Shown here piece by piece: positions 1-64,000 of a DNA stretch of 64,000 bases. The notes under the pieces are model-generated. The model had not been told where the DNA came from. It saw nothing but the letters and a program-made list of their open reading frames with translations, and ran no database searches. Source of the stretch: Tannerellaceae bacterium (GTDB lineage: Bacteria; Bacteroidota; Bacteroidia; Bacteroidales; Tannerellaceae); the NCBI GenBank assembly GCA_031259845.1, contig JAIRKZ010000160.1:35571-99570 (forward strand), given 5' to 3'. Both the position numbers and the translations under genes were made by a program. Numbering within the stretch: position 1 is the first letter of the stretch; every line of letters begins with the position of its first letter.

Positions 1-1059
1 ATCCCAGATATTATTAGCGGCGTAATAATGAAACCCTTTGTTGACTACCTTGCCGTGCGGATCGGTAAATTCGCCATCGGCGTCGCTACGGAGCGCCGGC
101 CACTGCAACGCCCTATACAGACACGAATAGAATGTGGTTTTTTCCTTTTCTGTTCCGCCTGTTACCCGGATTTTCGATAGCAATGCCTCCCAGGTTTGGT
201 CTGCTTCTTCTACTACCTGTTCGAAGCTTTTATCCTTTATTTCCGTTTCTAAATTTTTCTTTGCCTTTTCAACACTTACAAACGAAAAACCAATTTTCAG
301 TTCAAGCGGATTCTTCCCGCCGGCAAAATTAATGACAGTTATTTTATCCATGTCGTTTGTGACTGAATCAACGCTTTCGATTTTATGATTGGCCAACGCA
401 TAAAAGTAAATATCATTCTGGGAGCCGGAAAAAGTGTTCTCATCTTCCTGTTTGAATGCCCATTTCGCTCTTCCGGCACGTGTGCTATTCATCCGCGACA
501 GGTTAAGTAACAGCTTTTTGCTATCTCCGTTGCGGTATGTGAATTTATGATATGCGCAACGCGCAGTGGTAGTCATTTCAGCATTGACACCGTAACGTTC
601 AAGGTAAACCTGATAATAGCCGGCTTTTGCCGATTCGTTTTCGTGATTGTAGCCGGAATAGTAATTACCGGCCGTTATTTTTCCGGTAAAAGGCAGAATG
701 GGTACATGTCCCAACCCCCATTGCCCCTTGCTGGAATGAAAGAAAGCGAAGATAACCGTATCCTCATACTGATAACCCGAACCACTGCCAAACATGGTTA
801 CGGGCGTTGCCTGCACCATCCCATGAGGCAATGTTGCACCTGGATAACATTCGGCGCCCCATGCCCTGGCGGGATTATTGATATGACGAAATTCGGGAAC
901 CAGACTGGGCTTGTAACCAAGATCAATGCTGTCCCAAAGTGTAGTTGTCCCATTGAATGGATTTACATAACCGGTAAGCGTTTTCGCTTTGGATGCATCA
1001 TGGCAACCAAAGAATAGCGTCAAAACTATAGCAGCCGCTATAAGTAATCTTTTGTTCAT
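1..1059 (-). CDS. GH92-like alpha-1,2-mannosidase, N-terminal part (runs off left edge)
   Basis: Minus-strand frame open from ATG at 1059 to base 1: MNKRLLIAAAIVLTLFFGCHDASKAKTLTGYVNPFNGTTTLWDSIDLGYKPSLVPEFRHINNPARAWGAECYPGATLPHGMVQATPVTMFGSGSGYQYEDT..., a GH92-type N-terminus with a lipoprotein-like signal. Missing from the ORF track because it has no stop in the window. Confidence 0.8.
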   Translation of the reverse strand, partial: MNKRLLIAAAIVLTLFFGCHDASKAKTLTGYVNPFNGTTTLWDSIDLGYKPSLVPEFRHINNPARAWGAECYPGATLPHGMVQATPVTMFGSGSGYQYEDTVIFAFFHSSKGQWGLGHVPILPFTGKITAGNYYSGYNHENESAKAGYYQVYLERYGVNAEMTTTARCAYHKFTYRNGDSKKLLLNLSRMNSTRAGRAKWAFKQEDENTFSGSQNDIYFYALANHKIESVDSVTNDMDKITVINFAGGKNPLELKIGFSFVSVEKAKKNLETEIKDKSFEQVVEEADQTWEALLSKIRVTGGTEKEKTTFYSCLYRALQWPALRSDADGEFTDPHGKVVNKGFHYYAANNIWD

Positions 1060-1103
1060 ATAGATTATGTGTTTTTAGGTAAAATAATAATTTTCTTTCA
1101 TTT

Positions 1104-2195
1104 TTACTCACTTGGATGACTACCTGAATAAGCAGTCATGAGCTTCCGGGCTTCCGCCGGCTTAAGAATTGAAACGCAGCCATGGCGTGCTTCAGAGGGA
1201 AAACTTACGTCATCTTCAATTGACCAGTTAATCAAATCGCGTGAATAAGAGACGCCAAAGCGGTTGATCATGCAGTAATCATATAGTAGTAGCCATCCGG
1301 GGTTTACCAAGTCTTTCACTACTGTCGGGCCTTCAGTTATTACCGGAACGATCTGGCCATAATTCAAAGGCCCTTCAACATTCTTGTATGGCCCTTCCAG
1401 TTTTTTTGATGTGGCGACGCGGATAGCTCTTCTTTCGCCGGTCTTCTCTCCAAATTCTTCTTCTTTGTGGAATAAGTAGTAAGTGCCATCATATTCCTGT
1501 AATGTGCCGTCAATAACTGAATAAGGAGGGGCGAACAGCAATCTGGCGGGTGTGAAGGTTTTCCAATCACGCGTTTTACAGTACCAAAGCCGACTTTCTT
1601 TCCAACCTGCATTTTTGAATGATGAAGACCAAAACAACATATATTCTTTCGTCTTTTCATCGTAGAACCATTCAGGAGCCCAAATATTCTCCGCCAATGC
1701 CCCCTCTTCATTCCTGACATCCTTCATCAACGGCAAAAAGCCTTCAAACTGCCAGTTTATCAAATCTTTCGAGGTGGCATACAGGCAGCTTGGCCCCACT
1801 TTTCCGCGGTCACCCGCCCTTCCGCCACCGGTTGATAAAATTCGCCAAAGTCCATCGGGGTCGCAACGAACGTAAGGATCACGCATAGGTTGATCCCATA
1901 CCGGTTCATTATCATTCAGCGGCATCCAATTGCGACCATCTGCAGACAGAGCAATATGCAATTTTGCTATCAGCATTGGGTCGGGCAATGGAACCTCGAA
2001 TGTATTTCCATCAGAATCAATTTCAATACGTGTCGGATAACGTTGACGGAAATAAGTCAGCATGTAAATATCTTTATCTCCTTTAATTTTAAACTGCCCT
2101 TGAACGCCGGGTTCATCTGGAACTGATCTTTTTCCGGGTTGCGCCAACGCTCCTATAAAAAAGGCAAACATCATTAGAGTCATTGAAAGCTTCAT
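1104..2195 (-). CDS. GH43-like five-bladed beta-propeller glycosidase (secreted)
   Basis: 363 aa with signal peptide; DPYV, WAPEW, EGP and RHGCVS motifs resemble GH43-type enzymes. Confidence 0.7.
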   Translation of the reverse strand: MKLSMTLMMFAFFIGALAQPGKRSVPDEPGVQGQFKIKGDKDIYMLTYFRQRYPTRIEIDSDGNTFEVPLPDPMLIAKLHIALSADGRNWMPLNDNEPVWDQPMRDPYVRCDPDGLWRILSTGGGRAGDRGKVGPSCLYATSKDLINWQFEGFLPLMKDVRNEEGALAENIWAPEWFYDEKTKEYMLFWSSSFKNAGWKESRLWYCKTRDWKTFTPARLLFAPPYSVIDGTLQEYDGTYYLFHKEEEFGEKTGERRAIRVATSKKLEGPYKNVEGPLNYGQIVPVITEGPTVVKDLVNPGWLLLYDYCMINRFGVSYSRDLINWSIEDDVSFPSEARHGCVSILKPAEARKLMTAYSGSHPSE

Positions 2196-2298
2196 CGTAC
2201 AATCTCTTTATAGTTCAGTTTAATAAATCTTTTCTAATAAGTAGAGAACGTAGAGACGCAGAACAAATTGCGTCTCTACACTTATTATATTCAATTAA

Positions 2299-3903
2299 TT
2301 ACCAATTGGGATTTTGTCCAAGTTTGGGATTTATATCCCTTTCGCTTCCGGGTATGGGCCACAAATAATCGCGAGCCGGATTAAATTGTCGAGTGGGTAG
2401 CACAATATGCGTTGTGTTGTTGTTTTGGAACCGTGCTCCGGTCGGGGTACCGTTCATTACAATCTCGGCTGTTTTCCAGCGACGCAAGTCGTATAACCGC
2501 GTACCTTCAAACGCCAATTCGCAGCGGCGTTCGCGGCGTATGATTTCTCGCAATCCGGACTGAGAAAACGATGCTTTCCAGTCCAACGCATCGGGATTGG
2601 TAAATCCGGCGCGTTCGCGGATTTTTCTGATAGTCATATTCCAAACTTGCTCGTTCATCTGATTCTGCTCATTCATTGCTTCAGCATACATCAATAATAT
2701 ATCAGCATATCGAATAAGTATAATGTTAAGCCCCGAAGCCTGGTCTTCTTGCCGCGCCGACGGATCATACCATTTACGTAGATAATAACCTGTCTGGCTG
2801 GCGTTCAAGCTACCGGGTACGTAATTATCCTTGGAATCCGGGTCTACTTCTGGTTGGATGTTAATGGTGTAAACAGTTCCGTTTGGCCTTTTCCATTGAT
2901 AACCATGGTACACAATCGCATAAGTAAAACGTGGATCGCGGTTCACATAAGGATTATTCGGGTCATATCCTGAATTGGGATTTGAAACAGGCAATCCGTT
3001 CAGCATCACAAAATCGTTTACCAATTCCTGCGTAGGAGCATATTCACTCGAACGGGCGCCTGCAGTGATTGGAATATTATCCCGCATATTGTCCCATGTC
3101 TTGTTTTCAGGAACATACTCAATATCAAGCAAGACTTCACTGTTATATTCATTATCGGGCAGGAATAAACCTTCATAATCAGGAAATAAATCATAAGTAC
3201 CATATTCGCCATCCATAATTTTTTTACAGGTAGTGGCAATGTTTACCCAATCGTTTTCATAAAGATATGTTCGTGCAAGCAGTCCCATTGCCGCACCCTT
3301 AGTGATTCGTCCATTGTCGGCAGCGGCATATTGTTGCTTGGTTGGGAGGATGTTTGCTATGCTATTTAGTTCACTGCGTACCCAATTTACTATTTCTGCG
3401 TGAGATTTACACTCTATCACTTGTGATTCTGCCAATGTTATTTGAAAATCGAAATGAGGAACGTTGCCATATTGGGTTGCGAGACGGAAAAACAGGTAAG
3501 CACGAATAAAACGGGCTTCGGCTTTTATGCGGGCTTTCCGGTTCTCATTCATTGGTATAGGATCAATATTATCGAGTAAAATATTACAGGATTTGATACC
3601 TTGATAAGCGTCTTTCCAATGTCTGGCAAAAAAACCGTTGAAGGCATCTGCCAAACCCATTCCAACCGTATTTTCGTCAGTGGCTTTTGCTACAAAAATA
3701 TTATCCGTAATCCTTTCCAAATTGAACATATTTGCGGCATTGTCCATTTGATTGTATGCCTGATGTAAGATAGCTGCCGCTTTTTCCTCCGACGTCCAAT
3801 AATTGGCATCCGTAAACTTGTTGATTGGATATTGCTCCAAATCATTACACGATACCAAAATCAGACACAAAGTACATATGAAATTAAATATTACTTTCTT
3901 CAT
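2299..3903 (-). CDS. SusD/RagB-like outer-membrane lipoprotein
   Basis: 534 aa; lipobox LILVSC; SusD hallmarks (RAYLFFRLATQYGNVP, YADILLMYAEAMNE, RRERRCELAFEGTRLYDLRRW); directly downstream of susC. Confidence 0.95.
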   Translation of the reverse strand: MKKVIFNFICTLCLILVSCNDLEQYPINKFTDANYWTSEEKAAAILHQAYNQMDNAANMFNLERITDNIFVAKATDENTVGMGLADAFNGFFARHWKDAYQGIKSCNILLDNIDPIPMNENRKARIKAEARFIRAYLFFRLATQYGNVPHFDFQITLAESQVIECKSHAEIVNWVRSELNSIANILPTKQQYAAADNGRITKGAAMGLLARTYLYENDWVNIATTCKKIMDGEYGTYDLFPDYEGLFLPDNEYNSEVLLDIEYVPENKTWDNMRDNIPITAGARSSEYAPTQELVNDFVMLNGLPVSNPNSGYDPNNPYVNRDPRFTYAIVYHGYQWKRPNGTVYTINIQPEVDPDSKDNYVPGSLNASQTGYYLRKWYDPSARQEDQASGLNIILIRYADILLMYAEAMNEQNQMNEQVWNMTIRKIRERAGFTNPDALDWKASFSQSGLREIIRRERRCELAFEGTRLYDLRRWKTAEIVMNGTPTGARFQNNNTTHIVLPTRQFNPARDYLWPIPGSERDINPKLGQNPNW

Positions 3904-3915
3904 GATGTTCTTGTT

Positions 3916-6900
3916 TTAAAATTCTAAATCAATACTTACCCCATAATATCTCAAAAGAGGATAATTTCCGCGAAGATAGAATCCACCGACGCCTGACCGC
4001 CCACCCATATTGTTGCCAAAGTTGGTGCTTTCGGGATCTGCCCATGAATTTTTTGAGAAAGTGAATGGGTTCTGTACGTTTGCGCTGATGTGCGCTTTAC
4101 CGATACCCGCCTTTGCAAAAATCTTTTTAGGAAGCGTATAACCCAGCCTGATGTTCTTCACTCGCAGGTAAGCCATGTTATACAAAATAATGTCTGTTCC
4201 TATTTTTTGATAATTGTTTTGTCTTGATGGCCCGTCAGTCGCCAATCGCGGTAATGTGGCATCAGGATTGTCAGGAGTCCAGAAATCCAATTGATGCTCA
4301 AACATCGTAGAGACCCAGTAAAGATGATGGAATGGTTCTGACATTTCGCCGCGAATCTGCTGGAGACGTTTGCCCACGCCCTGTATAAGGATGTTAAAAT
4401 CGAAGCCTTTCCATGCTATATCGTACGTAAAACCGAAAGTATATCTCGGAAAGGCATTGCCCAGCACCCGGCGATCGAGTTCGTTGATAACGCCATTTCC
4501 ATCCGTATCTACATATTTTACGTCTCCCGGTTGAACGATAGCGCCAACAGGAAGAGCGCTACTGGCAATTTCTTCTTGGCTTTGGAAAAGTCCGGCAGAT
4601 TTATAACCATAGTATGACCCCAGCGCTTCGCCTTCCCGTATGATATTCCATGTTTCTTCACCCTGAGTGATTTGCTCTTTCCCTCCAAAATCAGTTACTT
4701 TGTTTTTCGCGTCTGCTATATTGAGCCTGATACGATGCGAAAAACCGCCTGATTTTACCTGATAGCCAATGGTGGCTTCCCAACCTACGTTTTGCATCTC
4801 GCCCAAGTTTTGCGTGCCTGCATTGGAGGTTCCGAATATCATTGGAACTACGGGGGTTAACAATATATCGTACGTTCGTTTTTTAAACCAGTCAAAAGTG
4901 ACGTCAAAACTGTTGTTAAAAAACGTAGCGTCGAAACCGATATTAAAATTGGCTGATGTTTCCCATGACAATTGCTCATTGCCGATAGACAAATCGAAAC
5001 CCGGATAAGCCGTATTGTTAAATCCATATCTGTTTGGCTGCTGTGTATATGTTGTCAGATAGGCATAGTCATCTACGCTTTGGATACCTAAAAGCCCATA
5101 CGATGTACGAACTTTCAGATTACCTACATTGGTTTTGTATGAACTCATGAAATCTTCTTCCGAAATACGATATGCAGCCGAGAATGACGGGAAGAAACCC
5201 CAACGATAGTTTTTAGCAAATTTCGATGAACCATCGTAACGAAACGTAAAATCAAGATAATACCTGTTGTCATAATTATATCCCGCGCGCCCAAACACGG
5301 ATGTGATACTTCTTTTAATGGTATTTTGATTGCTTGTATAGTTATTGGTAGCCTGTCCAACCTGCGTAGCGTTTTCGCCGGTATTGAGCCCTAAATCCGG
5401 ATCCGTATATCTCCATCTTACCATACTTTGTTCTTGGGTGTAAGATTCATTGGACACGCCCAACATTGCGTTTACATTATGCGCAGAGGCGAAGGTACGG
5501 TTGAAGTCCAGTAAGAATTGGGTATTTAAATTGTAATATTTATTATTCCAATCATCTACATCCCGATTTGAATTTATGTAACGCGCCGGAGTTTCCAAAT
5601 CAGTTTCCCAATATAGCGGAACCTGTATCCAACGGCGGAAACGATGTTGCTGTACTAGTTCAATACCTACCAACGCTTTTGCTTTTAATCCTTCAAAGAT
5701 GGCATATTCAACGTTCATATTACCGATGATATTATCGATGTCTTGTTTTTGTTGTCCTCCCTGTTCCAGTTGCCCAAGCGTGTTTGCATCCACAATACAA
5801 TCATTGATGAGGTACTTTCCATCGTCCGACTTCAACTTGTAATAATAATATTGCGGTATACGAAAGACGTTGGTATTCAAACTACTTGTATTAGTAACCG
5901 GGTGATCGTCCATGGTACGGTTATACGCCAATATTGCGCCAACCTTAAATCTTTTCCATTCAGTATTCAAATTGATGCGGAAATTATAGCGTTCGCGCCC
6001 CCAATCGCCTACGAAATTGTTTTCCTGGTTGAAATATCCTAACGAGAGCAAATAAGAAGTATTGTTGGCGCCGCCTGAAACGCTTAAATTATATGATTGT
6101 TGCAACGCATTCTTATAAATTTGATCCATAAACCATGCGTCTTCGCTACTATGCGCTTTTAGGTCATCGATTTGTGCCTGTGTGTAAGTAAGCGGCAGAT
6201 CTGTGACTTCATTCGAATAATTACGCAACTCGGCATTCTTCCAACCTGCCACAGGACGATATAGGATTTCCGGAGCATTAACGCCCATCATCCCGCTGAA
6301 ACGAATCTTGGGAGTGGTATTTTTTGCCCCTTGCTTCGTCGTGATCAATATAACCCCATTTGCAGAGCGCGAACCGTAGATGGCAGCGCTACCGGCATCT
6401 TTCAGAATGGTCACATTTTCAATATCGTTTGGATTCAGATTAGTCGTTAACGCATCGAGGCCGGAGGCAATCATTCCATCTATAACAAGCAATGGATCAC
6501 TGTTATTCATTGATGAGACGCCACGAATGTTGATATTCATGGTGTTTTCATTCGGGTTCATGTTCCTTTGCTGTATAATCAGATTTGGGCTAGCTCCTTG
6601 TAACGCCTGCATGGCATTTCCAACAGGCCTGTCTTCGAAAGTCTGCGTCCCTACCAAGTCGATAGCGCCCGAAACACTGCTACGCCGTTTCGTTCCATAA
6701 CCAACAGCAACTACCTCATCCAGCCCTATCGCCTCTTCCCGTAGTACAACATTTATTGATGTTTGGTTTCTTACCTGTATTTCCTGAGTAACATATCCGA
6801 TATAGGAAAATTGAAGTGTAGCATTTTCAGATATAAAAAGGCTGAATTTCCCCTCTATATCCGAGATGACACCATTACTTGTCCCTTGTTCTACAACATT

Positions 6901-7347
6901 CACGCCAATCATAGATTCGCCGGATTCATCTACAATTCTACCGGAAATCTGTTTTCTTCCGTCTTGTTGAGATGAAATAAGTTTTTTTTCGGAAAGGACA
7001 ATCAGTTGACCAACTATTTTGTAATCAATCCCGGTATTTTTTATTAATTGATCTAAAACTTCTTTTAATTCTCCATCAGAAAAGTGAATGTCCACTTTAC
7101 GTGAAGTATCGACCGCCTTATCTGTAAACACAAATTTGAAATTAGTTTCCTTTTCAATCTTTTCTATAACTTCTTCCACCGTAACATTACTCATGTCTAA
7201 CGATAATCTTGTGTTCTGTGAATGGGATATGCCTGCATATAAATGGTATAAACACAAAAACAAAAGAAATGTTGTGATTTTCATAATACGCATGTACCCC
7301 TTTAGCACTTTTCCGCAAAAGTGCAGTTTGTCTATTCGAATTTTCAT
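3916..7347 (-). CDS. SusC/RagA-like TonB-dependent transporter with N-terminal STN domain
   Basis: STN-like region (LSLDMSNVTVEEVIEKIEKETNFKFVF), carboxypeptidase-D-like segment, plug (VVAVGYGTKRRSSVSGAI...GSAAIYGSRSANGVILITTKQG), C-terminal YYGVSIDLEF. True start may be MRIMKIT at 7293. Confidence 0.95.
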   Translation of the reverse strand: MKIRIDKLHFCGKVLKGYMRIMKITTFLLFLCLYHLYAGISHSQNTRLSLDMSNVTVEEVIEKIEKETNFKFVFTDKAVDTSRKVDIHFSDGELKEVLDQLIKNTGIDYKIVGQLIVLSEKKLISSQQDGRKQISGRIVDESGESMIGVNVVEQGTSNGVISDIEGKFSLFISENATLQFSYIGYVTQEIQVRNQTSINVVLREEAIGLDEVVAVGYGTKRRSSVSGAIDLVGTQTFEDRPVGNAMQALQGASPNLIIQQRNMNPNENTMNINIRGVSSMNNSDPLLVIDGMIASGLDALTTNLNPNDIENVTILKDAGSAAIYGSRSANGVILITTKQGAKNTTPKIRFSGMMGVNAPEILYRPVAGWKNAELRNYSNEVTDLPLTYTQAQIDDLKAHSSEDAWFMDQIYKNALQQSYNLSVSGGANNTSYLLSLGYFNQENNFVGDWGRERYNFRINLNTEWKRFKVGAILAYNRTMDDHPVTNTSSLNTNVFRIPQYYYYKLKSDDGKYLINDCIVDANTLGQLEQGGQQKQDIDNIIGNMNVEYAIFEGLKAKALVGIELVQQHRFRRWIQVPLYWETDLETPARYINSNRDVDDWNNKYYNLNTQFLLDFNRTFASAHNVNAMLGVSNESYTQEQSMVRWRYTDPDLGLNTGENATQVGQATNNYTSNQNTIKRSITSVFGRAGYNYDNRYYLDFTFRYDGSSKFAKNYRWGFFPSFSAAYRISEEDFMSSYKTNVGNLKVRTSYGLLGIQSVDDYAYLTTYTQQPNRYGFNNTAYPGFDLSIGNEQLSWETSANFNIGFDATFFNNSFDVTFDWFKKRTYDILLTPVVPMIFGTSNAGTQNLGEMQNVGWEATIGYQVKSGGFSHRIRLNIADAKNKVTDFGGKEQITQGEETWNIIREGEALGSYYGYKSAGLFQSQEEIASSALPVGAIVQPGDVKYVDTDGNGVINELDRRVLGNAFPRYTFGFTYDIAWKGFDFNILIQGVGKRLQQIRGEMSEPFHHLYWVSTMFEHQLDFWTPDNPDATLPRLATDGPSRQNNYQKIGTDIILYNMAYLRVKNIRLGYTLPKKIFAKAGIGKAHISANVQNPFTFSKNSWADPESTNFGNNMGGRSGVGGFYLRGNYPLLRYYGVSIDLEF
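7305..7324. other. Perfect 8-bp stem-loop in the susC 5' region
   Basis: GCACTTTT-ccgc-AAAAGTGC, about 12 nt upstream of the alternative ATG at 7293. Confidence 0.6.
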
Positions 7348-7411
7348 ATTTTTGTAACGGATTTTAAGTTCAACATAAAATTCTTATCCGGTAACAGCGG
7401 ATAACTCTCTG

Positions 7412-7446
7412 ACAGGAATAAGCTCCAACTTATTCCTGTTTTTTTA
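7412..7446 (+). terminator. Rho-independent terminator on the plus strand, antisense to the fecR-susC intergenic region
   Basis: ACAGGAATAAG-ctccaa-CTTATTCCTGT followed by a run of T; both flanking genes are on the minus strand. Confidence 0.75.
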
Positions 7447-7500
7447 TGGTTCATTAGGATATTATCATAGGCATTACTTTTTAAGGTCAAACAAAACATA

Positions 7501-8439
7501 TTAATTGATAACAACATCGATATGCTGCCTGTTAAACAGCAGGTCACTTTGTTGTTTCATCTCTTTTTTTACAGACCAGGTAATCGGCGCCGCCAGTTTC
7601 AACACATCCAGTATCTGTGTGATCGTTTCAGTAGAGAAAGTCGCACGAACGCGGTAGTTCACGGATGACTTGTTTCGTACATTAAATTCCACATTATAGT
7701 GACGGGAAAGACGTTTAAATACCTCTTCCAACGGGGTGTCCCTAAATATGAGTAATCCTTCTTTCCAGCCTGTTTTCTCTTCGAGGTTAACCGTAGTTTT
7801 CCACATTTGTCCGGTATTTATGTCTAAAGATACCATTTCGCCCGGTAAGAGATGGATTATCCGGTCATTTTGTATGGCATCAACTTTACCGTGTTGCAAA
7901 GTAGCCTCACAGATATGATCGTTAGCATAGGCCTTGATATTAAATGAAGTACCTTTGGCTAAAATCTTCATTCCCGAAGGAATTTCAACTTCAAATGGGA
8001 ACTCAAGGTTTGTTTTTACATCAAAAAAAGCTTCACCAGACAGTTCTACCTTTCTTTTTTTTCCGGAAAACCATGAAGGATAACGGAGTGTGCTCCCACT
8101 ATTCAACCATACTTCCGATTCATCGGGTAATGATGTTTTAATCACAGAACCCGGGACAGCAATAATTTCTGTGTATGCGATAGTTTGAAAAGATTTGTTG
8201 TCTTTGTATAGAAACAGATATATAAAAATCAACGTACTTAATAATAAAGGGATCACCAATATGGCTGCAACCCTATTGAATACATTGAAGAATAGCAACT
8301 TTTGTGATTGATGTTTTATTTTTGTACAGGTTTGCCGATAACCTTTCAATATATCTATTTCTTTGTTTTCCCGGATATCCTGTTCCAAAGCTTTCAGTAT
8401 TCTGATTTTATCAGATATGTCCTCTTTAATTTCATTCAT
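7501..8439 (-). CDS. FecR-family anti-sigma factor
   Basis: 312 aa; one TM segment; FecR motifs (PGSVIKTSLPDESEVWLNSGSTLRYPSWFSGKKRKVELSGEAFFDVKTN) and C-terminal STN-like DTPLEEVFKRLSRHYNVEF. Confidence 0.95.
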   Translation of the reverse strand: MNEIKEDISDKIRILKALEQDIRENKEIDILKGYRQTCTKIKHQSQKLLFFNVFNRVAAILVIPLLLSTLIFIYLFLYKDNKSFQTIAYTEIIAVPGSVIKTSLPDESEVWLNSGSTLRYPSWFSGKKRKVELSGEAFFDVKTNLEFPFEVEIPSGMKILAKGTSFNIKAYANDHICEATLQHGKVDAIQNDRIIHLLPGEMVSLDINTGQMWKTTVNLEEKTGWKEGLLIFRDTPLEEVFKRLSRHYNVEFNVRNKSSVNYRVRATFSTETITQILDVLKLAAPITWSVKKEMKQQSDLLFNRQHIDVVIN

Positions 8440-8579
8440 AAGCCCAATCGTAAATAAAAACTGTTTCTTATTAAGTATACACTAACTTTCATGATTTGCG
8501 ACAACTTATTCCAGGAAATATAAGGTTTCATATATTCTGTGGGTACACGGATTCTTAGTATGGTTTTTTCATCACTTTC

Positions 8580-9101
8580 TTAGTTGTTATATTCCACGAT
8601 GTCAAAAATTTTGGATATCATTTGCGATTGTTTCTTCCAAACTTTTGGTTTCATCTGATAGCTGATGCTCTTTTTTCCCGTTAAAGAGATGATAAAAGAA
8701 TTGTCTTCCTGAAAGGTTTTTACCAAAAGTTCATAGGGTAATGTCAATGATGCGCGTTGCTGCCAATAATTTTTCCTGGGTTGAACAAAATAGGTAATGG
8801 CTTTCCCTTCAAACAAGACGTCCATCTTGTCGCTTAAAAGCTTTACAGAGTCTATTTTCATTACATTATGTGTGTAATATGTAAATGTAAACGAGGCCGA
8901 GTCTCTTCCTGCCAGATAAGTAATGTCGTACGTTAATTTTTTCAGCGCTCCGGCATCGTTGCTTTCAAATACTTTTTGCGGATAGATAAAATAAACATTA
9001 CCTCCTTCCTGAGGATAAAAAGAATATTGGCGATGTATTTTTTGAGTATTCCCTACAAAGGGAATGGCTGCTAGCAGGAGAAACAACAGATATTTTTTCA
9101 T
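8580..9101 (-). CDS. Hypothetical secreted protein
   Basis: ORF 8580..9164; start at 9101 gives signal peptide MKKYLLFLLLAAIPFVGNTQ. Confidence 0.6.
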   Translation of the reverse strand: MKKYLLFLLLAAIPFVGNTQKIHRQYSFYPQEGGNVYFIYPQKVFESNDAGALKKLTYDITYLAGRDSASFTFTYYTHNVMKIDSVKLLSDKMDVLFEGKAITYFVQPRKNYWQQRASLTLPYELLVKTFQEDNSFIISLTGKKSISYQMKPKVWKKQSQMISKIFDIVEYNN

Positions 9102-9140
9102 GTCAGCTATGTAAATTTGTCCAATTCGGTAAAAATAATA

Positions 9141-9176
9141 AAAAACCGGAGGCTGCCTAAGCAAAACCCCGGTTTA
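9141..9176 (-). terminator. Rho-independent terminator downstream of the TRL-like gene
   Basis: Minus strand reads AAACCGGGG...CCTCCGGTTTTTTATTATTTTT. Confidence 0.75.
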
Positions 9177-9197
9177 TAAATCGTCGTCTAGTGCGTC

Positions 9198-9509
9198 TTA
9201 TTCTCCGTAAACAATTGTTTCATATACGGTATAAATACCTAAAATGGAAAAGTTGCGTTCGTCGACATGGCTGATTTTTGTAATCCCTGCATTTTTTGCA
9301 GCCGTTTGATAACTTGCATCGCCTGTTGCAATCAATCCTAAATAACCTGTTGCGGTAGATGTGCCCACTTTTGTAGCCAGTTTATTACTTGTAACAGCAT
9401 TCCCGGATACCATATCTGTAAAAATAGCTCCTGCTATCGGAGATTTTACCGTTACACCGCAGCTACATAAAAAGGCTCCCGCTACTAAACAAAATAATAA
9501 TTTTTTCAT
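9198..9509 (-). CDS. TRL-like small lipoprotein
   Basis: 103 aa; lipobox FLCSC; VKSPIAGAIFTDM...GTSTATGYLGLIATGDASYQTAAKNAGITKISHVDERNFSILGIYTVYETIVYGE resembles the TRL domain family. Confidence 0.75.
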   Translation of the reverse strand: MKKLLFCLVAGAFLCSCGVTVKSPIAGAIFTDMVSGNAVTSNKLATKVGTSTATGYLGLIATGDASYQTAAKNAGITKISHVDERNFSILGIYTVYETIVYGE

Positions 9510-9792
9510 TGTAGATATAAATTAGTCCTTATCCCCTCTCCCGACAAGGAGGTTTGTTATTTATTTGGTTCGAGAGGGTAAACCTTATTTGTATTGCAAA
9601 TTTATATAAATCCATCATTCGTAACACTTATTATTTGTTAATATTTTTCACTACTGCCAGGCTAACATCCGATTAACATCTTTTTGCCTTCAATTTATTT
9701 AGATTTTGTTTACATAATGGAATTATATTTAGTATGTTTGCAACCAAATTGATACATTTTTAAATATTATTCAAACACAAAGTCAATAAATA

Positions 9793-12700
9793 ATGGGTAA
9801 CAAGAATCATTTTCACAAACGGCAAGGATTATACGACCCTACCAACGAACATGATGCCTGTGGTGTAGGAATGTTAGTAAACATTCACGGAGGAAAATCG
9901 CACAGCATAGTGGAATCGGCTCTTAAAGTCTTGGAAAACATGCGTCACCGCGGGGCGGAAGGGGCCGATAATAAAACAGGAGACGGGGCGGGTATTCTAT
10001 TGCAGATTCCTCACGAATTTATCTTGTTACAGGGAATACCGGTACCTGAAAAAGGCAAATACGGAACCGGGCTTGTGTTTCTTCCTAAAAATGAAGAACA
10101 ACAGGCGATAATCCTTAGTATTATGATTGACGAGATTGAAAAGGAAGGCCTCAGCTTAATGCATCTGCGCAAGGTACCTGTTCATTCGGATATTCTCGGA
10201 AAAAATGCATTGGCCACAGAACCGGATATAAAACAGCTATTTGTCACCGGTTGTGACAATCAAAACGAATTTGAATTGAAACTTTATATCATCCGTAAAC
10301 GAATAGAGAAAAAGGTAGCGGATTCGAATCCGGAATTGAAAAACGATTTCTATATCGTTTCCTTATCTACAAGGAGTATTGTATATAAAGGAATGTTGGA
10401 ATCAATGCAACTTCGCCACTATTTTCCCGATTTAACGAATAATTATTTTACCAGTGGATTGGCTTTGGTGCATTCCCGTTTCAGTACAAATACGTTTCCT
10501 ACCTGGAGCCTGGCGCAACCGTTCCGGTTATTAGCGCATAATGGCGAAATAAATACCATACGTGGCAACCGTTCCTGGATGGAAGCGCGCGAAAGCGTTC
10601 TTTCTTCGCCTCTTATTCCCAATGTGGAAGAAATCCGTCCGATTTGCCAGCCTGATATGAGCGATAGCGCTTCGCTGGATAATGTGTTGGAATTTTTGGT
10701 AGCTACAGGACTTAGTTTGCCTCATGCGATGGCTATGCTGGTGCCGGAAAGTTTTAACGACAGTAATCCTATATCAGAAGATTTGAAAGCTTTCTACGAA
10801 TATCATTCCATTTTAATGGAGCCTTGGGATGGGCCGGCTGCTTTGTTGTTTAGCGATGGAAGATATGCCGGGGGTATGTTAGACCGGAATGGCCTTCGCC
10901 CTGCGCGATATTTAATTACCAAAAATGATATGATGCTGGTTGCTTCGGAAGTAGGCGTTATGGACTTCGAACCGAATGAAATTAAGGAGAAAGGACGTCT
11001 CCAACCCGGTAAAATACTAATGGTTGATACCGAAAAAGGTAAAGTTTATTATGACGGCGAACTAAAAAAACAATTAGCCGAAGCCCAACCGTATAAAACC
11101 TGGTTCAATAACCGGGTAGAACTCGATGAACTCAAATCTGGCCGGAAAGTTTCCCACGTAGAAGAAGAGTACGAAAAGAAACTCCGCATCTTCAATTATA
11201 ACCGCGAAGATATTGAACGGATCATTATCCCGATGCTGACAGGCAGCGTAGAGCCGGTAGGTTCTATGGGTAACGACACGCCGCTGGCTGTTTTATCGTC
11301 TTATCCACAAAACTTATTCAATTACTTCCGGCAACAATTTGCACAGGTTACCAATCCTCCCATCGACCCCATTCGTGAAGAATTAGTGATGAGCCTTACC
11401 GAATATATCGGCGCTGTGGCGGAAAACATCTTAGTCCCGGACGAAAACCATTGCAAAATGGTACGTTTGAATCATCCCATTCTAACGAATACCCAGCTCG
11501 ACCTGCTTTGTAATATACGATATAAAGGCTTCAAATCGGTCAAACTTCCGATGCTGTTTGAAGCGGCGAAAGGCCGTGACGGTCTACAGTCGGCTATTGA
11601 GAAGTTATGCAAACAAGCTGAACAGTCGGTCATTGAAGGAGTAAACTATATCATCCTAAGCGACAAAGCTGTGGATGCTACCTACGCTCCCATTCCTTCA
11701 CTATTGGCGGTAAGCGCTGTGCATCATCATTTGATTTCCGTACAAAAAAGAGTGCAAACGGCTTTGGTTGTAGAGACGGGAGAAATGCGGGAAGTCATGC
11801 ACGCAGCCTTATTATTGGGCTACGGAGCCAGCGCCATAAATCCTTATATGTCTTTCGCTATCATTAAAAATCTGGTAGACCGGAAGGAAATTCAGCTTAA
11901 TTATGAAACGGCGCGTAAACATTATATTAAAGCTATCTGTAAAGGACTGTTTAAAATAATGAGCAAAATGGGTATCAGTACCATTCGCAGTTACCGGGGC
12001 GCCAAATTATTTGAAGCGGTTGGGCTAAGCGATGAAGTAAGCCGCAAATACTTTGGCGGCATTACCAGCAAAGCAGGAGGCGTCCGTTTGGAAGAAATAG
12101 CAGACGATATGCTGACCTTGCACGAATATGCTTTCCGCCAACCTACTGAAGATATGTTGGTTCATAAAGGCATATACAGTTACCGGAAAGACGGCGAAAA
12201 ACATTCGTGGAATCCCGAAACAATATCCAAACTACAAGTAGCCACTCGCTTGGGCAGTTACCAATTATTCAAAAATTATACGCGTGAAGCAGACGAAAAA
12301 GAAGCCTCCATTTTCCTGCGGGATTTCTTAACGTTCAAAAAGGGAAAGTCTATCCCTATCGATAAGGTAGAACCGGCAAGCGAAATTATGAAACGCTTTG
12401 TTACGGGAGCCATGAGCTTTGGTTCTATCAGTAAAGAAGCGCATGAAACGATTGCTTTAGCCATGAATAAAATTCACGGGAGAAGTAATACGGGAGAAGG
12501 CGGCGAAGATTCCGCCCGCTTTATTCCGCGTGAAGACGGGCTTTCGATGCGTTCGGCCATTAAGCAGGTAGCATCGGGACGTTTCGGGGTAACAACCGAA
12601 TACCTTGTCAACGCCGATGAAATTCAGATAAAAATCGCACAAGGCGCCAAACCGGGAGAAGGCGGACAATTACCGGGACATAAAGTAAATGATATCATCG

Positions 12701-14304
12701 CTAAAACGCGACATTCCATTCCGGGAATTTCATTAATATCTCCCCCACCCCATCACGACATTTATTCAATTGAAGATTTGGCGCAACTTATTTTCGATTT
12801 AAAGAATGTAAATCCAAGAGCCGAAATCAGCGTAAAGTTGGTTTCCGAAAGCGGCGTAGGAACAATAGCCGTAGGCGTTGCCAAAGCAAAAGCTGACAGG
12901 ATCATCATTTCCGGTTCCGAGGGAGGCACAGGAGCGTCTCCCATCAGTTCCATCCGGTATGCCGGCCTGCCACCGGAATTAGGACTTACGGAAACACAGC
13001 AAACGCTTATTCTGAATGGATTGAGAGGGCAAGTCCGTCTACAAACAGACGGACAAATTAAAACAGGCCGCGACATCATATTGATGGCCTTAATGGGAGC
13101 GGAAGAATTCGGATTTGCCACCTCGGCGTTAATCGTATTGGGTTGCGTGATGATGCGTAAATGCCATTTGAATACCTGCCCGGTAGGAGTTGCCACACAG
13201 GACGAAGAGCTTCGCAAACGTTTTTACGGACATCATGAATATCTTGTCAATTTCTTTACTTTTCTTGCCGAAGAAATTCGCGAATACCTGGCTGAGATGG
13301 GATACGAAAAACTCGATGATATTATCGGACATGCAGAACTGATTGAGCGCAAGCCTTCCGATCTGATAAAAAAACATGATTTATTGGATTTCAGCCGCAT
13401 GTTATACATTCCCAAAGAGGCTAAAACAAATGCTATCCGTAATATAACAGCTCAAGTTCATGATATTTTAGCTGTAAAAGATGTAGACATAATCCGCCAT
13501 GCCAAACCGGCTATCGAGTTACAAAAAGAAATCTCCTTAGAATATGCAATTGTAAATACCGATCGCTCTGTGGGCGCCATGCTATCGGGAGAAATAGCCA
13601 AACGATACGGTAATGAAACTCTTCCCGACAATACATTGAACATTAAATTCAAAGGATCGGCCGGACAAAGTTTCGGAGCCTTCCTTGTACACGGCGTTCA
13701 TTTCCGTCTGGAAGGCGAGGCCAACGATTATTTAGGGAAAGGGCTCAGTGGCGGACGTATCAGCCTGATGCCTCCCGTACGCTCTACCTTTATTGCCGAA
13801 GAGAACACCATTGCCGGAAACACCTTGCTGTATGGCGCCACAAGTGGCGAGGTCTATATAAATGGACGCGTAGGAGAACGTTTTTGCGTACGAAACAGCG
13901 GAGCCATCGCCGTAGTAGAAGGCGTGGGCGATCATTGTTGCGAATATATGACCGGCGGATGTGTGGCAGTACTTGGAGAAACAGGGCGGAACTTCGCCGC
14001 AGGAATGAGCGGAGGAGTAGCGTATGTATGGAATAAGGCCGGCGATTTCGACTTCTATTGCAATATGGAAATGGTAGAACTATCGCTCATTGAAGACAGC
14101 AGCACGCGCAAGGAACTGCTGGGGCTGATCCGTAAGCATTACCATTATACCGGTAGCCGCCTGGCCGGTATGATGCTCGAAAACTTCGATAAATATGTAG
14201 ACGAGTTCATCCGGATTGTTCCCATCGAATACAAAAAGGTATTACAGGAAGAACAGATGAAAAAGCTGCAACGTAAAATCGCAGAAATGCAGCGTGATTA
14301 TTAA
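9793..14304 (+). CDS. gltB: Glutamate synthase, large subunit
   Basis: 1503 aa; class II amidotransferase N-terminus (HDACGVGMLVN), FMN/Fe-S region (CHLNTCPVGVATQ), C-terminal GXGXG repeats; followed by gltD. Confidence 0.97.
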   Translation: MGNKNHFHKRQGLYDPTNEHDACGVGMLVNIHGGKSHSIVESALKVLENMRHRGAEGADNKTGDGAGILLQIPHEFILLQGIPVPEKGKYGTGLVFLPKNEEQQAIILSIMIDEIEKEGLSLMHLRKVPVHSDILGKNALATEPDIKQLFVTGCDNQNEFELKLYIIRKRIEKKVADSNPELKNDFYIVSLSTRSIVYKGMLESMQLRHYFPDLTNNYFTSGLALVHSRFSTNTFPTWSLAQPFRLLAHNGEINTIRGNRSWMEARESVLSSPLIPNVEEIRPICQPDMSDSASLDNVLEFLVATGLSLPHAMAMLVPESFNDSNPISEDLKAFYEYHSILMEPWDGPAALLFSDGRYAGGMLDRNGLRPARYLITKNDMMLVASEVGVMDFEPNEIKEKGRLQPGKILMVDTEKGKVYYDGELKKQLAEAQPYKTWFNNRVELDELKSGRKVSHVEEEYEKKLRIFNYNREDIERIIIPMLTGSVEPVGSMGNDTPLAVLSSYPQNLFNYFRQQFAQVTNPPIDPIREELVMSLTEYIGAVAENILVPDENHCKMVRLNHPILTNTQLDLLCNIRYKGFKSVKLPMLFEAAKGRDGLQSAIEKLCKQAEQSVIEGVNYIILSDKAVDATYAPIPSLLAVSAVHHHLISVQKRVQTALVVETGEMREVMHAALLLGYGASAINPYMSFAIIKNLVDRKEIQLNYETARKHYIKAICKGLFKIMSKMGISTIRSYRGAKLFEAVGLSDEVSRKYFGGITSKAGGVRLEEIADDMLTLHEYAFRQPTEDMLVHKGIYSYRKDGEKHSWNPETISKLQVATRLGSYQLFKNYTREADEKEASIFLRDFLTFKKGKSIPIDKVEPASEIMKRFVTGAMSFGSISKEAHETIALAMNKIHGRSNTGEGGEDSARFIPREDGLSMRSAIKQVASGRFGVTTEYLVNADEIQIKIAQGAKPGEGGQLPGHKVNDIIAKTRHSIPGISLISPPPHHDIYSIEDLAQLIFDLKNVNPRAEISVKLVSESGVGTIAVGVAKAKADRIIISGSEGGTGASPISSIRYAGLPPELGLTETQQTLILNGLRGQVRLQTDGQIKTGRDIILMALMGAEEFGFATSALIVLGCVMMRKCHLNTCPVGVATQDEELRKRFYGHHEYLVNFFTFLAEEIREYLAEMGYEKLDDIIGHAELIERKPSDLIKKHDLLDFSRMLYIPKEAKTNAIRNITAQVHDILAVKDVDIIRHAKPAIELQKEISLEYAIVNTDRSVGAMLSGEIAKRYGNETLPDNTLNIKFKGSAGQSFGAFLVHGVHFRLEGEANDYLGKGLSGGRISLMPPVRSTFIAEENTIAGNTLLYGATSGEVYINGRVGERFCVRNSGAIAVVEGVGDHCCEYMTGGCVAVLGETGRNFAAGMSGGVAYVWNKAGDFDFYCNMEMVELSLIEDSSTRKELLGLIRKHYHYTGSRLAGMMLENFDKYVDEFIRIVPIEYKKVLQEEQMKKLQRKIAEMQRDY

Positions 14305-14345
14305 ACCTTTTCAATTTCAACGTTTAATTTCTTAATGAATAAAAA

Positions 14346-15761
14346 ATGGGAAATCCAAGAGCATTCCTCACGATACACAGACAAGAAGCCGGTAACCGGC
14401 CGGTACAAGACCGGTTACGGGATTTTAGCGAAGTAGAACAAACCCTCAACAGTCACGACCGACAAAGGCAAGCCTCCCGATGCATGGATTGCGGCGTGCC
14501 TTTCTGTCACTGGGCGTGCCCGATAGGAAACAAACAACCGGAATGGCAAGACCTGTTATATAAAGGTAAATGGGAAGAAGCTTACCGGGCGCTGGAACAA
14601 ACATGCGACTTCCCTGAATTTACAGGACGCATTTGCCCCGCCTTATGTGAGAAAAGTTGTGTGCTGAAACTCAGCGCCGACGAACCCGTCACCATTCGCG
14701 AAAATGAAGTGGCCATTATTGAAGCTGCTTTCCGTGAAGAATATATTAAGCCCGTGAAACCTGTTCGCAACGGGAAAAAAGTGGCGGTAATCGGTAGCGG
14801 CCCGGCAGGCCTTACTGTTGCCAATCAACTCAACAGGAAAGGCTACGAAGTAACCGTCTTTGAAAAAGACGAGCTTCCGGGTGGATTATTACGTTTCGGC
14901 ATCCCAAATTTCAAGCTCAACAAACAAATTATCAACCGTCGCATCCATCTCATGGAAAAAGAAGGGATTTTATTCAAAACCAATACTATGGTGGGAAAAG
15001 ATTTTTCGGCAAAAGAGGTAACGAAATTCTTCGATGCCGTTTGCGTGGCTATCGGCGCAGAAACGCCACGCGACTTGCCTGTGGAGGGCCGCAAACTGAA
15101 AGGCGTTCATTTTGCGCTTGAATTGCTGGGACAACAAAATCGCTTGCTTCAGGATATAAACATTCCGCCTAAAAGTATCATCAATGCAAAAGATAAAAAG
15201 GTATTGGTAATCGGCGGGGGCGATACGGGAAGTGATTGCGTAGGTACGGCCAATCGTCATGGAGCCTCCAGTGTAAGGCAGATTGAAATTATGCCACAGC
15301 CTCCGGTCAATTATAATCCGGAAACTCCCTGGCCAATGTATCCGCAGATTCTCAAAACCAGCAGCAGCCATGAAGAAGGTTGCGTGCGGCAATGGAATCT
15401 GACTACCTGCCGCTTTATAGGCGAAAACAATCACGTAAAAGGAGTGGAAGTAGAAAAAGTAGAATGGATTCCGTCGAAAGACGGCGGACGACCGGAAATG
15501 AAAATGACAGGTGAAAAAGAAATCATAGAAGCCGACTTGGTCTTGCTCGCTATGGGATTTATCCACCCGGAACAGGAAGGCCTTGTAAGAGAGCTTTCAC
15601 TACCAACAAACGAACGAAAAAACATTGCCGTCAATCCAAATGGACATACAACAGGAAATATCTTTGCCTGTGGCGATGCAACATCAGGGGCAAGCCTGGT
15701 GGTAACTGCCATGGCATCCGGTAAGAAAACCGCAGAGGCTATACATCTTTTTCTTAGTTAA
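14346..15761 (+). CDS. gltD: Glutamate synthase, small subunit
   Basis: 471 aa; CMDCGVPFCHWACPIGN Fe-S region, GSGPAGL and GGGDTGSDC nucleotide-binding motifs. Confidence 0.97.
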   Translation: MGNPRAFLTIHRQEAGNRPVQDRLRDFSEVEQTLNSHDRQRQASRCMDCGVPFCHWACPIGNKQPEWQDLLYKGKWEEAYRALEQTCDFPEFTGRICPALCEKSCVLKLSADEPVTIRENEVAIIEAAFREEYIKPVKPVRNGKKVAVIGSGPAGLTVANQLNRKGYEVTVFEKDELPGGLLRFGIPNFKLNKQIINRRIHLMEKEGILFKTNTMVGKDFSAKEVTKFFDAVCVAIGAETPRDLPVEGRKLKGVHFALELLGQQNRLLQDINIPPKSIINAKDKKVLVIGGGDTGSDCVGTANRHGASSVRQIEIMPQPPVNYNPETPWPMYPQILKTSSSHEEGCVRQWNLTTCRFIGENNHVKGVEVEKVEWIPSKDGGRPEMKMTGEKEIIEADLVLLAMGFIHPEQEGLVRELSLPTNERKNIAVNPNGHTTGNIFACGDATSGASLVVTAMASGKKTAEAIHLFLS

Positions 15762-15767
15762 TAAAGA

Positions 15768-15808
15768 AACCCGGAGGTATTCGGTTTAATCGAATTACAC
15801 TCCGGGTT
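15768..15808. terminator. Terminator between convergent gltD and esterase genes
   Basis: AACCCGGAG ... CTCCGGGTT perfect 9-bp inverted repeat 7 nt after the gltD stop. Confidence 0.7.
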
Positions 15809-15844
15809 ATCTATTATATCTTTATTGTTTTTATTATTTTCCGA

Positions 15845-17131
15845 TTATTTCTGATATTGTTTACGAATCCAGGCGGCACACGCTTCATTCTGCTCAGGAA
15901 ACGTCCAGTGACCTGTTTCAAGAAATAAATTCAATTCTTTTTTTCCGGGAATTACATTATATGCCGCATTCATGGAGGTAGGCGGGCAAGTAACGTCATT
16001 ATATCCCCAACTGTACCAACCGGGCGCTTTTACCCGCCGGGCAAAATTCACCACGTCGAAATAAGAAAGCGTTTCCACTTCATTGGCCACAGGCTTCTCT
16101 TTTTGATAATAATGCGGCCAACCTCCGGCTCTGCCGTTCAGATAACCTGCAAAGTCGCACATGGCAGGATAAAAAGCAGCCAAAAACCTGATGCGAGGCT
16201 CCAATCCGGCAGTAATAATAGATAAAGCGCCCCCCTGGCTTCCACCAGTTACGCCCACTGTTGATCCGTCAAATTCGGGTAATGCGTAGATAAAATCAAC
16301 AGCCTTGACGCATCCAAGGAACACCCGTTTGTAATAATGAGCGTCGCGGTCGTTTTTGTTGACGCTCCAGTAATTCCGCAGGCTTCCCGACATCAGGTTG
16401 CTATAAACTTCCTGCGGCATAGTCACCGGTACGCCGTGGATACCGATTTCAAGCGAGATCACATCGTCGCCGAAATTTACGCCGCGATACGGACGGATTC
16501 CGGCGCCCGGCACTTGCAGTATGGCCGGATATTTTCCCTGTTTTTTAGGCGTAATCAAGATGCCATATATCCGTGAACCATTTTGGTCGTTCTGAAAACT
16601 AACTTCATATACATTTTGCGTAGAGGTACATCTGTCGGGAAGCAAAACCATTTCCGGGTCGAGCGGAACCGAACGGGCGCCGGCAACAGCTTTTGTCCAA
16701 AATTCGTCGAAGTCTTTTGGTTCCTGCGTAGTGGGTTGAATCTTATCTTCGTCATAAGCTGCTGTGGCCAAGCCTTCATAATTTTTTCCATCTACTTTGG
16801 CTATTACTTTGCAACGCAGAAAACCGGGTGTTTTCATTGACGCTTTAAGCGTAGTTTTTCCTTCTTTTAGAACGACGTCTTGCTTTTTAGTCGTCGGAAA
16901 AAACTCAGGGCCAAACTCATAATCCACCGTTACGTTCTTCAGCAGGTTTTCATTCCTGTAAACCTGCACCGTAAAGGCGACTTCTTCATTTACCGTATAC
17001 CTCCAATCCGTATGATCGGGAGATACAATAACGTTAACCAGCTTTTGCGACGGTTGAGCCTGCAAACAAACCTCCGGCGCCAGCAAAAACAACAATACAT
17101 AAACAAAAGAAATCATTCTTTTCATAAACAA
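15845..17131 (-). CDS. Acetylxylan esterase-like alpha/beta hydrolase (AXE1 type), secreted
   Basis: 428 aa; signal peptide; DFDEFWTKAV, GVTGGSQGGALS nucleophile motif, C-terminal ETGHWTFPEQ. Confidence 0.85.
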   Translation of the reverse strand: MFMKRMISFVYVLLFLLAPEVCLQAQPSQKLVNVIVSPDHTDWRYTVNEEVAFTVQVYRNENLLKNVTVDYEFGPEFFPTTKKQDVVLKEGKTTLKASMKTPGFLRCKVIAKVDGKNYEGLATAAYDEDKIQPTTQEPKDFDEFWTKAVAGARSVPLDPEMVLLPDRCTSTQNVYEVSFQNDQNGSRIYGILITPKKQGKYPAILQVPGAGIRPYRGVNFGDDVISLEIGIHGVPVTMPQEVYSNLMSGSLRNYWSVNKNDRDAHYYKRVFLGCVKAVDFIYALPEFDGSTVGVTGGSQGGALSIITAGLEPRIRFLAAFYPAMCDFAGYLNGRAGGWPHYYQKEKPVANEVETLSYFDVVNFARRVKAPGWYSWGYNDVTCPPTSMNAAYNVIPGKKELNLFLETGHWTFPEQNEACAAWIRKQYQK

Positions 17132-17151
17132 TCGTATTTAAGGATTAGAAA

Positions 17152-18108
17152 TCAAAAATTATCTTCAAGCAAACGCATCAGAACAGCTTGCGCGGAAATC
17201 TCACGATTAGCCGCTTCCGGGATAACAATACTTTGCGGGCTTTCTATCACCTCGTCCGTCACAATCATATTTCGCCTAACGGGGAGGCAGTGCATAAAAT
17301 AAGCATTGTTTGTGAGCGCCATTTTTTCGCTATCCACTGTCCAGCTACGGTCTTTGTTCAACACTTTGCCGTAATTCGGGTCTGCGAAAGCCGCCCAGTT
17401 TTTCGCATAGATAAAATCGGCTCCTTCAAACGCTTTCTTTTGATCATACTCTACCTTTGCTTTTCCTACGAACTGTGCATCCAATTCATAACCAGATGGA
17501 TGTGTGATAACAAATTCGTAATCCGCAGTATTCATCCACTCGGCAAAACTGTTGGGAACCGCCTGTGGAAGCGCTTTCGGATGTGGCGCCCAAGATAATA
17601 CAACCTTCGGCCGATCCGTTTTTTTATATTCTTCTATCGTAATTAAATCGGCATAACTTTGAAGCGGATGGCGCGTAGCCGCTTCCATACTGAAAACCGG
17701 CCGCCCCGAATATTGGATAAATTCATTCAACACCTTTTCGGTATAATCCTCTTCTTTATTTTCAAACCTCGCAAAAGAGCGTACGCCAATGATATCGCAA
17801 TAAGAACCCATTACAGGAATCGCCTCGAGAAGATGTTCCGTCTTGTCGCCATCCATAATGGCGCCGCGTTCCGTCTCAAGCTTCCAAGCCCCTTGATTCA
17901 CATCCAATACCATTGTATTCATTCCCAAATTCATTCCGGCTTTCTGCGTACTCAAGCGGGTACGCAAACTGGAATTAAAAAAAATCATTAACAACGTCTT
18001 ATTCTTCCCCAGATCAGAAAAGCCAAAACGATTCTTTTTTATCTCAAAAGCCTTTTGTAAAGCAACTTTCAAATCGCCAATATCATAAACAGACGTGAAA
18101 TTTCTCAT
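17152..18108 (-). CDS. argF': N-acyl(succinyl/acetyl)ornithine carbamoyltransferase
   Basis: 318 aa; FFNSSLRTRLST, MHCLPVRRNMIVTDEVIESP; strongly resembles the recalled Bacteroides N-succinylornithine transcarbamylase. Confidence 0.9.
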   Translation of the reverse strand: MRNFTSVYDIGDLKVALQKAFEIKKNRFGFSDLGKNKTLLMIFFNSSLRTRLSTQKAGMNLGMNTMVLDVNQGAWKLETERGAIMDGDKTEHLLEAIPVMGSYCDIIGVRSFARFENKEEDYTEKVLNEFIQYSGRPVFSMEAATRHPLQSYADLITIEEYKKTDRPKVVLSWAPHPKALPQAVPNSFAEWMNTADYEFVITHPSGYELDAQFVGKAKVEYDQKKAFEGADFIYAKNWAAFADPNYGKVLNKDRSWTVDSEKMALTNNAYFMHCLPVRRNMIVTDEVIESPQSIVIPEAANREISAQAVLMRLLEDNF

Positions 18109-18250
18109 TAAAATCCTTATTTAGTAAATAAGTTGCAAGTTAGAAAGAAATCCGCAATTCGCACCTATAAACAATAAAAAACCGTTACCTGAAATACGCA
18201 GATTTACACAGGGGCCTACTGTAAATTTATAAGCAGGACGAAAAAAAAAC

Positions 18251-18338
18251 ATTATGATCTCTTTAGAAAACTATTATGATGGTTTTACTAAACCATTATA
18301 ATGGTTTGCTGAAGAGATTATAATGGTTTTTTTCCAAA
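18251..18338. repeat. Degenerate tandem repeat, 22-bp period, about 4 copies
   Basis: attatgatctctttagaaaact / attatgatggttttactaaacc / attataatggtttgctgaagag / attataatggtttttttccaaa. Confidence 0.8.
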
Positions 18339-18758
18339 ACACAGCCATGGATTTTTTATTTAATATCGTTTCATTAGTTGGGGAGACGTTGTTTCAGGAT
18401 AATAATCTACTCCTTCCTTAAATTGTATGTTATTCAAATAAAACAGATTATATCCTATTATAATTATTTTAATATAAAAGCAATAAAACAACATATACTG
18501 TTATTGAATTCAATAAAACAGTATAAATAATCTATTTATAATCTATATAATAAAAATAATATGATATATATTCATTTCTATACAAGAAAATATATAACAA
18601 ACAAAACACACACACTATAATCATACATAAATTCACATAAATATGAAATTACTTATATAATCATTGTTTTAACGCAAAAACAATAAAAATATAAAAGAAA
18701 GATAATTTTCAGTTTCCTCCGCAGAGAAAATAAAGACTCAACAAAAAAGCAATTAAGC

Positions 18759-20009
18759 TCACGATGTGCGTATTTGGCCCGTTCCTTCAATCAGGTATTT
18801 ATAGGTGGTAAGTTCGGGTAATGACATGGGGCCGCGGGCGTGCAGTTTTTGTGTACTGATACCTATTTCCGCGCCAAAACCGAATTGGGCGCCGTCGGTA
18901 AAGGCTGTTGATACGTTGGCGTATACACAGGCGGCGTCTACGTGTTGTTGGAATTTCAGAATAGTTTCCAGGTTTTGGGTGATGATACATTCGCTGTGTT
19001 TTGAGCCGTATTTGGCAATATGTCCTAAGGCTTCGTCTAAAGAGGCTACTGTTTTGATGCTCATTTTATAGTCGAGAAATTCGGTTCCGTAATGTTCTTC
19101 AAAGGCATGCTGCAATAATTCCGGGGGATAATGGGCGGAAAGAATGGCATAAGAAGATTCGTCGGCATACAGGATAACGTTTTTTTCCTGCAAATCGTTG
19201 TTGCAAATAACCGGAAGAGATTCGAGACGTTCGTTATGGATAATCAGACAGTCTAATGCGTTGCAGACACTTACCCTCCTTGTTTTAGCATTTAAAACGA
19301 TGGATTGTGCGGCAGATTCGTCGCCCTCTTTGTCGAAATAAGTATGGCAGATGCCAGCGCCGGTTTCTATTACAGGTATACGTGCATTCGCGCGTACATT
19401 ATTAATAAGAGAACTGCTTCCGCGCGGGATAATAAGGTCTACGAGACCTGTTGCATGTAAAAGTGCGGTGGTTGCTTCACGGTTGGAGGGTAAAAGAGTG
19501 CAAACGGCGGGGGGAATGGCACAGGTTTCCAGTCCTTCGTGAATCAGGGAAACGAGGGCTTTGTTTGAAAATTCGGCATCGGAACCACCTTTGAGAACAC
19601 AGGCATTGCCACTTTTCAAACATAGGGAAAAGACGTCGAACGTCACATTCGGACGGGCTTCGTAAATGATGCCTATTACGCCAAAGGGGACTGTTATTTT
19701 GGTGATAACCATTCCATTGGGGCGTTCTATCCGGTTTAGCACCTTTCCCAGCGGCGAAGGAAGGGAGGCTACCGACTTCATGTCTGCGGCGATATCCTGC
19801 AAGCGTTCGGGGGTAAGTTTGAGCCTGTCGTATTTGGGATCCGACGGTTTCATCAGCGCCAGGTCTTTTGCGTTTTCAGCGAGGATGAAATCCTGTTTTT
19901 CTAACAGCCGACCGGCTGTTCTTTGCAGTACGATTTGAATTTTATCGTCTGATAGCCCGGAAATAGAGCGGGAGGCTATTGCTGTTTGTTTTAATAGTTC
20001 AACGTTCAT
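18759..20009 (-). CDS. proA: Glutamate-5-semialdehyde dehydrogenase (gamma-glutamyl phosphate reductase)
   Basis: 416 aa; [43 protein letters not shown]; adjacent to proB. Confidence 0.96.
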
Positions 20010-20013
20010 ACTA

Positions 20014-21087
20014 CTATTCTACATACAAAAAATCATAATGCACAATCGGTTTCATATCTTTTTGACCTATCAGCCTGATTGCTTCTTCGCTATTATAGGA
20101 TGTGCAGCCTACGCCGATTTGTTTTCCCTCCTCGTCAATTATGCGGACAATATCGTCTTTCTCGAAATCGCCTGCGATACGTGTTACACCTACCAACAGG
20201 ATACTTATGGCCCGCGGTTCTTTTAGCGCTTGTACGGCGCCTTTGTTTATGTGTATCTCTCCTTTCGCGAAGCCTTCGGAGTGGGCAATCCACTTTTTTA
20301 TGTTGCTTACGGGTTTGGGAGAGGGTTTAAAGCGAGTACATACTACCGGGCTGTTTTCGCTGAGCAATTGGAGGAGTATATTTTCTTTTCTACCATTGGC
20401 GATGATTACCGGGATACCCTCGTCGGCTACTTTTTGGGCGATCGTACATTTAGTGAGCATGCCTCCCCGCCCGAAGGAAGATTTCGTTGTTTGAACGTAA
20501 TCCGAGAGGTTTTCCACCCCTTTTCTGATTTCCGGGATTACGCAGGCGCCCGGTTCGGAGGGGTTACCGTTGTAAATCCCGTCTACATTGCTCAGGATGA
20601 TAAGAACGTCCATACCCATCATGGTGGCTATCAGGCCGGAAAGTTCATCATTGTCTGTAAACATCAATTCAGTGACGGAAATCGTATCATTTTCGTTTAC
20701 AATGGGAATAACCTTGTTTTCGAGCATTATTTCCATGCAATGTTTCTGATTGAGGTAATGCGTACGGCTACTGAAATTCTCCTTCGTAGTAAGTACTTGC
20801 CCGCATACGATATGATGTTCGCGGAAAAGCTCGTAATACCGGTTGATTAGTTTGGCTTGCCCGACAGCCGAAAAGAGCTGGCGCGCCGACACGGGGTCGA
20901 GTTTTTTCTCCACCTTTATCTCGCTACGCCCTGAAGCTACGGCGCCGGAAGAAATAAGGATTATTTCAAGGCCTCTTTTCTGTAATTCCGCCACCTGATC
21001 TACAAGGGCCGACATGCGGGTAATATCCAGCGTACCGTCTGCACGGGTAAGGACGTTGCTGCCGATTTTTATTGCAATCCTTTTCAT
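20014..21087 (-). CDS. proB: Glutamate 5-kinase with C-terminal PUA-like domain
   Basis: 357 aa; [39 protein letters not shown]. Confidence 0.96.
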
Positions 21088-21121
21088 TTTTCCCTTTTCT
21101 TCCTCTTTTCTTTTCCCGGCA

Positions 21122-22780
21122 TTAATTATTACTGTCTTTATCCCTTATTTCGATGCGACGGATTTTGCCGCTGATGGTTTTTGGAAGTTCGGTTACAAAT
21201 TCTATTATACGAGGATATTTATAAGGGGCGGTTACTTTCTTTACGTGCTGCTGGATTTCTTTTACCAGCTCTTCGTCCGCTTTATCCTTATATTCTTTTG
21301 AAAGGACGATGGTTGCTTTCACCACTTGTCCGCGTACTTCGTCAGGGACGCCGGTGATTGCACATTCCACAACGGCAGGATGCGTCATCAGCGCACTTTC
21401 CACTTCAAAAGGGCCAATTCTGTAACCGGAGCTTTTTATTACATCATCTATCCGGCCAACAAACCAGAAGTATCCATCTTCGTCTCTCCAGGCTACATCG
21501 CCGGTAAAATAGATTCCATCGTGGCAGGTTTGTTGGGTTAGTTCCGGGTCGCGGTAATATTCCTTGAATAATCCCAAGGGCTTTCCTTTATCGTACCTTA
21601 CTGCTATTTCGCCTTGTTCTCCATCTTCGGCGGGAGTTCCGTCCATGCGGAGTAAATCTACATCGTACTGAGGATTTGCTTTCCCCATGGAGCCGGGTTT
21701 AGGCGCTGTCCAGGGGAAGGTACAGACGGTGAGCGTCGTTTCCGTTTGTCCGAAACCTTCCATGAGCTTGATACCGGTCAGCTCGCGAAAGGTATTAAAG
21801 ACGGTTGGATTTAACGCTTCTCCGGCAATGGTACAATATTCGAGAGACGACAAATCGTATTTGGCGAGGTCTTCGCGGATAAGAAAACGGAAGATCGTTG
21901 GTGGGGCGCACAGGGAAGTAATACGATAATCCTGTATCATCTGAAGCATATCGGCAGGATTAAATTTTTCATGGTCGTACACAAAAACGGTTGCCCCGGC
22001 AATCCATTGCCCGTATAATTTACCCCAGACGGCTTTCCCCCATCCGGTATCGGCTATGGTAAGATGGAGGCTCCCTTCGTGTAAATTGTGCCAATAACTC
22101 CCTGTTGATATATGGGCTAAGGGATATGTAAAATCGTGCGCCACCATCTTGGGATTACCTGTCGTTCCAGACGTGAAGTACATTAACGAAATATCGCCGT
22201 TTGCATTTCGTTCGGACGGCCTAACGAACGCCGGAGCGCTTTCGATTCCTTTATGGAAATCCTTGAATCCATGTGGAATAACCGGTCCGATAGATGCTAA
22301 TTCCTTAACGGAAGGGGATTCGGGCATAGCGTCTAAAACATGTTGCAGAATAATTTCTTCACCTGCACACAAAACCATTTTGATGTCGGCGGCATTGTTG
22401 CGGTAAACAATATCTTTCTTCGTCAGCAGGTGAGTAGCAGGGATGGCTACGGCGCCTAATTTATGCAAGGCAACGATAGAAAACCAAAATTCATACCTCC
22501 GTTTGAGAATAAGCATCACCTTATCACCATGGCCGATTCCAAGCGATTGAAAATAGGCTGCCGTACGGTCGGAATACGTTTTCATTTCCTCAAACGTGAA
22601 ATCAATATGTTCGCCCCGGTCGTTTGTCCAGCAAATGGCTTTTTTAGCGGGTTGTTCTTTTGCCCAAACATCTACGACATCATAACCGAAATTGAAATTT
22701 TCGGGAATGTTCACCTTGAAATTCTCTGCGAAGTCGTCTTGAGACTCGAAAGTCGTCTTATTTAAAAATCGTTCTAACAT
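21122..22780 (-). CDS. AMP-binding acyl-CoA synthetase (ACSM-like)
   Basis: 552 aa; MYFTSGTTGNPKMVAHD, GFGQTE, YFTGDVAWRDEDGYFWFVGRIDDVIKSSGYRIGPFEVES, PKTISGKIRR. Confidence 0.92.
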   Translation of the reverse strand: MLERFLNKTTFESQDDFAENFKVNIPENFNFGYDVVDVWAKEQPAKKAICWTNDRGEHIDFTFEEMKTYSDRTAAYFQSLGIGHGDKVMLILKRRYEFWFSIVALHKLGAVAIPATHLLTKKDIVYRNNAADIKMVLCAGEEIILQHVLDAMPESPSVKELASIGPVIPHGFKDFHKGIESAPAFVRPSERNANGDISLMYFTSGTTGNPKMVAHDFTYPLAHISTGSYWHNLHEGSLHLTIADTGWGKAVWGKLYGQWIAGATVFVYDHEKFNPADMLQMIQDYRITSLCAPPTIFRFLIREDLAKYDLSSLEYCTIAGEALNPTVFNTFRELTGIKLMEGFGQTETTLTVCTFPWTAPKPGSMGKANPQYDVDLLRMDGTPAEDGEQGEIAVRYDKGKPLGLFKEYYRDPELTQQTCHDGIYFTGDVAWRDEDGYFWFVGRIDDVIKSSGYRIGPFEVESALMTHPAVVECAITGVPDEVRGQVVKATIVLSKEYKDKADEELVKEIQQHVKKVTAPYKYPRIIEFVTELPKTISGKIRRIEIRDKDSNN

Positions 22781-22789
22781 TGCTTTCTT

Positions 22790-23344
22790 TTATAGTATAA
22801 TTGCCAGGAATCTTACTTTTTCGCCGTCGAGGGCTTTCATGCCGTGTGGGAGGCCGGAATTGAAGTATACGCTGTCTCCTTCTTCCAGTATGAGGTCTTT
22901 TCCGTTAATCCGGAAAAGCATACGCCCTTTGAGGATAAGATTAAATTCTTGTCCTGCATGTTCATTCAGATAGACGGGTTCGTCGTCCGGTTTGGGATGT
23001 ACCGTAACTAAAAAGGGGTCTGCTTTTCGTTGTGTGAATCCGGCGGCAAGCGACTGGTATTTGTATGCCTTGGTTCGTTCTACGGCAATCCCTTTTCCTT
23101 TGCGCGTAACAAAATAACTGTTCATCTTAGGCTCGTCTCCAAACATTAATGCAGTTAATTCGATACCGAAAGCTTGTGAAATCTGATGCAAGATGCTTAC
23201 CGAAATATCTACTGTTCCGCTTTCGATCTTCAGGTATTCATCGGTTGTCAGGTTACATGCGTTGCCCATTTCTTCGGGCGTAATCTCCAAAGCATCGCGC
23301 AGGCCGGCCAAACGCTCCGCTATTTGTTTGATTTGCTCATTCAT
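22790..23344 (-). CDS. XRE-family HTH plus cupin transcriptional regulator
   Basis: ORF 22790..23404, likely start MNEQIKQ at 23344; N-terminal HTH, C-terminal cupin (LNEHAGQEFNLILKGRMLF...LEEGDSVYFNSGLPHGMKAL). Confidence 0.9.
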   Translation of the reverse strand: MNEQIKQIAERLAGLRDALEITPEEMGNACNLTTDEYLKIESGTVDISVSILHQISQAFGIELTALMFGDEPKMNSYFVTRKGKGIAVERTKAYKYQSLAAGFTQRKADPFLVTVHPKPDDEPVYLNEHAGQEFNLILKGRMLFRINGKDLILEEGDSVYFNSGLPHGMKALDGEKVRFLAIIL

Positions 23345-23647
23345 CTGATAAAATTTTAATATAGAGCGCCAAAGATAAAAATAAAAAGTATAAAGTATTG
23401 GCAATTGGCTTCATATTTGTTACTAATTTGATATAATTCGTATTAATTTGATTCTTTAACCAATTCATCCGAACTGTTATAACACCGTACTTAAAACATC
23501 AAATTACAGGATAAAAAATGAAATCTGCACCCGATGTCAAAAAGATTAATATTCGTTTATCAATCTATTAACGCTTCAGTCCGTTGAACGTTTTTCGTCA
23601 TTAATAAGATGAACAGACAAATCATCAAAAACATATACCGGAAGGAA

Positions 23648-25315
23648 TCAGCTTAACCCTTCTACGAAGCCGTTTACAATATCAATCTGTTTTGCCTGCG
23701 GTTCTTTGGGAAGCCCCGGCATGCGCATAATTTCTCCCATGATAACGACAATCATTCCTGCACCATTATTAATAACCACATCACGTACTTTGAGTTCGAA
23801 ATTTTTTGCCAAGCCATAGGCTTTCGGGTCGGAAGAAAAAGAATATTGTGTTTTAGCTATACAGATAGGGTAGTTTGTTATTCCCAAACTTTCAATCTGG
23901 CGAAGTTTTTTCTCGGCCAACGTTGTATAAACCACCGAAGAGGCGCCATAAATACCTTCCGTCACTTTCTTAATTTTATCACGAACAGAATCGGTATCTT
24001 CATACATATAGTTTAAAGGAGCCGACGGATTATTTTCAACCGTATCAACTACTAACCGGGCTAAATCGACGCCACCGTGGCCTCCATCGGCAAATACGGT
24101 ATTTACGGCAAAGCCTACGCCTTTATGTTTGCAGTATGCGGCTACTTTCGTTACTTCTTCATCTATATCGGCGGCAAAGCGGTTGAAGGTAACCACTACC
24201 CGTTGCCCAAACTTTTGCATGTTATCGATATGTTTGTCGAGATTAGCCAAACCGTTTTCGATTCCTTGTATATTGGGTTCCTTAATTTGATTTTCGGGCA
24301 CTCCGCCGTGCATCTTCAGGCTTTGGGCTGTTACAACAATTACAGTGAGCTTTGGTTGTAACCCGGCTTTCCGGCATTTGATGTCGAAAAATTTTTCTGC
24401 TCCCAAGTCGGCGCCGAATCCTGCTTCGGTCACCACGTATTCGCCAAAGGTCAGCGCCATTTTTGTCGCCACTACAGAATTGCAACCATGCGCAATATTG
24501 GCAAAAGGGCCTCCATGTATAAAAGCGGCTGTATTTTCGGTAGTCTGAACCAAGTTCGGCAATAAAGCGTCTTTCAGTAAAACGGTAATGGCTCCGGCAA
24601 CGCCCAAGTCGTTCACCCTGAAAGGGCGGTCATCGTTCGTATAGCCAAGCAGGATGTTTCCTATGCGGTGTTTTAAGTCGTCTATATCGGAAGCCAAACA
24701 GAGAATGGCCATGATCTCGGATGCCGGCGTAATGTCAAATCCTGTTTCGGCAGGAACTCCATTTGCCGAACCTCCCAACCCGGAAACGATATAGCGCAAG
24801 CTACGGTCGTTGACATCGAGTACACGCTTCCATTTTATTTCTTTTAATCCTTCGCAGGTATTGCGTGTTTGATAAATGTAGTTATCAAGCAAGGCGCTTA
24901 TCATATTGTGTGCAGACGTTACCGCATGAAAATCTCCCGTAAAATGCAGATTAATATTCTCCATCGGCAATACCTGGGAGTATCCTCCTCCCGCCGCTCC
25001 TCCCTTCATTCCGAAACAAGGGCCTAAAGACGGTTCGCGCAGCGCTACAATTGCTTTTTCACCTATTTTATTTAATCCGAGCGTTAAACCTATCGATACG
25101 GTTGTTTTTCCTATTCCCGCTTTTGTGGGAGTAATGGCTGTAACAAGTATCAGATTATGCTTGTTCACTTTCTCCTCGTCTATTAGCGATAACGGAACTT
25201 TAGCCATATACCGGCCATAGTTTTGAACGTCTGCACGCGGAATCCCTATTCCTTCTGCTACATTTTTAATTTTCTTCAACTCGATTTCGCGCGCTATTTC
25301 AATATCAGTTTTCAT
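23648..25315 (-). CDS. fhs: Formate--tetrahydrofolate ligase
   Basis: ORF 23648..25348, start MKTDIEIA at 25315; [39 protein letters not shown]. Confidence 0.97.
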
Positions 25316-25553
25316 AACGATACAATTTTGTGTTTTTCTTGACAACAAAGTAAAGCATAAAATTGATTCCCTGCAGAATAATCGAAATCAATATTTTTTA
25401 TGACGTAATAGCCATCCGGTAATTCTTCCTGAATATTACCGTTATATAAAACCACAAAAACCGGTTATAACAGAAAACCTTTCGTATCAGAACTATGTTA
25501 TTCCTATAATAAAGTTATATTTGTACTGTTTTCTTATTAGATATGATTCCCTT

Positions 25554-26489
25554 ATGCGATTAATTTGTAAGACCATCAGCCTTATCTTTATGATGACCAT
25601 TACGGATTGTTTATATGCTGAAAGCCAAAATACATCATTAACTTATCAGAAATATATCAATACGTATAGCAGTTTGGCTGTTAAAAAACAAAAGGAGTTT
25701 GGAATACCTGCCAGTATTACGTTAGCTCAGGGTTTGTTAGAATCCGGGGCCGGACAAAGTATGCTGGCTAAAAATGCAAACAATCACTTTGGCATTAAAT
25801 GCCATGATTGGAGAGGGGCCACCATCTATCATAGTGATAACAAGGAAAAAGAATGTTTCCGTAAATACGTCCATGCGGAAGAATCATATAGCGACCATTC
25901 ACGGTTTCTGAAAGAACGCCCGCATTATGCAGAATTATTCAAACTCAATATCAGAGACTACAAAAGCTGGGCTAAAGGGCTGCAAAAGTGTGGTTATGCA
26001 ACAGACAAAACATACGCCGATAAACTGATTAAACTAATAGAAACGTACGAACTATATCGTTTCGATTTAAGCGCCGGCAATGAAAAGGCGCCAGTAAAGA
26101 AACCGGCATCACCTCCCAAAAAGAAAGAACCGTCCAAAACGCTTATCCGGCGCCGGCTTATACAAACGATGTATGGCATTCTTTGTGTATACGCAGAAAA
26201 CAATGATACATTTTATAAAATAGCAGCGGAAACAAACACGAAGGCAGAAAACCTGATAAGCTTCAATGAAGCGCCCGGAGATTATCCTTTGCAAAGAGGA
26301 GACATTGTTTATCTCGACAAGAAAAAGAAAAAAGCAGGTAAACCTTACTATGACCACGTTGTGAAGAAAGGAGAATCCATGCACTCCATTTCCCAGAAAT
26401 ATGGTATTCAGGTAAAGAGTTTATACAAACTCAACAAGAAGAAAGAGAATTATATACCCATAGAGGGCGATGTATTAAAACTCAGATAA
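25554..26489 (+). CDS. Secreted glucosaminidase-domain protein with C-terminal LysM repeats
   Basis: PASITLAQGLLESGAGQSMLAKNANNHFGIKCHDW glucosaminidase motif; two LysM-like segments (YKIAAETNTKAENLISFNE, VKKGESMHSISQKYGIQVKSLYKLN). Confidence 0.9.
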   Translation: MRLICKTISLIFMMTITDCLYAESQNTSLTYQKYINTYSSLAVKKQKEFGIPASITLAQGLLESGAGQSMLAKNANNHFGIKCHDWRGATIYHSDNKEKECFRKYVHAEESYSDHSRFLKERPHYAELFKLNIRDYKSWAKGLQKCGYATDKTYADKLIKLIETYELYRFDLSAGNEKAPVKKPASPPKKKEPSKTLIRRRLIQTMYGILCVYAENNDTFYKIAAETNTKAENLISFNEAPGDYPLQRGDIVYLDKKKKKAGKPYYDHVVKKGESMHSISQKYGIQVKSLYKLNKKKENYIPIEGDVLKLR

Positions 26490-26878
26490 AAAGATGATTG
26501 AATAAAATTTAAAACAGCTTTTCTATTTTTCTATTGTCAAATAAATAACAAAAACTATAGATTGGATGCGGCATTAAAAAACACAATACAAATTCTGTCT
26601 ACAACGCATATTTGCACTATTTACAAAAGACATAAGTTATGAAAGTAAATCATATACTTTTTATTTATAGAATCAAAGGGGCTTCAAAAAATATTATATC
26701 TCCTTCCAGAAAAGAATTACAATAGTTTTGTAAAAGAAAATAATACCTCCACAAAACTATCATAATTTTTTAATCCTTAATTCACCCACCCCCTAAGAAG
26801 AGGTGGGTTAGGGTAGATAGCGGGATAGTTTGGGGTTGATAATATTTCTATTTAGGCGGCTAATCATGATAAAAACAC

Positions 26879-26886
26879 TACCTTTG
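26879..26886 (+). promoter_or_regulatory. Bacteroidetes-type -7 element (TAnnTTTG) upstream of purM
   Basis: TACCTTTG 18 nt before the ATG at 26905; no clear -33 element. Confidence 0.45.
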
Positions 26887-26904
26887 CAGACCAAATTTAT
26901 ATAA

Positions 26905-28074
26905 ATGAGCGACCAACGTTATAATCAGCGGGGTGTATCGGCTTCAAAAGAAGAGGTACACAGCGCAATAAAAAATATAGACAAAGGAATATTTCCTAAG
27001 GCTTTTTGCAAAATTATACCTGATATATTAGGAGGCAACCCGGCTTATTGCAATATTATGCATGCCGACGGCGCAGGCACAAAGTCATCATTAGCTTATA
27101 TGTACTGGAAAGAAACGGGCGACTTGTCCGTTTGGAAAGGAATCGCCCAAGACGCCCTTATCATGAACATCGACGATTTACTTTGTGTGGGCGCTATTGA
27201 CAATATCCTTGTATCTTCTACAATAGGCCGGAATAAATGGCTGATTCCGGGAGAAGTTATTTCAGCTATTATAAACGGTACGGACGAACTTCTATCCGAA
27301 TTACGCGGAATGGGAGTGGGTTGTTACGCTACCGGCGGTGAAACGGCAGACGTGGGCGATTTAGTACGTACAATTATTGTAGACAGTACGGTTGCCTGCC
27401 GGATGAAACGTTCGGATGTAATAGACAACAGCCGGATAAAAGGAGGCGACGTTATCGTTGGGCTGGCTTCTTACGGACAGGCGACCTACGAAAAATCGTA
27501 CAACGGAGGTATGGGAAGCAACGGGCTCACATCTGCCCGCCATGATGTATTTGCCCATTACTTAGCTTCAAAATACCCGGAAAGTTACGATGCGGCTGTT
27601 TCGCCGGATCTTGTATATGCCGGAAAACTCAGACTTACAGACGAAATAGAGGCGTTGGGTGTCGATGCCGGAAAATTAGTGCTCTCCCCTACCCGCACCT
27701 ACGCCCCGGTGGTAAAAGTATTATTGGATAAACTTCGCCCGGAGATTCATGGTATGGTACATTGTTCGGGAGGGGCTCAAACCAAAGTGATGCACTTTGT
27801 GGAAAATAAGAAAGTTGTTAAAGACAATCTGTTCCCTGTCCCTCCTCTTTTCCGTATCATACAGGAACAAAGTAATACGGATTGGAAAGAGATGTACAAA
27901 GTATTCAATATGGGGCACCGTATGGAAATATACCTGTCGCCCGAACACGCTGATGAAGCCATTCGCATAAGCCAACATTTCGGTATTGATGCGCAAATCG
28001 TTGGCTTTGTTGAAGATGCTGATAAAAACGAATTAATTATTGAAACCGAAAAAGGCCGTTTCATTTATAATTAA
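26905..28074 (+). CDS. purM: Phosphoribosylformylglycinamidine cyclo-ligase (AIR synthase)
   Basis: 389 aa; MHADGAGTKSSLAY, ALIMNIDDLLCVGA, GGETADVGDLVRTIIVDSTV. Confidence 0.85.
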   Translation: MSDQRYNQRGVSASKEEVHSAIKNIDKGIFPKAFCKIIPDILGGNPAYCNIMHADGAGTKSSLAYMYWKETGDLSVWKGIAQDALIMNIDDLLCVGAIDNILVSSTIGRNKWLIPGEVISAIINGTDELLSELRGMGVGCYATGGETADVGDLVRTIIVDSTVACRMKRSDVIDNSRIKGGDVIVGLASYGQATYEKSYNGGMGSNGLTSARHDVFAHYLASKYPESYDAAVSPDLVYAGKLRLTDEIEALGVDAGKLVLSPTRTYAPVVKVLLDKLRPEIHGMVHCSGGAQTKVMHFVENKKVVKDNLFPVPPLFRIIQEQSNTDWKEMYKVFNMGHRMEIYLSPEHADEAIRISQHFGIDAQIVGFVEDADKNELIIETEKGRFIYN

Positions 28075-28080
28075 TTAAGC

Positions 28081-29166
28081 ATGGCAGAAAGTAATTTACT
28101 AAGCAGGCTGGATGGATTGGTAAGCCGTTTTGAAGAGGTAGGCACATTAATTGCCGACCCGGCAGTGATAGCCGATATGAAACGGTTTGTCAGACTCAAT
28201 AAAGAATACCGCGATTTAGAAAAAATCGTTGCCACACGTACGGAATACGTAAACGTATTAAACGGAATACAGGAAGCAAAGATACTGTTGGATACCGAAC
28301 AAGACCCCGATATGCGGGATATGGCGCGCGAAGAACTGGAGGCTTGTAATTCACGTATCCCTTCGTTGGAAGAAGAAATCAAACTATTACTTGTCCCCGC
28401 AGATACGCAAGACGAAAAGAACGCTATTGTAGAGATACGAGGCGGCACAGGAGGGGATGAGGCAGCGATATTTGCCGGCGACCTTTACCGTATGTATGTA
28501 AAATACTGCGAAGGCAAAGGCTGGAAAGTAGAAGTTACCAGTTACACGGAAGGTACGTCGGGCGGTTTCAAGGAAATCATATTTACCGTAACAGGCGAAG
28601 GCGTATACGGGATATTAAAGTATGAATCGGGCGTACATCGCGTACAGCGTATCCCGCAAACCGAAACGCAAGGGCGGGTACATACGTCGGCCGCTACGGT
28701 TGCCGTATTGCCGGAAGCCGAAGAGTTCGACGTAGAAATCAAAGAATCGGACATACGTACGGATATATTCTGTGCATCCGGCCATGGAGGACAATCGGTT
28801 AATACTACCTATTCGGCGATTCGCCTGGTACATATTCCTACGGGTATAACCGTACAATGCCAGGATGAGAAATCGCAATTGAAGAATAAAGCAAAAGCAA
28901 TGGTTGAACTCCGTACCCGTATATATAATATGGAATATCAGAAATATTTAGATGAAATTGCATCTAAACGAAAGACAATGGTATCATCGGGCGACCGCTC
29001 GGCCAAGATACGCACCTATAATTATCCGCAGGGGCGCATTACAGACCATCGTATTAATTATACGATTTACAATCTTTCTGCGTTTATGGATGGAGATATA
29101 CAGGATTGTATTAATCATTTGACCGTGGCGGAGAATGCAGAACGGTTGAAAGAGTCGGAACTTTAA
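28081..29166 (+). CDS. prfA: Peptide chain release factor 1
   Basis: 361 aa; GHGGQSVNTTYSAIRLVHIPTGI, GVHRVQRIPQTETQGRVHTSAATVAVLPE. Confidence 0.97.
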   Translation: MAESNLLSRLDGLVSRFEEVGTLIADPAVIADMKRFVRLNKEYRDLEKIVATRTEYVNVLNGIQEAKILLDTEQDPDMRDMAREELEACNSRIPSLEEEIKLLLVPADTQDEKNAIVEIRGGTGGDEAAIFAGDLYRMYVKYCEGKGWKVEVTSYTEGTSGGFKEIIFTVTGEGVYGILKYESGVHRVQRIPQTETQGRVHTSAATVAVLPEAEEFDVEIKESDIRTDIFCASGHGGQSVNTTYSAIRLVHIPTGITVQCQDEKSQLKNKAKAMVELRTRIYNMEYQKYLDEIASKRKTMVSSGDRSAKIRTYNYPQGRITDHRINYTIYNLSAFMDGDIQDCINHLTVAENAERLKESEL

Positions 29167-29180
29167 ATTGAAACGCTAAT

Positions 29181-30023
29181 ATGGATAAACAGCAATTATT
29201 AGAGAACATCAAAAAGAAGCAATCGTTTCTTTGCATAGGGTTAGATACCGATATAAAAAAAATACCCCAACATTTAGCAGCAGATGAAGACCCTCTGTTT
29301 GCTTTTAATAAAGCAATCATAGACTGCACGGCTGACTACTGCGTTGCCTACAAACCAAATCTGGCTTTCTATGAAAGCTTAGGGGTAAAAGGAATAGGCT
29401 CTTTTGAAAAGACAGTAGCCTATATCCGTGAGAATTATCCCGACCAGTTCATCATTGCCGACGCCAAGCGGGGAGATATCGGCAATACCTCCGAGATGTA
29501 CGCCCGCTCTTTTTTCGACCACATGAAAGTGAATGCCGTAACGGTAGCGCCTTATATGGGAGAAGACAGCATTAAACCGTTCCTTATTTATCCCGGAAGC
29601 TGGGTTGTTTTGCTGGCGCTTACGTCCAACAAAGGTTCGCAGGATTTCCAGATGAAAGAAATGACGTCTGGCGAACGTTTATTCGAAACCGTCCTGAAGA
29701 AATCACAGGAATGGGCTACAGACGAACAAATGATGTACGTAGTGGGAGCCACGCGGGGGGAATTGTTCCTCGATGTTCGTAAATATGCCCCGAATCATTT
29801 CCTTTTAGTTCCCGGCGTTGGCGCACAAGGAGGCAGTTTAGCCGAGGTTGTTGCCTACGGGATGAACGCCCAATGCGGATTATTGGTAAACTCTTCCCGC
29901 GCCATTATTTATGCGGATAACAGTGTTCATTTTGCTGAGGCGGCAGGCCGCGAAGCTTATGTTATACAACAGGAAATGGCAGGTTATCTGCAAGATAAAG
30001 GAATTATTCATACGAAGTCATAG
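29181..30023 (+). CDS. pyrF: Orotidine 5'-phosphate decarboxylase
   Basis: 280 aa; [32 protein letters not shown]. Confidence 0.95.
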
Positions 30024-30117
30024 GGAAAATCAATATTTTTTTTCAACTTTGCACGTCATTTTGTGTTGTGCACGAATTAATACAATAATATATAATTATA
30101 TAAACTGTACGATTATA

Positions 30118-31167
30118 ATGGAGTTTACAGCTCAACAAATTGCAGGCTTTCTGAATGGAACAATCGAAGGTAACCCCAATACGAAAGTCACTACATTTTC
30201 CAAAATAGAAGACGGTAAGCCCGGTTCGCTGACTTTCCTGGCAAATCCCAAATACGAACATCACATCTATCATTCGGAAGCAAGTATCGTTCTGGTAAAT
30301 AACGACTTTATACCTTCCGCCCCTATAAAAGCCACGTTGGTGAAAGTAGCGAATGCCTATGCCTCATTAGCGATCCTTTTAGACAGGGTAGAGCAATCAA
30401 AAAAGAAAAAGGAAGGTATAGATTCTACCGCATTTATTGATGTATCCGCCCATATCGGGAACAATTGTTACGTAGGTAACTTTGCTTATATAGGCGAGAA
30501 TGTAAAAGTGGGAGCCCGTTGCAAAATATATCCCCACGTTTATATTGCAGATAACGTAAGCATAGGGGATGATTGTATTATCTATCCGCATGTAACTGTG
30601 TACGACGGATGTATTATCGGGAACAATTGTATCCTGCACGCCGGATCGGTAATCGGTTCCGACGGATTTGGTTTTGCGCCCGAAGGAGATAATTATAAGA
30701 AAATACCTCAATTGGGAAATGTGATATTGGAAGACGATATAGAAGTGGGCGCCAATACCACTATAGACCGCGCTGTAATGGATGCTACCATTATCCGCAA
30801 AGGAGTGAAGCTGGACAACCTGGTGCAAATCGCCCACAATGTAGAAGTAGGCGAACATACCGTTATGGCTGCACAGGTAGGTATCGCCGGTTCGGTTAAG
30901 ATAGGGAAACATTGCCAATTCGGAGGACAAGCCGGATTAGCCGGGCATATTCACATACAAGACAACGTTTCGGTCGGCGCACAGGCCGGCGTTATCGGCA
31001 ATATCGAAAGCGGACGCACCATCCTCGGAACTCCGGCTATCAATGCAAAATCATTTATGCGTTCGAGCGCTATATTCAGCCGCTTGCCGGATATATACCG
31101 TACGATCGGACAATTACAACGCGAGATAGAACAACTAAAGAGTGATATTAACAAAAAAGACAATTAA
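30118..31167 (+). CDS. lpxD: UDP-3-O-(3-hydroxymyristoyl)glucosamine N-acyltransferase
   Basis: ORF 29911..31167 re-started at [14 protein letters not shown]; left-handed beta-helix hexapeptides; [12 protein letters not shown]. Confidence 0.95.
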
Positions 31168-31172
31168 AATAT

Positions 31173-32558
31173 ATGCTTAAACAGAATACGCTTGCGAAAA
31201 GCTTTTCTATGCAAGGTAAAGGCTTGCACACCGGTTTGAACATCAACATTACCTTCCATCCCGCCCCGGATAATCACGGATATAAAATAAAACGGGTAGA
31301 CTTAGAAGACCAACCCATCATTGACGCTTTAGCCGAAAACGTAGTCAATACCCAGAGAGGCACGGTTGTTGCCAAAAAGGATGTACAGGTAAGCACTATC
31401 GAACATGCTATGGCTGCCCTATACGCTTCCGGGATAGATAATTGCCTGATAGAGGTAGACGCCCCGGAGTTTCCTATCCTCGACGGCAGTTCGCGCTTCT
31501 TCATTGAAGAAATAAACAAGGCGGGCATAACAGAGCAAAATACGCCTAAAGATTTCTACATCGTTAAACATAAAATAGAGGTAGCAGACGAACAGACGGG
31601 CTCTTCCTTAATTATACTCCCCGACGATAAATTCAGTATCAACGTATTGATATCTTTCGACTCCCCTGTCTTAAACAATCAATATGCAACACTTAATGAT
31701 ATAAGTGAATTTGCAACGGAAATGGCGGCTTCCCGTACATTTGTTTTCGTGCGCGAGGTGGAGGCTTTATTAAATAACAACCTGATAAAAGGGGGCGATT
31801 TAGACAACGCCATTGTTATTTACGACAAAGAAATGCCGGAAGAGGTATTAAAGAATTTGGCCAACGGCCTGAATATACCCTATAAAAGCATCCGGTCTTT
31901 AGGTTATATCAACAACCAGCCATTGGTGTACGACAACGAACCGGCGCGCCATAAATTAATTGATGTAATCGGCGATATAGCGCTGATAGGAAAGCCTGTC
32001 CGCGGTCGTATCATAGCTACCCGCCCGGGGCATAAAATCAACAACCAACTGGCCCGTTTAATCCGTAAGGATATCAAACAAAACGAAGTACAAGCTCCGG
32101 TATACGACCCGAATACACCTCCGGTTATGGACGTAAACCGTATTAAAGAGTTACTCCCCCACCGCTATCCCTTCTTATTGGTAGATAAGATTATCGATAC
32201 TGGCAGTAATTATATTGTGGGAATAAAGAATATAACGGTAAACGAGCCTTTCTTCCAGGGACATTTCCCACAGGAGCCTGTTATGCCGGGTGTTTTATTG
32301 GTAGAAGCTATGGCGCAGACCGGCGGTTTGCTGGTATTAAATTCGGTAGACGAACCCGAACGCTATTCTACTTATTTCATGAAAATAGACCAGGTGAAAT
32401 TCCGCCAGAAGGTAGTTCCCGGAGATACGATTATCCTGCGAATTGAATTAACTTCTCCTATCCGCAGGGGTATTGCTACAATGAAAGGATACGTTTTCGT
32501 AGGAGAGAAACTGGTTGTCGAAGCCGAACTCATGGCTCAGATTGTCAAAAATAAATAA
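31173..32558 (+). CDS. lpxC/fabZ: Bifunctional LpxC deacetylase / FabZ dehydratase fusion
   Basis: LpxC N-half (EHAMAALYASGIDNCLIEVDAPEFPILDGSS; RHKLIDVIGDIAL) and FabZ C-half (LPHRYPFLLVDKI, GHFPQEPVMPGVLLVEAMAQ). Confidence 0.96.
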   Translation: MLKQNTLAKSFSMQGKGLHTGLNINITFHPAPDNHGYKIKRVDLEDQPIIDALAENVVNTQRGTVVAKKDVQVSTIEHAMAALYASGIDNCLIEVDAPEFPILDGSSRFFIEEINKAGITEQNTPKDFYIVKHKIEVADEQTGSSLIILPDDKFSINVLISFDSPVLNNQYATLNDISEFATEMAASRTFVFVREVEALLNNNLIKGGDLDNAIVIYDKEMPEEVLKNLANGLNIPYKSIRSLGYINNQPLVYDNEPARHKLIDVIGDIALIGKPVRGRIIATRPGHKINNQLARLIRKDIKQNEVQAPVYDPNTPPVMDVNRIKELLPHRYPFLLVDKIIDTGSNYIVGIKNITVNEPFFQGHFPQEPVMPGVLLVEAMAQTGGLLVLNSVDEPERYSTYFMKIDQVKFRQKVVPGDTIILRIELTSPIRRGIATMKGYVFVGEKLVVEAELMAQIVKNK

Positions 32559-32568
32559 ATCTACAAAT

Positions 32569-33357
32569 ATGAACTTTTCACCATTAGCCGTTATCCATCC
32601 CGAGGCGAAGATTGGAAACAATGTTATTATATCCCCTTTTGCCGTTATTGAGAAAGACGTAGTTATAGGCGACAATTGCCTGGTCTACCCACATGCCGTT
32701 ATCTTAAATGGAGCGCGGATAGGAAAGGGTTGCCATGTTTTTCCGGGAGCAGTGATTGCCGGTATCCCCCAGGATTTGAAATTTGCAGGTGAAATAACAA
32801 CAGCCGAAATTGGTGATAATACAACAATCCGCGAATGTGTCACCATAAACAGAGGAACAGCCTCTAAAGGGAAAACGGTAGTTGGCAATGATTGCCTGAT
32901 TATGGCCTACAGCCATGTGGCGCACGATTGCGTAATTAAAGACCATGTTATTATTGGGAACTCAACGCAATTGGCAGGAGAGGTCAATATTGATGATTAT
33001 GCAATCGTAAGCGGCGGCAGCCTGGTACATCAATTTGTCCGTATCTCCAAACATGTAATGATTCAGGGTGGTTCGCGCATTGGCAAAGATATTCCTCCTT
33101 ACACATTAATAGGCAGAGACCCTATCGTTTACTGCGGTATTAATATTGTAGGTTTGCGCCGGCGGGGATTTACCAACGACCAGGTATTCTTAATCCAGGA
33201 TATTTACCGTACACTCTATACCAGGGGCTTAAACAATTCCGACGCCCTCCGCGCCATTGAAACGGAATACGTCTCCAGTGTAGAAAGAGATTTAATCCTG
33301 AACTTTATCAAGTCGTCGGGAAGAGGTATTGTAAGAGGTTCTATTGACGAATTATAA
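32569..33357 (+). CDS. lpxA: UDP-N-acetylglucosamine acyltransferase
   Basis: ORF 32515..33357 re-started at MNFSPLAVIHPEAKIG; hexapeptides; GIPQDLKFAGE. Confidence 0.95.
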   Translation: MNFSPLAVIHPEAKIGNNVIISPFAVIEKDVVIGDNCLVYPHAVILNGARIGKGCHVFPGAVIAGIPQDLKFAGEITTAEIGDNTTIRECVTINRGTASKGKTVVGNDCLIMAYSHVAHDCVIKDHVIIGNSTQLAGEVNIDDYAIVSGGSLVHQFVRISKHVMIQGGSRIGKDIPPYTLIGRDPIVYCGINIVGLRRRGFTNDQVFLIQDIYRTLYTRGLNNSDALRAIETEYVSSVERDLILNFIKSSGRGIVRGSIDEL

Positions 33358-33398
33358 ATATTTTCATTACTTTTGTTGCAATAAAAACAACATAAACC

Positions 33399-33962
33399 AT
33401 GATATTCAGATTTTTAATTCTATCAGATGAAGTTGACAATTTTGTAAGGGAAATTAAGATTGATTCCGACGCTACTTTTTTGGATCTGCACAATGCAATC
33501 ATTGAATCGACAGGATATACCAAAGACCAAATGACGTCTTTCTTCATCTGTGACGACGACTGGAACAAGAAAACGGAAATTACGTTAATTGATATGGGAA
33601 CATCTCCGGAGGAAGACAGTTACATTATGGAAGACACCCGTTTGGAAGAACTCCTGGAAGATGAAGACCAAAAACTATTATACGTTTTCGACTACCTGAC
33701 GGAACGCGCATTTTTTATGGAACTTAAAGAAATGATTCTGAGGAAAACGCTTAACAAGCCTGTTTGCAGTCGTTCGGAAGGATTACCCCCCCCGCAGATG
33801 ATAAACTTTGAAGAAGCCGACGCTAAAATTCCGGTAAATAATGACCTGCTCGGCGAAGATTTTTATGGCGATACCGAATACGATGCTGACGAATTGGACA
33901 GCAGCGGCTTTGAAGGATTGGATAGCGCAGGCGATAATTCGTTTGATGAAGACCCTTTTTGA
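33399..33962 (+). CDS. Plasmid pRiA4b ORF-3-like protein (IS1096 passenger TnpR-like), acidic tail
   Basis: 187 aa; [36 protein letters not shown]...[20 protein letters not shown]; Asp/Glu-rich C-terminus. Confidence 0.75.
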
Positions 33963-34882
33963 ACCAAACACTCATCATATTACTTGGCCCGACAGGAGTA
34001 GGAAAAACCGAATTAAGCTTACGTATTGCCGAATACTTTCATTCGCCTGTTATCTCTTCCGACTCCCGTCAGCTTTATAAAGATTTACCTGTCGGCACGG
34101 CCGCGCCAACGCCCGCACAAATGCAGCGGGTGAAGCATTACATGGTAGGGACGCTTGAGTTAACAGACTATTACAGCGCCGCCAATTTTGAAACAGACGT
34201 ATTATCCCTCTTAAATGAACTATACCAAACAACTCCGGTAGTTATCATGTCGGGCGGTTCGATGATGTATATCGATGCTGTCTGCAAAGGTATAGACGAT
34301 ATCCCTACCGTAACGCCGGATATACGGACAGCCATTTACAAACAATTTGAAGAAGAAGGCCTCGCCTCTATCCTGGAGGAACTAAAAGAAAAAGACCCTG
34401 TACACTACGAAGAAGTAGACCGGATGAATTACAAACGAGTTATTCATGCAGTAGAAATATGCCGGATGACGGGCAAACCCTATTCTTCCTTCCGGACAAA
34501 TACCCGTAAAGAACGGCCTTTCAATATAATCAAGATAGGCCTCACCCGCAGCCGCGAAGAATTATGCGAACGCATCAACCGGCGCGTAGACCAAATGATA
34601 AACGAAGGCCTGCTGGAAGAAGCCCGTAAAGTATATCCATTCAAACAGGTAAACGCCCTGAATACAGTGGGCTACAAAGAATTATTCCATTACCTCGACG
34701 GCAACTGGACATTCGATTTCGCCGTAGAAAAAATAAAACGGAACTCCCGCGTATACGCCCGCAAACAAATGGTATGGTTCAAACGCGACCCCGAAATAAC
34801 CTGGTTCCATCCCGCCGACGAGGCCGCCATCATCAAACATTTGGACGGATTATTCTTATCTTTACCGGAAATTCCGATGTAA
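33959..34882 (+). CDS. miaA: tRNA dimethylallyltransferase, TTG start overlapping the previous stop
   Basis: 307 aa; [43 protein letters not shown]. Confidence 0.95.
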
Positions 34883-34894
34883 ATAATATATAAT

Positions 34895-37024
34895 ATGACT
34901 ACTTTATTCCATACACTCATCTCGCGTAGCCTGGCTATTCCTCCGGCACAGGTGGAGCGCACGATTGGCCTGCTCGAAGAAGGGGCAACGATTCCTTTTA
35001 TCAGCCGTTACCGCAAAGAAGTAACCGGCGGCTTGGACGAGGTACAAATCAGCAATATCAAAGACTGGTATGATAAACTGACGGAGATGGCCAAACGGAA
35101 GGAAACGATTCTGTTGTCTATCGAAGAACAGGGGAAACTGACGCCCGAACTGAAGAAACGTATCGAAGAATCGTGGGACAGTACGGAGATTGAAGACATC
35201 TACCTGCCTTACAAACCCAAGCGGGTAACGAGGGCCGGAATAGCCCGGAAGAAAGGATTGGCGCCGCTGGCCGAAATCATCATGAAGCAGAACGAACGAG
35301 ACCTGGATACGCGCATCCAGGCATTCCTCACGGATGAAGTTAAGGATGAAAAGGAGGCTCTGCAAGGCGCGCGCGACATCATCGCCGAATGGGTGAACGA
35401 AGACGAAGAAGCCCGCAACGCAGTGCGCAGTTCATTCCGGCATACGGCCATTATTACGTCGAAGGTTATCAAGGGGAAAGAAGAGGAGGGCGCTAAATAC
35501 AAAGACTATTTTGAATGTAGCGAACCGCTGAACCGTATCACTTCGCACCGTTTGCTGGCGCTCAGGCGCGGCGAAGCCGAAGGGGCGCTGCGCGTAGGTA
35601 TTTCGCCCGATACGGAGAATTGCATCGACCGGCTGAAACGCCGTTTTGTAAAAGGACGGAACGCATCGTCTGAACAGGTGGCCGAAGCGGTGGATGATTC
35701 GTTTAAACGTTTATTAAAGCCTGCTATCGAAACGGAATTTTCGCGCCTGAGCAAAGAAAAGGCCGACGAAGAGGCCATCCGCGTGTTTGCCGGGAACCTC
35801 CGTCAACTGTTACTGGCTCCTCCCTTAGGGCAAAAAAGGGTGTTGGGCATAGACCCGGGGTATCGTACCGGATGTAAGTTGGTGTGTCTGGATGCGCAGG
35901 GCAACCTCTTGCATAACGAGGCCATCTATCCGCACCCTCCCCAGAATGAGAAAGGCAAGGCGGCGGCAAAGGTATCCCAGTTGGTTGCCACGTATGCCAT
36001 TGACGCCATTGCGATTGGCAACGGGACTGCCAGCCGCGAGACCGAACAGTTTATCGTCCATATCCAATACAGCCGTAACGTGCAGGTATTTGTTGTGAGC
36101 GAAAATGGCGCCTCTATCTATTCGGCTTCCAAAACCGCCCGCGACGAGTTTCCCGAATACGACGTTACCGTACGCGGCGCTATCAGCATTGGCCGGCGAC
36201 TGATGGACCCGCTGGCCGAACTGGTAAAGATAGACCCCAAGAGCATCGGCGTAGGGCAATACCAGCACGACGTAGACCAGCCGGCCTTAAAGAAGAGCCT
36301 CGACCAGACGGTGGAAAGCTGCGTTAACCTTGTGGGCGTAAATGTAAATACGGCCAGTAAGCATTTGCTGGCTTATATATCGGGCCTGGGGCCTGCGCTG
36401 GCGCAGAACATTGTAGACTACCGTGCGGCGCATGGGCCTTTCAAGACACGGAAGGAATTGATGAAGGTGCCGCGTATGGGAGAAAAAGCGTTTGAACAAT
36501 GCGCCGGGTTCCTTCGCATACAGGGAGGCGAGAACCCGCTGGACAACTCGGCCGTTCATCCCGAGAGCTACCGGATTGTAGCCTGCATGGCGCACGACCT
36601 GAGCTGTTCTGTGGAAGAGCTTATCGCCAACAAGGAACTGAAAAAGAAACTGAACTTAGGAAAGTATGCTACCGGATCAACCGGTATGCCCACGCTGCTC
36701 GACATCATGGAAGAGTTAGACAAGCCTGGCCGCGACCCGCGACAGAGCATCCAGGCTTTTTCATTCGACCCGGATGTAAAAACGATTGAAGACCTGAAAA
36801 GCGGACAGGAGCTGCCGGGCATTGTAACGAATATCACCAATTTCGGCTGCTTTGTAGACATCGGTATTAAAGAGAACGGGCTGGTACATATTTCCGAAAT
36901 GGCCGACCGCTTTATCAGCAACCCCGCAGAGGCGGTATCCATCCATCAGCACGTAAAAGTAAAAGTACTCAGCGTGGATACGGCCCGCAAACGGGTGCAA
37001 TTATCAATGAAAGGATTGCAGTGA
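34895..37024 (+). CDS. tex: Tex-family RNA-binding transcription accessory protein
   Basis: 709 aa; RYRKEVTGGLDEVQI, VLGIDPGYRTGCKLVCLD, C-terminal S1 domain. Confidence 0.96.
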   Translation: MTTLFHTLISRSLAIPPAQVERTIGLLEEGATIPFISRYRKEVTGGLDEVQISNIKDWYDKLTEMAKRKETILLSIEEQGKLTPELKKRIEESWDSTEIEDIYLPYKPKRVTRAGIARKKGLAPLAEIIMKQNERDLDTRIQAFLTDEVKDEKEALQGARDIIAEWVNEDEEARNAVRSSFRHTAIITSKVIKGKEEEGAKYKDYFECSEPLNRITSHRLLALRRGEAEGALRVGISPDTENCIDRLKRRFVKGRNASSEQVAEAVDDSFKRLLKPAIETEFSRLSKEKADEEAIRVFAGNLRQLLLAPPLGQKRVLGIDPGYRTGCKLVCLDAQGNLLHNEAIYPHPPQNEKGKAAAKVSQLVATYAIDAIAIGNGTASRETEQFIVHIQYSRNVQVFVVSENGASIYSASKTARDEFPEYDVTVRGAISIGRRLMDPLAELVKIDPKSIGVGQYQHDVDQPALKKSLDQTVESCVNLVGVNVNTASKHLLAYISGLGPALAQNIVDYRAAHGPFKTRKELMKVPRMGEKAFEQCAGFLRIQGGENPLDNSAVHPESYRIVACMAHDLSCSVEELIANKELKKKLNLGKYATGSTGMPTLLDIMEELDKPGRDPRQSIQAFSFDPDVKTIEDLKSGQELPGIVTNITNFGCFVDIGIKENGLVHISEMADRFISNPAEAVSIHQHVKVKVLSVDTARKRVQLSMKGLQ

Positions 37025-37034
37025 ATACCGGCCT

Positions 37035-37442
37035 TTAAAATTTGCGGAAAGTATACCGCTTGCCGTCTTCGCCGGTAAGGATTAATTCCCTGCCGGTAAC
37101 TTTCTCTATCGTAAAGGTGCGTTCTTTAGACGTCCAGTCCGTTTGTTTCAGAAAGTCGTCGCCTGTTTCCAACTGAAGGAAAAGCTCGTTATCCCCTTTA
37201 ATTGTTTTGAAGCCATACCTGCCCGGATACGTATCTGTCCGGGCATCATATAGCTGGTACTGGAACAGCGAGGTTTGGAAATTATAGAAAACAGTATCTG
37301 TTTTCTGCACATTACCGTTTGCTTCTGTCTGCTGCATTTGCCATTTGCCCTCCAGTTTGTCGTCCATATCTTTACTGCAAGCCGCAAGGCCAGCCAGGCA
37401 AATACATAAAAATCCCGCAATCCATCTGTTATTCTTTTTCAT
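37035..37442 (-). CDS. Small lipocalin-like lipoprotein, hypothetical
   Basis: 135 aa; lipobox LAGLAAC; LEGKWQMQQTEANG...ELILTGEDGKRYTFRKF. Confidence 0.65.
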   Translation of the reverse strand: MKKNNRWIAGFLCICLAGLAACSKDMDDKLEGKWQMQQTEANGNVQKTDTVFYNFQTSLFQYQLYDARTDTYPGRYGFKTIKGDNELFLQLETGDDFLKQTDWTSKERTFTIEKVTGRELILTGEDGKRYTFRKF

Positions 37443-37555
37443 AACCTTTCTTTATTACAGGTTCAAAGGAAAGAATTTATCTGCAAAGCGCCAAACTTTC
37501 CGTAGTCCGTTTCAAGGTAAAAAGAAAGGTAAACACGTTCGCGCGGAAATCGTGC

Positions 37556-37900
37556 GATGCCGCTCGAAGACTGGAAAATGCCGTGTAGAAACGACCCGAT
37601 ACTGCGCAGAAACGACCCGATGCTGCGCGGAAATCACCTGTTGCCACGCGGAAATAGACTAATGCTGCGCGGAATAGACCCGATGCTGTGCGGAAATCAA
37701 CCGATGCCACGCGGAAATAGACCCGATGCTGTGCGGAAATAGACTAATGCCACGCGGAAATCACCTGTTTCCGCGCGGAAACAGACCGATGCTGCGCGGA
37801 AATTGCCTGTTTCCACGCAGCAAATTACGGCTTCCGAAGAGCATTTATCCCTTCAGGCACAGCAAATTATGGCTTTCTGATGGCTTGCCTGCCCGGTTGC
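37556..37900. repeat. Degenerate tandem array, 21-bp period
   Basis: Units such as atgctgtgcggaaatcaaccg, atgccacgcggaaatagac.., tttccgcgcggaaacagaccg; starts near 37683, 37704, 37726, 37747, 37768, 37789, 37810 (21/22 nt steps); agcaaatta(c/t)ggctt recurs 42 nt apart at 37819 and 37861. Confidence 0.85.
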
Positions 37901-37917
37901 CTTGCCTGCCCGGTTGC
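37884..37917. repeat. Perfect 17-bp tandem duplication
   Basis: CTTGCCTGCCCGGTTGC repeated at 37884-37900 and 37901-37917. Confidence 0.85.
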
Positions 37918-37952
37918 CCGGCCATTACCGGCTACAGAGGGCAGGTAAGGCG

Positions 37953-37990
37953 GTAAAAACAAAAAACCGGACATTCACATGCCCGGTTTT
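37953..37990 (-). terminator. Orphan rho-independent terminator, stronger on the minus strand
   Basis: AAAACCGG ... CCGGTTTT; minus strand continues CCGGTTTTTTGTTTTTACC. Confidence 0.6.
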
Positions 37991-38224
37991 CACAAGATAA
38001 GAATTTAAACAAAATCAGAAACAAACCTGTAATTCCAGTATCGCTACCTGACGAAGATTTTTTTCACAACGTAGCGGTCATTCATCTTTACTTTTATAAC
38101 ATTTTGAGTGATAATTTGCTTTTTTATTTACATCTTTTTTTAAGAAACGATTGGTTTATTTTGGAACTTTTACTGCCACGCCGGTTTATTTTGAATAAAT
38201 GGCGTGTATTCTCAAAAAAAAGAG

Positions 38225-38335
38225 TATGATGTTTCTTCCAAGACAATACATTCCTTTTGGAAAAAGATCATATTCCCTTTGGTAAAACATTATATTGTAT
38301 TGGAAAGAACATCGTATTGCTTTGGAAGAAGAGGC
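38225..38335. repeat. Degenerate tandem repeat, 21-22-bp period, about 5 copies
   Basis: TTGG anchors at 38257, 38279, 38300 and 38322 within catattccctttggtaaaa-type units; variant TTCC at 38236. Confidence 0.75.
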
Positions 38336-38813
38336 GGGGCGGGCTTGAAAATCTCCTGACACGGGCCTGAAAATCTATTGAAAAAACCGCTCTTTTTAGC
38401 TGGTTCGCTCCGAAACAGGTTTGATTTACAACTATCATATTGTAAGAAAACAAAGCCTGATTCGCGCCAGGCAGCGTTTACAAATTATACAAAATGCAGG
38501 GAAAACATGTTTTCAGAAATAATTTGATTGATTTTACTGTCTTTTTGTAAAACGGGAACCCTCAAATACAGCGAATATTTCCGGCAAGCCTCACTCCCGT
38601 CCAAAAAAACGGGCAATATCAGAGAGACGTGTTTGTCAAAATGATACATAAAACAGGAAAAAGCCTGTTCCAACCCCTCGAAGAGCAAAATGTCAATCAG
38701 GCAGAGGAATTAAGGCCTGATAAGTTATTTATCTGTTTACCGGCACATTTCTTTCATAAATGTGGGGTTTAATGTAAATTTCAACAAATCAGAGAACGAT
38801 CAATATTTTCAAT

Positions 38814-38821
38814 TAAATTTG
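38814..38821 (+). promoter_or_regulatory. Bacteroidetes-type -7 element (TAAATTTG) upstream of the HTCS gene
   Basis: TAnnTTTG match about 70 nt before the HTCS ATG. Confidence 0.45.
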
Positions 38822-38830
38822 CAGAACAAT

Positions 38831-38860
38831 TCTAAACCTGTCGAATTCGACAGGTTTAGA
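38831..38860. promoter_or_regulatory. 30-bp perfect palindrome in the HTCS leader
   Basis: TCTAAACCTGTCGAATTCGACAGGTTTAGA equals its own reverse complement. Confidence 0.9.
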
Positions 38861-38890
38861 TAAAAATTGAGAAACTGATTTTTTACCCTG

Positions 38891-41800
38891 ATGAAAAACT
38901 ATTTTCCTTATCTGCCTGTCTTTCTTTTTACCCTTATCCTGCCGGCAAAGGCGGCCAGCGCCGGTAATTATAAATTCAGCGCTATCAATGCGGAAGCAGG
39001 ATTGTCGAACGGTGAAGTGAAATGTATCTATAAAGATAAAACAGGCTTTGTATGGTTTGGGACGCCTTCCGGCCTGAACCGTTACGATGGATATGAAATC
39101 ATAACCTGCAAACAGGATTTAAGTGAAGAACCTCCCCATTCGTCTAACAACGATATCCAATGGATACAGGAAGACGCCGAAGGACGCTTGTGGCTCAAAA
39201 CCCGCTCGGGCTATACGGTTTATGATACGTCACTGGAACGTTTTGCCGGCAATACGGACGAACTGCTGAAAAAATATTCGGGAACGGAAGATTTCAACGA
39301 TTCTTCCGAGAATCTCTTATATATTGATTTGGGGAAAAACTTTTGGTTTGTTACCTGGGAAGACATCCGGATGTACAGCCTGAAGGATAAGCAATGCACC
39401 GTATTCAAACAGGGCGAGCCGGAGGCTTTAAGCCGCGGTTTGATACGGGATATTAAACAGGGAAAAAACCGTTACTGGTTCTTGTACGAAAACGGAATGC
39501 TGGAATGTATGGAAGCGCAAACCCACAAAGTAATCAGCAAAGACTCTGCCATACATAAAGCCGCCCAACTGAAAAACAACCGGGAGATAAGGCTCTTTAT
39601 CGATTCTTCGGGAGATGTATGGGTTTATGGCGTCGGCGCACATTATGGACTTGGCTATTATGATGTGGCCAAAAATAAATGGAGCCGTTATTCGCAGTCG
39701 GCCACTCCCTCTTTCAGGCTGTCGAACAATGTGGTTACAAGTGTGGAAGAAGATGATAACGGACGCATCTGGATAGGAACCGACCATGGCGGGGTAAATA
39801 TCATCGACAGGAAAACCGGGGAAATCACATACTTATGGCACAATGAAAACGACCCGCACTGTATTTCGCAAAATACAATAAAATCGATGTACCGGGACGA
39901 TTCCAATATCATCTGGCTGGGTACTTACAAGAATGGGGTGTGTTATTATCATGAAAGTATTTATAAATTCAATATTGCAGCCGAAAAAACAAAAATACCG
40001 TTTCCCGACGTCAACTGTTTTTACGAAGCGAAAGATAAAAACCTGTGGATAGGCACAAACGGAGGGGGACTGCTCTATTACGACCGCCACAATGAGAAGT
40101 ACATCCGGTACAAACATATCGCCGGCAACCCAAATACACCCGCCGGCGATGTGATTGTCAGCCTGACGCAAGACCTCGAAGGGCGCCTCTGGATTGGCTA
40201 TTACCTGGCCGGGCTGGATTGCTTCGACGGAAAAACCTTTACCCATTACAGCGGAAACCCCGACAGTGAAGACGGCATAACCGACAAAAATGCCTGGGTG
40301 CTGCACTGCGACAGGTCGGGCAAGCTGTGGGTAGGAACGCTGAACGGCGGAGTGGCCGTTCTGGATACGAACACAGGAAAACGGCTGAAAAACCTGAGCG
40401 CCGAAGGTTCTGTTTACGGTATCATAGAAACAAAGACCGGCAATATGCTGGTAGGCTCGCAGGGAGGGCTATTTATTTACAGTGTAATAAACGACCAATT
40501 GGAATTATATGAAAAAGACATATTCAATGGCGTCCAATTAAACCGGTACGACATCAATAACTTATTTGAAGACAGCCGGGGACTGCTGTGGATCGGAACC
40601 AAAAACGGGTTGTTTGTCTTTAATCCTTATACAAAAGAGATACGTATGTTTACGAAAGAGAAAGGGCTTTCGTCCGATTTAATCCAAAGCATCCTGGAGG
40701 ATTCGGAACATAATATGTGGTTTGCAACCAACCAGGGCATCACCAGCATCAGGGTGTCTACCGAAAACGAACAGCCCGGTTATTTCTACCACCTGCTAAC
40801 CTATGGCCGTTCGGAAGGGTTGCAAGGCGAGTTGTTCAATTATAATGCAGCTTACCATACGTCGCATTCCGAACTTATTTTCGGCGGCGTATCGGGGTTC
40901 AATATCATAACGCCGGCCAATATTGGCAACAATGCTAACATCCCGCATATTATCATTACCGATTTTCAGCTATACAATAAGAGTATCAAGCCCCAAGAGC
41001 CTTATAACGGGCGGATTATCCTTACCCAAAGTATTACCCGGACAAAGGAAATCAACCTTAACCATTCCGACAATTACTTTAGCCTCTCTTTCGTAGCGCT
41101 TGATTATTGCGCTCCTGATAAATCCCGCTATTATTACAAGCTGGAAGGCCTCAACAACCAATGGCTCGAAACAGGGGCCGACAACCGGAAGGTAACTTAC
41201 ACAAACTTAAACCCCGGCAGATACACTTTTTACCTCAAGGCGGTAACGAATGACGGACTGGAAACCCCGGAGCCTGTTATCTTAAAGATTAACGTACGCC
41301 CGCCTTTCTGGCAAACCGCCTGGGCCTGGCTAATCTACTGCATGCTGGCTGCAGGAAGCGGCTTTTACCTCTTTAACCGTTTTACCAAACGCTCTGAAAA
41401 GAAACTTGCATACGCGCGCGAAAATATGCGGGTAAACCAGCAACTCGAAATGGATGAAATGAAACTCCGCTTCTTTACAAACATAAGCCATGAGTTCCGT
41501 ACGCCGCTGACATTGATATTATCACCCTTAGACGATCTCCTGAAGAAAGTAAAAGACCCCGAAGAAGAGGAATCGCTGTCTGTTATGCGCCGGAATGCCA
41601 TGCACCTCCTCACCTTAGTGAACCAACTGCTCGACTTCCGCAAATTAGATATGAATGCGCAAACGCTGCAAAGGTCGCTGGGAGACATCGTACAGTTCGT
41701 AAAGCAACAAACCGGGCTTTTTGTAGAGGTAATGGCCCGGAAAGAGATTACTTTCCAATTCACCTCCCAACTAACGCATTTATACATGTATTTTGATGCC

Positions 41801-42988
41801 GAAAAACTATCAACGGTATTAATCAACATCCTTTCAAACGCTTATAAGTTTACGCCCGACGAAGGCAGGATTACCCTCGATCTTTCACGTACCGGCGACG
41901 GGAACATCCGTATCTCCGTTACCGACAATGGTATCGGGATACCTGAAAATGAACTATACAACATATTCGAGCGCTTTTACCAGGTAAAGAACGAAGGTAG
42001 CCGGCATTATCAGGGTAGCGGCATTGGCTTACATATCTCAAAGGAATTTGTCTTGTTGCACGGAGGCGAAATACGGGCCGAAAACATACCGGAAGGAGGC
42101 GCCCGCTTCACTGTCTTACTACCCTGCAAAGAAGAAGTAGCCGAAGACGAAACAACGCCCCCACCGGCAGACAACGAAAAAGCTACGGACGAAGACGCCG
42201 CACCGGAAGAAGAATGGATACCGGACAGATTGCCTAAAATACTGATTGTAGAAGACAATAAAGATTTACGAACCCTGCTGGTATCCAGGCTGAAAGAACA
42301 ATACTGTATCCTGCAGGCCGCCGGCGGCGAAGAAGGATTGGCCGTCGCGCTAAAAGAGATACCCGATATGATACTTTCAGACGTTATGATGCCGGGAATG
42401 GACGGGCTGGAGTTATGCAAAGCCATCAAGGGGGATATACGCACGTCTCATATCCCACTGATTCTCCTTACTGCCAAGACCGGCGAAGAGAGTAAACTGG
42501 AAGGCCTGACCGCCGGCGCCGACGATTACATCACGAAACCTTTCAACCAGGAAATCCTGCAAATAAAAATGCACAACCTGATTGAAACCCGCAAACGCAA
42601 TCAGATAGCCCTTGAAAAACAAATCAAAATAGAGCCTTCCAGGATTACCGTCAATTCATTAGACGAAAAACTGATAAGGAAAGCCATCCAGTACACCGAA
42701 ACAAATATTTCGAAGCCCGGCTTCTCCGTAGAAGAACTAAGCCGCGAATTAGGTATGAGTCGCGTACATTTATATAAGAAGCTCTTGTCGCTCACCGGAA
42801 AAACGCCCATCGAATTTATCCGCATCATCCGCCTGAAGCGAGCCGCCCAGTTATTAAAGGAAAGCCAGTTGACCGTATTCGAAATCGCTTACGAAGTAGG
42901 CTTTAATAATCCCAAGTATTTCCGCAAATACTTTAAAGACGAATTTGGCGTATTACCCTCCCAATACGATGCAGGAGGAACGGAATAA
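38891..42988 (+). CDS. Hybrid two-component system regulator (HTCS)
   Basis: 1365 aa; periplasmic Reg_prop repeats (FVWFGTPSGLNRYDG, IWIGTDHGGVNI, LWIGTKNGLFVF), Y_Y_Y region, TM, ISHEFRTPLTLILSPL histidine-kinase motif, HATPase, receiver (MILSDVMMPGMDG), AraC-type HTH. Confidence 0.97.
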   Translation: MKNYFPYLPVFLFTLILPAKAASAGNYKFSAINAEAGLSNGEVKCIYKDKTGFVWFGTPSGLNRYDGYEIITCKQDLSEEPPHSSNNDIQWIQEDAEGRLWLKTRSGYTVYDTSLERFAGNTDELLKKYSGTEDFNDSSENLLYIDLGKNFWFVTWEDIRMYSLKDKQCTVFKQGEPEALSRGLIRDIKQGKNRYWFLYENGMLECMEAQTHKVISKDSAIHKAAQLKNNREIRLFIDSSGDVWVYGVGAHYGLGYYDVAKNKWSRYSQSATPSFRLSNNVVTSVEEDDNGRIWIGTDHGGVNIIDRKTGEITYLWHNENDPHCISQNTIKSMYRDDSNIIWLGTYKNGVCYYHESIYKFNIAAEKTKIPFPDVNCFYEAKDKNLWIGTNGGGLLYYDRHNEKYIRYKHIAGNPNTPAGDVIVSLTQDLEGRLWIGYYLAGLDCFDGKTFTHYSGNPDSEDGITDKNAWVLHCDRSGKLWVGTLNGGVAVLDTNTGKRLKNLSAEGSVYGIIETKTGNMLVGSQGGLFIYSVINDQLELYEKDIFNGVQLNRYDINNLFEDSRGLLWIGTKNGLFVFNPYTKEIRMFTKEKGLSSDLIQSILEDSEHNMWFATNQGITSIRVSTENEQPGYFYHLLTYGRSEGLQGELFNYNAAYHTSHSELIFGGVSGFNIITPANIGNNANIPHIIITDFQLYNKSIKPQEPYNGRIILTQSITRTKEINLNHSDNYFSLSFVALDYCAPDKSRYYYKLEGLNNQWLETGADNRKVTYTNLNPGRYTFYLKAVTNDGLETPEPVILKINVRPPFWQTAWAWLIYCMLAAGSGFYLFNRFTKRSEKKLAYARENMRVNQQLEMDEMKLRFFTNISHEFRTPLTLILSPLDDLLKKVKDPEEEESLSVMRRNAMHLLTLVNQLLDFRKLDMNAQTLQRSLGDIVQFVKQQTGLFVEVMARKEITFQFTSQLTHLYMYFDAEKLSTVLINILSNAYKFTPDEGRITLDLSRTGDGNIRISVTDNGIGIPENELYNIFERFYQVKNEGSRHYQGSGIGLHISKEFVLLHGGEIRAENIPEGGARFTVLLPCKEEVAEDETTPPPADNEKATDEDAAPEEEWIPDRLPKILIVEDNKDLRTLLVSRLKEQYCILQAAGGEEGLAVALKEIPDMILSDVMMPGMDGLELCKAIKGDIRTSHIPLILLTAKTGEESKLEGLTAGADDYITKPFNQEILQIKMHNLIETRKRNQIALEKQIKIEPSRITVNSLDEKLIRKAIQYTETNISKPGFSVEELSRELGMSRVHLYKKLLSLTGKTPIEFIRIIRLKRAAQLLKESQLTVFEIAYEVGFNNPKYFRKYFKDEFGVLPSQYDAGGTE

Positions 42989-42989
42989 C

Positions 42990-43814
42990 TTAATATTGTT
43001 CGCTCTCATTGGGGAAATCCTGCCGTTTGACGTCTTCAACATATCTTTGTACGGCTTTTGTTATCACTTCTTTGAGATTGGCATAACGGCGCAGGAAACG
43101 GGGCGAGAAGTCTTCGGTTATGCCCAGCATATCGTGCATCACCAATACTTGCCCGTCCACCCCGTTGCCGGCGCCGATTCCGATGATGGGGATTTTTAAT
43201 TCGGACGCTATCCGGGCCGCCAGCTTTGCAGGTACTTTTTCTATTACGATGGCAAAGCAACCCAATTCTTCCAGTAAATGGGCGTCACGGACAAGCTTTT
43301 CCGCCTCGGCCTCTTCACGGGCCCGCACGGTATAAGTACCGAATTTATTAATGGATTGGGGCGTTAATCCCAAATGTCCCATAACAGGAATACCTGCCGA
43401 TAAGATACGCACAACCGATTCCTGTATTTCGGCGCCTCCTTCTACCTTTATACAATCGGCATGGGTTTCTTTCATTACACGTATGGCGGAAGAAATGGCT
43501 TCTTTCGAATTGCCCTGATAGGCGCCAAACGGCAAATCAACTACCACAAGGGCGCGGCTAACGGCTTTCATTACCGACTTGCCATGATAAATCATCTGGT
43601 CTAAGGTAATAGGAAGCGTTGTTACATTCCCTGCCATCACATTGGAAGCCGAATCACCCACTAAAATAACATCCATACCTGCCTGGTCTATCAACTTTGC
43701 CATCGAATAATCGTATGCCGTAAGCATGGATATCTTTTCGCCGCGCCGTTTCATCTCTACCAGGCGATGGGTAGTGACCTTTCTGTTTTCCGAATCACGT
43801 TTTGCAACCGACAT
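42990..43814 (-). CDS. panB: 3-methyl-2-oxobutanoate hydroxymethyltransferase
   Basis: 274 aa; [62 protein letters not shown]. Confidence 0.96.
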
Positions 43815-43900
43815 AATCTAAATTGTTTTTTATTACAGGGTGCAAAGTTATATTTTTGCTGAAATAACCTGTAAACAAATAACAAATTAGTAACCCTTTT

Positions 43901-45292
43901 TTATTTTTTCCAATATCGTTCCATTTCTTCCAATGTCTTTCCTTTGGTTTCCGGAATCATTTTCCAAACGAACAGGGCTGAAAGAACAGCCATTAACCCA
44001 TAAAAACCATACGTCACAGCCCCACTGTAATTCATCATGGCCGGATATGTGGAAGAAATCAGGTAATTGGCAGCCCATTGCGCCGCCACTGCCACTGCCA
44101 CAGCCTGCCCCCGTATCCTGTTGGGAAATATCTCGGCTATCAAAACCCAACAGACAGGCCCCCACGACATCATAAAGGAAGCGGTGTAAATAATAATAAA
44201 TACAAGCGTGCTGATACCGATTATATTAAAAAAGGACAATGCGGAAATAGCAAACATACCGGTAGCCATCCCGATGGAACCAACGATAAGCAAGGGTTTG
44301 CGCCCCCATTTATCTACCGTTAATATGGCTATCACCGTAAAGATTACATTCACCAGTCCCATCACAATCGTTTGCAGCATAGACGCATCCTTGGCCGCCC
44401 CCATACTTTCAAAGATACGGGGCGCATAATAAAGGGCCACATTAATGCCTACGAATTGCTGGAAAACGGATAACAGGATACCAATAACAATCACGGCTAC
44501 TCCATAAGAAAGTAATTTACTTTTTACCGATTCATTTACGGTTGCCTTTATTTCATTGAGTATGGCTTGCGCTTTTTCCTTGGAACCGTTTATTTTTTCC
44601 AGCACCGTAAGCGCTTTTTCATCTTCATAAATAAGAGCCAGGTAACGCGGCGTTTCAGGAACGAAACACACCAACAGGCCAAACAGGGCGGCCGGAATTG
44701 CTTCGGAGGCAAACATATAACGCCAGCCTGTGTCATTAATCCACGCAATGGTGTGTCCGTTGGCTATTCCCCAGTTAACGAAGTAAACAACCAGCATGCC
44801 GAAAATAATGGCAAACTGGTTGAAGGATACTAAACGCCCCCTTATTTCCGTTGGCGCTATTTCGCCTATATACATCGGACAAACAGCCGACGCCAAGCCA
44901 ACGCCTATACCGCCCAGAACGCGGTATATATTAAATACGGCCAATAATCCCAAAGACGATTCGCCCCGGTTAAAAAAGAACATTTCAGGCCAGGCTGAAC
45001 CTAAGGCCGAAAGAAAAAATAAAAGAGCCGCCAGCAGCAGTGATTTTTTACGCCCCAAACGGGAAGAAAAGAAGCCAGACAACGCTCCCCCGATTATACA
45101 CCCTATCAGTGCGCTGGATACCGTTGCCCCATGTATAAAATCACTCAAACCCAATGGTTTTATCAAAAAAGCTTCTATTGATTTCTCGGCGCCTGAAATA
45201 ACTGCCGTGTCATATCCAAAAAGCAAGCCACCGATAGTGGCTACCAATGTTATCCCGAAGACATACCCGGAATTGTAGTTTTTATTTGCCAT
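43901..45292 (-). CDS. MFS sugar:H+ symporter, XylE-like (probable D-xylose transporter)
   Basis: 463 aa, multiple TM segments; GLLFGYDTAVISGAEKSI, PETPRYL, WGRKPLLIVGS, PETKGKTLEEME; beside xylA and xylB. Confidence 0.9.
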   Translation of the reverse strand: MANKNYNSGYVFGITLVATIGGLLFGYDTAVISGAEKSIEAFLIKPLGLSDFIHGATVSSALIGCIIGGALSGFFSSRLGRKKSLLLAALLFFLSALGSAWPEMFFFNRGESSLGLLAVFNIYRVLGGIGVGLASAVCPMYIGEIAPTEIRGRLVSFNQFAIIFGMLVVYFVNWGIANGHTIAWINDTGWRYMFASEAIPAALFGLLVCFVPETPRYLALIYEDEKALTVLEKINGSKEKAQAILNEIKATVNESVKSKLLSYGVAVIVIGILLSVFQQFVGINVALYYAPRIFESMGAAKDASMLQTIVMGLVNVIFTVIAILTVDKWGRKPLLIVGSIGMATGMFAISALSFFNIIGISTLVFIIIYTASFMMSWGPVCWVLIAEIFPNRIRGQAVAVAVAAQWAANYLISSTYPAMMNYSGAVTYGFYGLMAVLSALFVWKMIPETKGKTLEEMERYWKK

Positions 45293-45309
45293 AAATAGTT
45301 GACAAGCGA

Positions 45310-45329
45310 CAGTTGGCCAGCGCCAACTG
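45310..45329. other. Intercistronic hairpin between xylA and the transporter gene
   Basis: CAGTTGGC-cagc-GCCAACTG, 8-bp perfect stem, no U-tract. Confidence 0.6.
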
Positions 45330-45347
45330 CCTGCTCTTCCTTTATTA

Positions 45348-46676
45348 TTAGATATAATTGTTTATTATCATTTCATACAACTCTTGTTTTCCGCTGGTTT
45401 GTGCGGGTTCTCCGTTGCGCAGCGCGATAGTGCGTAAGCTTTCAAGCGTTAGTTTCCCCTCTTCAAAGGCTTTTCCATCGCCGCTGTCAAAGCTGGCATA
45501 ACGTTCTTTACGCATTTTTCTGTAATCCGAATTTTCAAGAATATCGGCTGCTGTCAATAAAGCGCGGGCAAACGTATCCATACCGCCTATATGGGCAATG
45601 AAGATATCTTCCAGGTCTGTTGAATTACGACGTGTTTTGGCATCGAAGTTGGTACCTCCCGTTGTTAATCCGCCGTTTTCAAGGATTACCAGCCAGGCTT
45701 GGGTAAGTTCAAACAGGTCTGCCGGGAACTGGTCGGTATCCCAGCCATTCTGGTAGTCGCCGCGATTGGCGTCGATACTGCAAAGCATGCCGGCGTCTGC
45801 AGCGGCTTGTAATTCGTGTTCAAATGTATGGCCGGCCAATGTGGCGTGGTTTACTTCAATATTTATGGCGAAGTCTTTATCCAATCCGTAATGGCGAAGG
45901 AAACCAATCACTGTTTCCGTATCCACATCATACTGATGCTTGGTGGGTTCCATGGGTTTAGGCTCAATAAGGAAAGTACCCTTAAAACCATTCTTGCGCG
46001 CATAATCGCGAGCCATTGTCAGCATCATGGCCAGATGGTCTTTCTCACGTTTCATATTGGTATTAAGCAGGGTCATATAGCCTTCCCTGCCTCCCCAGAA
46101 CACATAGTTTTCGCCGCCTAATGCAATGGTAGCGTCAATGGCATTCCTGATTTGCGTTCCGGCGCATGCTACCGAAGCAAAGTCCGGATTGGTAGCCGCC
46201 CCGTTCATATAACGTGTATGGCTGAAAACATTGGCCGTACCCCATAATAACTTCTTGCCTGTTTCTTTCTGAAGTTCTCTGGCGTAATCTACCATGGTAA
46301 ACAGGCGTCTTTCAAATTCGGCCAGCGACGGGCCTTCGTCTACCACATCCACATCGTGGAAACAGTAATAAGGTATACTGCATTTTGTAAGAAACTCAAA
46401 AGCGGCATCCATTTTATATCTCGCGCGCACCAATGGGTCGGACGAATTATTCCAGGGGAATGTTTTCGTTCCTCCCCCGAAAGGGTCTCCTCCTTCAGCG
46501 CATAATGTATGCCAATAGGCCATCGCAAACCGAAGATGGTCTTTGAGCGTTTTGCCCATTACTACTTTGTTTTCATCATAATAATGAAATGCCAACGGAT
46601 TTTTCGTTTCACGTCCTTCAAACGGAATCTTTCCTATTCCCGGAAAGAATTCTTTTTCTCCTTTATAAAAACTCAT
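45348..46676 (-). CDS. xylA: Xylose isomerase
   Basis: 442 aa; [62 protein letters not shown]. Confidence 0.97.
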
Positions 46677-46719
46677 GATTTAATTGGTTTTTTTAATTAT
46701 TAATTTATAATGGTTTATA

Positions 46720-48213
46720 TTATTTATTGTTGATGATTAATTCCAGGCGTTCTTTCCACAATTGATAGGCTCCGGAATAGAGATTGGCTTTGCTCCTGTC
46801 CGGTTCTATCACGTCTATTTTCTTCAGTGACTGGAAGGCTTCCCGGGGAGACTGGTAAATACCGGCGCCAATACCGGCGCCTTTAGCCGCGCCGACGGCT
46901 CCATTCGTATCGTATAATTCGATAACGGCCCCGGTAACGCCGGCTAATGTTCCTCTAAATACCGGGCTTAAAAACATATTTGCATTGCCGGCGCGGATAA
47001 TATCAACAGGAATCCCCATTTCATCCATGATATCCATACCGTATTTGAATGAAAAAACAATTCCTTCCTGGGCTGCGCGTACGAGATGCTTTTGATTATG
47101 GATATTAAAATTCAATCCGGTGAAAGAACAGTCTGTTTCCTTATTCTTCAGCATGCGTTCCGCACCGTTGCCAAAGGGCAGGATGGAAAGTCCTTCGGAG
47201 CCAACCGGTATCTTTGCCGCTATATCGTTTAATTCATTGTAGCTGATGCCTTCGGGAGCTACGTTACGCTTTATCCACGAATTAAGGATACCCACTCCAT
47301 TGATACAGAGCAATACGCCAAGGCGTGGCTGTTTTTCCGTATAATTTACATGCGCAAACGTATTGACACGCGAATACCGGTCGTAGGCAACTTTATCATT
47401 TACGCCGTATACTACCCCCGACGTTCCGGCCGTAGCGGCAATTTCTCCGGGGTTTAATACATTCAGCGATAAAGCATTGTTGGGCTGGTCGCCGGAACGG
47501 TACGTTACGGGCGTTCCTTTTTTCATACCCAATTCGGCAGCAACAGACGCCAGCAATTCTCCCTGTTCGCCAAAGGCAGGACGAATGGCGGGAACAATGT
47601 CGCCGGCAAATCCGAAATATTCCAGCACATCTTCTGATACCCGGTTCGCTTTAAAATCCCAGAACATGCCTTCCGACAAGCCGGATATGGTGGTTACGAT
47701 ATCGCCGGTCATGCGCATGGCGATATAATCGCCGGGAAGCATGAATTTGTAAACCGATTCAAACAGCCGGGGTTCATTTTCTTTTACCCAGGCTAATTTA
47801 GCTGCCGTAAAATTTCCCGGAGAGTTCAATAGATGAGATAAACATTTTTCTTCGCCAATGGAACGGAACGCCTCATCGCCATACGGCACGGCACGGCTGT
47901 CGCACCAGATGATAGACGGGCGCAATACGTTCTGCTTCCTGTCTACCAATACCAAACCGTGCATCTGGTACGAAATACCTATTGCTTTAATATCCTCTCC
48001 CTCAATAGCCGCTTTCCCTATTGCTCCTTTGATGGCCCATTTAAGATAATTCCACCAGCTTTCGGGCTCCTGTTCCGCCCAGCCCGGCTTAACGGCTTTT
48101 ATCGGGGCTTCTTCTTTGGGATAATAATCCGAACTGATTGTTTCTCCGGTTTGCCGGTCTATTATAGAAGCTTTCACCGACGAGCTTCCTATATCACATC
48201 CTAACAGATACAT
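46720..48213 (-). CDS. xylB: Xylulokinase (FGGY family)
   Basis: 497 aa; LLGCDIGSSSVKASIID, GISYQMHGLVLVD, WCDSRA; adjacent to xylA. Confidence 0.93.
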   Translation of the reverse strand: MYLLGCDIGSSSVKASIIDRQTGETISSDYYPKEEAPIKAVKPGWAEQEPESWWNYLKWAIKGAIGKAAIEGEDIKAIGISYQMHGLVLVDRKQNVLRPSIIWCDSRAVPYGDEAFRSIGEEKCLSHLLNSPGNFTAAKLAWVKENEPRLFESVYKFMLPGDYIAMRMTGDIVTTISGLSEGMFWDFKANRVSEDVLEYFGFAGDIVPAIRPAFGEQGELLASVAAELGMKKGTPVTYRSGDQPNNALSLNVLNPGEIAATAGTSGVVYGVNDKVAYDRYSRVNTFAHVNYTEKQPRLGVLLCINGVGILNSWIKRNVAPEGISYNELNDIAAKIPVGSEGLSILPFGNGAERMLKNKETDCSFTGLNFNIHNQKHLVRAAQEGIVFSFKYGMDIMDEMGIPVDIIRAGNANMFLSPVFRGTLAGVTGAVIELYDTNGAVGAAKGAGIGAGIYQSPREAFQSLKKIDVIEPDRSKANLYSGAYQLWKERLELIINNK

Positions 48214-48218
48214 GGTAA

Positions 48219-48956
48219 TCAGGTTTTATTTAATTTAGAACGCAGTTGATTATATTTTACTTTATCAAATCGATAGTAACGGGCGGAACGATGGGCTACC
48301 CCTTTTTCCAAATCATCTGTAGGAACAATAAAGGGGAGCGCATTCATTTTCTTATGAAAATTCCTTACGTCAAATTCTTTATTATATATAATTTCGTAGG
48401 TACGCCTTAGTTGTAAGGCCGTAAACAAAGCCGGTAAATAATTAAAAATAATAGAAGGCTCTACTTCCGTCCACTTCCGTATTTCTTTAATGGCTTCCCC
48501 GATAATTTCTCTATGATCGAACGGCAGGCCGGGTAATTTGGAAACAGGCGTCCACTGTACGGCGCCGTATTTTTTGTCTGGCCGGGCTTTCCTTACTTTG
48601 CACAAAGCCAGGTAGGCTACGGTTACAATCCTGTCTATTTCCATATTGGAGGCTCTTTCGAGCCATAGAACATCTTCTTTATTGGAAGTACGCGCAGGAG
48701 AACCGAATGCCCTGAATTGTTTAAGCGCCACCCGTTTCAGTCCGACAGTATCTGCTAACACACGATAAGCGGCAACATCCAGGTCTTCTGCTTCGTAAAT
48801 CAAACTTCCGGGTAATTTATATTCAGTCTTACCGGTTCCCGCATTTTTCCGTTCCACTAACAAGACGCATAATTCTTCATTGTCTATACCTAACAAAACA
48901 CAATCTACTGAAACATGCGGGTAGAACATTTTCTTTCCTTCCTGATCCGTTAACAT
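48219..48956 (-). CDS. NUDIX-domain-derived transcriptional regulator (NrtR/AraR-like), probable xylose regulator
   Basis: 245 aa; NUDIX-like N-domain (VSVDCVLLGIDNEELCVLLVERKNAGTGKTEYKLPGSLI) plus winged-helix-like C-domain (YLPALFTALQLRRTYEIIYNKEFDVRNFHKKM). Confidence 0.85.
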   Translation of the reverse strand: MLTDQEGKKMFYPHVSVDCVLLGIDNEELCVLLVERKNAGTGKTEYKLPGSLIYEAEDLDVAAYRVLADTVGLKRVALKQFRAFGSPARTSNKEDVLWLERASNMEIDRIVTVAYLALCKVRKARPDKKYGAVQWTPVSKLPGLPFDHREIIGEAIKEIRKWTEVEPSIIFNYLPALFTALQLRRTYEIIYNKEFDVRNFHKKMNALPFIVPTDDLEKGVAHRSARYYRFDKVKYNQLRSKLNKT

Positions 48957-48978
48957 GATATTTCGATAAAAGTTCCCG

Positions 48979-49008
48979 CAAATATACTAATTAAATCATA
49001 GTAACAAA
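48979..49008 (-). promoter_or_regulatory. Candidate Bacteroidetes promoter for the xylose cluster
   Basis: Minus strand TTTG (49008-49005), 18 nt, TATATTTG (48986-48979), about 23 nt before the regulator start. Confidence 0.55.
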
Positions 49009-49172
49009 ATAAACCAACCTGTTTTTATTCTGTTACAACATTCTAATAATCTGTTTATTCATTATCTTACCTGTTACAATATCAAAATGCCTGATTAACT
49101 CCAAATGTCTATTAGCCGCTAAATTTGTTTATACAGAGCGCCGCATCTATATGTTCGCCACGTTTGCGTATC

Positions 49173-49330
49173 CCGTTTCTCGGAACCCTTACGATTCCTT
49201 CAAAATGACGTTTTGAGACTTTCGGAAGTGTTACGATTCCTCCAAAATGATTTTTTGAGACTTTCGGAAGTGTTACGATTCCTTCAAAATGATTTTTTGA
49301 GACTTTCGGAAGTGTTACGACTCCTGTGAT
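49173..49330. repeat. Tandem repeat, 42-bp (2 x 21) period, about 3.5 copies
   Basis: TTACGATTCC-type unit starts at 49189, 49231, 49273 and 49315; TGAGACTTTCGGAA recurs with the same spacing. Confidence 0.9.
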
Positions 49331-49334
49331 ATGC

Positions 49335-49375
49335 AAAAAGGGGGCGGGCCGCTTTTGGATGCGGGCCCGCCCCCT
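49335..49375 (-). terminator. Strong rho-independent terminator for the 49414..50691 gene
   Basis: GGGGGCGGGCC ... GGCCCGCCCCC 11-bp stem followed on the minus strand by TTTTT. Confidence 0.85.
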
Positions 49376-49413
49376 CTGCCGCGGGGTATGCCTTCCCTGG
49401 CGGGGCAGGTGCG

Positions 49414-50691
49414 TTATTGGGCGGTGAATATCCAGTACCAGCCGGCGCTTTCGTCTTTCTGCATGTTGGCAAGGGTTATTTTGTCGCCGTCTATCGAGAG
49501 TATCTGGTATTCGGTTACCGGGCCGTTGCCTTCGTTGAAGGCTATGCCGCACAGAATGGCTACGTCGGTAGTGCGCAGGGATGCTTTAGACCATCCTTCG
49601 GGGCCTCCTTTGGGGGCTGCTATGCTGAATTTTCCTTCGGCGGAGGTTCCGTCGTTGCGGTTTATCTTCAGCGTGCCGTTGCTGGTAAACACCATCGTGG
49701 CGCCTGTGCCTTCGCCGGGGGCCTGCCCGTTTACGTCGTCTGAGCTTAGTATCCACCAGCCCGGGGCGTTCACGTATACGGCATTGTTGCCCAATACGTT
49801 TTTGCCTGCGCCCCAGCCCCAGGTTTTTTCCGATCCTCCGGTGAGGGCTTCTACAAAGGGGGAGCCGTCGAAGGCGGTGTAGCCTTCGGGACGGAATATC
49901 CAGAAGTTGGCTTCGCCGTCGGGGTTGTCGGGCACGCCGTTGCCGGTTACGTTGGCCAGTATCAGGAGGTCGTCTTCCAGTTCGATGATATAGAAGTCGT
50001 AGGCTTCGCCCGCCTTATTGTTTACCGAATAGGCGTTCGGGATGGTGGCGCCTTTGAGCGAGAGGATGCCTTGCGACCAATTGCCTGCCTTTTTGGTAAG
50101 GTTAAAGGAGAAGGAGCCTTTTTGCTGTGTCCCGTCGCTCAGCGTTTTGGTAAAGATGGCTCCTCCATCTAAAGCAAAGGTGATGGAAGCGTCCCATTCG
50201 TTGAACTCGCCATATTCGGGGCCCCACCAGGTGGCCGCCTTGTCTCCTACGCCGCCGATGCCGTATGGATGGTTGTTGTCGGTAAAGGCGTCGAACACCC
50301 ATGTCTTCGAGCCGCTGCCGATGAATTTGTCCATGCCGGTTACTTCGTATATGATGGATTCTACGTTGACGGTAACCGTTCGGCTAATCGTAGAGCCATC
50401 GCCGTTGCGGCCGGTGAAGATTACCTCGATGTCGCCCACGGAGGTTACCAGCACTTCGTCGTATGCCTTGGCCGACGTCCCTACGCCATAGTCCCAGAAA
50501 GAAAGCGTCGGGCTGCGATTCTCCAATATCAGTTTATTAGACCTTACGCCATCCACTACTTCGGGCGTAACCGAAATATTCAGTTGTTCGGCCGTGATGG
50601 CGCCCGTCATTTCGTCTCTGCTTTCTACCGGGCTGCAGGCCGCCAGGAGCGCCAGGCCCGTTAAAAGAGTATACAGGATTGATTTGTTCAT
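49414..50691 (-). CDS. PUL-associated surface lipoprotein, PKD-like N-terminal region, putative glycan-binding
   Basis: 425 aa; lipobox ALLAAC; immediately downstream of susD. Confidence 0.65.
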   Translation of the reverse strand: MNKSILYTLLTGLALLAACSPVESRDEMTGAITAEQLNISVTPEVVDGVRSNKLILENRSPTLSFWDYGVGTSAKAYDEVLVTSVGDIEVIFTGRNGDGSTISRTVTVNVESIIYEVTGMDKFIGSGSKTWVFDAFTDNNHPYGIGGVGDKAATWWGPEYGEFNEWDASITFALDGGAIFTKTLSDGTQQKGSFSFNLTKKAGNWSQGILSLKGATIPNAYSVNNKAGEAYDFYIIELEDDLLILANVTGNGVPDNPDGEANFWIFRPEGYTAFDGSPFVEALTGGSEKTWGWGAGKNVLGNNAVYVNAPGWWILSSDDVNGQAPGEGTGATMVFTSNGTLKINRNDGTSAEGKFSIAAPKGGPEGWSKASLRTTDVAILCGIAFNEGNGPVTEYQILSIDGDKITLANMQKDESAGWYWIFTAQ

Positions 50692-50724
50692 ATTGCTTGA
50701 TAGATTTTTATTGTTAAACGTTTA

Positions 50725-52446
50725 TTACCATCCCGGATATTCGGCCGGAGCATCTCCCCAGCCGGTCGTTTGCGTGAGTATGCCTTCCGACAGGTCTATT
50801 TCGGAAACGGGCAGGGGGAAGAAGCCTTTCGTTTCTTCATACCGCCTGGCATAGCCGCCGCCGAAAGCTTTCATAATGTCGGGCAGTCCCCTGTTATAAA
50901 TAGCCACTCCCTGTTGCCTGGCCAGCAGGGCGGCGGCATCGCCCCAGCGGCGGATGTCTGCCCAGCGGCGGCCTTCGAAGGCCAGTTCAAACCGCCTTTC
51001 GTTCTTGATGGCGTCCAGCGAATACGATTTGGGCGACAGGCCTGCGCGTGCGCGGATTTTATTCATCCCCTCGGCGTCTCCCTTCAGTTCGGATTGCATC
51101 AGCAGCACATCGGCAAAACGGATAACCGGTAAATCCTGCACGTGCCCGAGCTGGAAGTTATCGTCGTCGCGGCCCCATTGCAGGGTGGCAAAGGTGTTCT
51201 TTAACGTCCCTTCCCCGTCGTGCGCACGTACGCCTATGAACTTTTTCTGCCAGAAGCCGGCCTCTTCCACCTGCTTGTCTGCGCCGAAGATGAAGGCTTT
51301 ACTTTCTGTTGCCACATCCAGGATGGAGGCTTTGCGGCGGATGTCGCCCGGCTCGGCCTTTTCCCAGTCTGTCCACAGTACCGGGTTTACCGGGCCGGCG
51401 CCCCAACCCACGCCAAAGGGGAAGGTGTCTTCGCCGCCATTATCGGCGCGCAGGCCGAAATGGATCAGGTACTGGTTTGAATAGCCGGTAATGGTTCCCC
51501 AGTCTGCCATTTTCGAACATTTTACTACAAATACGTGTTCCTGGTTTTCCGCCCCGTCGAGTACCCACGTTTTGCCTGCATCTGCCAGGTCTTTCACAAA
51601 ATCATATTCCGGGGCGGTAAATTTATTGGAATAAGCCCATATCCTGCGGAAATCATCTATCAGTCCGTGCCCGCTGTTGGCAATGCAGTCGTCTGTCCAG
51701 GCAATCACTTCCGTCTTCGCCACGCTTCCGCTATTCTCGCCCAGCCCGTTGCCCAGCGGAAGCTCCGCTTTATTATAGAAGCCGGTATAAAACAGGAATA
51801 CGCGCGCCATCAGCGCTTCGGCCGCCCATTTGGTGGCATGGCCTGATTCTACCGTATTGTACCTTACGGCCGGAAGCAGGCTGATGGCCTGTTTCAAATC
51901 GAAGGCTATCTGCCCGTATACCAAATCGGCTTCCGTACGCGGAAGGTTCACCGGCTCGGTAGAAAGCGTCAGGGGTATTTCGCCAAACATTTCCGTTAAT
52001 TCATGCAGGAAGAAGGCGCGCAGGAAATGAACCTCGCCTTTGTATCTGTTCAGCGTAGCATTGTCTACATCGCAATTGTCGAGCGTTTCCAGGGCCGTAT
52101 TGGCGCGGTAAATGCCTTTATAACGGGCTTCCCAGAACGTTTTGAACATATCGGGTTCCGAGTTCATCAATTTATCGATGGCCTGCATTAATTTATCGTT
52201 CTCGCCCCCGCCGCCAAAGCGTTCGTCCGACGCCAATTCGGCTGCATAGAAATAAGACGTTTGCGGGTTAGAGACAGCCATACTCAGCGTAGAATAGATA
52301 CCCGTTACCATTTGGTCGGCGTCTTCGGCCGTCAGGGGGAAACTCGTTGTATCCTTTTTGGTAAGATTATTTGTATCCAGATAATCTTCACAGCTTAAAC
52401 ATAAGAATGTAGCTGCAACAAAATATACTATTTTTTTCATATCCAT
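50725..52446 (-). CDS. SusD/RagB-like outer-membrane lipoprotein
   Basis: 573 aa; lipobox FLCLSC; FLRAFFLHELTEMFGEIPL, ADVLLMQSELKG, NERRFELAFEGRRWADIRRWG. Confidence 0.95.
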   Translation of the reverse strand: MDMKKIVYFVAATFLCLSCEDYLDTNNLTKKDTTSFPLTAEDADQMVTGIYSTLSMAVSNPQTSYFYAAELASDERFGGGGENDKLMQAIDKLMNSEPDMFKTFWEARYKGIYRANTALETLDNCDVDNATLNRYKGEVHFLRAFFLHELTEMFGEIPLTLSTEPVNLPRTEADLVYGQIAFDLKQAISLLPAVRYNTVESGHATKWAAEALMARVFLFYTGFYNKAELPLGNGLGENSGSVAKTEVIAWTDDCIANSGHGLIDDFRRIWAYSNKFTAPEYDFVKDLADAGKTWVLDGAENQEHVFVVKCSKMADWGTITGYSNQYLIHFGLRADNGGEDTFPFGVGWGAGPVNPVLWTDWEKAEPGDIRRKASILDVATESKAFIFGADKQVEEAGFWQKKFIGVRAHDGEGTLKNTFATLQWGRDDDNFQLGHVQDLPVIRFADVLLMQSELKGDAEGMNKIRARAGLSPKSYSLDAIKNERRFELAFEGRRWADIRRWGDAAALLARQQGVAIYNRGLPDIMKAFGGGYARRYEETKGFFPLPVSEIDLSEGILTQTTGWGDAPAEYPGW

Positions 52447-52459
52447 TACTGTCTTTCTG

Positions 52460-55400
52460 TTAAAATTTAAGTTGTACGCCTACCAAATACGTACGCGGGC
52501 TTGGGTAGAATCCCAGGTCTATACCCCTCGACCAGGTATAATCGCCGTCGTTATCACTATAGTTATACCCTACTTCGGGGTCTAAACCGGAATAACCTGT
52601 AAGCGTAAACAGGTTCTGCGCCGATACATATACGCGGGCCTGCCCCAGCGGCATCCCGGGGAACAGGCGTTTGAAGTCGTATCCCAGCGTTACGTTCTGT
52701 ATTTTTATAAAATCGGCATCTTCTATGTATATATCTGAGATATACTGCCAGTTGGTGTGGCTGCCTGACGTTATACGGGGCAACTTATTGGAAGTCCCTT
52801 CCCCGTGCCAGCGTTCAAAGATATCGGTGGTATAATTCTGCAAAGGGCTGTCGGCAAACGAACGGTACGATTTGGCAATCTGCTGCCCGAAGCTGCCATA
52901 CGCCGTAGCCAGGAGGTCGAACCCCCGGTAGCCGAACGTAAGCGTTAAGCCGCCTCCAAAATCGGGGAACGGATTGCCTATCATTACCTTATCGGCGTCT
53001 GAAATGCTTTGATCAAGGTTTGTGTCGGCAAAAATGACGTCGCCCGGCTGTGCCGTATCCAATACGCCTTTGCCGGCCGCGCGGTAAGCGTTTATCTGTT
53101 CCTGGTTCTGGAATATGCCTTCGGTTTTGTATCCCCAGAAGAATCCGATGGGTTTGCCTGTTTCGGCGCGGAACATTTCGGTAGTCCCCTGGCTCAATAC
53201 GTTGGCCGGGCCGTGTATGATGCCTTCGCCGTTGGCAATACGGGTTACTTCGTTCTTAATCTGCGAGAAGTTCAGGCTGATTCCGTAGGAGAAATCGCCG
53301 ATATTGTCGTTCCAGTTCAGGCCCAGTTCAACGCCCTGGTTACGTATATCGCCTCCGTTGATATAAGGGGCGCCCGTTCCGTAAGAGGCCAATTGCGGCG
53401 CCCTTACGAGCCAGTCTTTCGTGTCTTTCCTGAACCAGTCGAAAACAATCCCCAGGCGCGAATTTAATATCCGGGCGTCTACCCCGATGTCGACAGACTG
53501 GGATGTTTCCCATGTTACGTCCGAGTTGGGCAGGATATCCGCATAGGCGCCTTGCGTGGGAGACTCTTTCGATTCGCCGAAATAATAAGCATTCCTGTTG
53601 TCCATCGCTATCGTAGCAAGGTATTGGAAATCGTCAATAGAGTTATTACCGTTTTGCCCCCAGCTTGGGCGAATCTTCAGGTAATCCAGCCAGCTATCCG
53701 TGAGAGGTTCCATAAACGCCTCATTGCTTACAATCCAGCCGGCCGATACGGAGGGGAAGTATCCCCAGCGTTTGCCGCGTGCAAACTTGGAAGAGCCGTC
53801 GGCGCGCAGCACTACCGTGGCCATGTAGGTTTCCTTGTAGTTGTAATCCATACGTCCGAAGAAAGAAACCATCCTGCCCATGCCCCACGGTTCGCCCTTG
53901 CGGGTTGTTATTTCATTGAAGCTTACCGGCGTTGTATTATCTATATACGCATACTTGAACAGTCCGGGATAGGAAGAGCGGTTGGCGGCCAATTCCAGGT
54001 TAACCCCCATGCCGGACTTAATCATTTCCTGGCCAAGCAGCAGGTTGAATGTATGCTCCTTGTTTATATCAAACGTATAATTGACGGTGTTGTTCCACAA
54101 TACGTCGTACCCGGCGCTGGCGCCCTGGCTTACGGCGTCTAATACCACGCTGGTAGTAGTAGACAATTCACGCTTTCCGTTGTAGTTGCGCCAAGCGCCG
54201 GCGCTTCTGTTATAAGCAAACGTAGAACGGAGGCGCAGGTTCTTTACCGGCTGTATTTCGATGTAAGCGCTCGAACGCAGGCCGTAATTCCTGCTATGGT
54301 TCAGCGAACGGCTTCCCAGCGCATAATCGGCGAGCGGGTTGCCTACCGAACCTTGCAGGTTCCAGCCCTCGTCCGATTTGTCTTTCTGGGTGTACCAGTC
54401 GCCTTCCGAATTATAAACCGGCAATAGCGGATTAGCGCCCAGCATATTATGGAAGTCGTTCCAGTAAATATTGCCAATCCCCTGCGAGCCGCTTCTCGAA
54501 TGATGGTTGAACGAGAGGGTTTCGCCTATCTTCAACACCTCCCTGTTTCCCACCTTTAATACCACATGGTCCGAATTAATACGCGCCGTGTAACGGGTAT
54601 AATCAGTAGCCGTGGGTTGCCCCAAAATACCTTCCTGGCTGGTATAAGAGAAACCCATTGAGAATTTCGACACCTCGTTTCCTCCTGTCAGGTTGATGGC
54701 GTGGTCTTGCTTCACAGCATCTTTGTTGAGAAACTCTTCCGCCCAGTTCGTGCCATTCCAGCTGCCATCCATCACCCTGTCATACAGATACCCCGGTATT
54801 TCATTTTCCCAATTATAAACGCCGTTCCCTTCATTGAAGCGCGTTTCATCCTGGATAGCCATATATTCCCGGGCATTCAGCAAAGCCGGCATCCGGTAAG
54901 GATTCTGAACGCCAAAGTGTCCGTCGTACGCGAGCTGAAGCTTTCCGGCTTTTCCCTGTTTGGTAGTAATCAGTATCACGCCATTGGCAGCGCGCGATCC
55001 ATAGATGGCGCTCGAAGCGGCGTCTTTCAATACATCGACCGATTCGATATCCGAAGGGTTCAGTAAATTGATATCGCCGCCGCTGATACCGTCTATCACA
55101 TACAAAGGCCTTGAATCTCCAATCGTACCGATACCGCGGATATTTACTTTAAAGCCTTCGCCCGGTTGCCCCGAGTTCTGTGTAATATTTACGCCGGGCG
55201 TCTGGCTTTGCAGGGCTGTTAATACCGAAGTGGCGCTTAATCGCTGAAGATCGTCTCCGCTAACCTGTATCGTAGCCCCGGTTACCAGTTTCTTTTTCTG
55301 TACGCCGTAGCCTACCACTACCACCTCATCCAACGATTGGGAGTCTTCTTTTAAAACCACATTATACAGGGTACGTCCGGCAGTTACGGTAAGCTGCTGG

Positions 55401-55687
55401 TTTAGATAACCTATATAAGAAAATTCAAGTTGCGAATTAACCGGAACCGTTAATTCAAAATTACCGTCAAAATCGGTAACCGTACCGTTTGTAGTCCCCC
55501 GTTGCACTACGTTTACCCCAATCAGGGGCAAACCATCCGCATCCGAAGTTACCACACCGGTTACCCTAACGCCCGTCTGCGCCATTGCCGCAAGACAATT
55601 AAGCGCCAGCAAGGCCGCAATAATTATAAGCCGGTAAAGCTTTAAGGGTAATTCCCGAAAAGAAAATGTACTACATCTTTCTTCCAT
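52460..55687 (-). CDS. SusC/RagA-like TonB-dependent transporter without STN domain
   Basis: 1075 aa; GVRVTGVVTSDADGLPLIGVNVVQRGTTNGTVTDFDGNF, VVVGYGVQKKKLVTGA, AASSAIYGSRAANGVILITTKQG, C-terminal YLVGVQLKF. Confidence 0.96.
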   Translation of the reverse strand: MEERCSTFSFRELPLKLYRLIIIAALLALNCLAAMAQTGVRVTGVVTSDADGLPLIGVNVVQRGTTNGTVTDFDGNFELTVPVNSQLEFSYIGYLNQQLTVTAGRTLYNVVLKEDSQSLDEVVVVGYGVQKKKLVTGATIQVSGDDLQRLSATSVLTALQSQTPGVNITQNSGQPGEGFKVNIRGIGTIGDSRPLYVIDGISGGDINLLNPSDIESVDVLKDAASSAIYGSRAANGVILITTKQGKAGKLQLAYDGHFGVQNPYRMPALLNAREYMAIQDETRFNEGNGVYNWENEIPGYLYDRVMDGSWNGTNWAEEFLNKDAVKQDHAINLTGGNEVSKFSMGFSYTSQEGILGQPTATDYTRYTARINSDHVVLKVGNREVLKIGETLSFNHHSRSGSQGIGNIYWNDFHNMLGANPLLPVYNSEGDWYTQKDKSDEGWNLQGSVGNPLADYALGSRSLNHSRNYGLRSSAYIEIQPVKNLRLRSTFAYNRSAGAWRNYNGKRELSTTTSVVLDAVSQGASAGYDVLWNNTVNYTFDINKEHTFNLLLGQEMIKSGMGVNLELAANRSSYPGLFKYAYIDNTTPVSFNEITTRKGEPWGMGRMVSFFGRMDYNYKETYMATVVLRADGSSKFARGKRWGYFPSVSAGWIVSNEAFMEPLTDSWLDYLKIRPSWGQNGNNSIDDFQYLATIAMDNRNAYYFGESKESPTQGAYADILPNSDVTWETSQSVDIGVDARILNSRLGIVFDWFRKDTKDWLVRAPQLASYGTGAPYINGGDIRNQGVELGLNWNDNIGDFSYGISLNFSQIKNEVTRIANGEGIIHGPANVLSQGTTEMFRAETGKPIGFFWGYKTEGIFQNQEQINAYRAAGKGVLDTAQPGDVIFADTNLDQSISDADKVMIGNPFPDFGGGLTLTFGYRGFDLLATAYGSFGQQIAKSYRSFADSPLQNYTTDIFERWHGEGTSNKLPRITSGSHTNWQYISDIYIEDADFIKIQNVTLGYDFKRLFPGMPLGQARVYVSAQNLFTLTGYSGLDPEVGYNYSDNDGDYTWSRGIDLGFYPSPRTYLVGVQLKF

Positions 55688-55735
55688 AAAGAGTTGATTT
55701 AAGTTGATAAATTATTTAGCATTTACTATCATCAG

Positions 55736-55801
55736 TAAGGCTAACACACGCGTACAGCATTAGTAATATAAGGCCAACACGCTGCGTATAGCATTAACTC
55801 G
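55736..55801. repeat. 33-bp imperfect direct repeat upstream of susC
   Basis: taaggctaacacacgcgtacagcattagtaata / taaggccaacacgctgcgtatagcattaactcg. Confidence 0.7.
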
Positions 55802-56000
55802 CTAACAGTCACACATCAAAAATAGATATCCGCCGGGCAATTACAGGATAACAAATGTAAAGGAAAGGGGGCTGTTTTGTTGCTATCCGCAAAAGAATAT
55901 GTTTTTTTCTTTCAAAATTGTATCATTTGTTAAAACCCGGCAGGTAACATTTTATATCCTTTAAATAAAAAGGCGCTTTATACATCCGGTTAGCAGAAAA

Positions 56001-56038
56001 AAAGAAGGAGGGCGTTTATTACGAACGCCCTCTTCTTT
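56001..56038 (-). terminator. Rho-independent terminator downstream of yidC
   Basis: AAGAAGGAGGGCGTT-tattacg-AACGCCCTCTTCTTT; minus strand stem is followed by TTTTTTT. Confidence 0.85.
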
Positions 56039-56062
56039 GTTAACACACACTATCGTATGTTC

Positions 56063-57970
56063 TTATTTCTTTCTATTCTTTTGCTGCTGCTGTTTCCTCA
56101 GCGTTTCCTGCTGTTGTCTCTGGGCTTCTTCCAGGCGCTTCATAAAGCCGGACTTCTTTGCCGGTTTCTTTTTGTTTGCTTCCAGTTTGGCCAATAGTTT
56201 TTCTTCATTAATAACGAAGCGGAAAGAGAGCGTTTGCGCAATGGATATTAATGTAGACACCAGGAAGTAATAACTTAATGCCGACGCGCTTTGGTTGAAG
56301 AAGAATAAGAACATCAACGGCATCATATACATCATCATCTTCATGCCCGGCATTTGCTGCTGGCCGGTATTGGTCATGTCCATATTAAACTTCGTATAGA
56401 CGATATTTACGGCTGTCATTAAAAGACAGAACAGGCTGAGATGATTTCCCAGGTAAGTGGATATAAGCGGTATCTGGGCGTCCCAATGAATCACGGCGTC
56501 GTAAGTAGACAAGTCGTGGGCCCATAAAAAGCTCTGCTGGCGAAGTTCGATAGCCGACGGGAATAAATTATACAGGGCTATCAAAATAGGGAATTGAAGC
56601 AGCATCGGCAAACAACCGGCCATCGGGCTTGCCCCGGCGCGGCTATATAACTCCATCGTTGCTTTCTGGCGTTCCATCGCTTTATCCTGCCCGGGGTATT
56701 TTTCGTTTATCGCTTCTACCTGCGGGCGCAGTACGCGCATCTTGGCCGAAGACATATACGATTTATAGGTGAGCGGGAATAAAACAAGCTTGACTATCAG
56801 CGTGAGCAGGAAAATAATCAATCCATAGCTGGTAAAGTATTTTCCTAAAAAGTCAAATATGGGAAGAATAAAATACTGGTTAATGATCCGCAAAAAGCTG
56901 AAACTCATAGGAACCAATTCTTCCAAATCCAGTTCCTGTCCGGCTTCCGCTCCCTTATCGTAGGCTTTGAGCAACGTATATTGATTCGGGCCTAAATAAT
57001 AGGTAAGCGAGGCAGGCTCTTCGCCTTTCAAATCGAAAGGAACGGATGCGATTGTTTTGAACCGTTTCAGGTAACCGGGCGTCGATACTAATTTTGAGTC
57101 TAACGTAGTGGCTTCAAAGCCATCCCGCGAAATCAGAACCGCAGCAAAGAACTTGTCTTTATAAGCTATCCACTTTAAACGGTTCGATACTTTCTCGCTC
57201 TGGTCTTTTCCTTCACTCAGTTTTTCTACATCATCGGCCAGGAATTTGTAATACAAAGCCGTATGCTGGTCTTCATATTTACGGCCTTTTTCCTGCTGGC
57301 GTATATCCTGTTCCCACGTTAAATCAAGCGTATTGACGCTTGGCGATAAAATGCCGTTCAGTCCATGTCCCTGTATCGTATATTGAAGCATATAATCGTT
57401 CGGTTCCAATGTATAGGCAAAGTCTAAATAAGAACCTTGGCCTATATTCAGGCGCATCGTTACACTGTTCGGATCATTTCCTTTTACCGGGGTAAAAAAC
57501 ATATCGGCCGTATTTACCACGCGGTTTGTGGCTGTCACCAATGTAAAGTCAAGCTTCGATTCTTTTCCCTGGAAAAGGATGAGCGGCAGGGAATCGTGCG
57601 TTACGTATTCTTTCAACCGCGCATATTCCAAACGGCCCCCTTTGGTGGAGATACGTACTTCCAGCAAATCATTTTCGAGGGTAACGGTTTCTTCTTCGCC
57701 TTCCATCACCCCGGCAAACACGCCATAAGTATGCTGCAACTGAACGTTTTTAGCAGAGTCGGGAAGATGCTGCAATGAATCGTCTTCTTCAAGCGCTGCC
57801 TGTTGTTCCTGTATCTGTTGTTCCACCTGCCGTATGTATTCAACCCGGGCGATTGAATCCTGGTAACGGCGCTGCGCTTCTACTTGTTCGGGCGAGGGCT
57901 GGTTCAGCCACGTAAATGCAAACAGGACTACGCCTATCAAAAGGAATCCTATTACTGTGTTTTTATCCAT
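56063..57970 (-). CDS. yidC: Membrane protein insertase YidC
   Basis: 635 aa; periplasmic domain, TM core (LPMLLQFPILIALYNLFPSAIELRQQSFLWAHDLS), basic C-terminal tail. Confidence 0.96.
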   Translation of the reverse strand: MDKNTVIGFLLIGVVLFAFTWLNQPSPEQVEAQRRYQDSIARVEYIRQVEQQIQEQQAALEEDDSLQHLPDSAKNVQLQHTYGVFAGVMEGEEETVTLENDLLEVRISTKGGRLEYARLKEYVTHDSLPLILFQGKESKLDFTLVTATNRVVNTADMFFTPVKGNDPNSVTMRLNIGQGSYLDFAYTLEPNDYMLQYTIQGHGLNGILSPSVNTLDLTWEQDIRQQEKGRKYEDQHTALYYKFLADDVEKLSEGKDQSEKVSNRLKWIAYKDKFFAAVLISRDGFEATTLDSKLVSTPGYLKRFKTIASVPFDLKGEEPASLTYYLGPNQYTLLKAYDKGAEAGQELDLEELVPMSFSFLRIINQYFILPIFDFLGKYFTSYGLIIFLLTLIVKLVLFPLTYKSYMSSAKMRVLRPQVEAINEKYPGQDKAMERQKATMELYSRAGASPMAGCLPMLLQFPILIALYNLFPSAIELRQQSFLWAHDLSTYDAVIHWDAQIPLISTYLGNHLSLFCLLMTAVNIVYTKFNMDMTNTGQQQMPGMKMMMYMMPLMFLFFFNQSASALSYYFLVSTLISIAQTLSFRFVINEEKLLAKLEANKKKPAKKSGFMKRLEEAQRQQQETLRKQQQQKNRKK

Positions 57971-57980
57971 TTATTCGATG

Positions 57981-59603
<1,623 letters not shown>

Positions 59604-59772
59604 TTATCAGAAAACAACATGCTCTGTTTTTATGAAAATGCAAAGTTAGTTATTTTCGCTAACAGTCATTATGCGGCGGCTGACAATTTTTGTTATAATG
59701 CTTTCACAAACATACTGGAAGAAAAATAAAAATATCCCTACTTATAGGGTTAAATTGAAGGGTTGGGCGTTC

Positions 59773-59780
59773 TATCTTTG
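59773..59780 (+). promoter_or_regulatory. Bacteroidetes-type -7 element (TATCTTTG) upstream of the Cys-rich precursor
   Basis: Exact TAnnTTTG match 47 nt before the precursor ATG; no well-spaced -33 element. Confidence 0.5.
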
Positions 59781-59827
59781 TTATTACCGGAACAGGATTC
59801 AAGCAATAATGAAAAAGATTAAAAAAG

Positions 59828-60280
59828 ATGAAATTCAATGACGAACCCAACAGCGAAGAACTTCACTCAAGGAGGGAGTTTTTCAAAAAGGCTGCCAAAA
59901 GGGCATTGCCCGTTTTTGGTATTATCGTGTTTGAGGGTAGTTTCACGGCCTGCGAAGACCCGAAAAAGGATGTATTAGACGAGTTTCCCGAAGAAGAACC
60001 AGGCCCTGGCTGCAAAGATTGTACCGCTACCTGTACGTCTACCTGCACCGGAACCAGTAAAGGCAGTACCTGTACCGGATGCGGTTCAACATGTTCAACA
60101 GGATGCAGGGGAACGGCCAAAACGACTTGCCTGGATTGCAGCATCGCGTGTGCATCCAGTTGCGCATACGGATGTAAAAGCGCTTGTGGAGGCAACTGTA
60201 TCGGTTTGTGTAGCGGCGCTTGCGGAGGCGCTTGCGGTTATACTTGTACAGCCGCCTGCCGGATGGGCGCTTTCATGTAA
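59828..60280 (+). CDS. CXXX-repeat Cys-rich RiPP-like precursor with Tat-like/lipoprotein-like leader
   Basis: 150 aa; leader SRREFFKKAAKRALPVFGIIVFEGSFTAC; then 20 Cys mostly as CxxxC in three blocks; directly upstream of radical SAM/SPASM genes. Confidence 0.85.
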   Translation: MKFNDEPNSEELHSRREFFKKAAKRALPVFGIIVFEGSFTACEDPKKDVLDEFPEEEPGPGCKDCTATCTSTCTGTSKGSTCTGCGSTCSTGCRGTAKTTCLDCSIACASSCAYGCKSACGGNCIGLCSGACGGACGYTCTAACRMGAFM

Positions 60281-60296
60281 GTAAAGGGGCAGGGAG

Positions 60297-61442
60297 ATGG
60301 AAAAACGAAAGATTTGGCAGGAAGGAGCGGCGAAGAACATTACATTCATCGTTACCAAAGACTGCCAGCTTGTTTGTAAATATTGTTACCTTGTGGGCAA
60401 AAACATCAAGGAGCGGATGCCGTGGGAGGTAGCCAGACAGGCAATTGATTATATCCTGGATGATACGGAGCAATTCAGCGAAAGGTCTGCCGTCTTCGAT
60501 TTTATAGGCGGGGAACCTTTTCTTGAAATTGATTTGATAGACCGGATATGCGATTATATCAAATGCCAACTGTTTGCGCGAAACCATCCCTGGTTCGATT
60601 CGTATCGTTTTAACTTTTCTACAAACGGCATTAATTACCATGATGAAAAGGTACAGCGTTTTATCAAAAAAAACCTGCGGCATTTAAGTATCGGCATTAC
60701 AATAGACGGAACTCCGGCAAAACATGATTTGAACCGGATATATAAAAGCGGAAAAGGCTCCTACCACGACGTAGCGAAAAATATTCCCCTCTGGCTCGAA
60801 CAGTTCCCCGGCGGAGCAACCAAAGTAACCATCAGCAGCCCGGACATACCTTATATAAAGGAGAGTGTGCTGCATCTTTTCGTATTGGGAATTACGGAAG
60901 TAAATATCAATTGCGTATTTGAAGACGTATGGCGCGAAGGAGACGATGCGCTGTTTGAAGAACAACTAACAGGCTTAGCCGACGAAATTATTGAGAAAAG
61001 GCTATACAAAACGCATGGCTGCTCGTTCTTTGCCGAACATATCGGAAAGCCGCTCGACCGTAAACTGCAGAATCAGAACTGGTGCGGGGCCGGCATGATG
61101 CTGGCCGTTGACGCTGCCGGGTATTTCTATCCCTGCACCCGCTTTGCCCAATATTCTTTGCGGGATAAAAAGGCGCGTATCATAGGCAACGTCCGTGAAG
61201 GAATCGACCCGAATAAACTCCGCCCCTTCCTGGCATTAGACCGTTGTACGCAAAGCACAGGCGAATGTATCGATTGTGAAGTGGCAAGCGGATGCGCCTG
61301 GTGTCAGGGCGAGAATTACGACGCCGCTTGTGCGCCTACTATTTATCAACGCTCCACAGCCATTTGCCGGATGCACAAGGCGCGCGTAAGAGCCAATAAT
61401 TATTATTGGAACAAACTGTATCGTGCATTAGAAATTTGTTAA
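60297..61442 (+). CDS. Radical SAM/SPASM peptide maturase, CXXX-repeat target type
   Basis: 381 aa; CQLVCKYC (CX3CX2C); C-terminal SPASM cysteines CGAGMMLAVDAAGYFYPCTRF...CIDCEVASGCAWCQG. Confidence 0.92.
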   Translation: MEKRKIWQEGAAKNITFIVTKDCQLVCKYCYLVGKNIKERMPWEVARQAIDYILDDTEQFSERSAVFDFIGGEPFLEIDLIDRICDYIKCQLFARNHPWFDSYRFNFSTNGINYHDEKVQRFIKKNLRHLSIGITIDGTPAKHDLNRIYKSGKGSYHDVAKNIPLWLEQFPGGATKVTISSPDIPYIKESVLHLFVLGITEVNINCVFEDVWREGDDALFEEQLTGLADEIIEKRLYKTHGCSFFAEHIGKPLDRKLQNQNWCGAGMMLAVDAAGYFYPCTRFAQYSLRDKKARIIGNVREGIDPNKLRPFLALDRCTQSTGECIDCEVASGCAWCQGENYDAACAPTIYQRSTAICRMHKARVRANNYYWNKLYRALEIC

Positions 61443-61446
61443 TCGT

Positions 61447-62385
61447 ATGCTGCAATACCTTATTATATTATTAGATGATACGTCTGTTTCTTTTTGCCAT
61501 TACCGGAATACGAAGAGCAAGCGCCGGTTAATTGCATTAAACAGGCTGGAAGCCGGTATACTCTTTGCCATGAAACACAACCTGATGGTGCAGTTTGTGT
61601 ATCCCGGTTATGAGTTGCCCGAATCATACGCAACGGTAATAGAATCGATAGACCATCATAAAATAAAACCTTCTTCCCTGAAAGGAGACGCTAATGTGGC
61701 AGTCTGTGATTACAGGGACGCTGTTTCGGATCATACGCTCAACAGAAATGAAAAAACCACGTTTGTATTACGTATAACGAAAGAGGAGTTATTTAACGGA
61801 TATGAAGAGGTTATCCTTTTACTGAAACGTTTGAACCGGCTTTCGCTGGTTATCACCGATACGGATGCTTTCCGGAAAAAAGATTTCGACACGTACAAAA
61901 AGGTTTTATCGCATCTGGAAAGCGCTCTTTCGGAAGCGTTAAAAGAGGATGATATGCCCCAGCTGAATATCCTGTCAGACCGTATACGGTTGGAGAAGAT
62001 GAATAATTGTAATGCCGGGGTAGAGAACATCACATTAGCTCCCAATGGTAAATTTTACATCTGCCCGGCTTTTTATATAGAGGATGAAGACGATTCGGCA
62101 GGTAATCCGGCGGAAGGGATAACGATACCGTACCGGCAGCTTTACACGCTTGCATACGCCCCCATTTGCCGTAAATGTGATGCGTATCATTGCCGGAGGT
62201 GTATCTGGTTAAATAAAAAGACCACCCTCGAAGTAAATACGCCTTCACACGAACAATGCGTAACGGCGCACCTGGAAAGGAACGCAAGCCGCAATCTGCT
62301 GAACAAACTACAGGCAAAAGGCTTTTTCGCCCATAAGGAAATAAGAGAAATTACCGGCTTAGACCCTTTTGAACGGAAGGAATAA
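61447..62385 (+). CDS. CXXX-repeat peptide maturase-like protein; SPASM-like C-terminus, no radical SAM CX3CX2C
   Basis: 312 aa; N-terminal half lacks CX3CX2C; C-terminal CNAGVENITLAPNGKFYICPAFY...CRKCDAYHCRRCIWLNKKT...HEQC. Confidence 0.8.
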   Translation: MLQYLIILLDDTSVSFCHYRNTKSKRRLIALNRLEAGILFAMKHNLMVQFVYPGYELPESYATVIESIDHHKIKPSSLKGDANVAVCDYRDAVSDHTLNRNEKTTFVLRITKEELFNGYEEVILLLKRLNRLSLVITDTDAFRKKDFDTYKKVLSHLESALSEALKEDDMPQLNILSDRIRLEKMNNCNAGVENITLAPNGKFYICPAFYIEDEDDSAGNPAEGITIPYRQLYTLAYAPICRKCDAYHCRRCIWLNKKTTLEVNTPSHEQCVTAHLERNASRNLLNKLQAKGFFAHKEIREITGLDPFERKE

Positions 62386-62422
62386 AGATATCGCCAGTAA
62401 ATTAAATAATAACTATATAGTA

Positions 62423-62698
62423 ATGTGTATGAAAAAGAAAATAGGTTGCGTAACAGAAGACGAAAAGAAAGAAATCCTTTCTCTCTTTGAACGGAAAAAC
62501 GGTTTGGCAGAATTGGCCAAAATAGTAAAAGACGACGATACCCTGTATGAAAAAATGGTAAAAGACATGGGGGCCACCTCTACCCGTTTCCAGCAATGGT
62601 GGAACAGTATGGCGGCAAAGTACCAGTGGGAAAGCGCCGAAGAGGGCAACTGGGAAATAGACTTTGAAACGAACGAGGTATTTCTCAAGTACAACTGA
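62423..62698 (+). CDS. Small CXXX-repeat peptide modification system protein
   Basis: 91 aa from ATG 62423 (ORF 62369..62698): MCMKKKIGCVTEDEKKEILSLFERKNGLAELAKIV...FQQWWNSMAAKYQW; called by position and recalled family. Confidence 0.65.
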   Translation: MCMKKKIGCVTEDEKKEILSLFERKNGLAELAKIVKDDDTLYEKMVKDMGATSTRFQQWWNSMAAKYQWESAEEGNWEIDFETNEVFLKYN

Positions 62699-62705
62699 CC
62701 GGCTG

Positions 62706-63695
62706 TCACCTGCTGCCCGCCGATTCTCTTTCAACGTCTTCCCGGCTCTTACTCTGCGTTACCATGTAAACGCCTGTAAATACAAGGATAGAAGAGATTA
62801 TCTTACTGGGCGAAAACGTATCCTGCCCGGCCATTACAGCTATCAGGGAAGCTACAATGGGCTGGGCATAGTTATACATGCTCAATGTGGTGGGGCGTAT
62901 ACGCTTCAGCGCCATAGGAATTAACAGATAAGGGATAAAGGTGGCCCCCACCAGCACATACATAATAGCGCTTACTTCTTTCCAATCGGCAGGCGTCTTG
63001 TGAAAAACAGCCGTATCAAGCATTGACCGGTACATAAAAGGAGCAAGCACAATGGAGGAAAATAAAAACATCCACTTCATGATAGTTACCGGAGAATAAC
63101 GCTGGCTGAGGGGTTTGGATATCACTACATAGATAGAATAGATAAATCCGCTCGTCACAATTTTCAAGTCGCCGTCCAGACTGCTTGCCTGGTTGGATAC
63201 TTGTGTAGACGAAAAGATAAGCAATACGCTTCCGCCCGCCCCCACCAGTACGCCGAAGGCTTTTAGTTTGGTAATCGGCTCTTTCAGAATCAAAGCGGCA
63301 AGCAACATAACAAAAATAGGGCCTGATGTGGCAATGATAGAAGCATCCACCGGCGACGTCTGGCTCAATCCCCAAAGAAACAGGCTTTGATTAAAAGCAA
63401 TTCCACACATGCCGCAGATAAAGAGAAGCCCGATATCTTTCAAAGGAACTTTCTCTTTCTTCATAAACAGAGATGCCAGCCAGAACATAATACAGGCAAA
63501 CAGCATACGCATAATCGTTAAGGATTCGGGCTGCACCAAATCCGGAAGTAAATATTTTGATATGGGCATGTTGATACCAAACAATACATTTGCCAGAAGA
63601 ATAAAGAGATGCCCCTTTAGCTTTTCTTTTCCCAACATAGAAACAGTAATTATTGTTGTTTTTAACGACGGGCAAAAGTATGTATTAATTTCCAC
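62706..63695 (-). CDS. EamA/DMT-family transporter
   Basis: 329 aa; about 10 TM segments; LLANVLFGINMPISKYLL; true start may be the internal MLGKEKLKG. Confidence 0.9.
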   Translation of the reverse strand: MEINTYFCPSLKTTIITVSMLGKEKLKGHLFILLANVLFGINMPISKYLLPDLVQPESLTIMRMLFACIMFWLASLFMKKEKVPLKDIGLLFICGMCGIAFNQSLFLWGLSQTSPVDASIIATSGPIFVMLLAALILKEPITKLKAFGVLVGAGGSVLLIFSSTQVSNQASSLDGDLKIVTSGFIYSIYVVISKPLSQRYSPVTIMKWMFLFSSIVLAPFMYRSMLDTAVFHKTPADWKEVSAIMYVLVGATFIPYLLIPMALKRIRPTTLSMYNYAQPIVASLIAVMAGQDTFSPSKIISSILVFTGVYMVTQSKSREDVERESAGSR

Positions 63696-63845
63696 AATCC
63701 TGTTTTATGGTTGTAAATTGTAATCATATAGTTGTAAATCCCGCAATTGCAAAAGTTGTAGAAGTTGTAAATCCTGTCCGGAAGTATTCAAATCCGGGGG
63801 TAATTATTAAAGTTACTGTTTTTGCCATTAACATGAATTAAATAG

Positions 63846-63877
63846 TTTTTAAGATTCAAACCACCCCCTTATCTTTG
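63846..63877 (+). promoter_or_regulatory. Candidate promoter for the ECF sigma gene
   Basis: TTTTT (63846-63850), 19 nt, TATCTTTG (63870-63877). Confidence 0.45.
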
Positions 63878-63922
63878 CATTGTAATCGAAATAATAATAA
63901 TAAACTATATAACAATTAAAAC

Positions 63923-64000
63923 ATGATGAATGCGTTGCGATTCCAGGAAAAACTAATAAACTTACAAGACAACATGATGAATTTTGCCCTGACATTAACT
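63923..64000 (+). CDS. ECF-type RNA polymerase sigma factor, N-terminal fragment (runs off right edge)
   Basis: MMNALRFQEKLINLQDNMMNFALTLT..., open to the edge, resembles the sigma-70 region 2 N-terminus of Bacteroidales ECF factors. Confidence 0.65.
   Translation, partial: MMNALRFQEKLINLQDNMMNFALTLT

Follow-up and report, generated by a model that had tools for sequence, protein, structure and literature searches.

What is made by a small gene cluster in which a cysteine-repeat precursor stands ahead of a radical SAM enzyme, and by what route does the product leave the cytoplasm? The question is raised by a stretch of 64,000 nucleotides (the window) from contig JAIRKZ010000160.1 of a Tannerellaceae bacterium, in which positions 59,828 to 62,698 hold four plus-strand genes, all with open reading frames. 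The answer put forward here is that the four genes form a CXXX-repeat radical SAM RiPP operon, and that its precursor is probably a substrate of the twin-arginine (Tat) pathway, modified in the cytoplasm and exported in the folded state.

When the frames were re-read, the placing of the four genes and the two gaps of 16 and 4 nt given in the first-pass annotation stood as described. The precursor gene (59,828-60,280, plus strand; 150 residues, 21 Cys) is followed after 16 nt by the gene for a radical SAM/SPASM maturase of family TIGR04115 (60,297-61,442, plus strand; 381 residues, with the CX3CX2C motif at residues 23-30) and, 4 nt further on, by that for a pseudo-radical-SAM/SPASM partner of family TIGR04119 (61,447-62,385, plus strand; 312 residues, without CX3CX2C). 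The last frame, which encodes a small partner of family TIGR04116, can open at TTG 62,369, and this had been taken as the start of the gene. The homologues and the TIGR04116 match begin instead near ATG 62,423, which is most likely the true start; the small gene would thus run from 62,423 to 62,698 (plus strand; 91 residues), with a likely gap of 37 nt behind the SPASM gene. In the intergenic region 59,586-59,830 upstream, TATCTTTG (59,773-59,780, plus strand) is an exact match to the Bacteroidetes -7 element, the consensus of which is TAnnTTTG, and represents a candidate promoter for the operon, its 3' end lying 47 nt ahead of the first codon of the precursor. The minus-strand flanking genes, named by reading their protein sequences, are presumably pyrG (CTP synthase) and a gene for an EamA-type transporter, and a near-identical locus (L001) has the same arrangement of these flanks.

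The identity of the system follows from the NCBIfam models. The radical SAM protein scores 619 bits against TIGR04115 (cut-off 350) and its operon partners 234 bits against TIGR04119 (cut-off 150) and 91 against TIGR04116 (cut-off 50), and this is the same CXXX-repeat system that the first-pass annotation had named. Assignment of the enzyme to an unrelated substrate family, which had been stated beforehand as the outcome that would overturn that naming, was not observed, in that the anaerobic sulfatase maturase model TIGR03942 gives 54.6 bits against a cut-off of 349. The CX3CX2C cysteines of the enzyme (Cys23, Cys27 and Cys30) and its full set of SPASM cysteines are invariant in 80 homologues. 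Its nearest other families by HMM include the PapB and SCIFF maturases, neither of which is reached at cut-off (184.5 against 340 bits for NF047865 and 103.4 against 425 bits for TIGR03974), and CteB is its only solved sequence relative.

The TIGR04119 protein had been read as a SPASM-only protein, which is borne out by seven invariant SPASM-type cysteines, an equally invariant Cys17 and the absence of CX3CX2C. Its AlphaFold2 model (pLDDT 90.7) matches the thioether synthase CteB (5why) with a query TM-score of 0.69 and, given this fold match and the missing motif, the protein is best seen as a pseudo-radical-SAM/SPASM partner. Maturase and SPASM partner are found in one reading frame in two loci (L125:5101-7266, 721 residues, the partner half being assigned from length, and L140:204-2390, 728 residues), a fusion which suggests that the two proteins work as a complex. 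The TIGR04116 protein also gives a confident model (pLDDT 93.6), for which there is no PDB fold match below E 0.001, and a known-fold reading was rejected.

The substrate of these proteins is distinguished by its core (60,011-60,259, plus strand; residues 62-144), which contains 20 cysteines, mostly at every fourth residue. The first-pass annotation gave the precursor 20 cysteines, a number that holds for the core and falls one short for the whole protein, where Cys42, at a lipobox-like site, makes 21. Within the core the spacings run 3-4-4, 9, 3-4-4, 8, 3 and then ten steps of 4, and 14 C-x3-C pairs are observed; 20,000 shuffles of the core averaged 4.1 such pairs and never gave more than 11. 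This is the cysteine-every-fourth-residue pattern of the CXXX-repeat system. Against the precursor model TIGR04117 the protein reaches 27.4 bits, below the cut-off of 50 and best over leader residues 9-34, and it is not filed as a member of that family.

What is done to so many cysteines? Here the caution of the first-pass annotation over the chemistry was well placed, as thioether formers are among the nearest families of the enzyme and none of them is matched at cut-off. In the mechanism favoured here the TIGR04115 enzyme, aided by the TIGR04119 and TIGR04116 proteins, would bind a conserved L-P stretch of the leader in the cytoplasm and then work along the core, most likely forming thioether links from cysteines to neighbouring residues, since the PapB and SCIFF maturases are among its nearest families and CteB is the one relative with a solved structure. 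PapB links Cys to Asp or Glu, and CteB-type enzymes link Cys to Thr (PMC10352776). Asp and Glu are largely absent from the window core, a point against the favoured mechanism, and in the homologues the residue just before Cys is mostly Ser, Thr or Gly. Alternatively, the core could be a metal or Fe-S binding protein that acquires its cofactor in the cytoplasm and then leaves by Tat, a pathway that carries cofactor proteins, with the SPASM proteins assisting in assembly and few or no thioethers being made. A cysteine content of 21% of residues in the homologous cores would suit such a role, as would single weak matches to Fe-S and ferredoxin models among the precursors and the existence of copper-binding RiPPs with a signal peptide, the bufferins (PMC12452194). 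The main enzyme, however, falls in a branch of radical SAM peptide maturases with characterised neighbours that form covalent links, and the Gly/Ser/Thr spacers vary, with no fixed ligand set across the homologues, which makes metal loading an unlikely explanation of the operon.

If the core is covalently cross-linked, as preferred here, its export becomes the central issue, and fundamental to this is the leader. The leader of the window precursor reads as a twin-arginine signal sequence, SRREFFKKAAKRALP...FTAC; the first-pass annotation, while correct on the system, had passed over this Tat/lipoprotein leader and the tatAC genes linked to it in relatives. The twin-arginine motif S-R-R-E-F-F-K-K occupies residues 14-21 (59,867-59,890, plus strand). 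In alignment A3, which was built from RR-bearing precursors, R15 and R16 are invariant and F18, F19, L27 and P28 are at least 90% conserved; the unbiased figure is that from 80 related loci, in which candidate precursors were picked by C-x3-C content alone with the leader ignored, and where RRx[FL][FL] precedes the repeat in 128 of 138 cysteine-repeat ORFs. Among the other ten, three are cut by contig ends; the remainder mostly look wrongly started, split or unrelated, with a few that may truly have no leader. When placed in register at the RR, the leaders read S-R-R-[ED]-F-F-K-K-A-A-K-x-x-L-P-I-L-G-A and pass into a hydrophobic stretch, after which there comes either a lipobox-like Cys, often with acidic residues next to it, or an AxA-type site. 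The Tat-signal models TIGR02811 and TIGR01409 match 14 and 5 of 117 precursors, respectively (E up to 0.1), and neither matches the window leader, in which the twin-arginine motif, hydrophobic stretch and signal peptidase site of a Tat substrate are all present.

The end of the leader bears on where the product would come to rest. On reading of the sequence, Cys42 (59,951-59,953, plus strand) lies in a lipobox-like FTA-C, with E-D-P-K-K following; the Phe at -3 is a point against this reading, and FTAC recurs in two related loci (L001 and L002). Lipobox-type homologues carry on average 2.0 to 2.4 Asp or Glu residues in the five positions after the Cys, depending on the classifier, and the reference motif for the Bacteroidetes lipoprotein export signal has polar and then acidic residues at +2 to +6 (PMC5080379). 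Because of the lipobox and the acidic residues behind it, the window product would be expected to carry a lipid at Cys42 and would probably be held in the envelope, perhaps at the surface; the many homologues with an AxA-type site at the end of the leader would be released.

The neighbourhood of the related operons points to the same export route. Among the 80 loci, 41 have a TatC homologue downstream (one of these is truncated at a contig end), with a TatA-like gene in every case, and in 40 of these 41 the TatA-like gene directly precedes TatC and adjoins or overlaps the TIGR04116 gene. One isolate with such an operon pair is Bacteroides salyersiae DSM 18765 (L004). The exception (L046) is a partly duplicated operon in which tatA and tatC are separated by an insertion that holds another TIGR04116-like copy, a fragment of TIGR04119 and an additional precursor. 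A further 28 loci lack TatC in 3 kb or more of sequence behind the operon, and the other 11 end too soon downstream to be judged; four of the 28 genomes lacking operon tatAC yielded no TatC, these being MAGs of unknown completeness. An apparent tie between lipobox-type precursors and the absence of operon tatAC was dropped as unproven (p = 4e-6 with one classifier, p = 0.08 with a second); there were too few pairs in a tree-based test, and both classifiers misassigned some leaders.

Of 345 Bacteroidales genomes drawn evenly and independently, 10 hold TIGR04115, all 10 of which have TatC, and with the window's own genome left out an operon tatA-tatC pair was found in 7 of 9. A second TatC occurs in 5 of the 10 TIGR04115 genomes against 13 of the 335 others (p = 5e-5), although the association of TIGR04115 with the presence of any TatC is not significant (p = 0.37) because TatC is common. 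The operon TatC is the sole TatC found in two of the analysed genomes (G035, 97% complete, and G328, 100% complete) and in Leyella stercorea DSM 18206. In a tree of TatC the operon and housekeeping genes are split with 2 changes, compared with about 21 in shuffles, so that the operon TatCs fall into one or two lineages distinct from the housekeeping ones. Along the maturase tree, operon tatAC switches between present and absent about 15 times. These patterns would fit either an old dedicated Tat module that has been lost repeatedly or a mobile one.

The window operon itself has no tatA or tatC genes. Its genome has tatC at G000:C186:7755-8471 with tatA just before it, some 88 kb upstream on the contig that holds the window and, by gene presence, the TatA and TatC needed for a Tat substrate are thus both there. 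The window product would therefore be expected to use this housekeeping TatA-TatC, with a dedicated operon pair available in about half of the related loci. The anatomy of the leader and the gene linkage together suggest that the same leader that guides the maturase would act as the twin-arginine signal, and that the cross-linked protein would cross the inner membrane folded through TatA-TatC, since Sec does not readily take a chain that has been cyclised.

Is the RR motif perhaps no more than a part of a recognition leader for the maturase, with no Tat signal at all and export by another route? The L-P and its surrounding residues are conserved beyond the needs of a Tat signal, from which it is clear that the leader has another role besides Tat. 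Two loci from a remote clade of the phylum, L123 and L124, yielded as sole candidate precursor a short peptide with 5 Cys (L123:5007-5291 and L124:6686-6892), the leader of which keeps 'RKTLPG' yet lacks both the RR and any long hydrophobic stretch; there is no operon tatAC. A leader with L-P and without RR suggests that L-P is the part read by the maturase and RR the part read by Tat. With tatA-tatC in the operon in so many loci and independently drawn genomes, with lipobox or AxA-type sites coming next in the leaders, and with the clade that has lost the RR also lacking a signal-like stretch and operon tatAC yet keeping L-P, a purely recognition role for the motif is very improbable.

The Tat-substrate reading does not extend to every relative. 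On the plasmid pAPRE01 of Anaerococcus prevotii (L140, NC_013164.1) the enzyme families of the window operon recur, as a fused TIGR04115-TIGR04119 protein and a 41-residue TIGR04116-like protein, but the putative precursor has 56 residues, 4 Cys and no signal peptide, and the adjacent export gene is an ABC transporter rather than Tat. This Firmicute locus also has a class III lanthionine synthetase gene (lanKC) just downstream. CXXX systems without a Tat leader (L123, L124 and L140) mean that the family, taken together, does not depend on Tat; maturation and the route of export look to be modules that can be separated, with the Tat coupling appearing as an arrangement of the Bacteroidota. Operons of Bacteroidales type on MAG contigs titled Clostridia, Clostridium or Lachnospiraceae (L037, L050 and L069) are probably misbinned contigs or mislabelled genomes.

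The weakest step of the mechanism concerns function, where the product is envisaged as a tough cross-linked protein of the envelope or surface and not as a small diffusible antibiotic. Known Cys-rich radical SAM RiPPs do include antibiotics, such as ruminococcin C (PMC6779426), and some loci have several diverse precursors, up to 7, as might be expected of a secreted antibacterial peptide freed by cleavage of its leader. Other than the operon genes, tatA and tatC included, and the precursors, however, every ORF family is confined to 10 or fewer of the 80 loci, and no recurrent family resembles a leader peptidase, an ABC exporter or an immunity gene. It is for want of exporter and immunity genes that a bacteriocin is set aside as improbable; cores of up to 74 Cys, lipobox-type leaders on many precursors, the window's included, and the occurrence of the same repeat in tail-module proteins of related phage loci also argue against it.

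These phage loci bear on the structural role. On phage-type contigs TIGR04115-like radical SAM enzymes are located beside Cys-repeat proteins that lack a Tat leader; for instance, in L143 (MT835573.1) the features at 4466-5047 and 5929-7269 lie among tail genes. A scan of viral contigs with the L143 enzyme as query found no relatives, whereas the window enzyme as query did, and Cys-repeat ORFs are present in 10 of 12 IMG/VR loci (L144-L155). Three of these stand out (L145, L152 and L155): in L145 the enzyme, at 486 bits (cut-off 350), lies behind Baseplate_J and Mu Gp48 genes and a 23-Cys protein, and the 246-kb contig of L152 has Cys-repeat proteins with 52 and 78 Cys. The phage Cys-repeat proteins are possibly radical-SAM-modified tail proteins, and the pairing of the same enzyme type with Cys-repeat proteins in tail modules leads us to lean towards a structural role in the bacterial operons. 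A further candidate, titled 'Bacteriophage sp.' (L142, MT837480), was rejected, as it looks like an ordinary Bacteroidales CXXX-tatAC operon and is probably host DNA.

How does the window operon compare with systems already described? In the CXXX-repeat system of NCBIfam (TIGR04114 to TIGR04119) its enzymes lie over the cut-offs and follow a Cys-repeat precursor in the order to be expected, but the precursor falls under its own cut-off, and the Tat leader and linked tatAC are outside the model names. With the PapB and CteB/SCIFF ranthipeptide maturases it has in common a radical SAM/SPASM enzyme acting on Cys-rich peptides, differing in its two extra partners, the export signal on the precursor and the lack of a PapB-like Asp/Glu acceptor pattern. 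In the MNIO-modified bufferins and oxazolins, as in the window system, export signals replace classic leaders, cysteines are the target and some products are lipoproteins (PMC12452194), although there an MNIO enzyme is combined with the Sec route and here a radical SAM enzyme with a predicted Tat route. The same 2025 survey regards Sec-type export signals on RiPP precursors as highly unusual (PMC12452194). Mature nisin has been passed through Tat, as cited from Hetrick et al. in PMC11048544, by engineering that exploited the capacity of Tat for folded substrates; that display is a laboratory construct, whereas window-type systems are natural, with the Tat genes linked to the cluster. Neither TIGR04115 nor 'CXXX repeat peptide' was found named in the open-access literature searched, nor was a natural Tat-exported RiPP, most subscription journals and the NCBI family notes lying outside that search. 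The CXXX-repeat family having already been named computationally, only the Tat coupling appears to be new, and its priority is uncertain.

On balance, and by a modest degree of preference, we favour a natural class of RiPPs whose leader doubles as a Tat signal and whose cluster often brings its own TatA-TatC because cross-links block passage through Sec, with the same enzyme family cross-linking CXXX domains for structural purposes both on the envelopes of Bacteroidales and in proteins of phage tail modules. A Tat pore inside a RiPP operon would provide a testable rule, namely that ring-closing modifications need Tat or ABC export and that other modifications can use Sec. Genomes in which the operon TatC stands alone would point to Tat systems with few substrates. 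That phage tail modules hold this repeat together with this type of enzyme suggests, finally, that radical SAM cross-linking may also build structural proteins.
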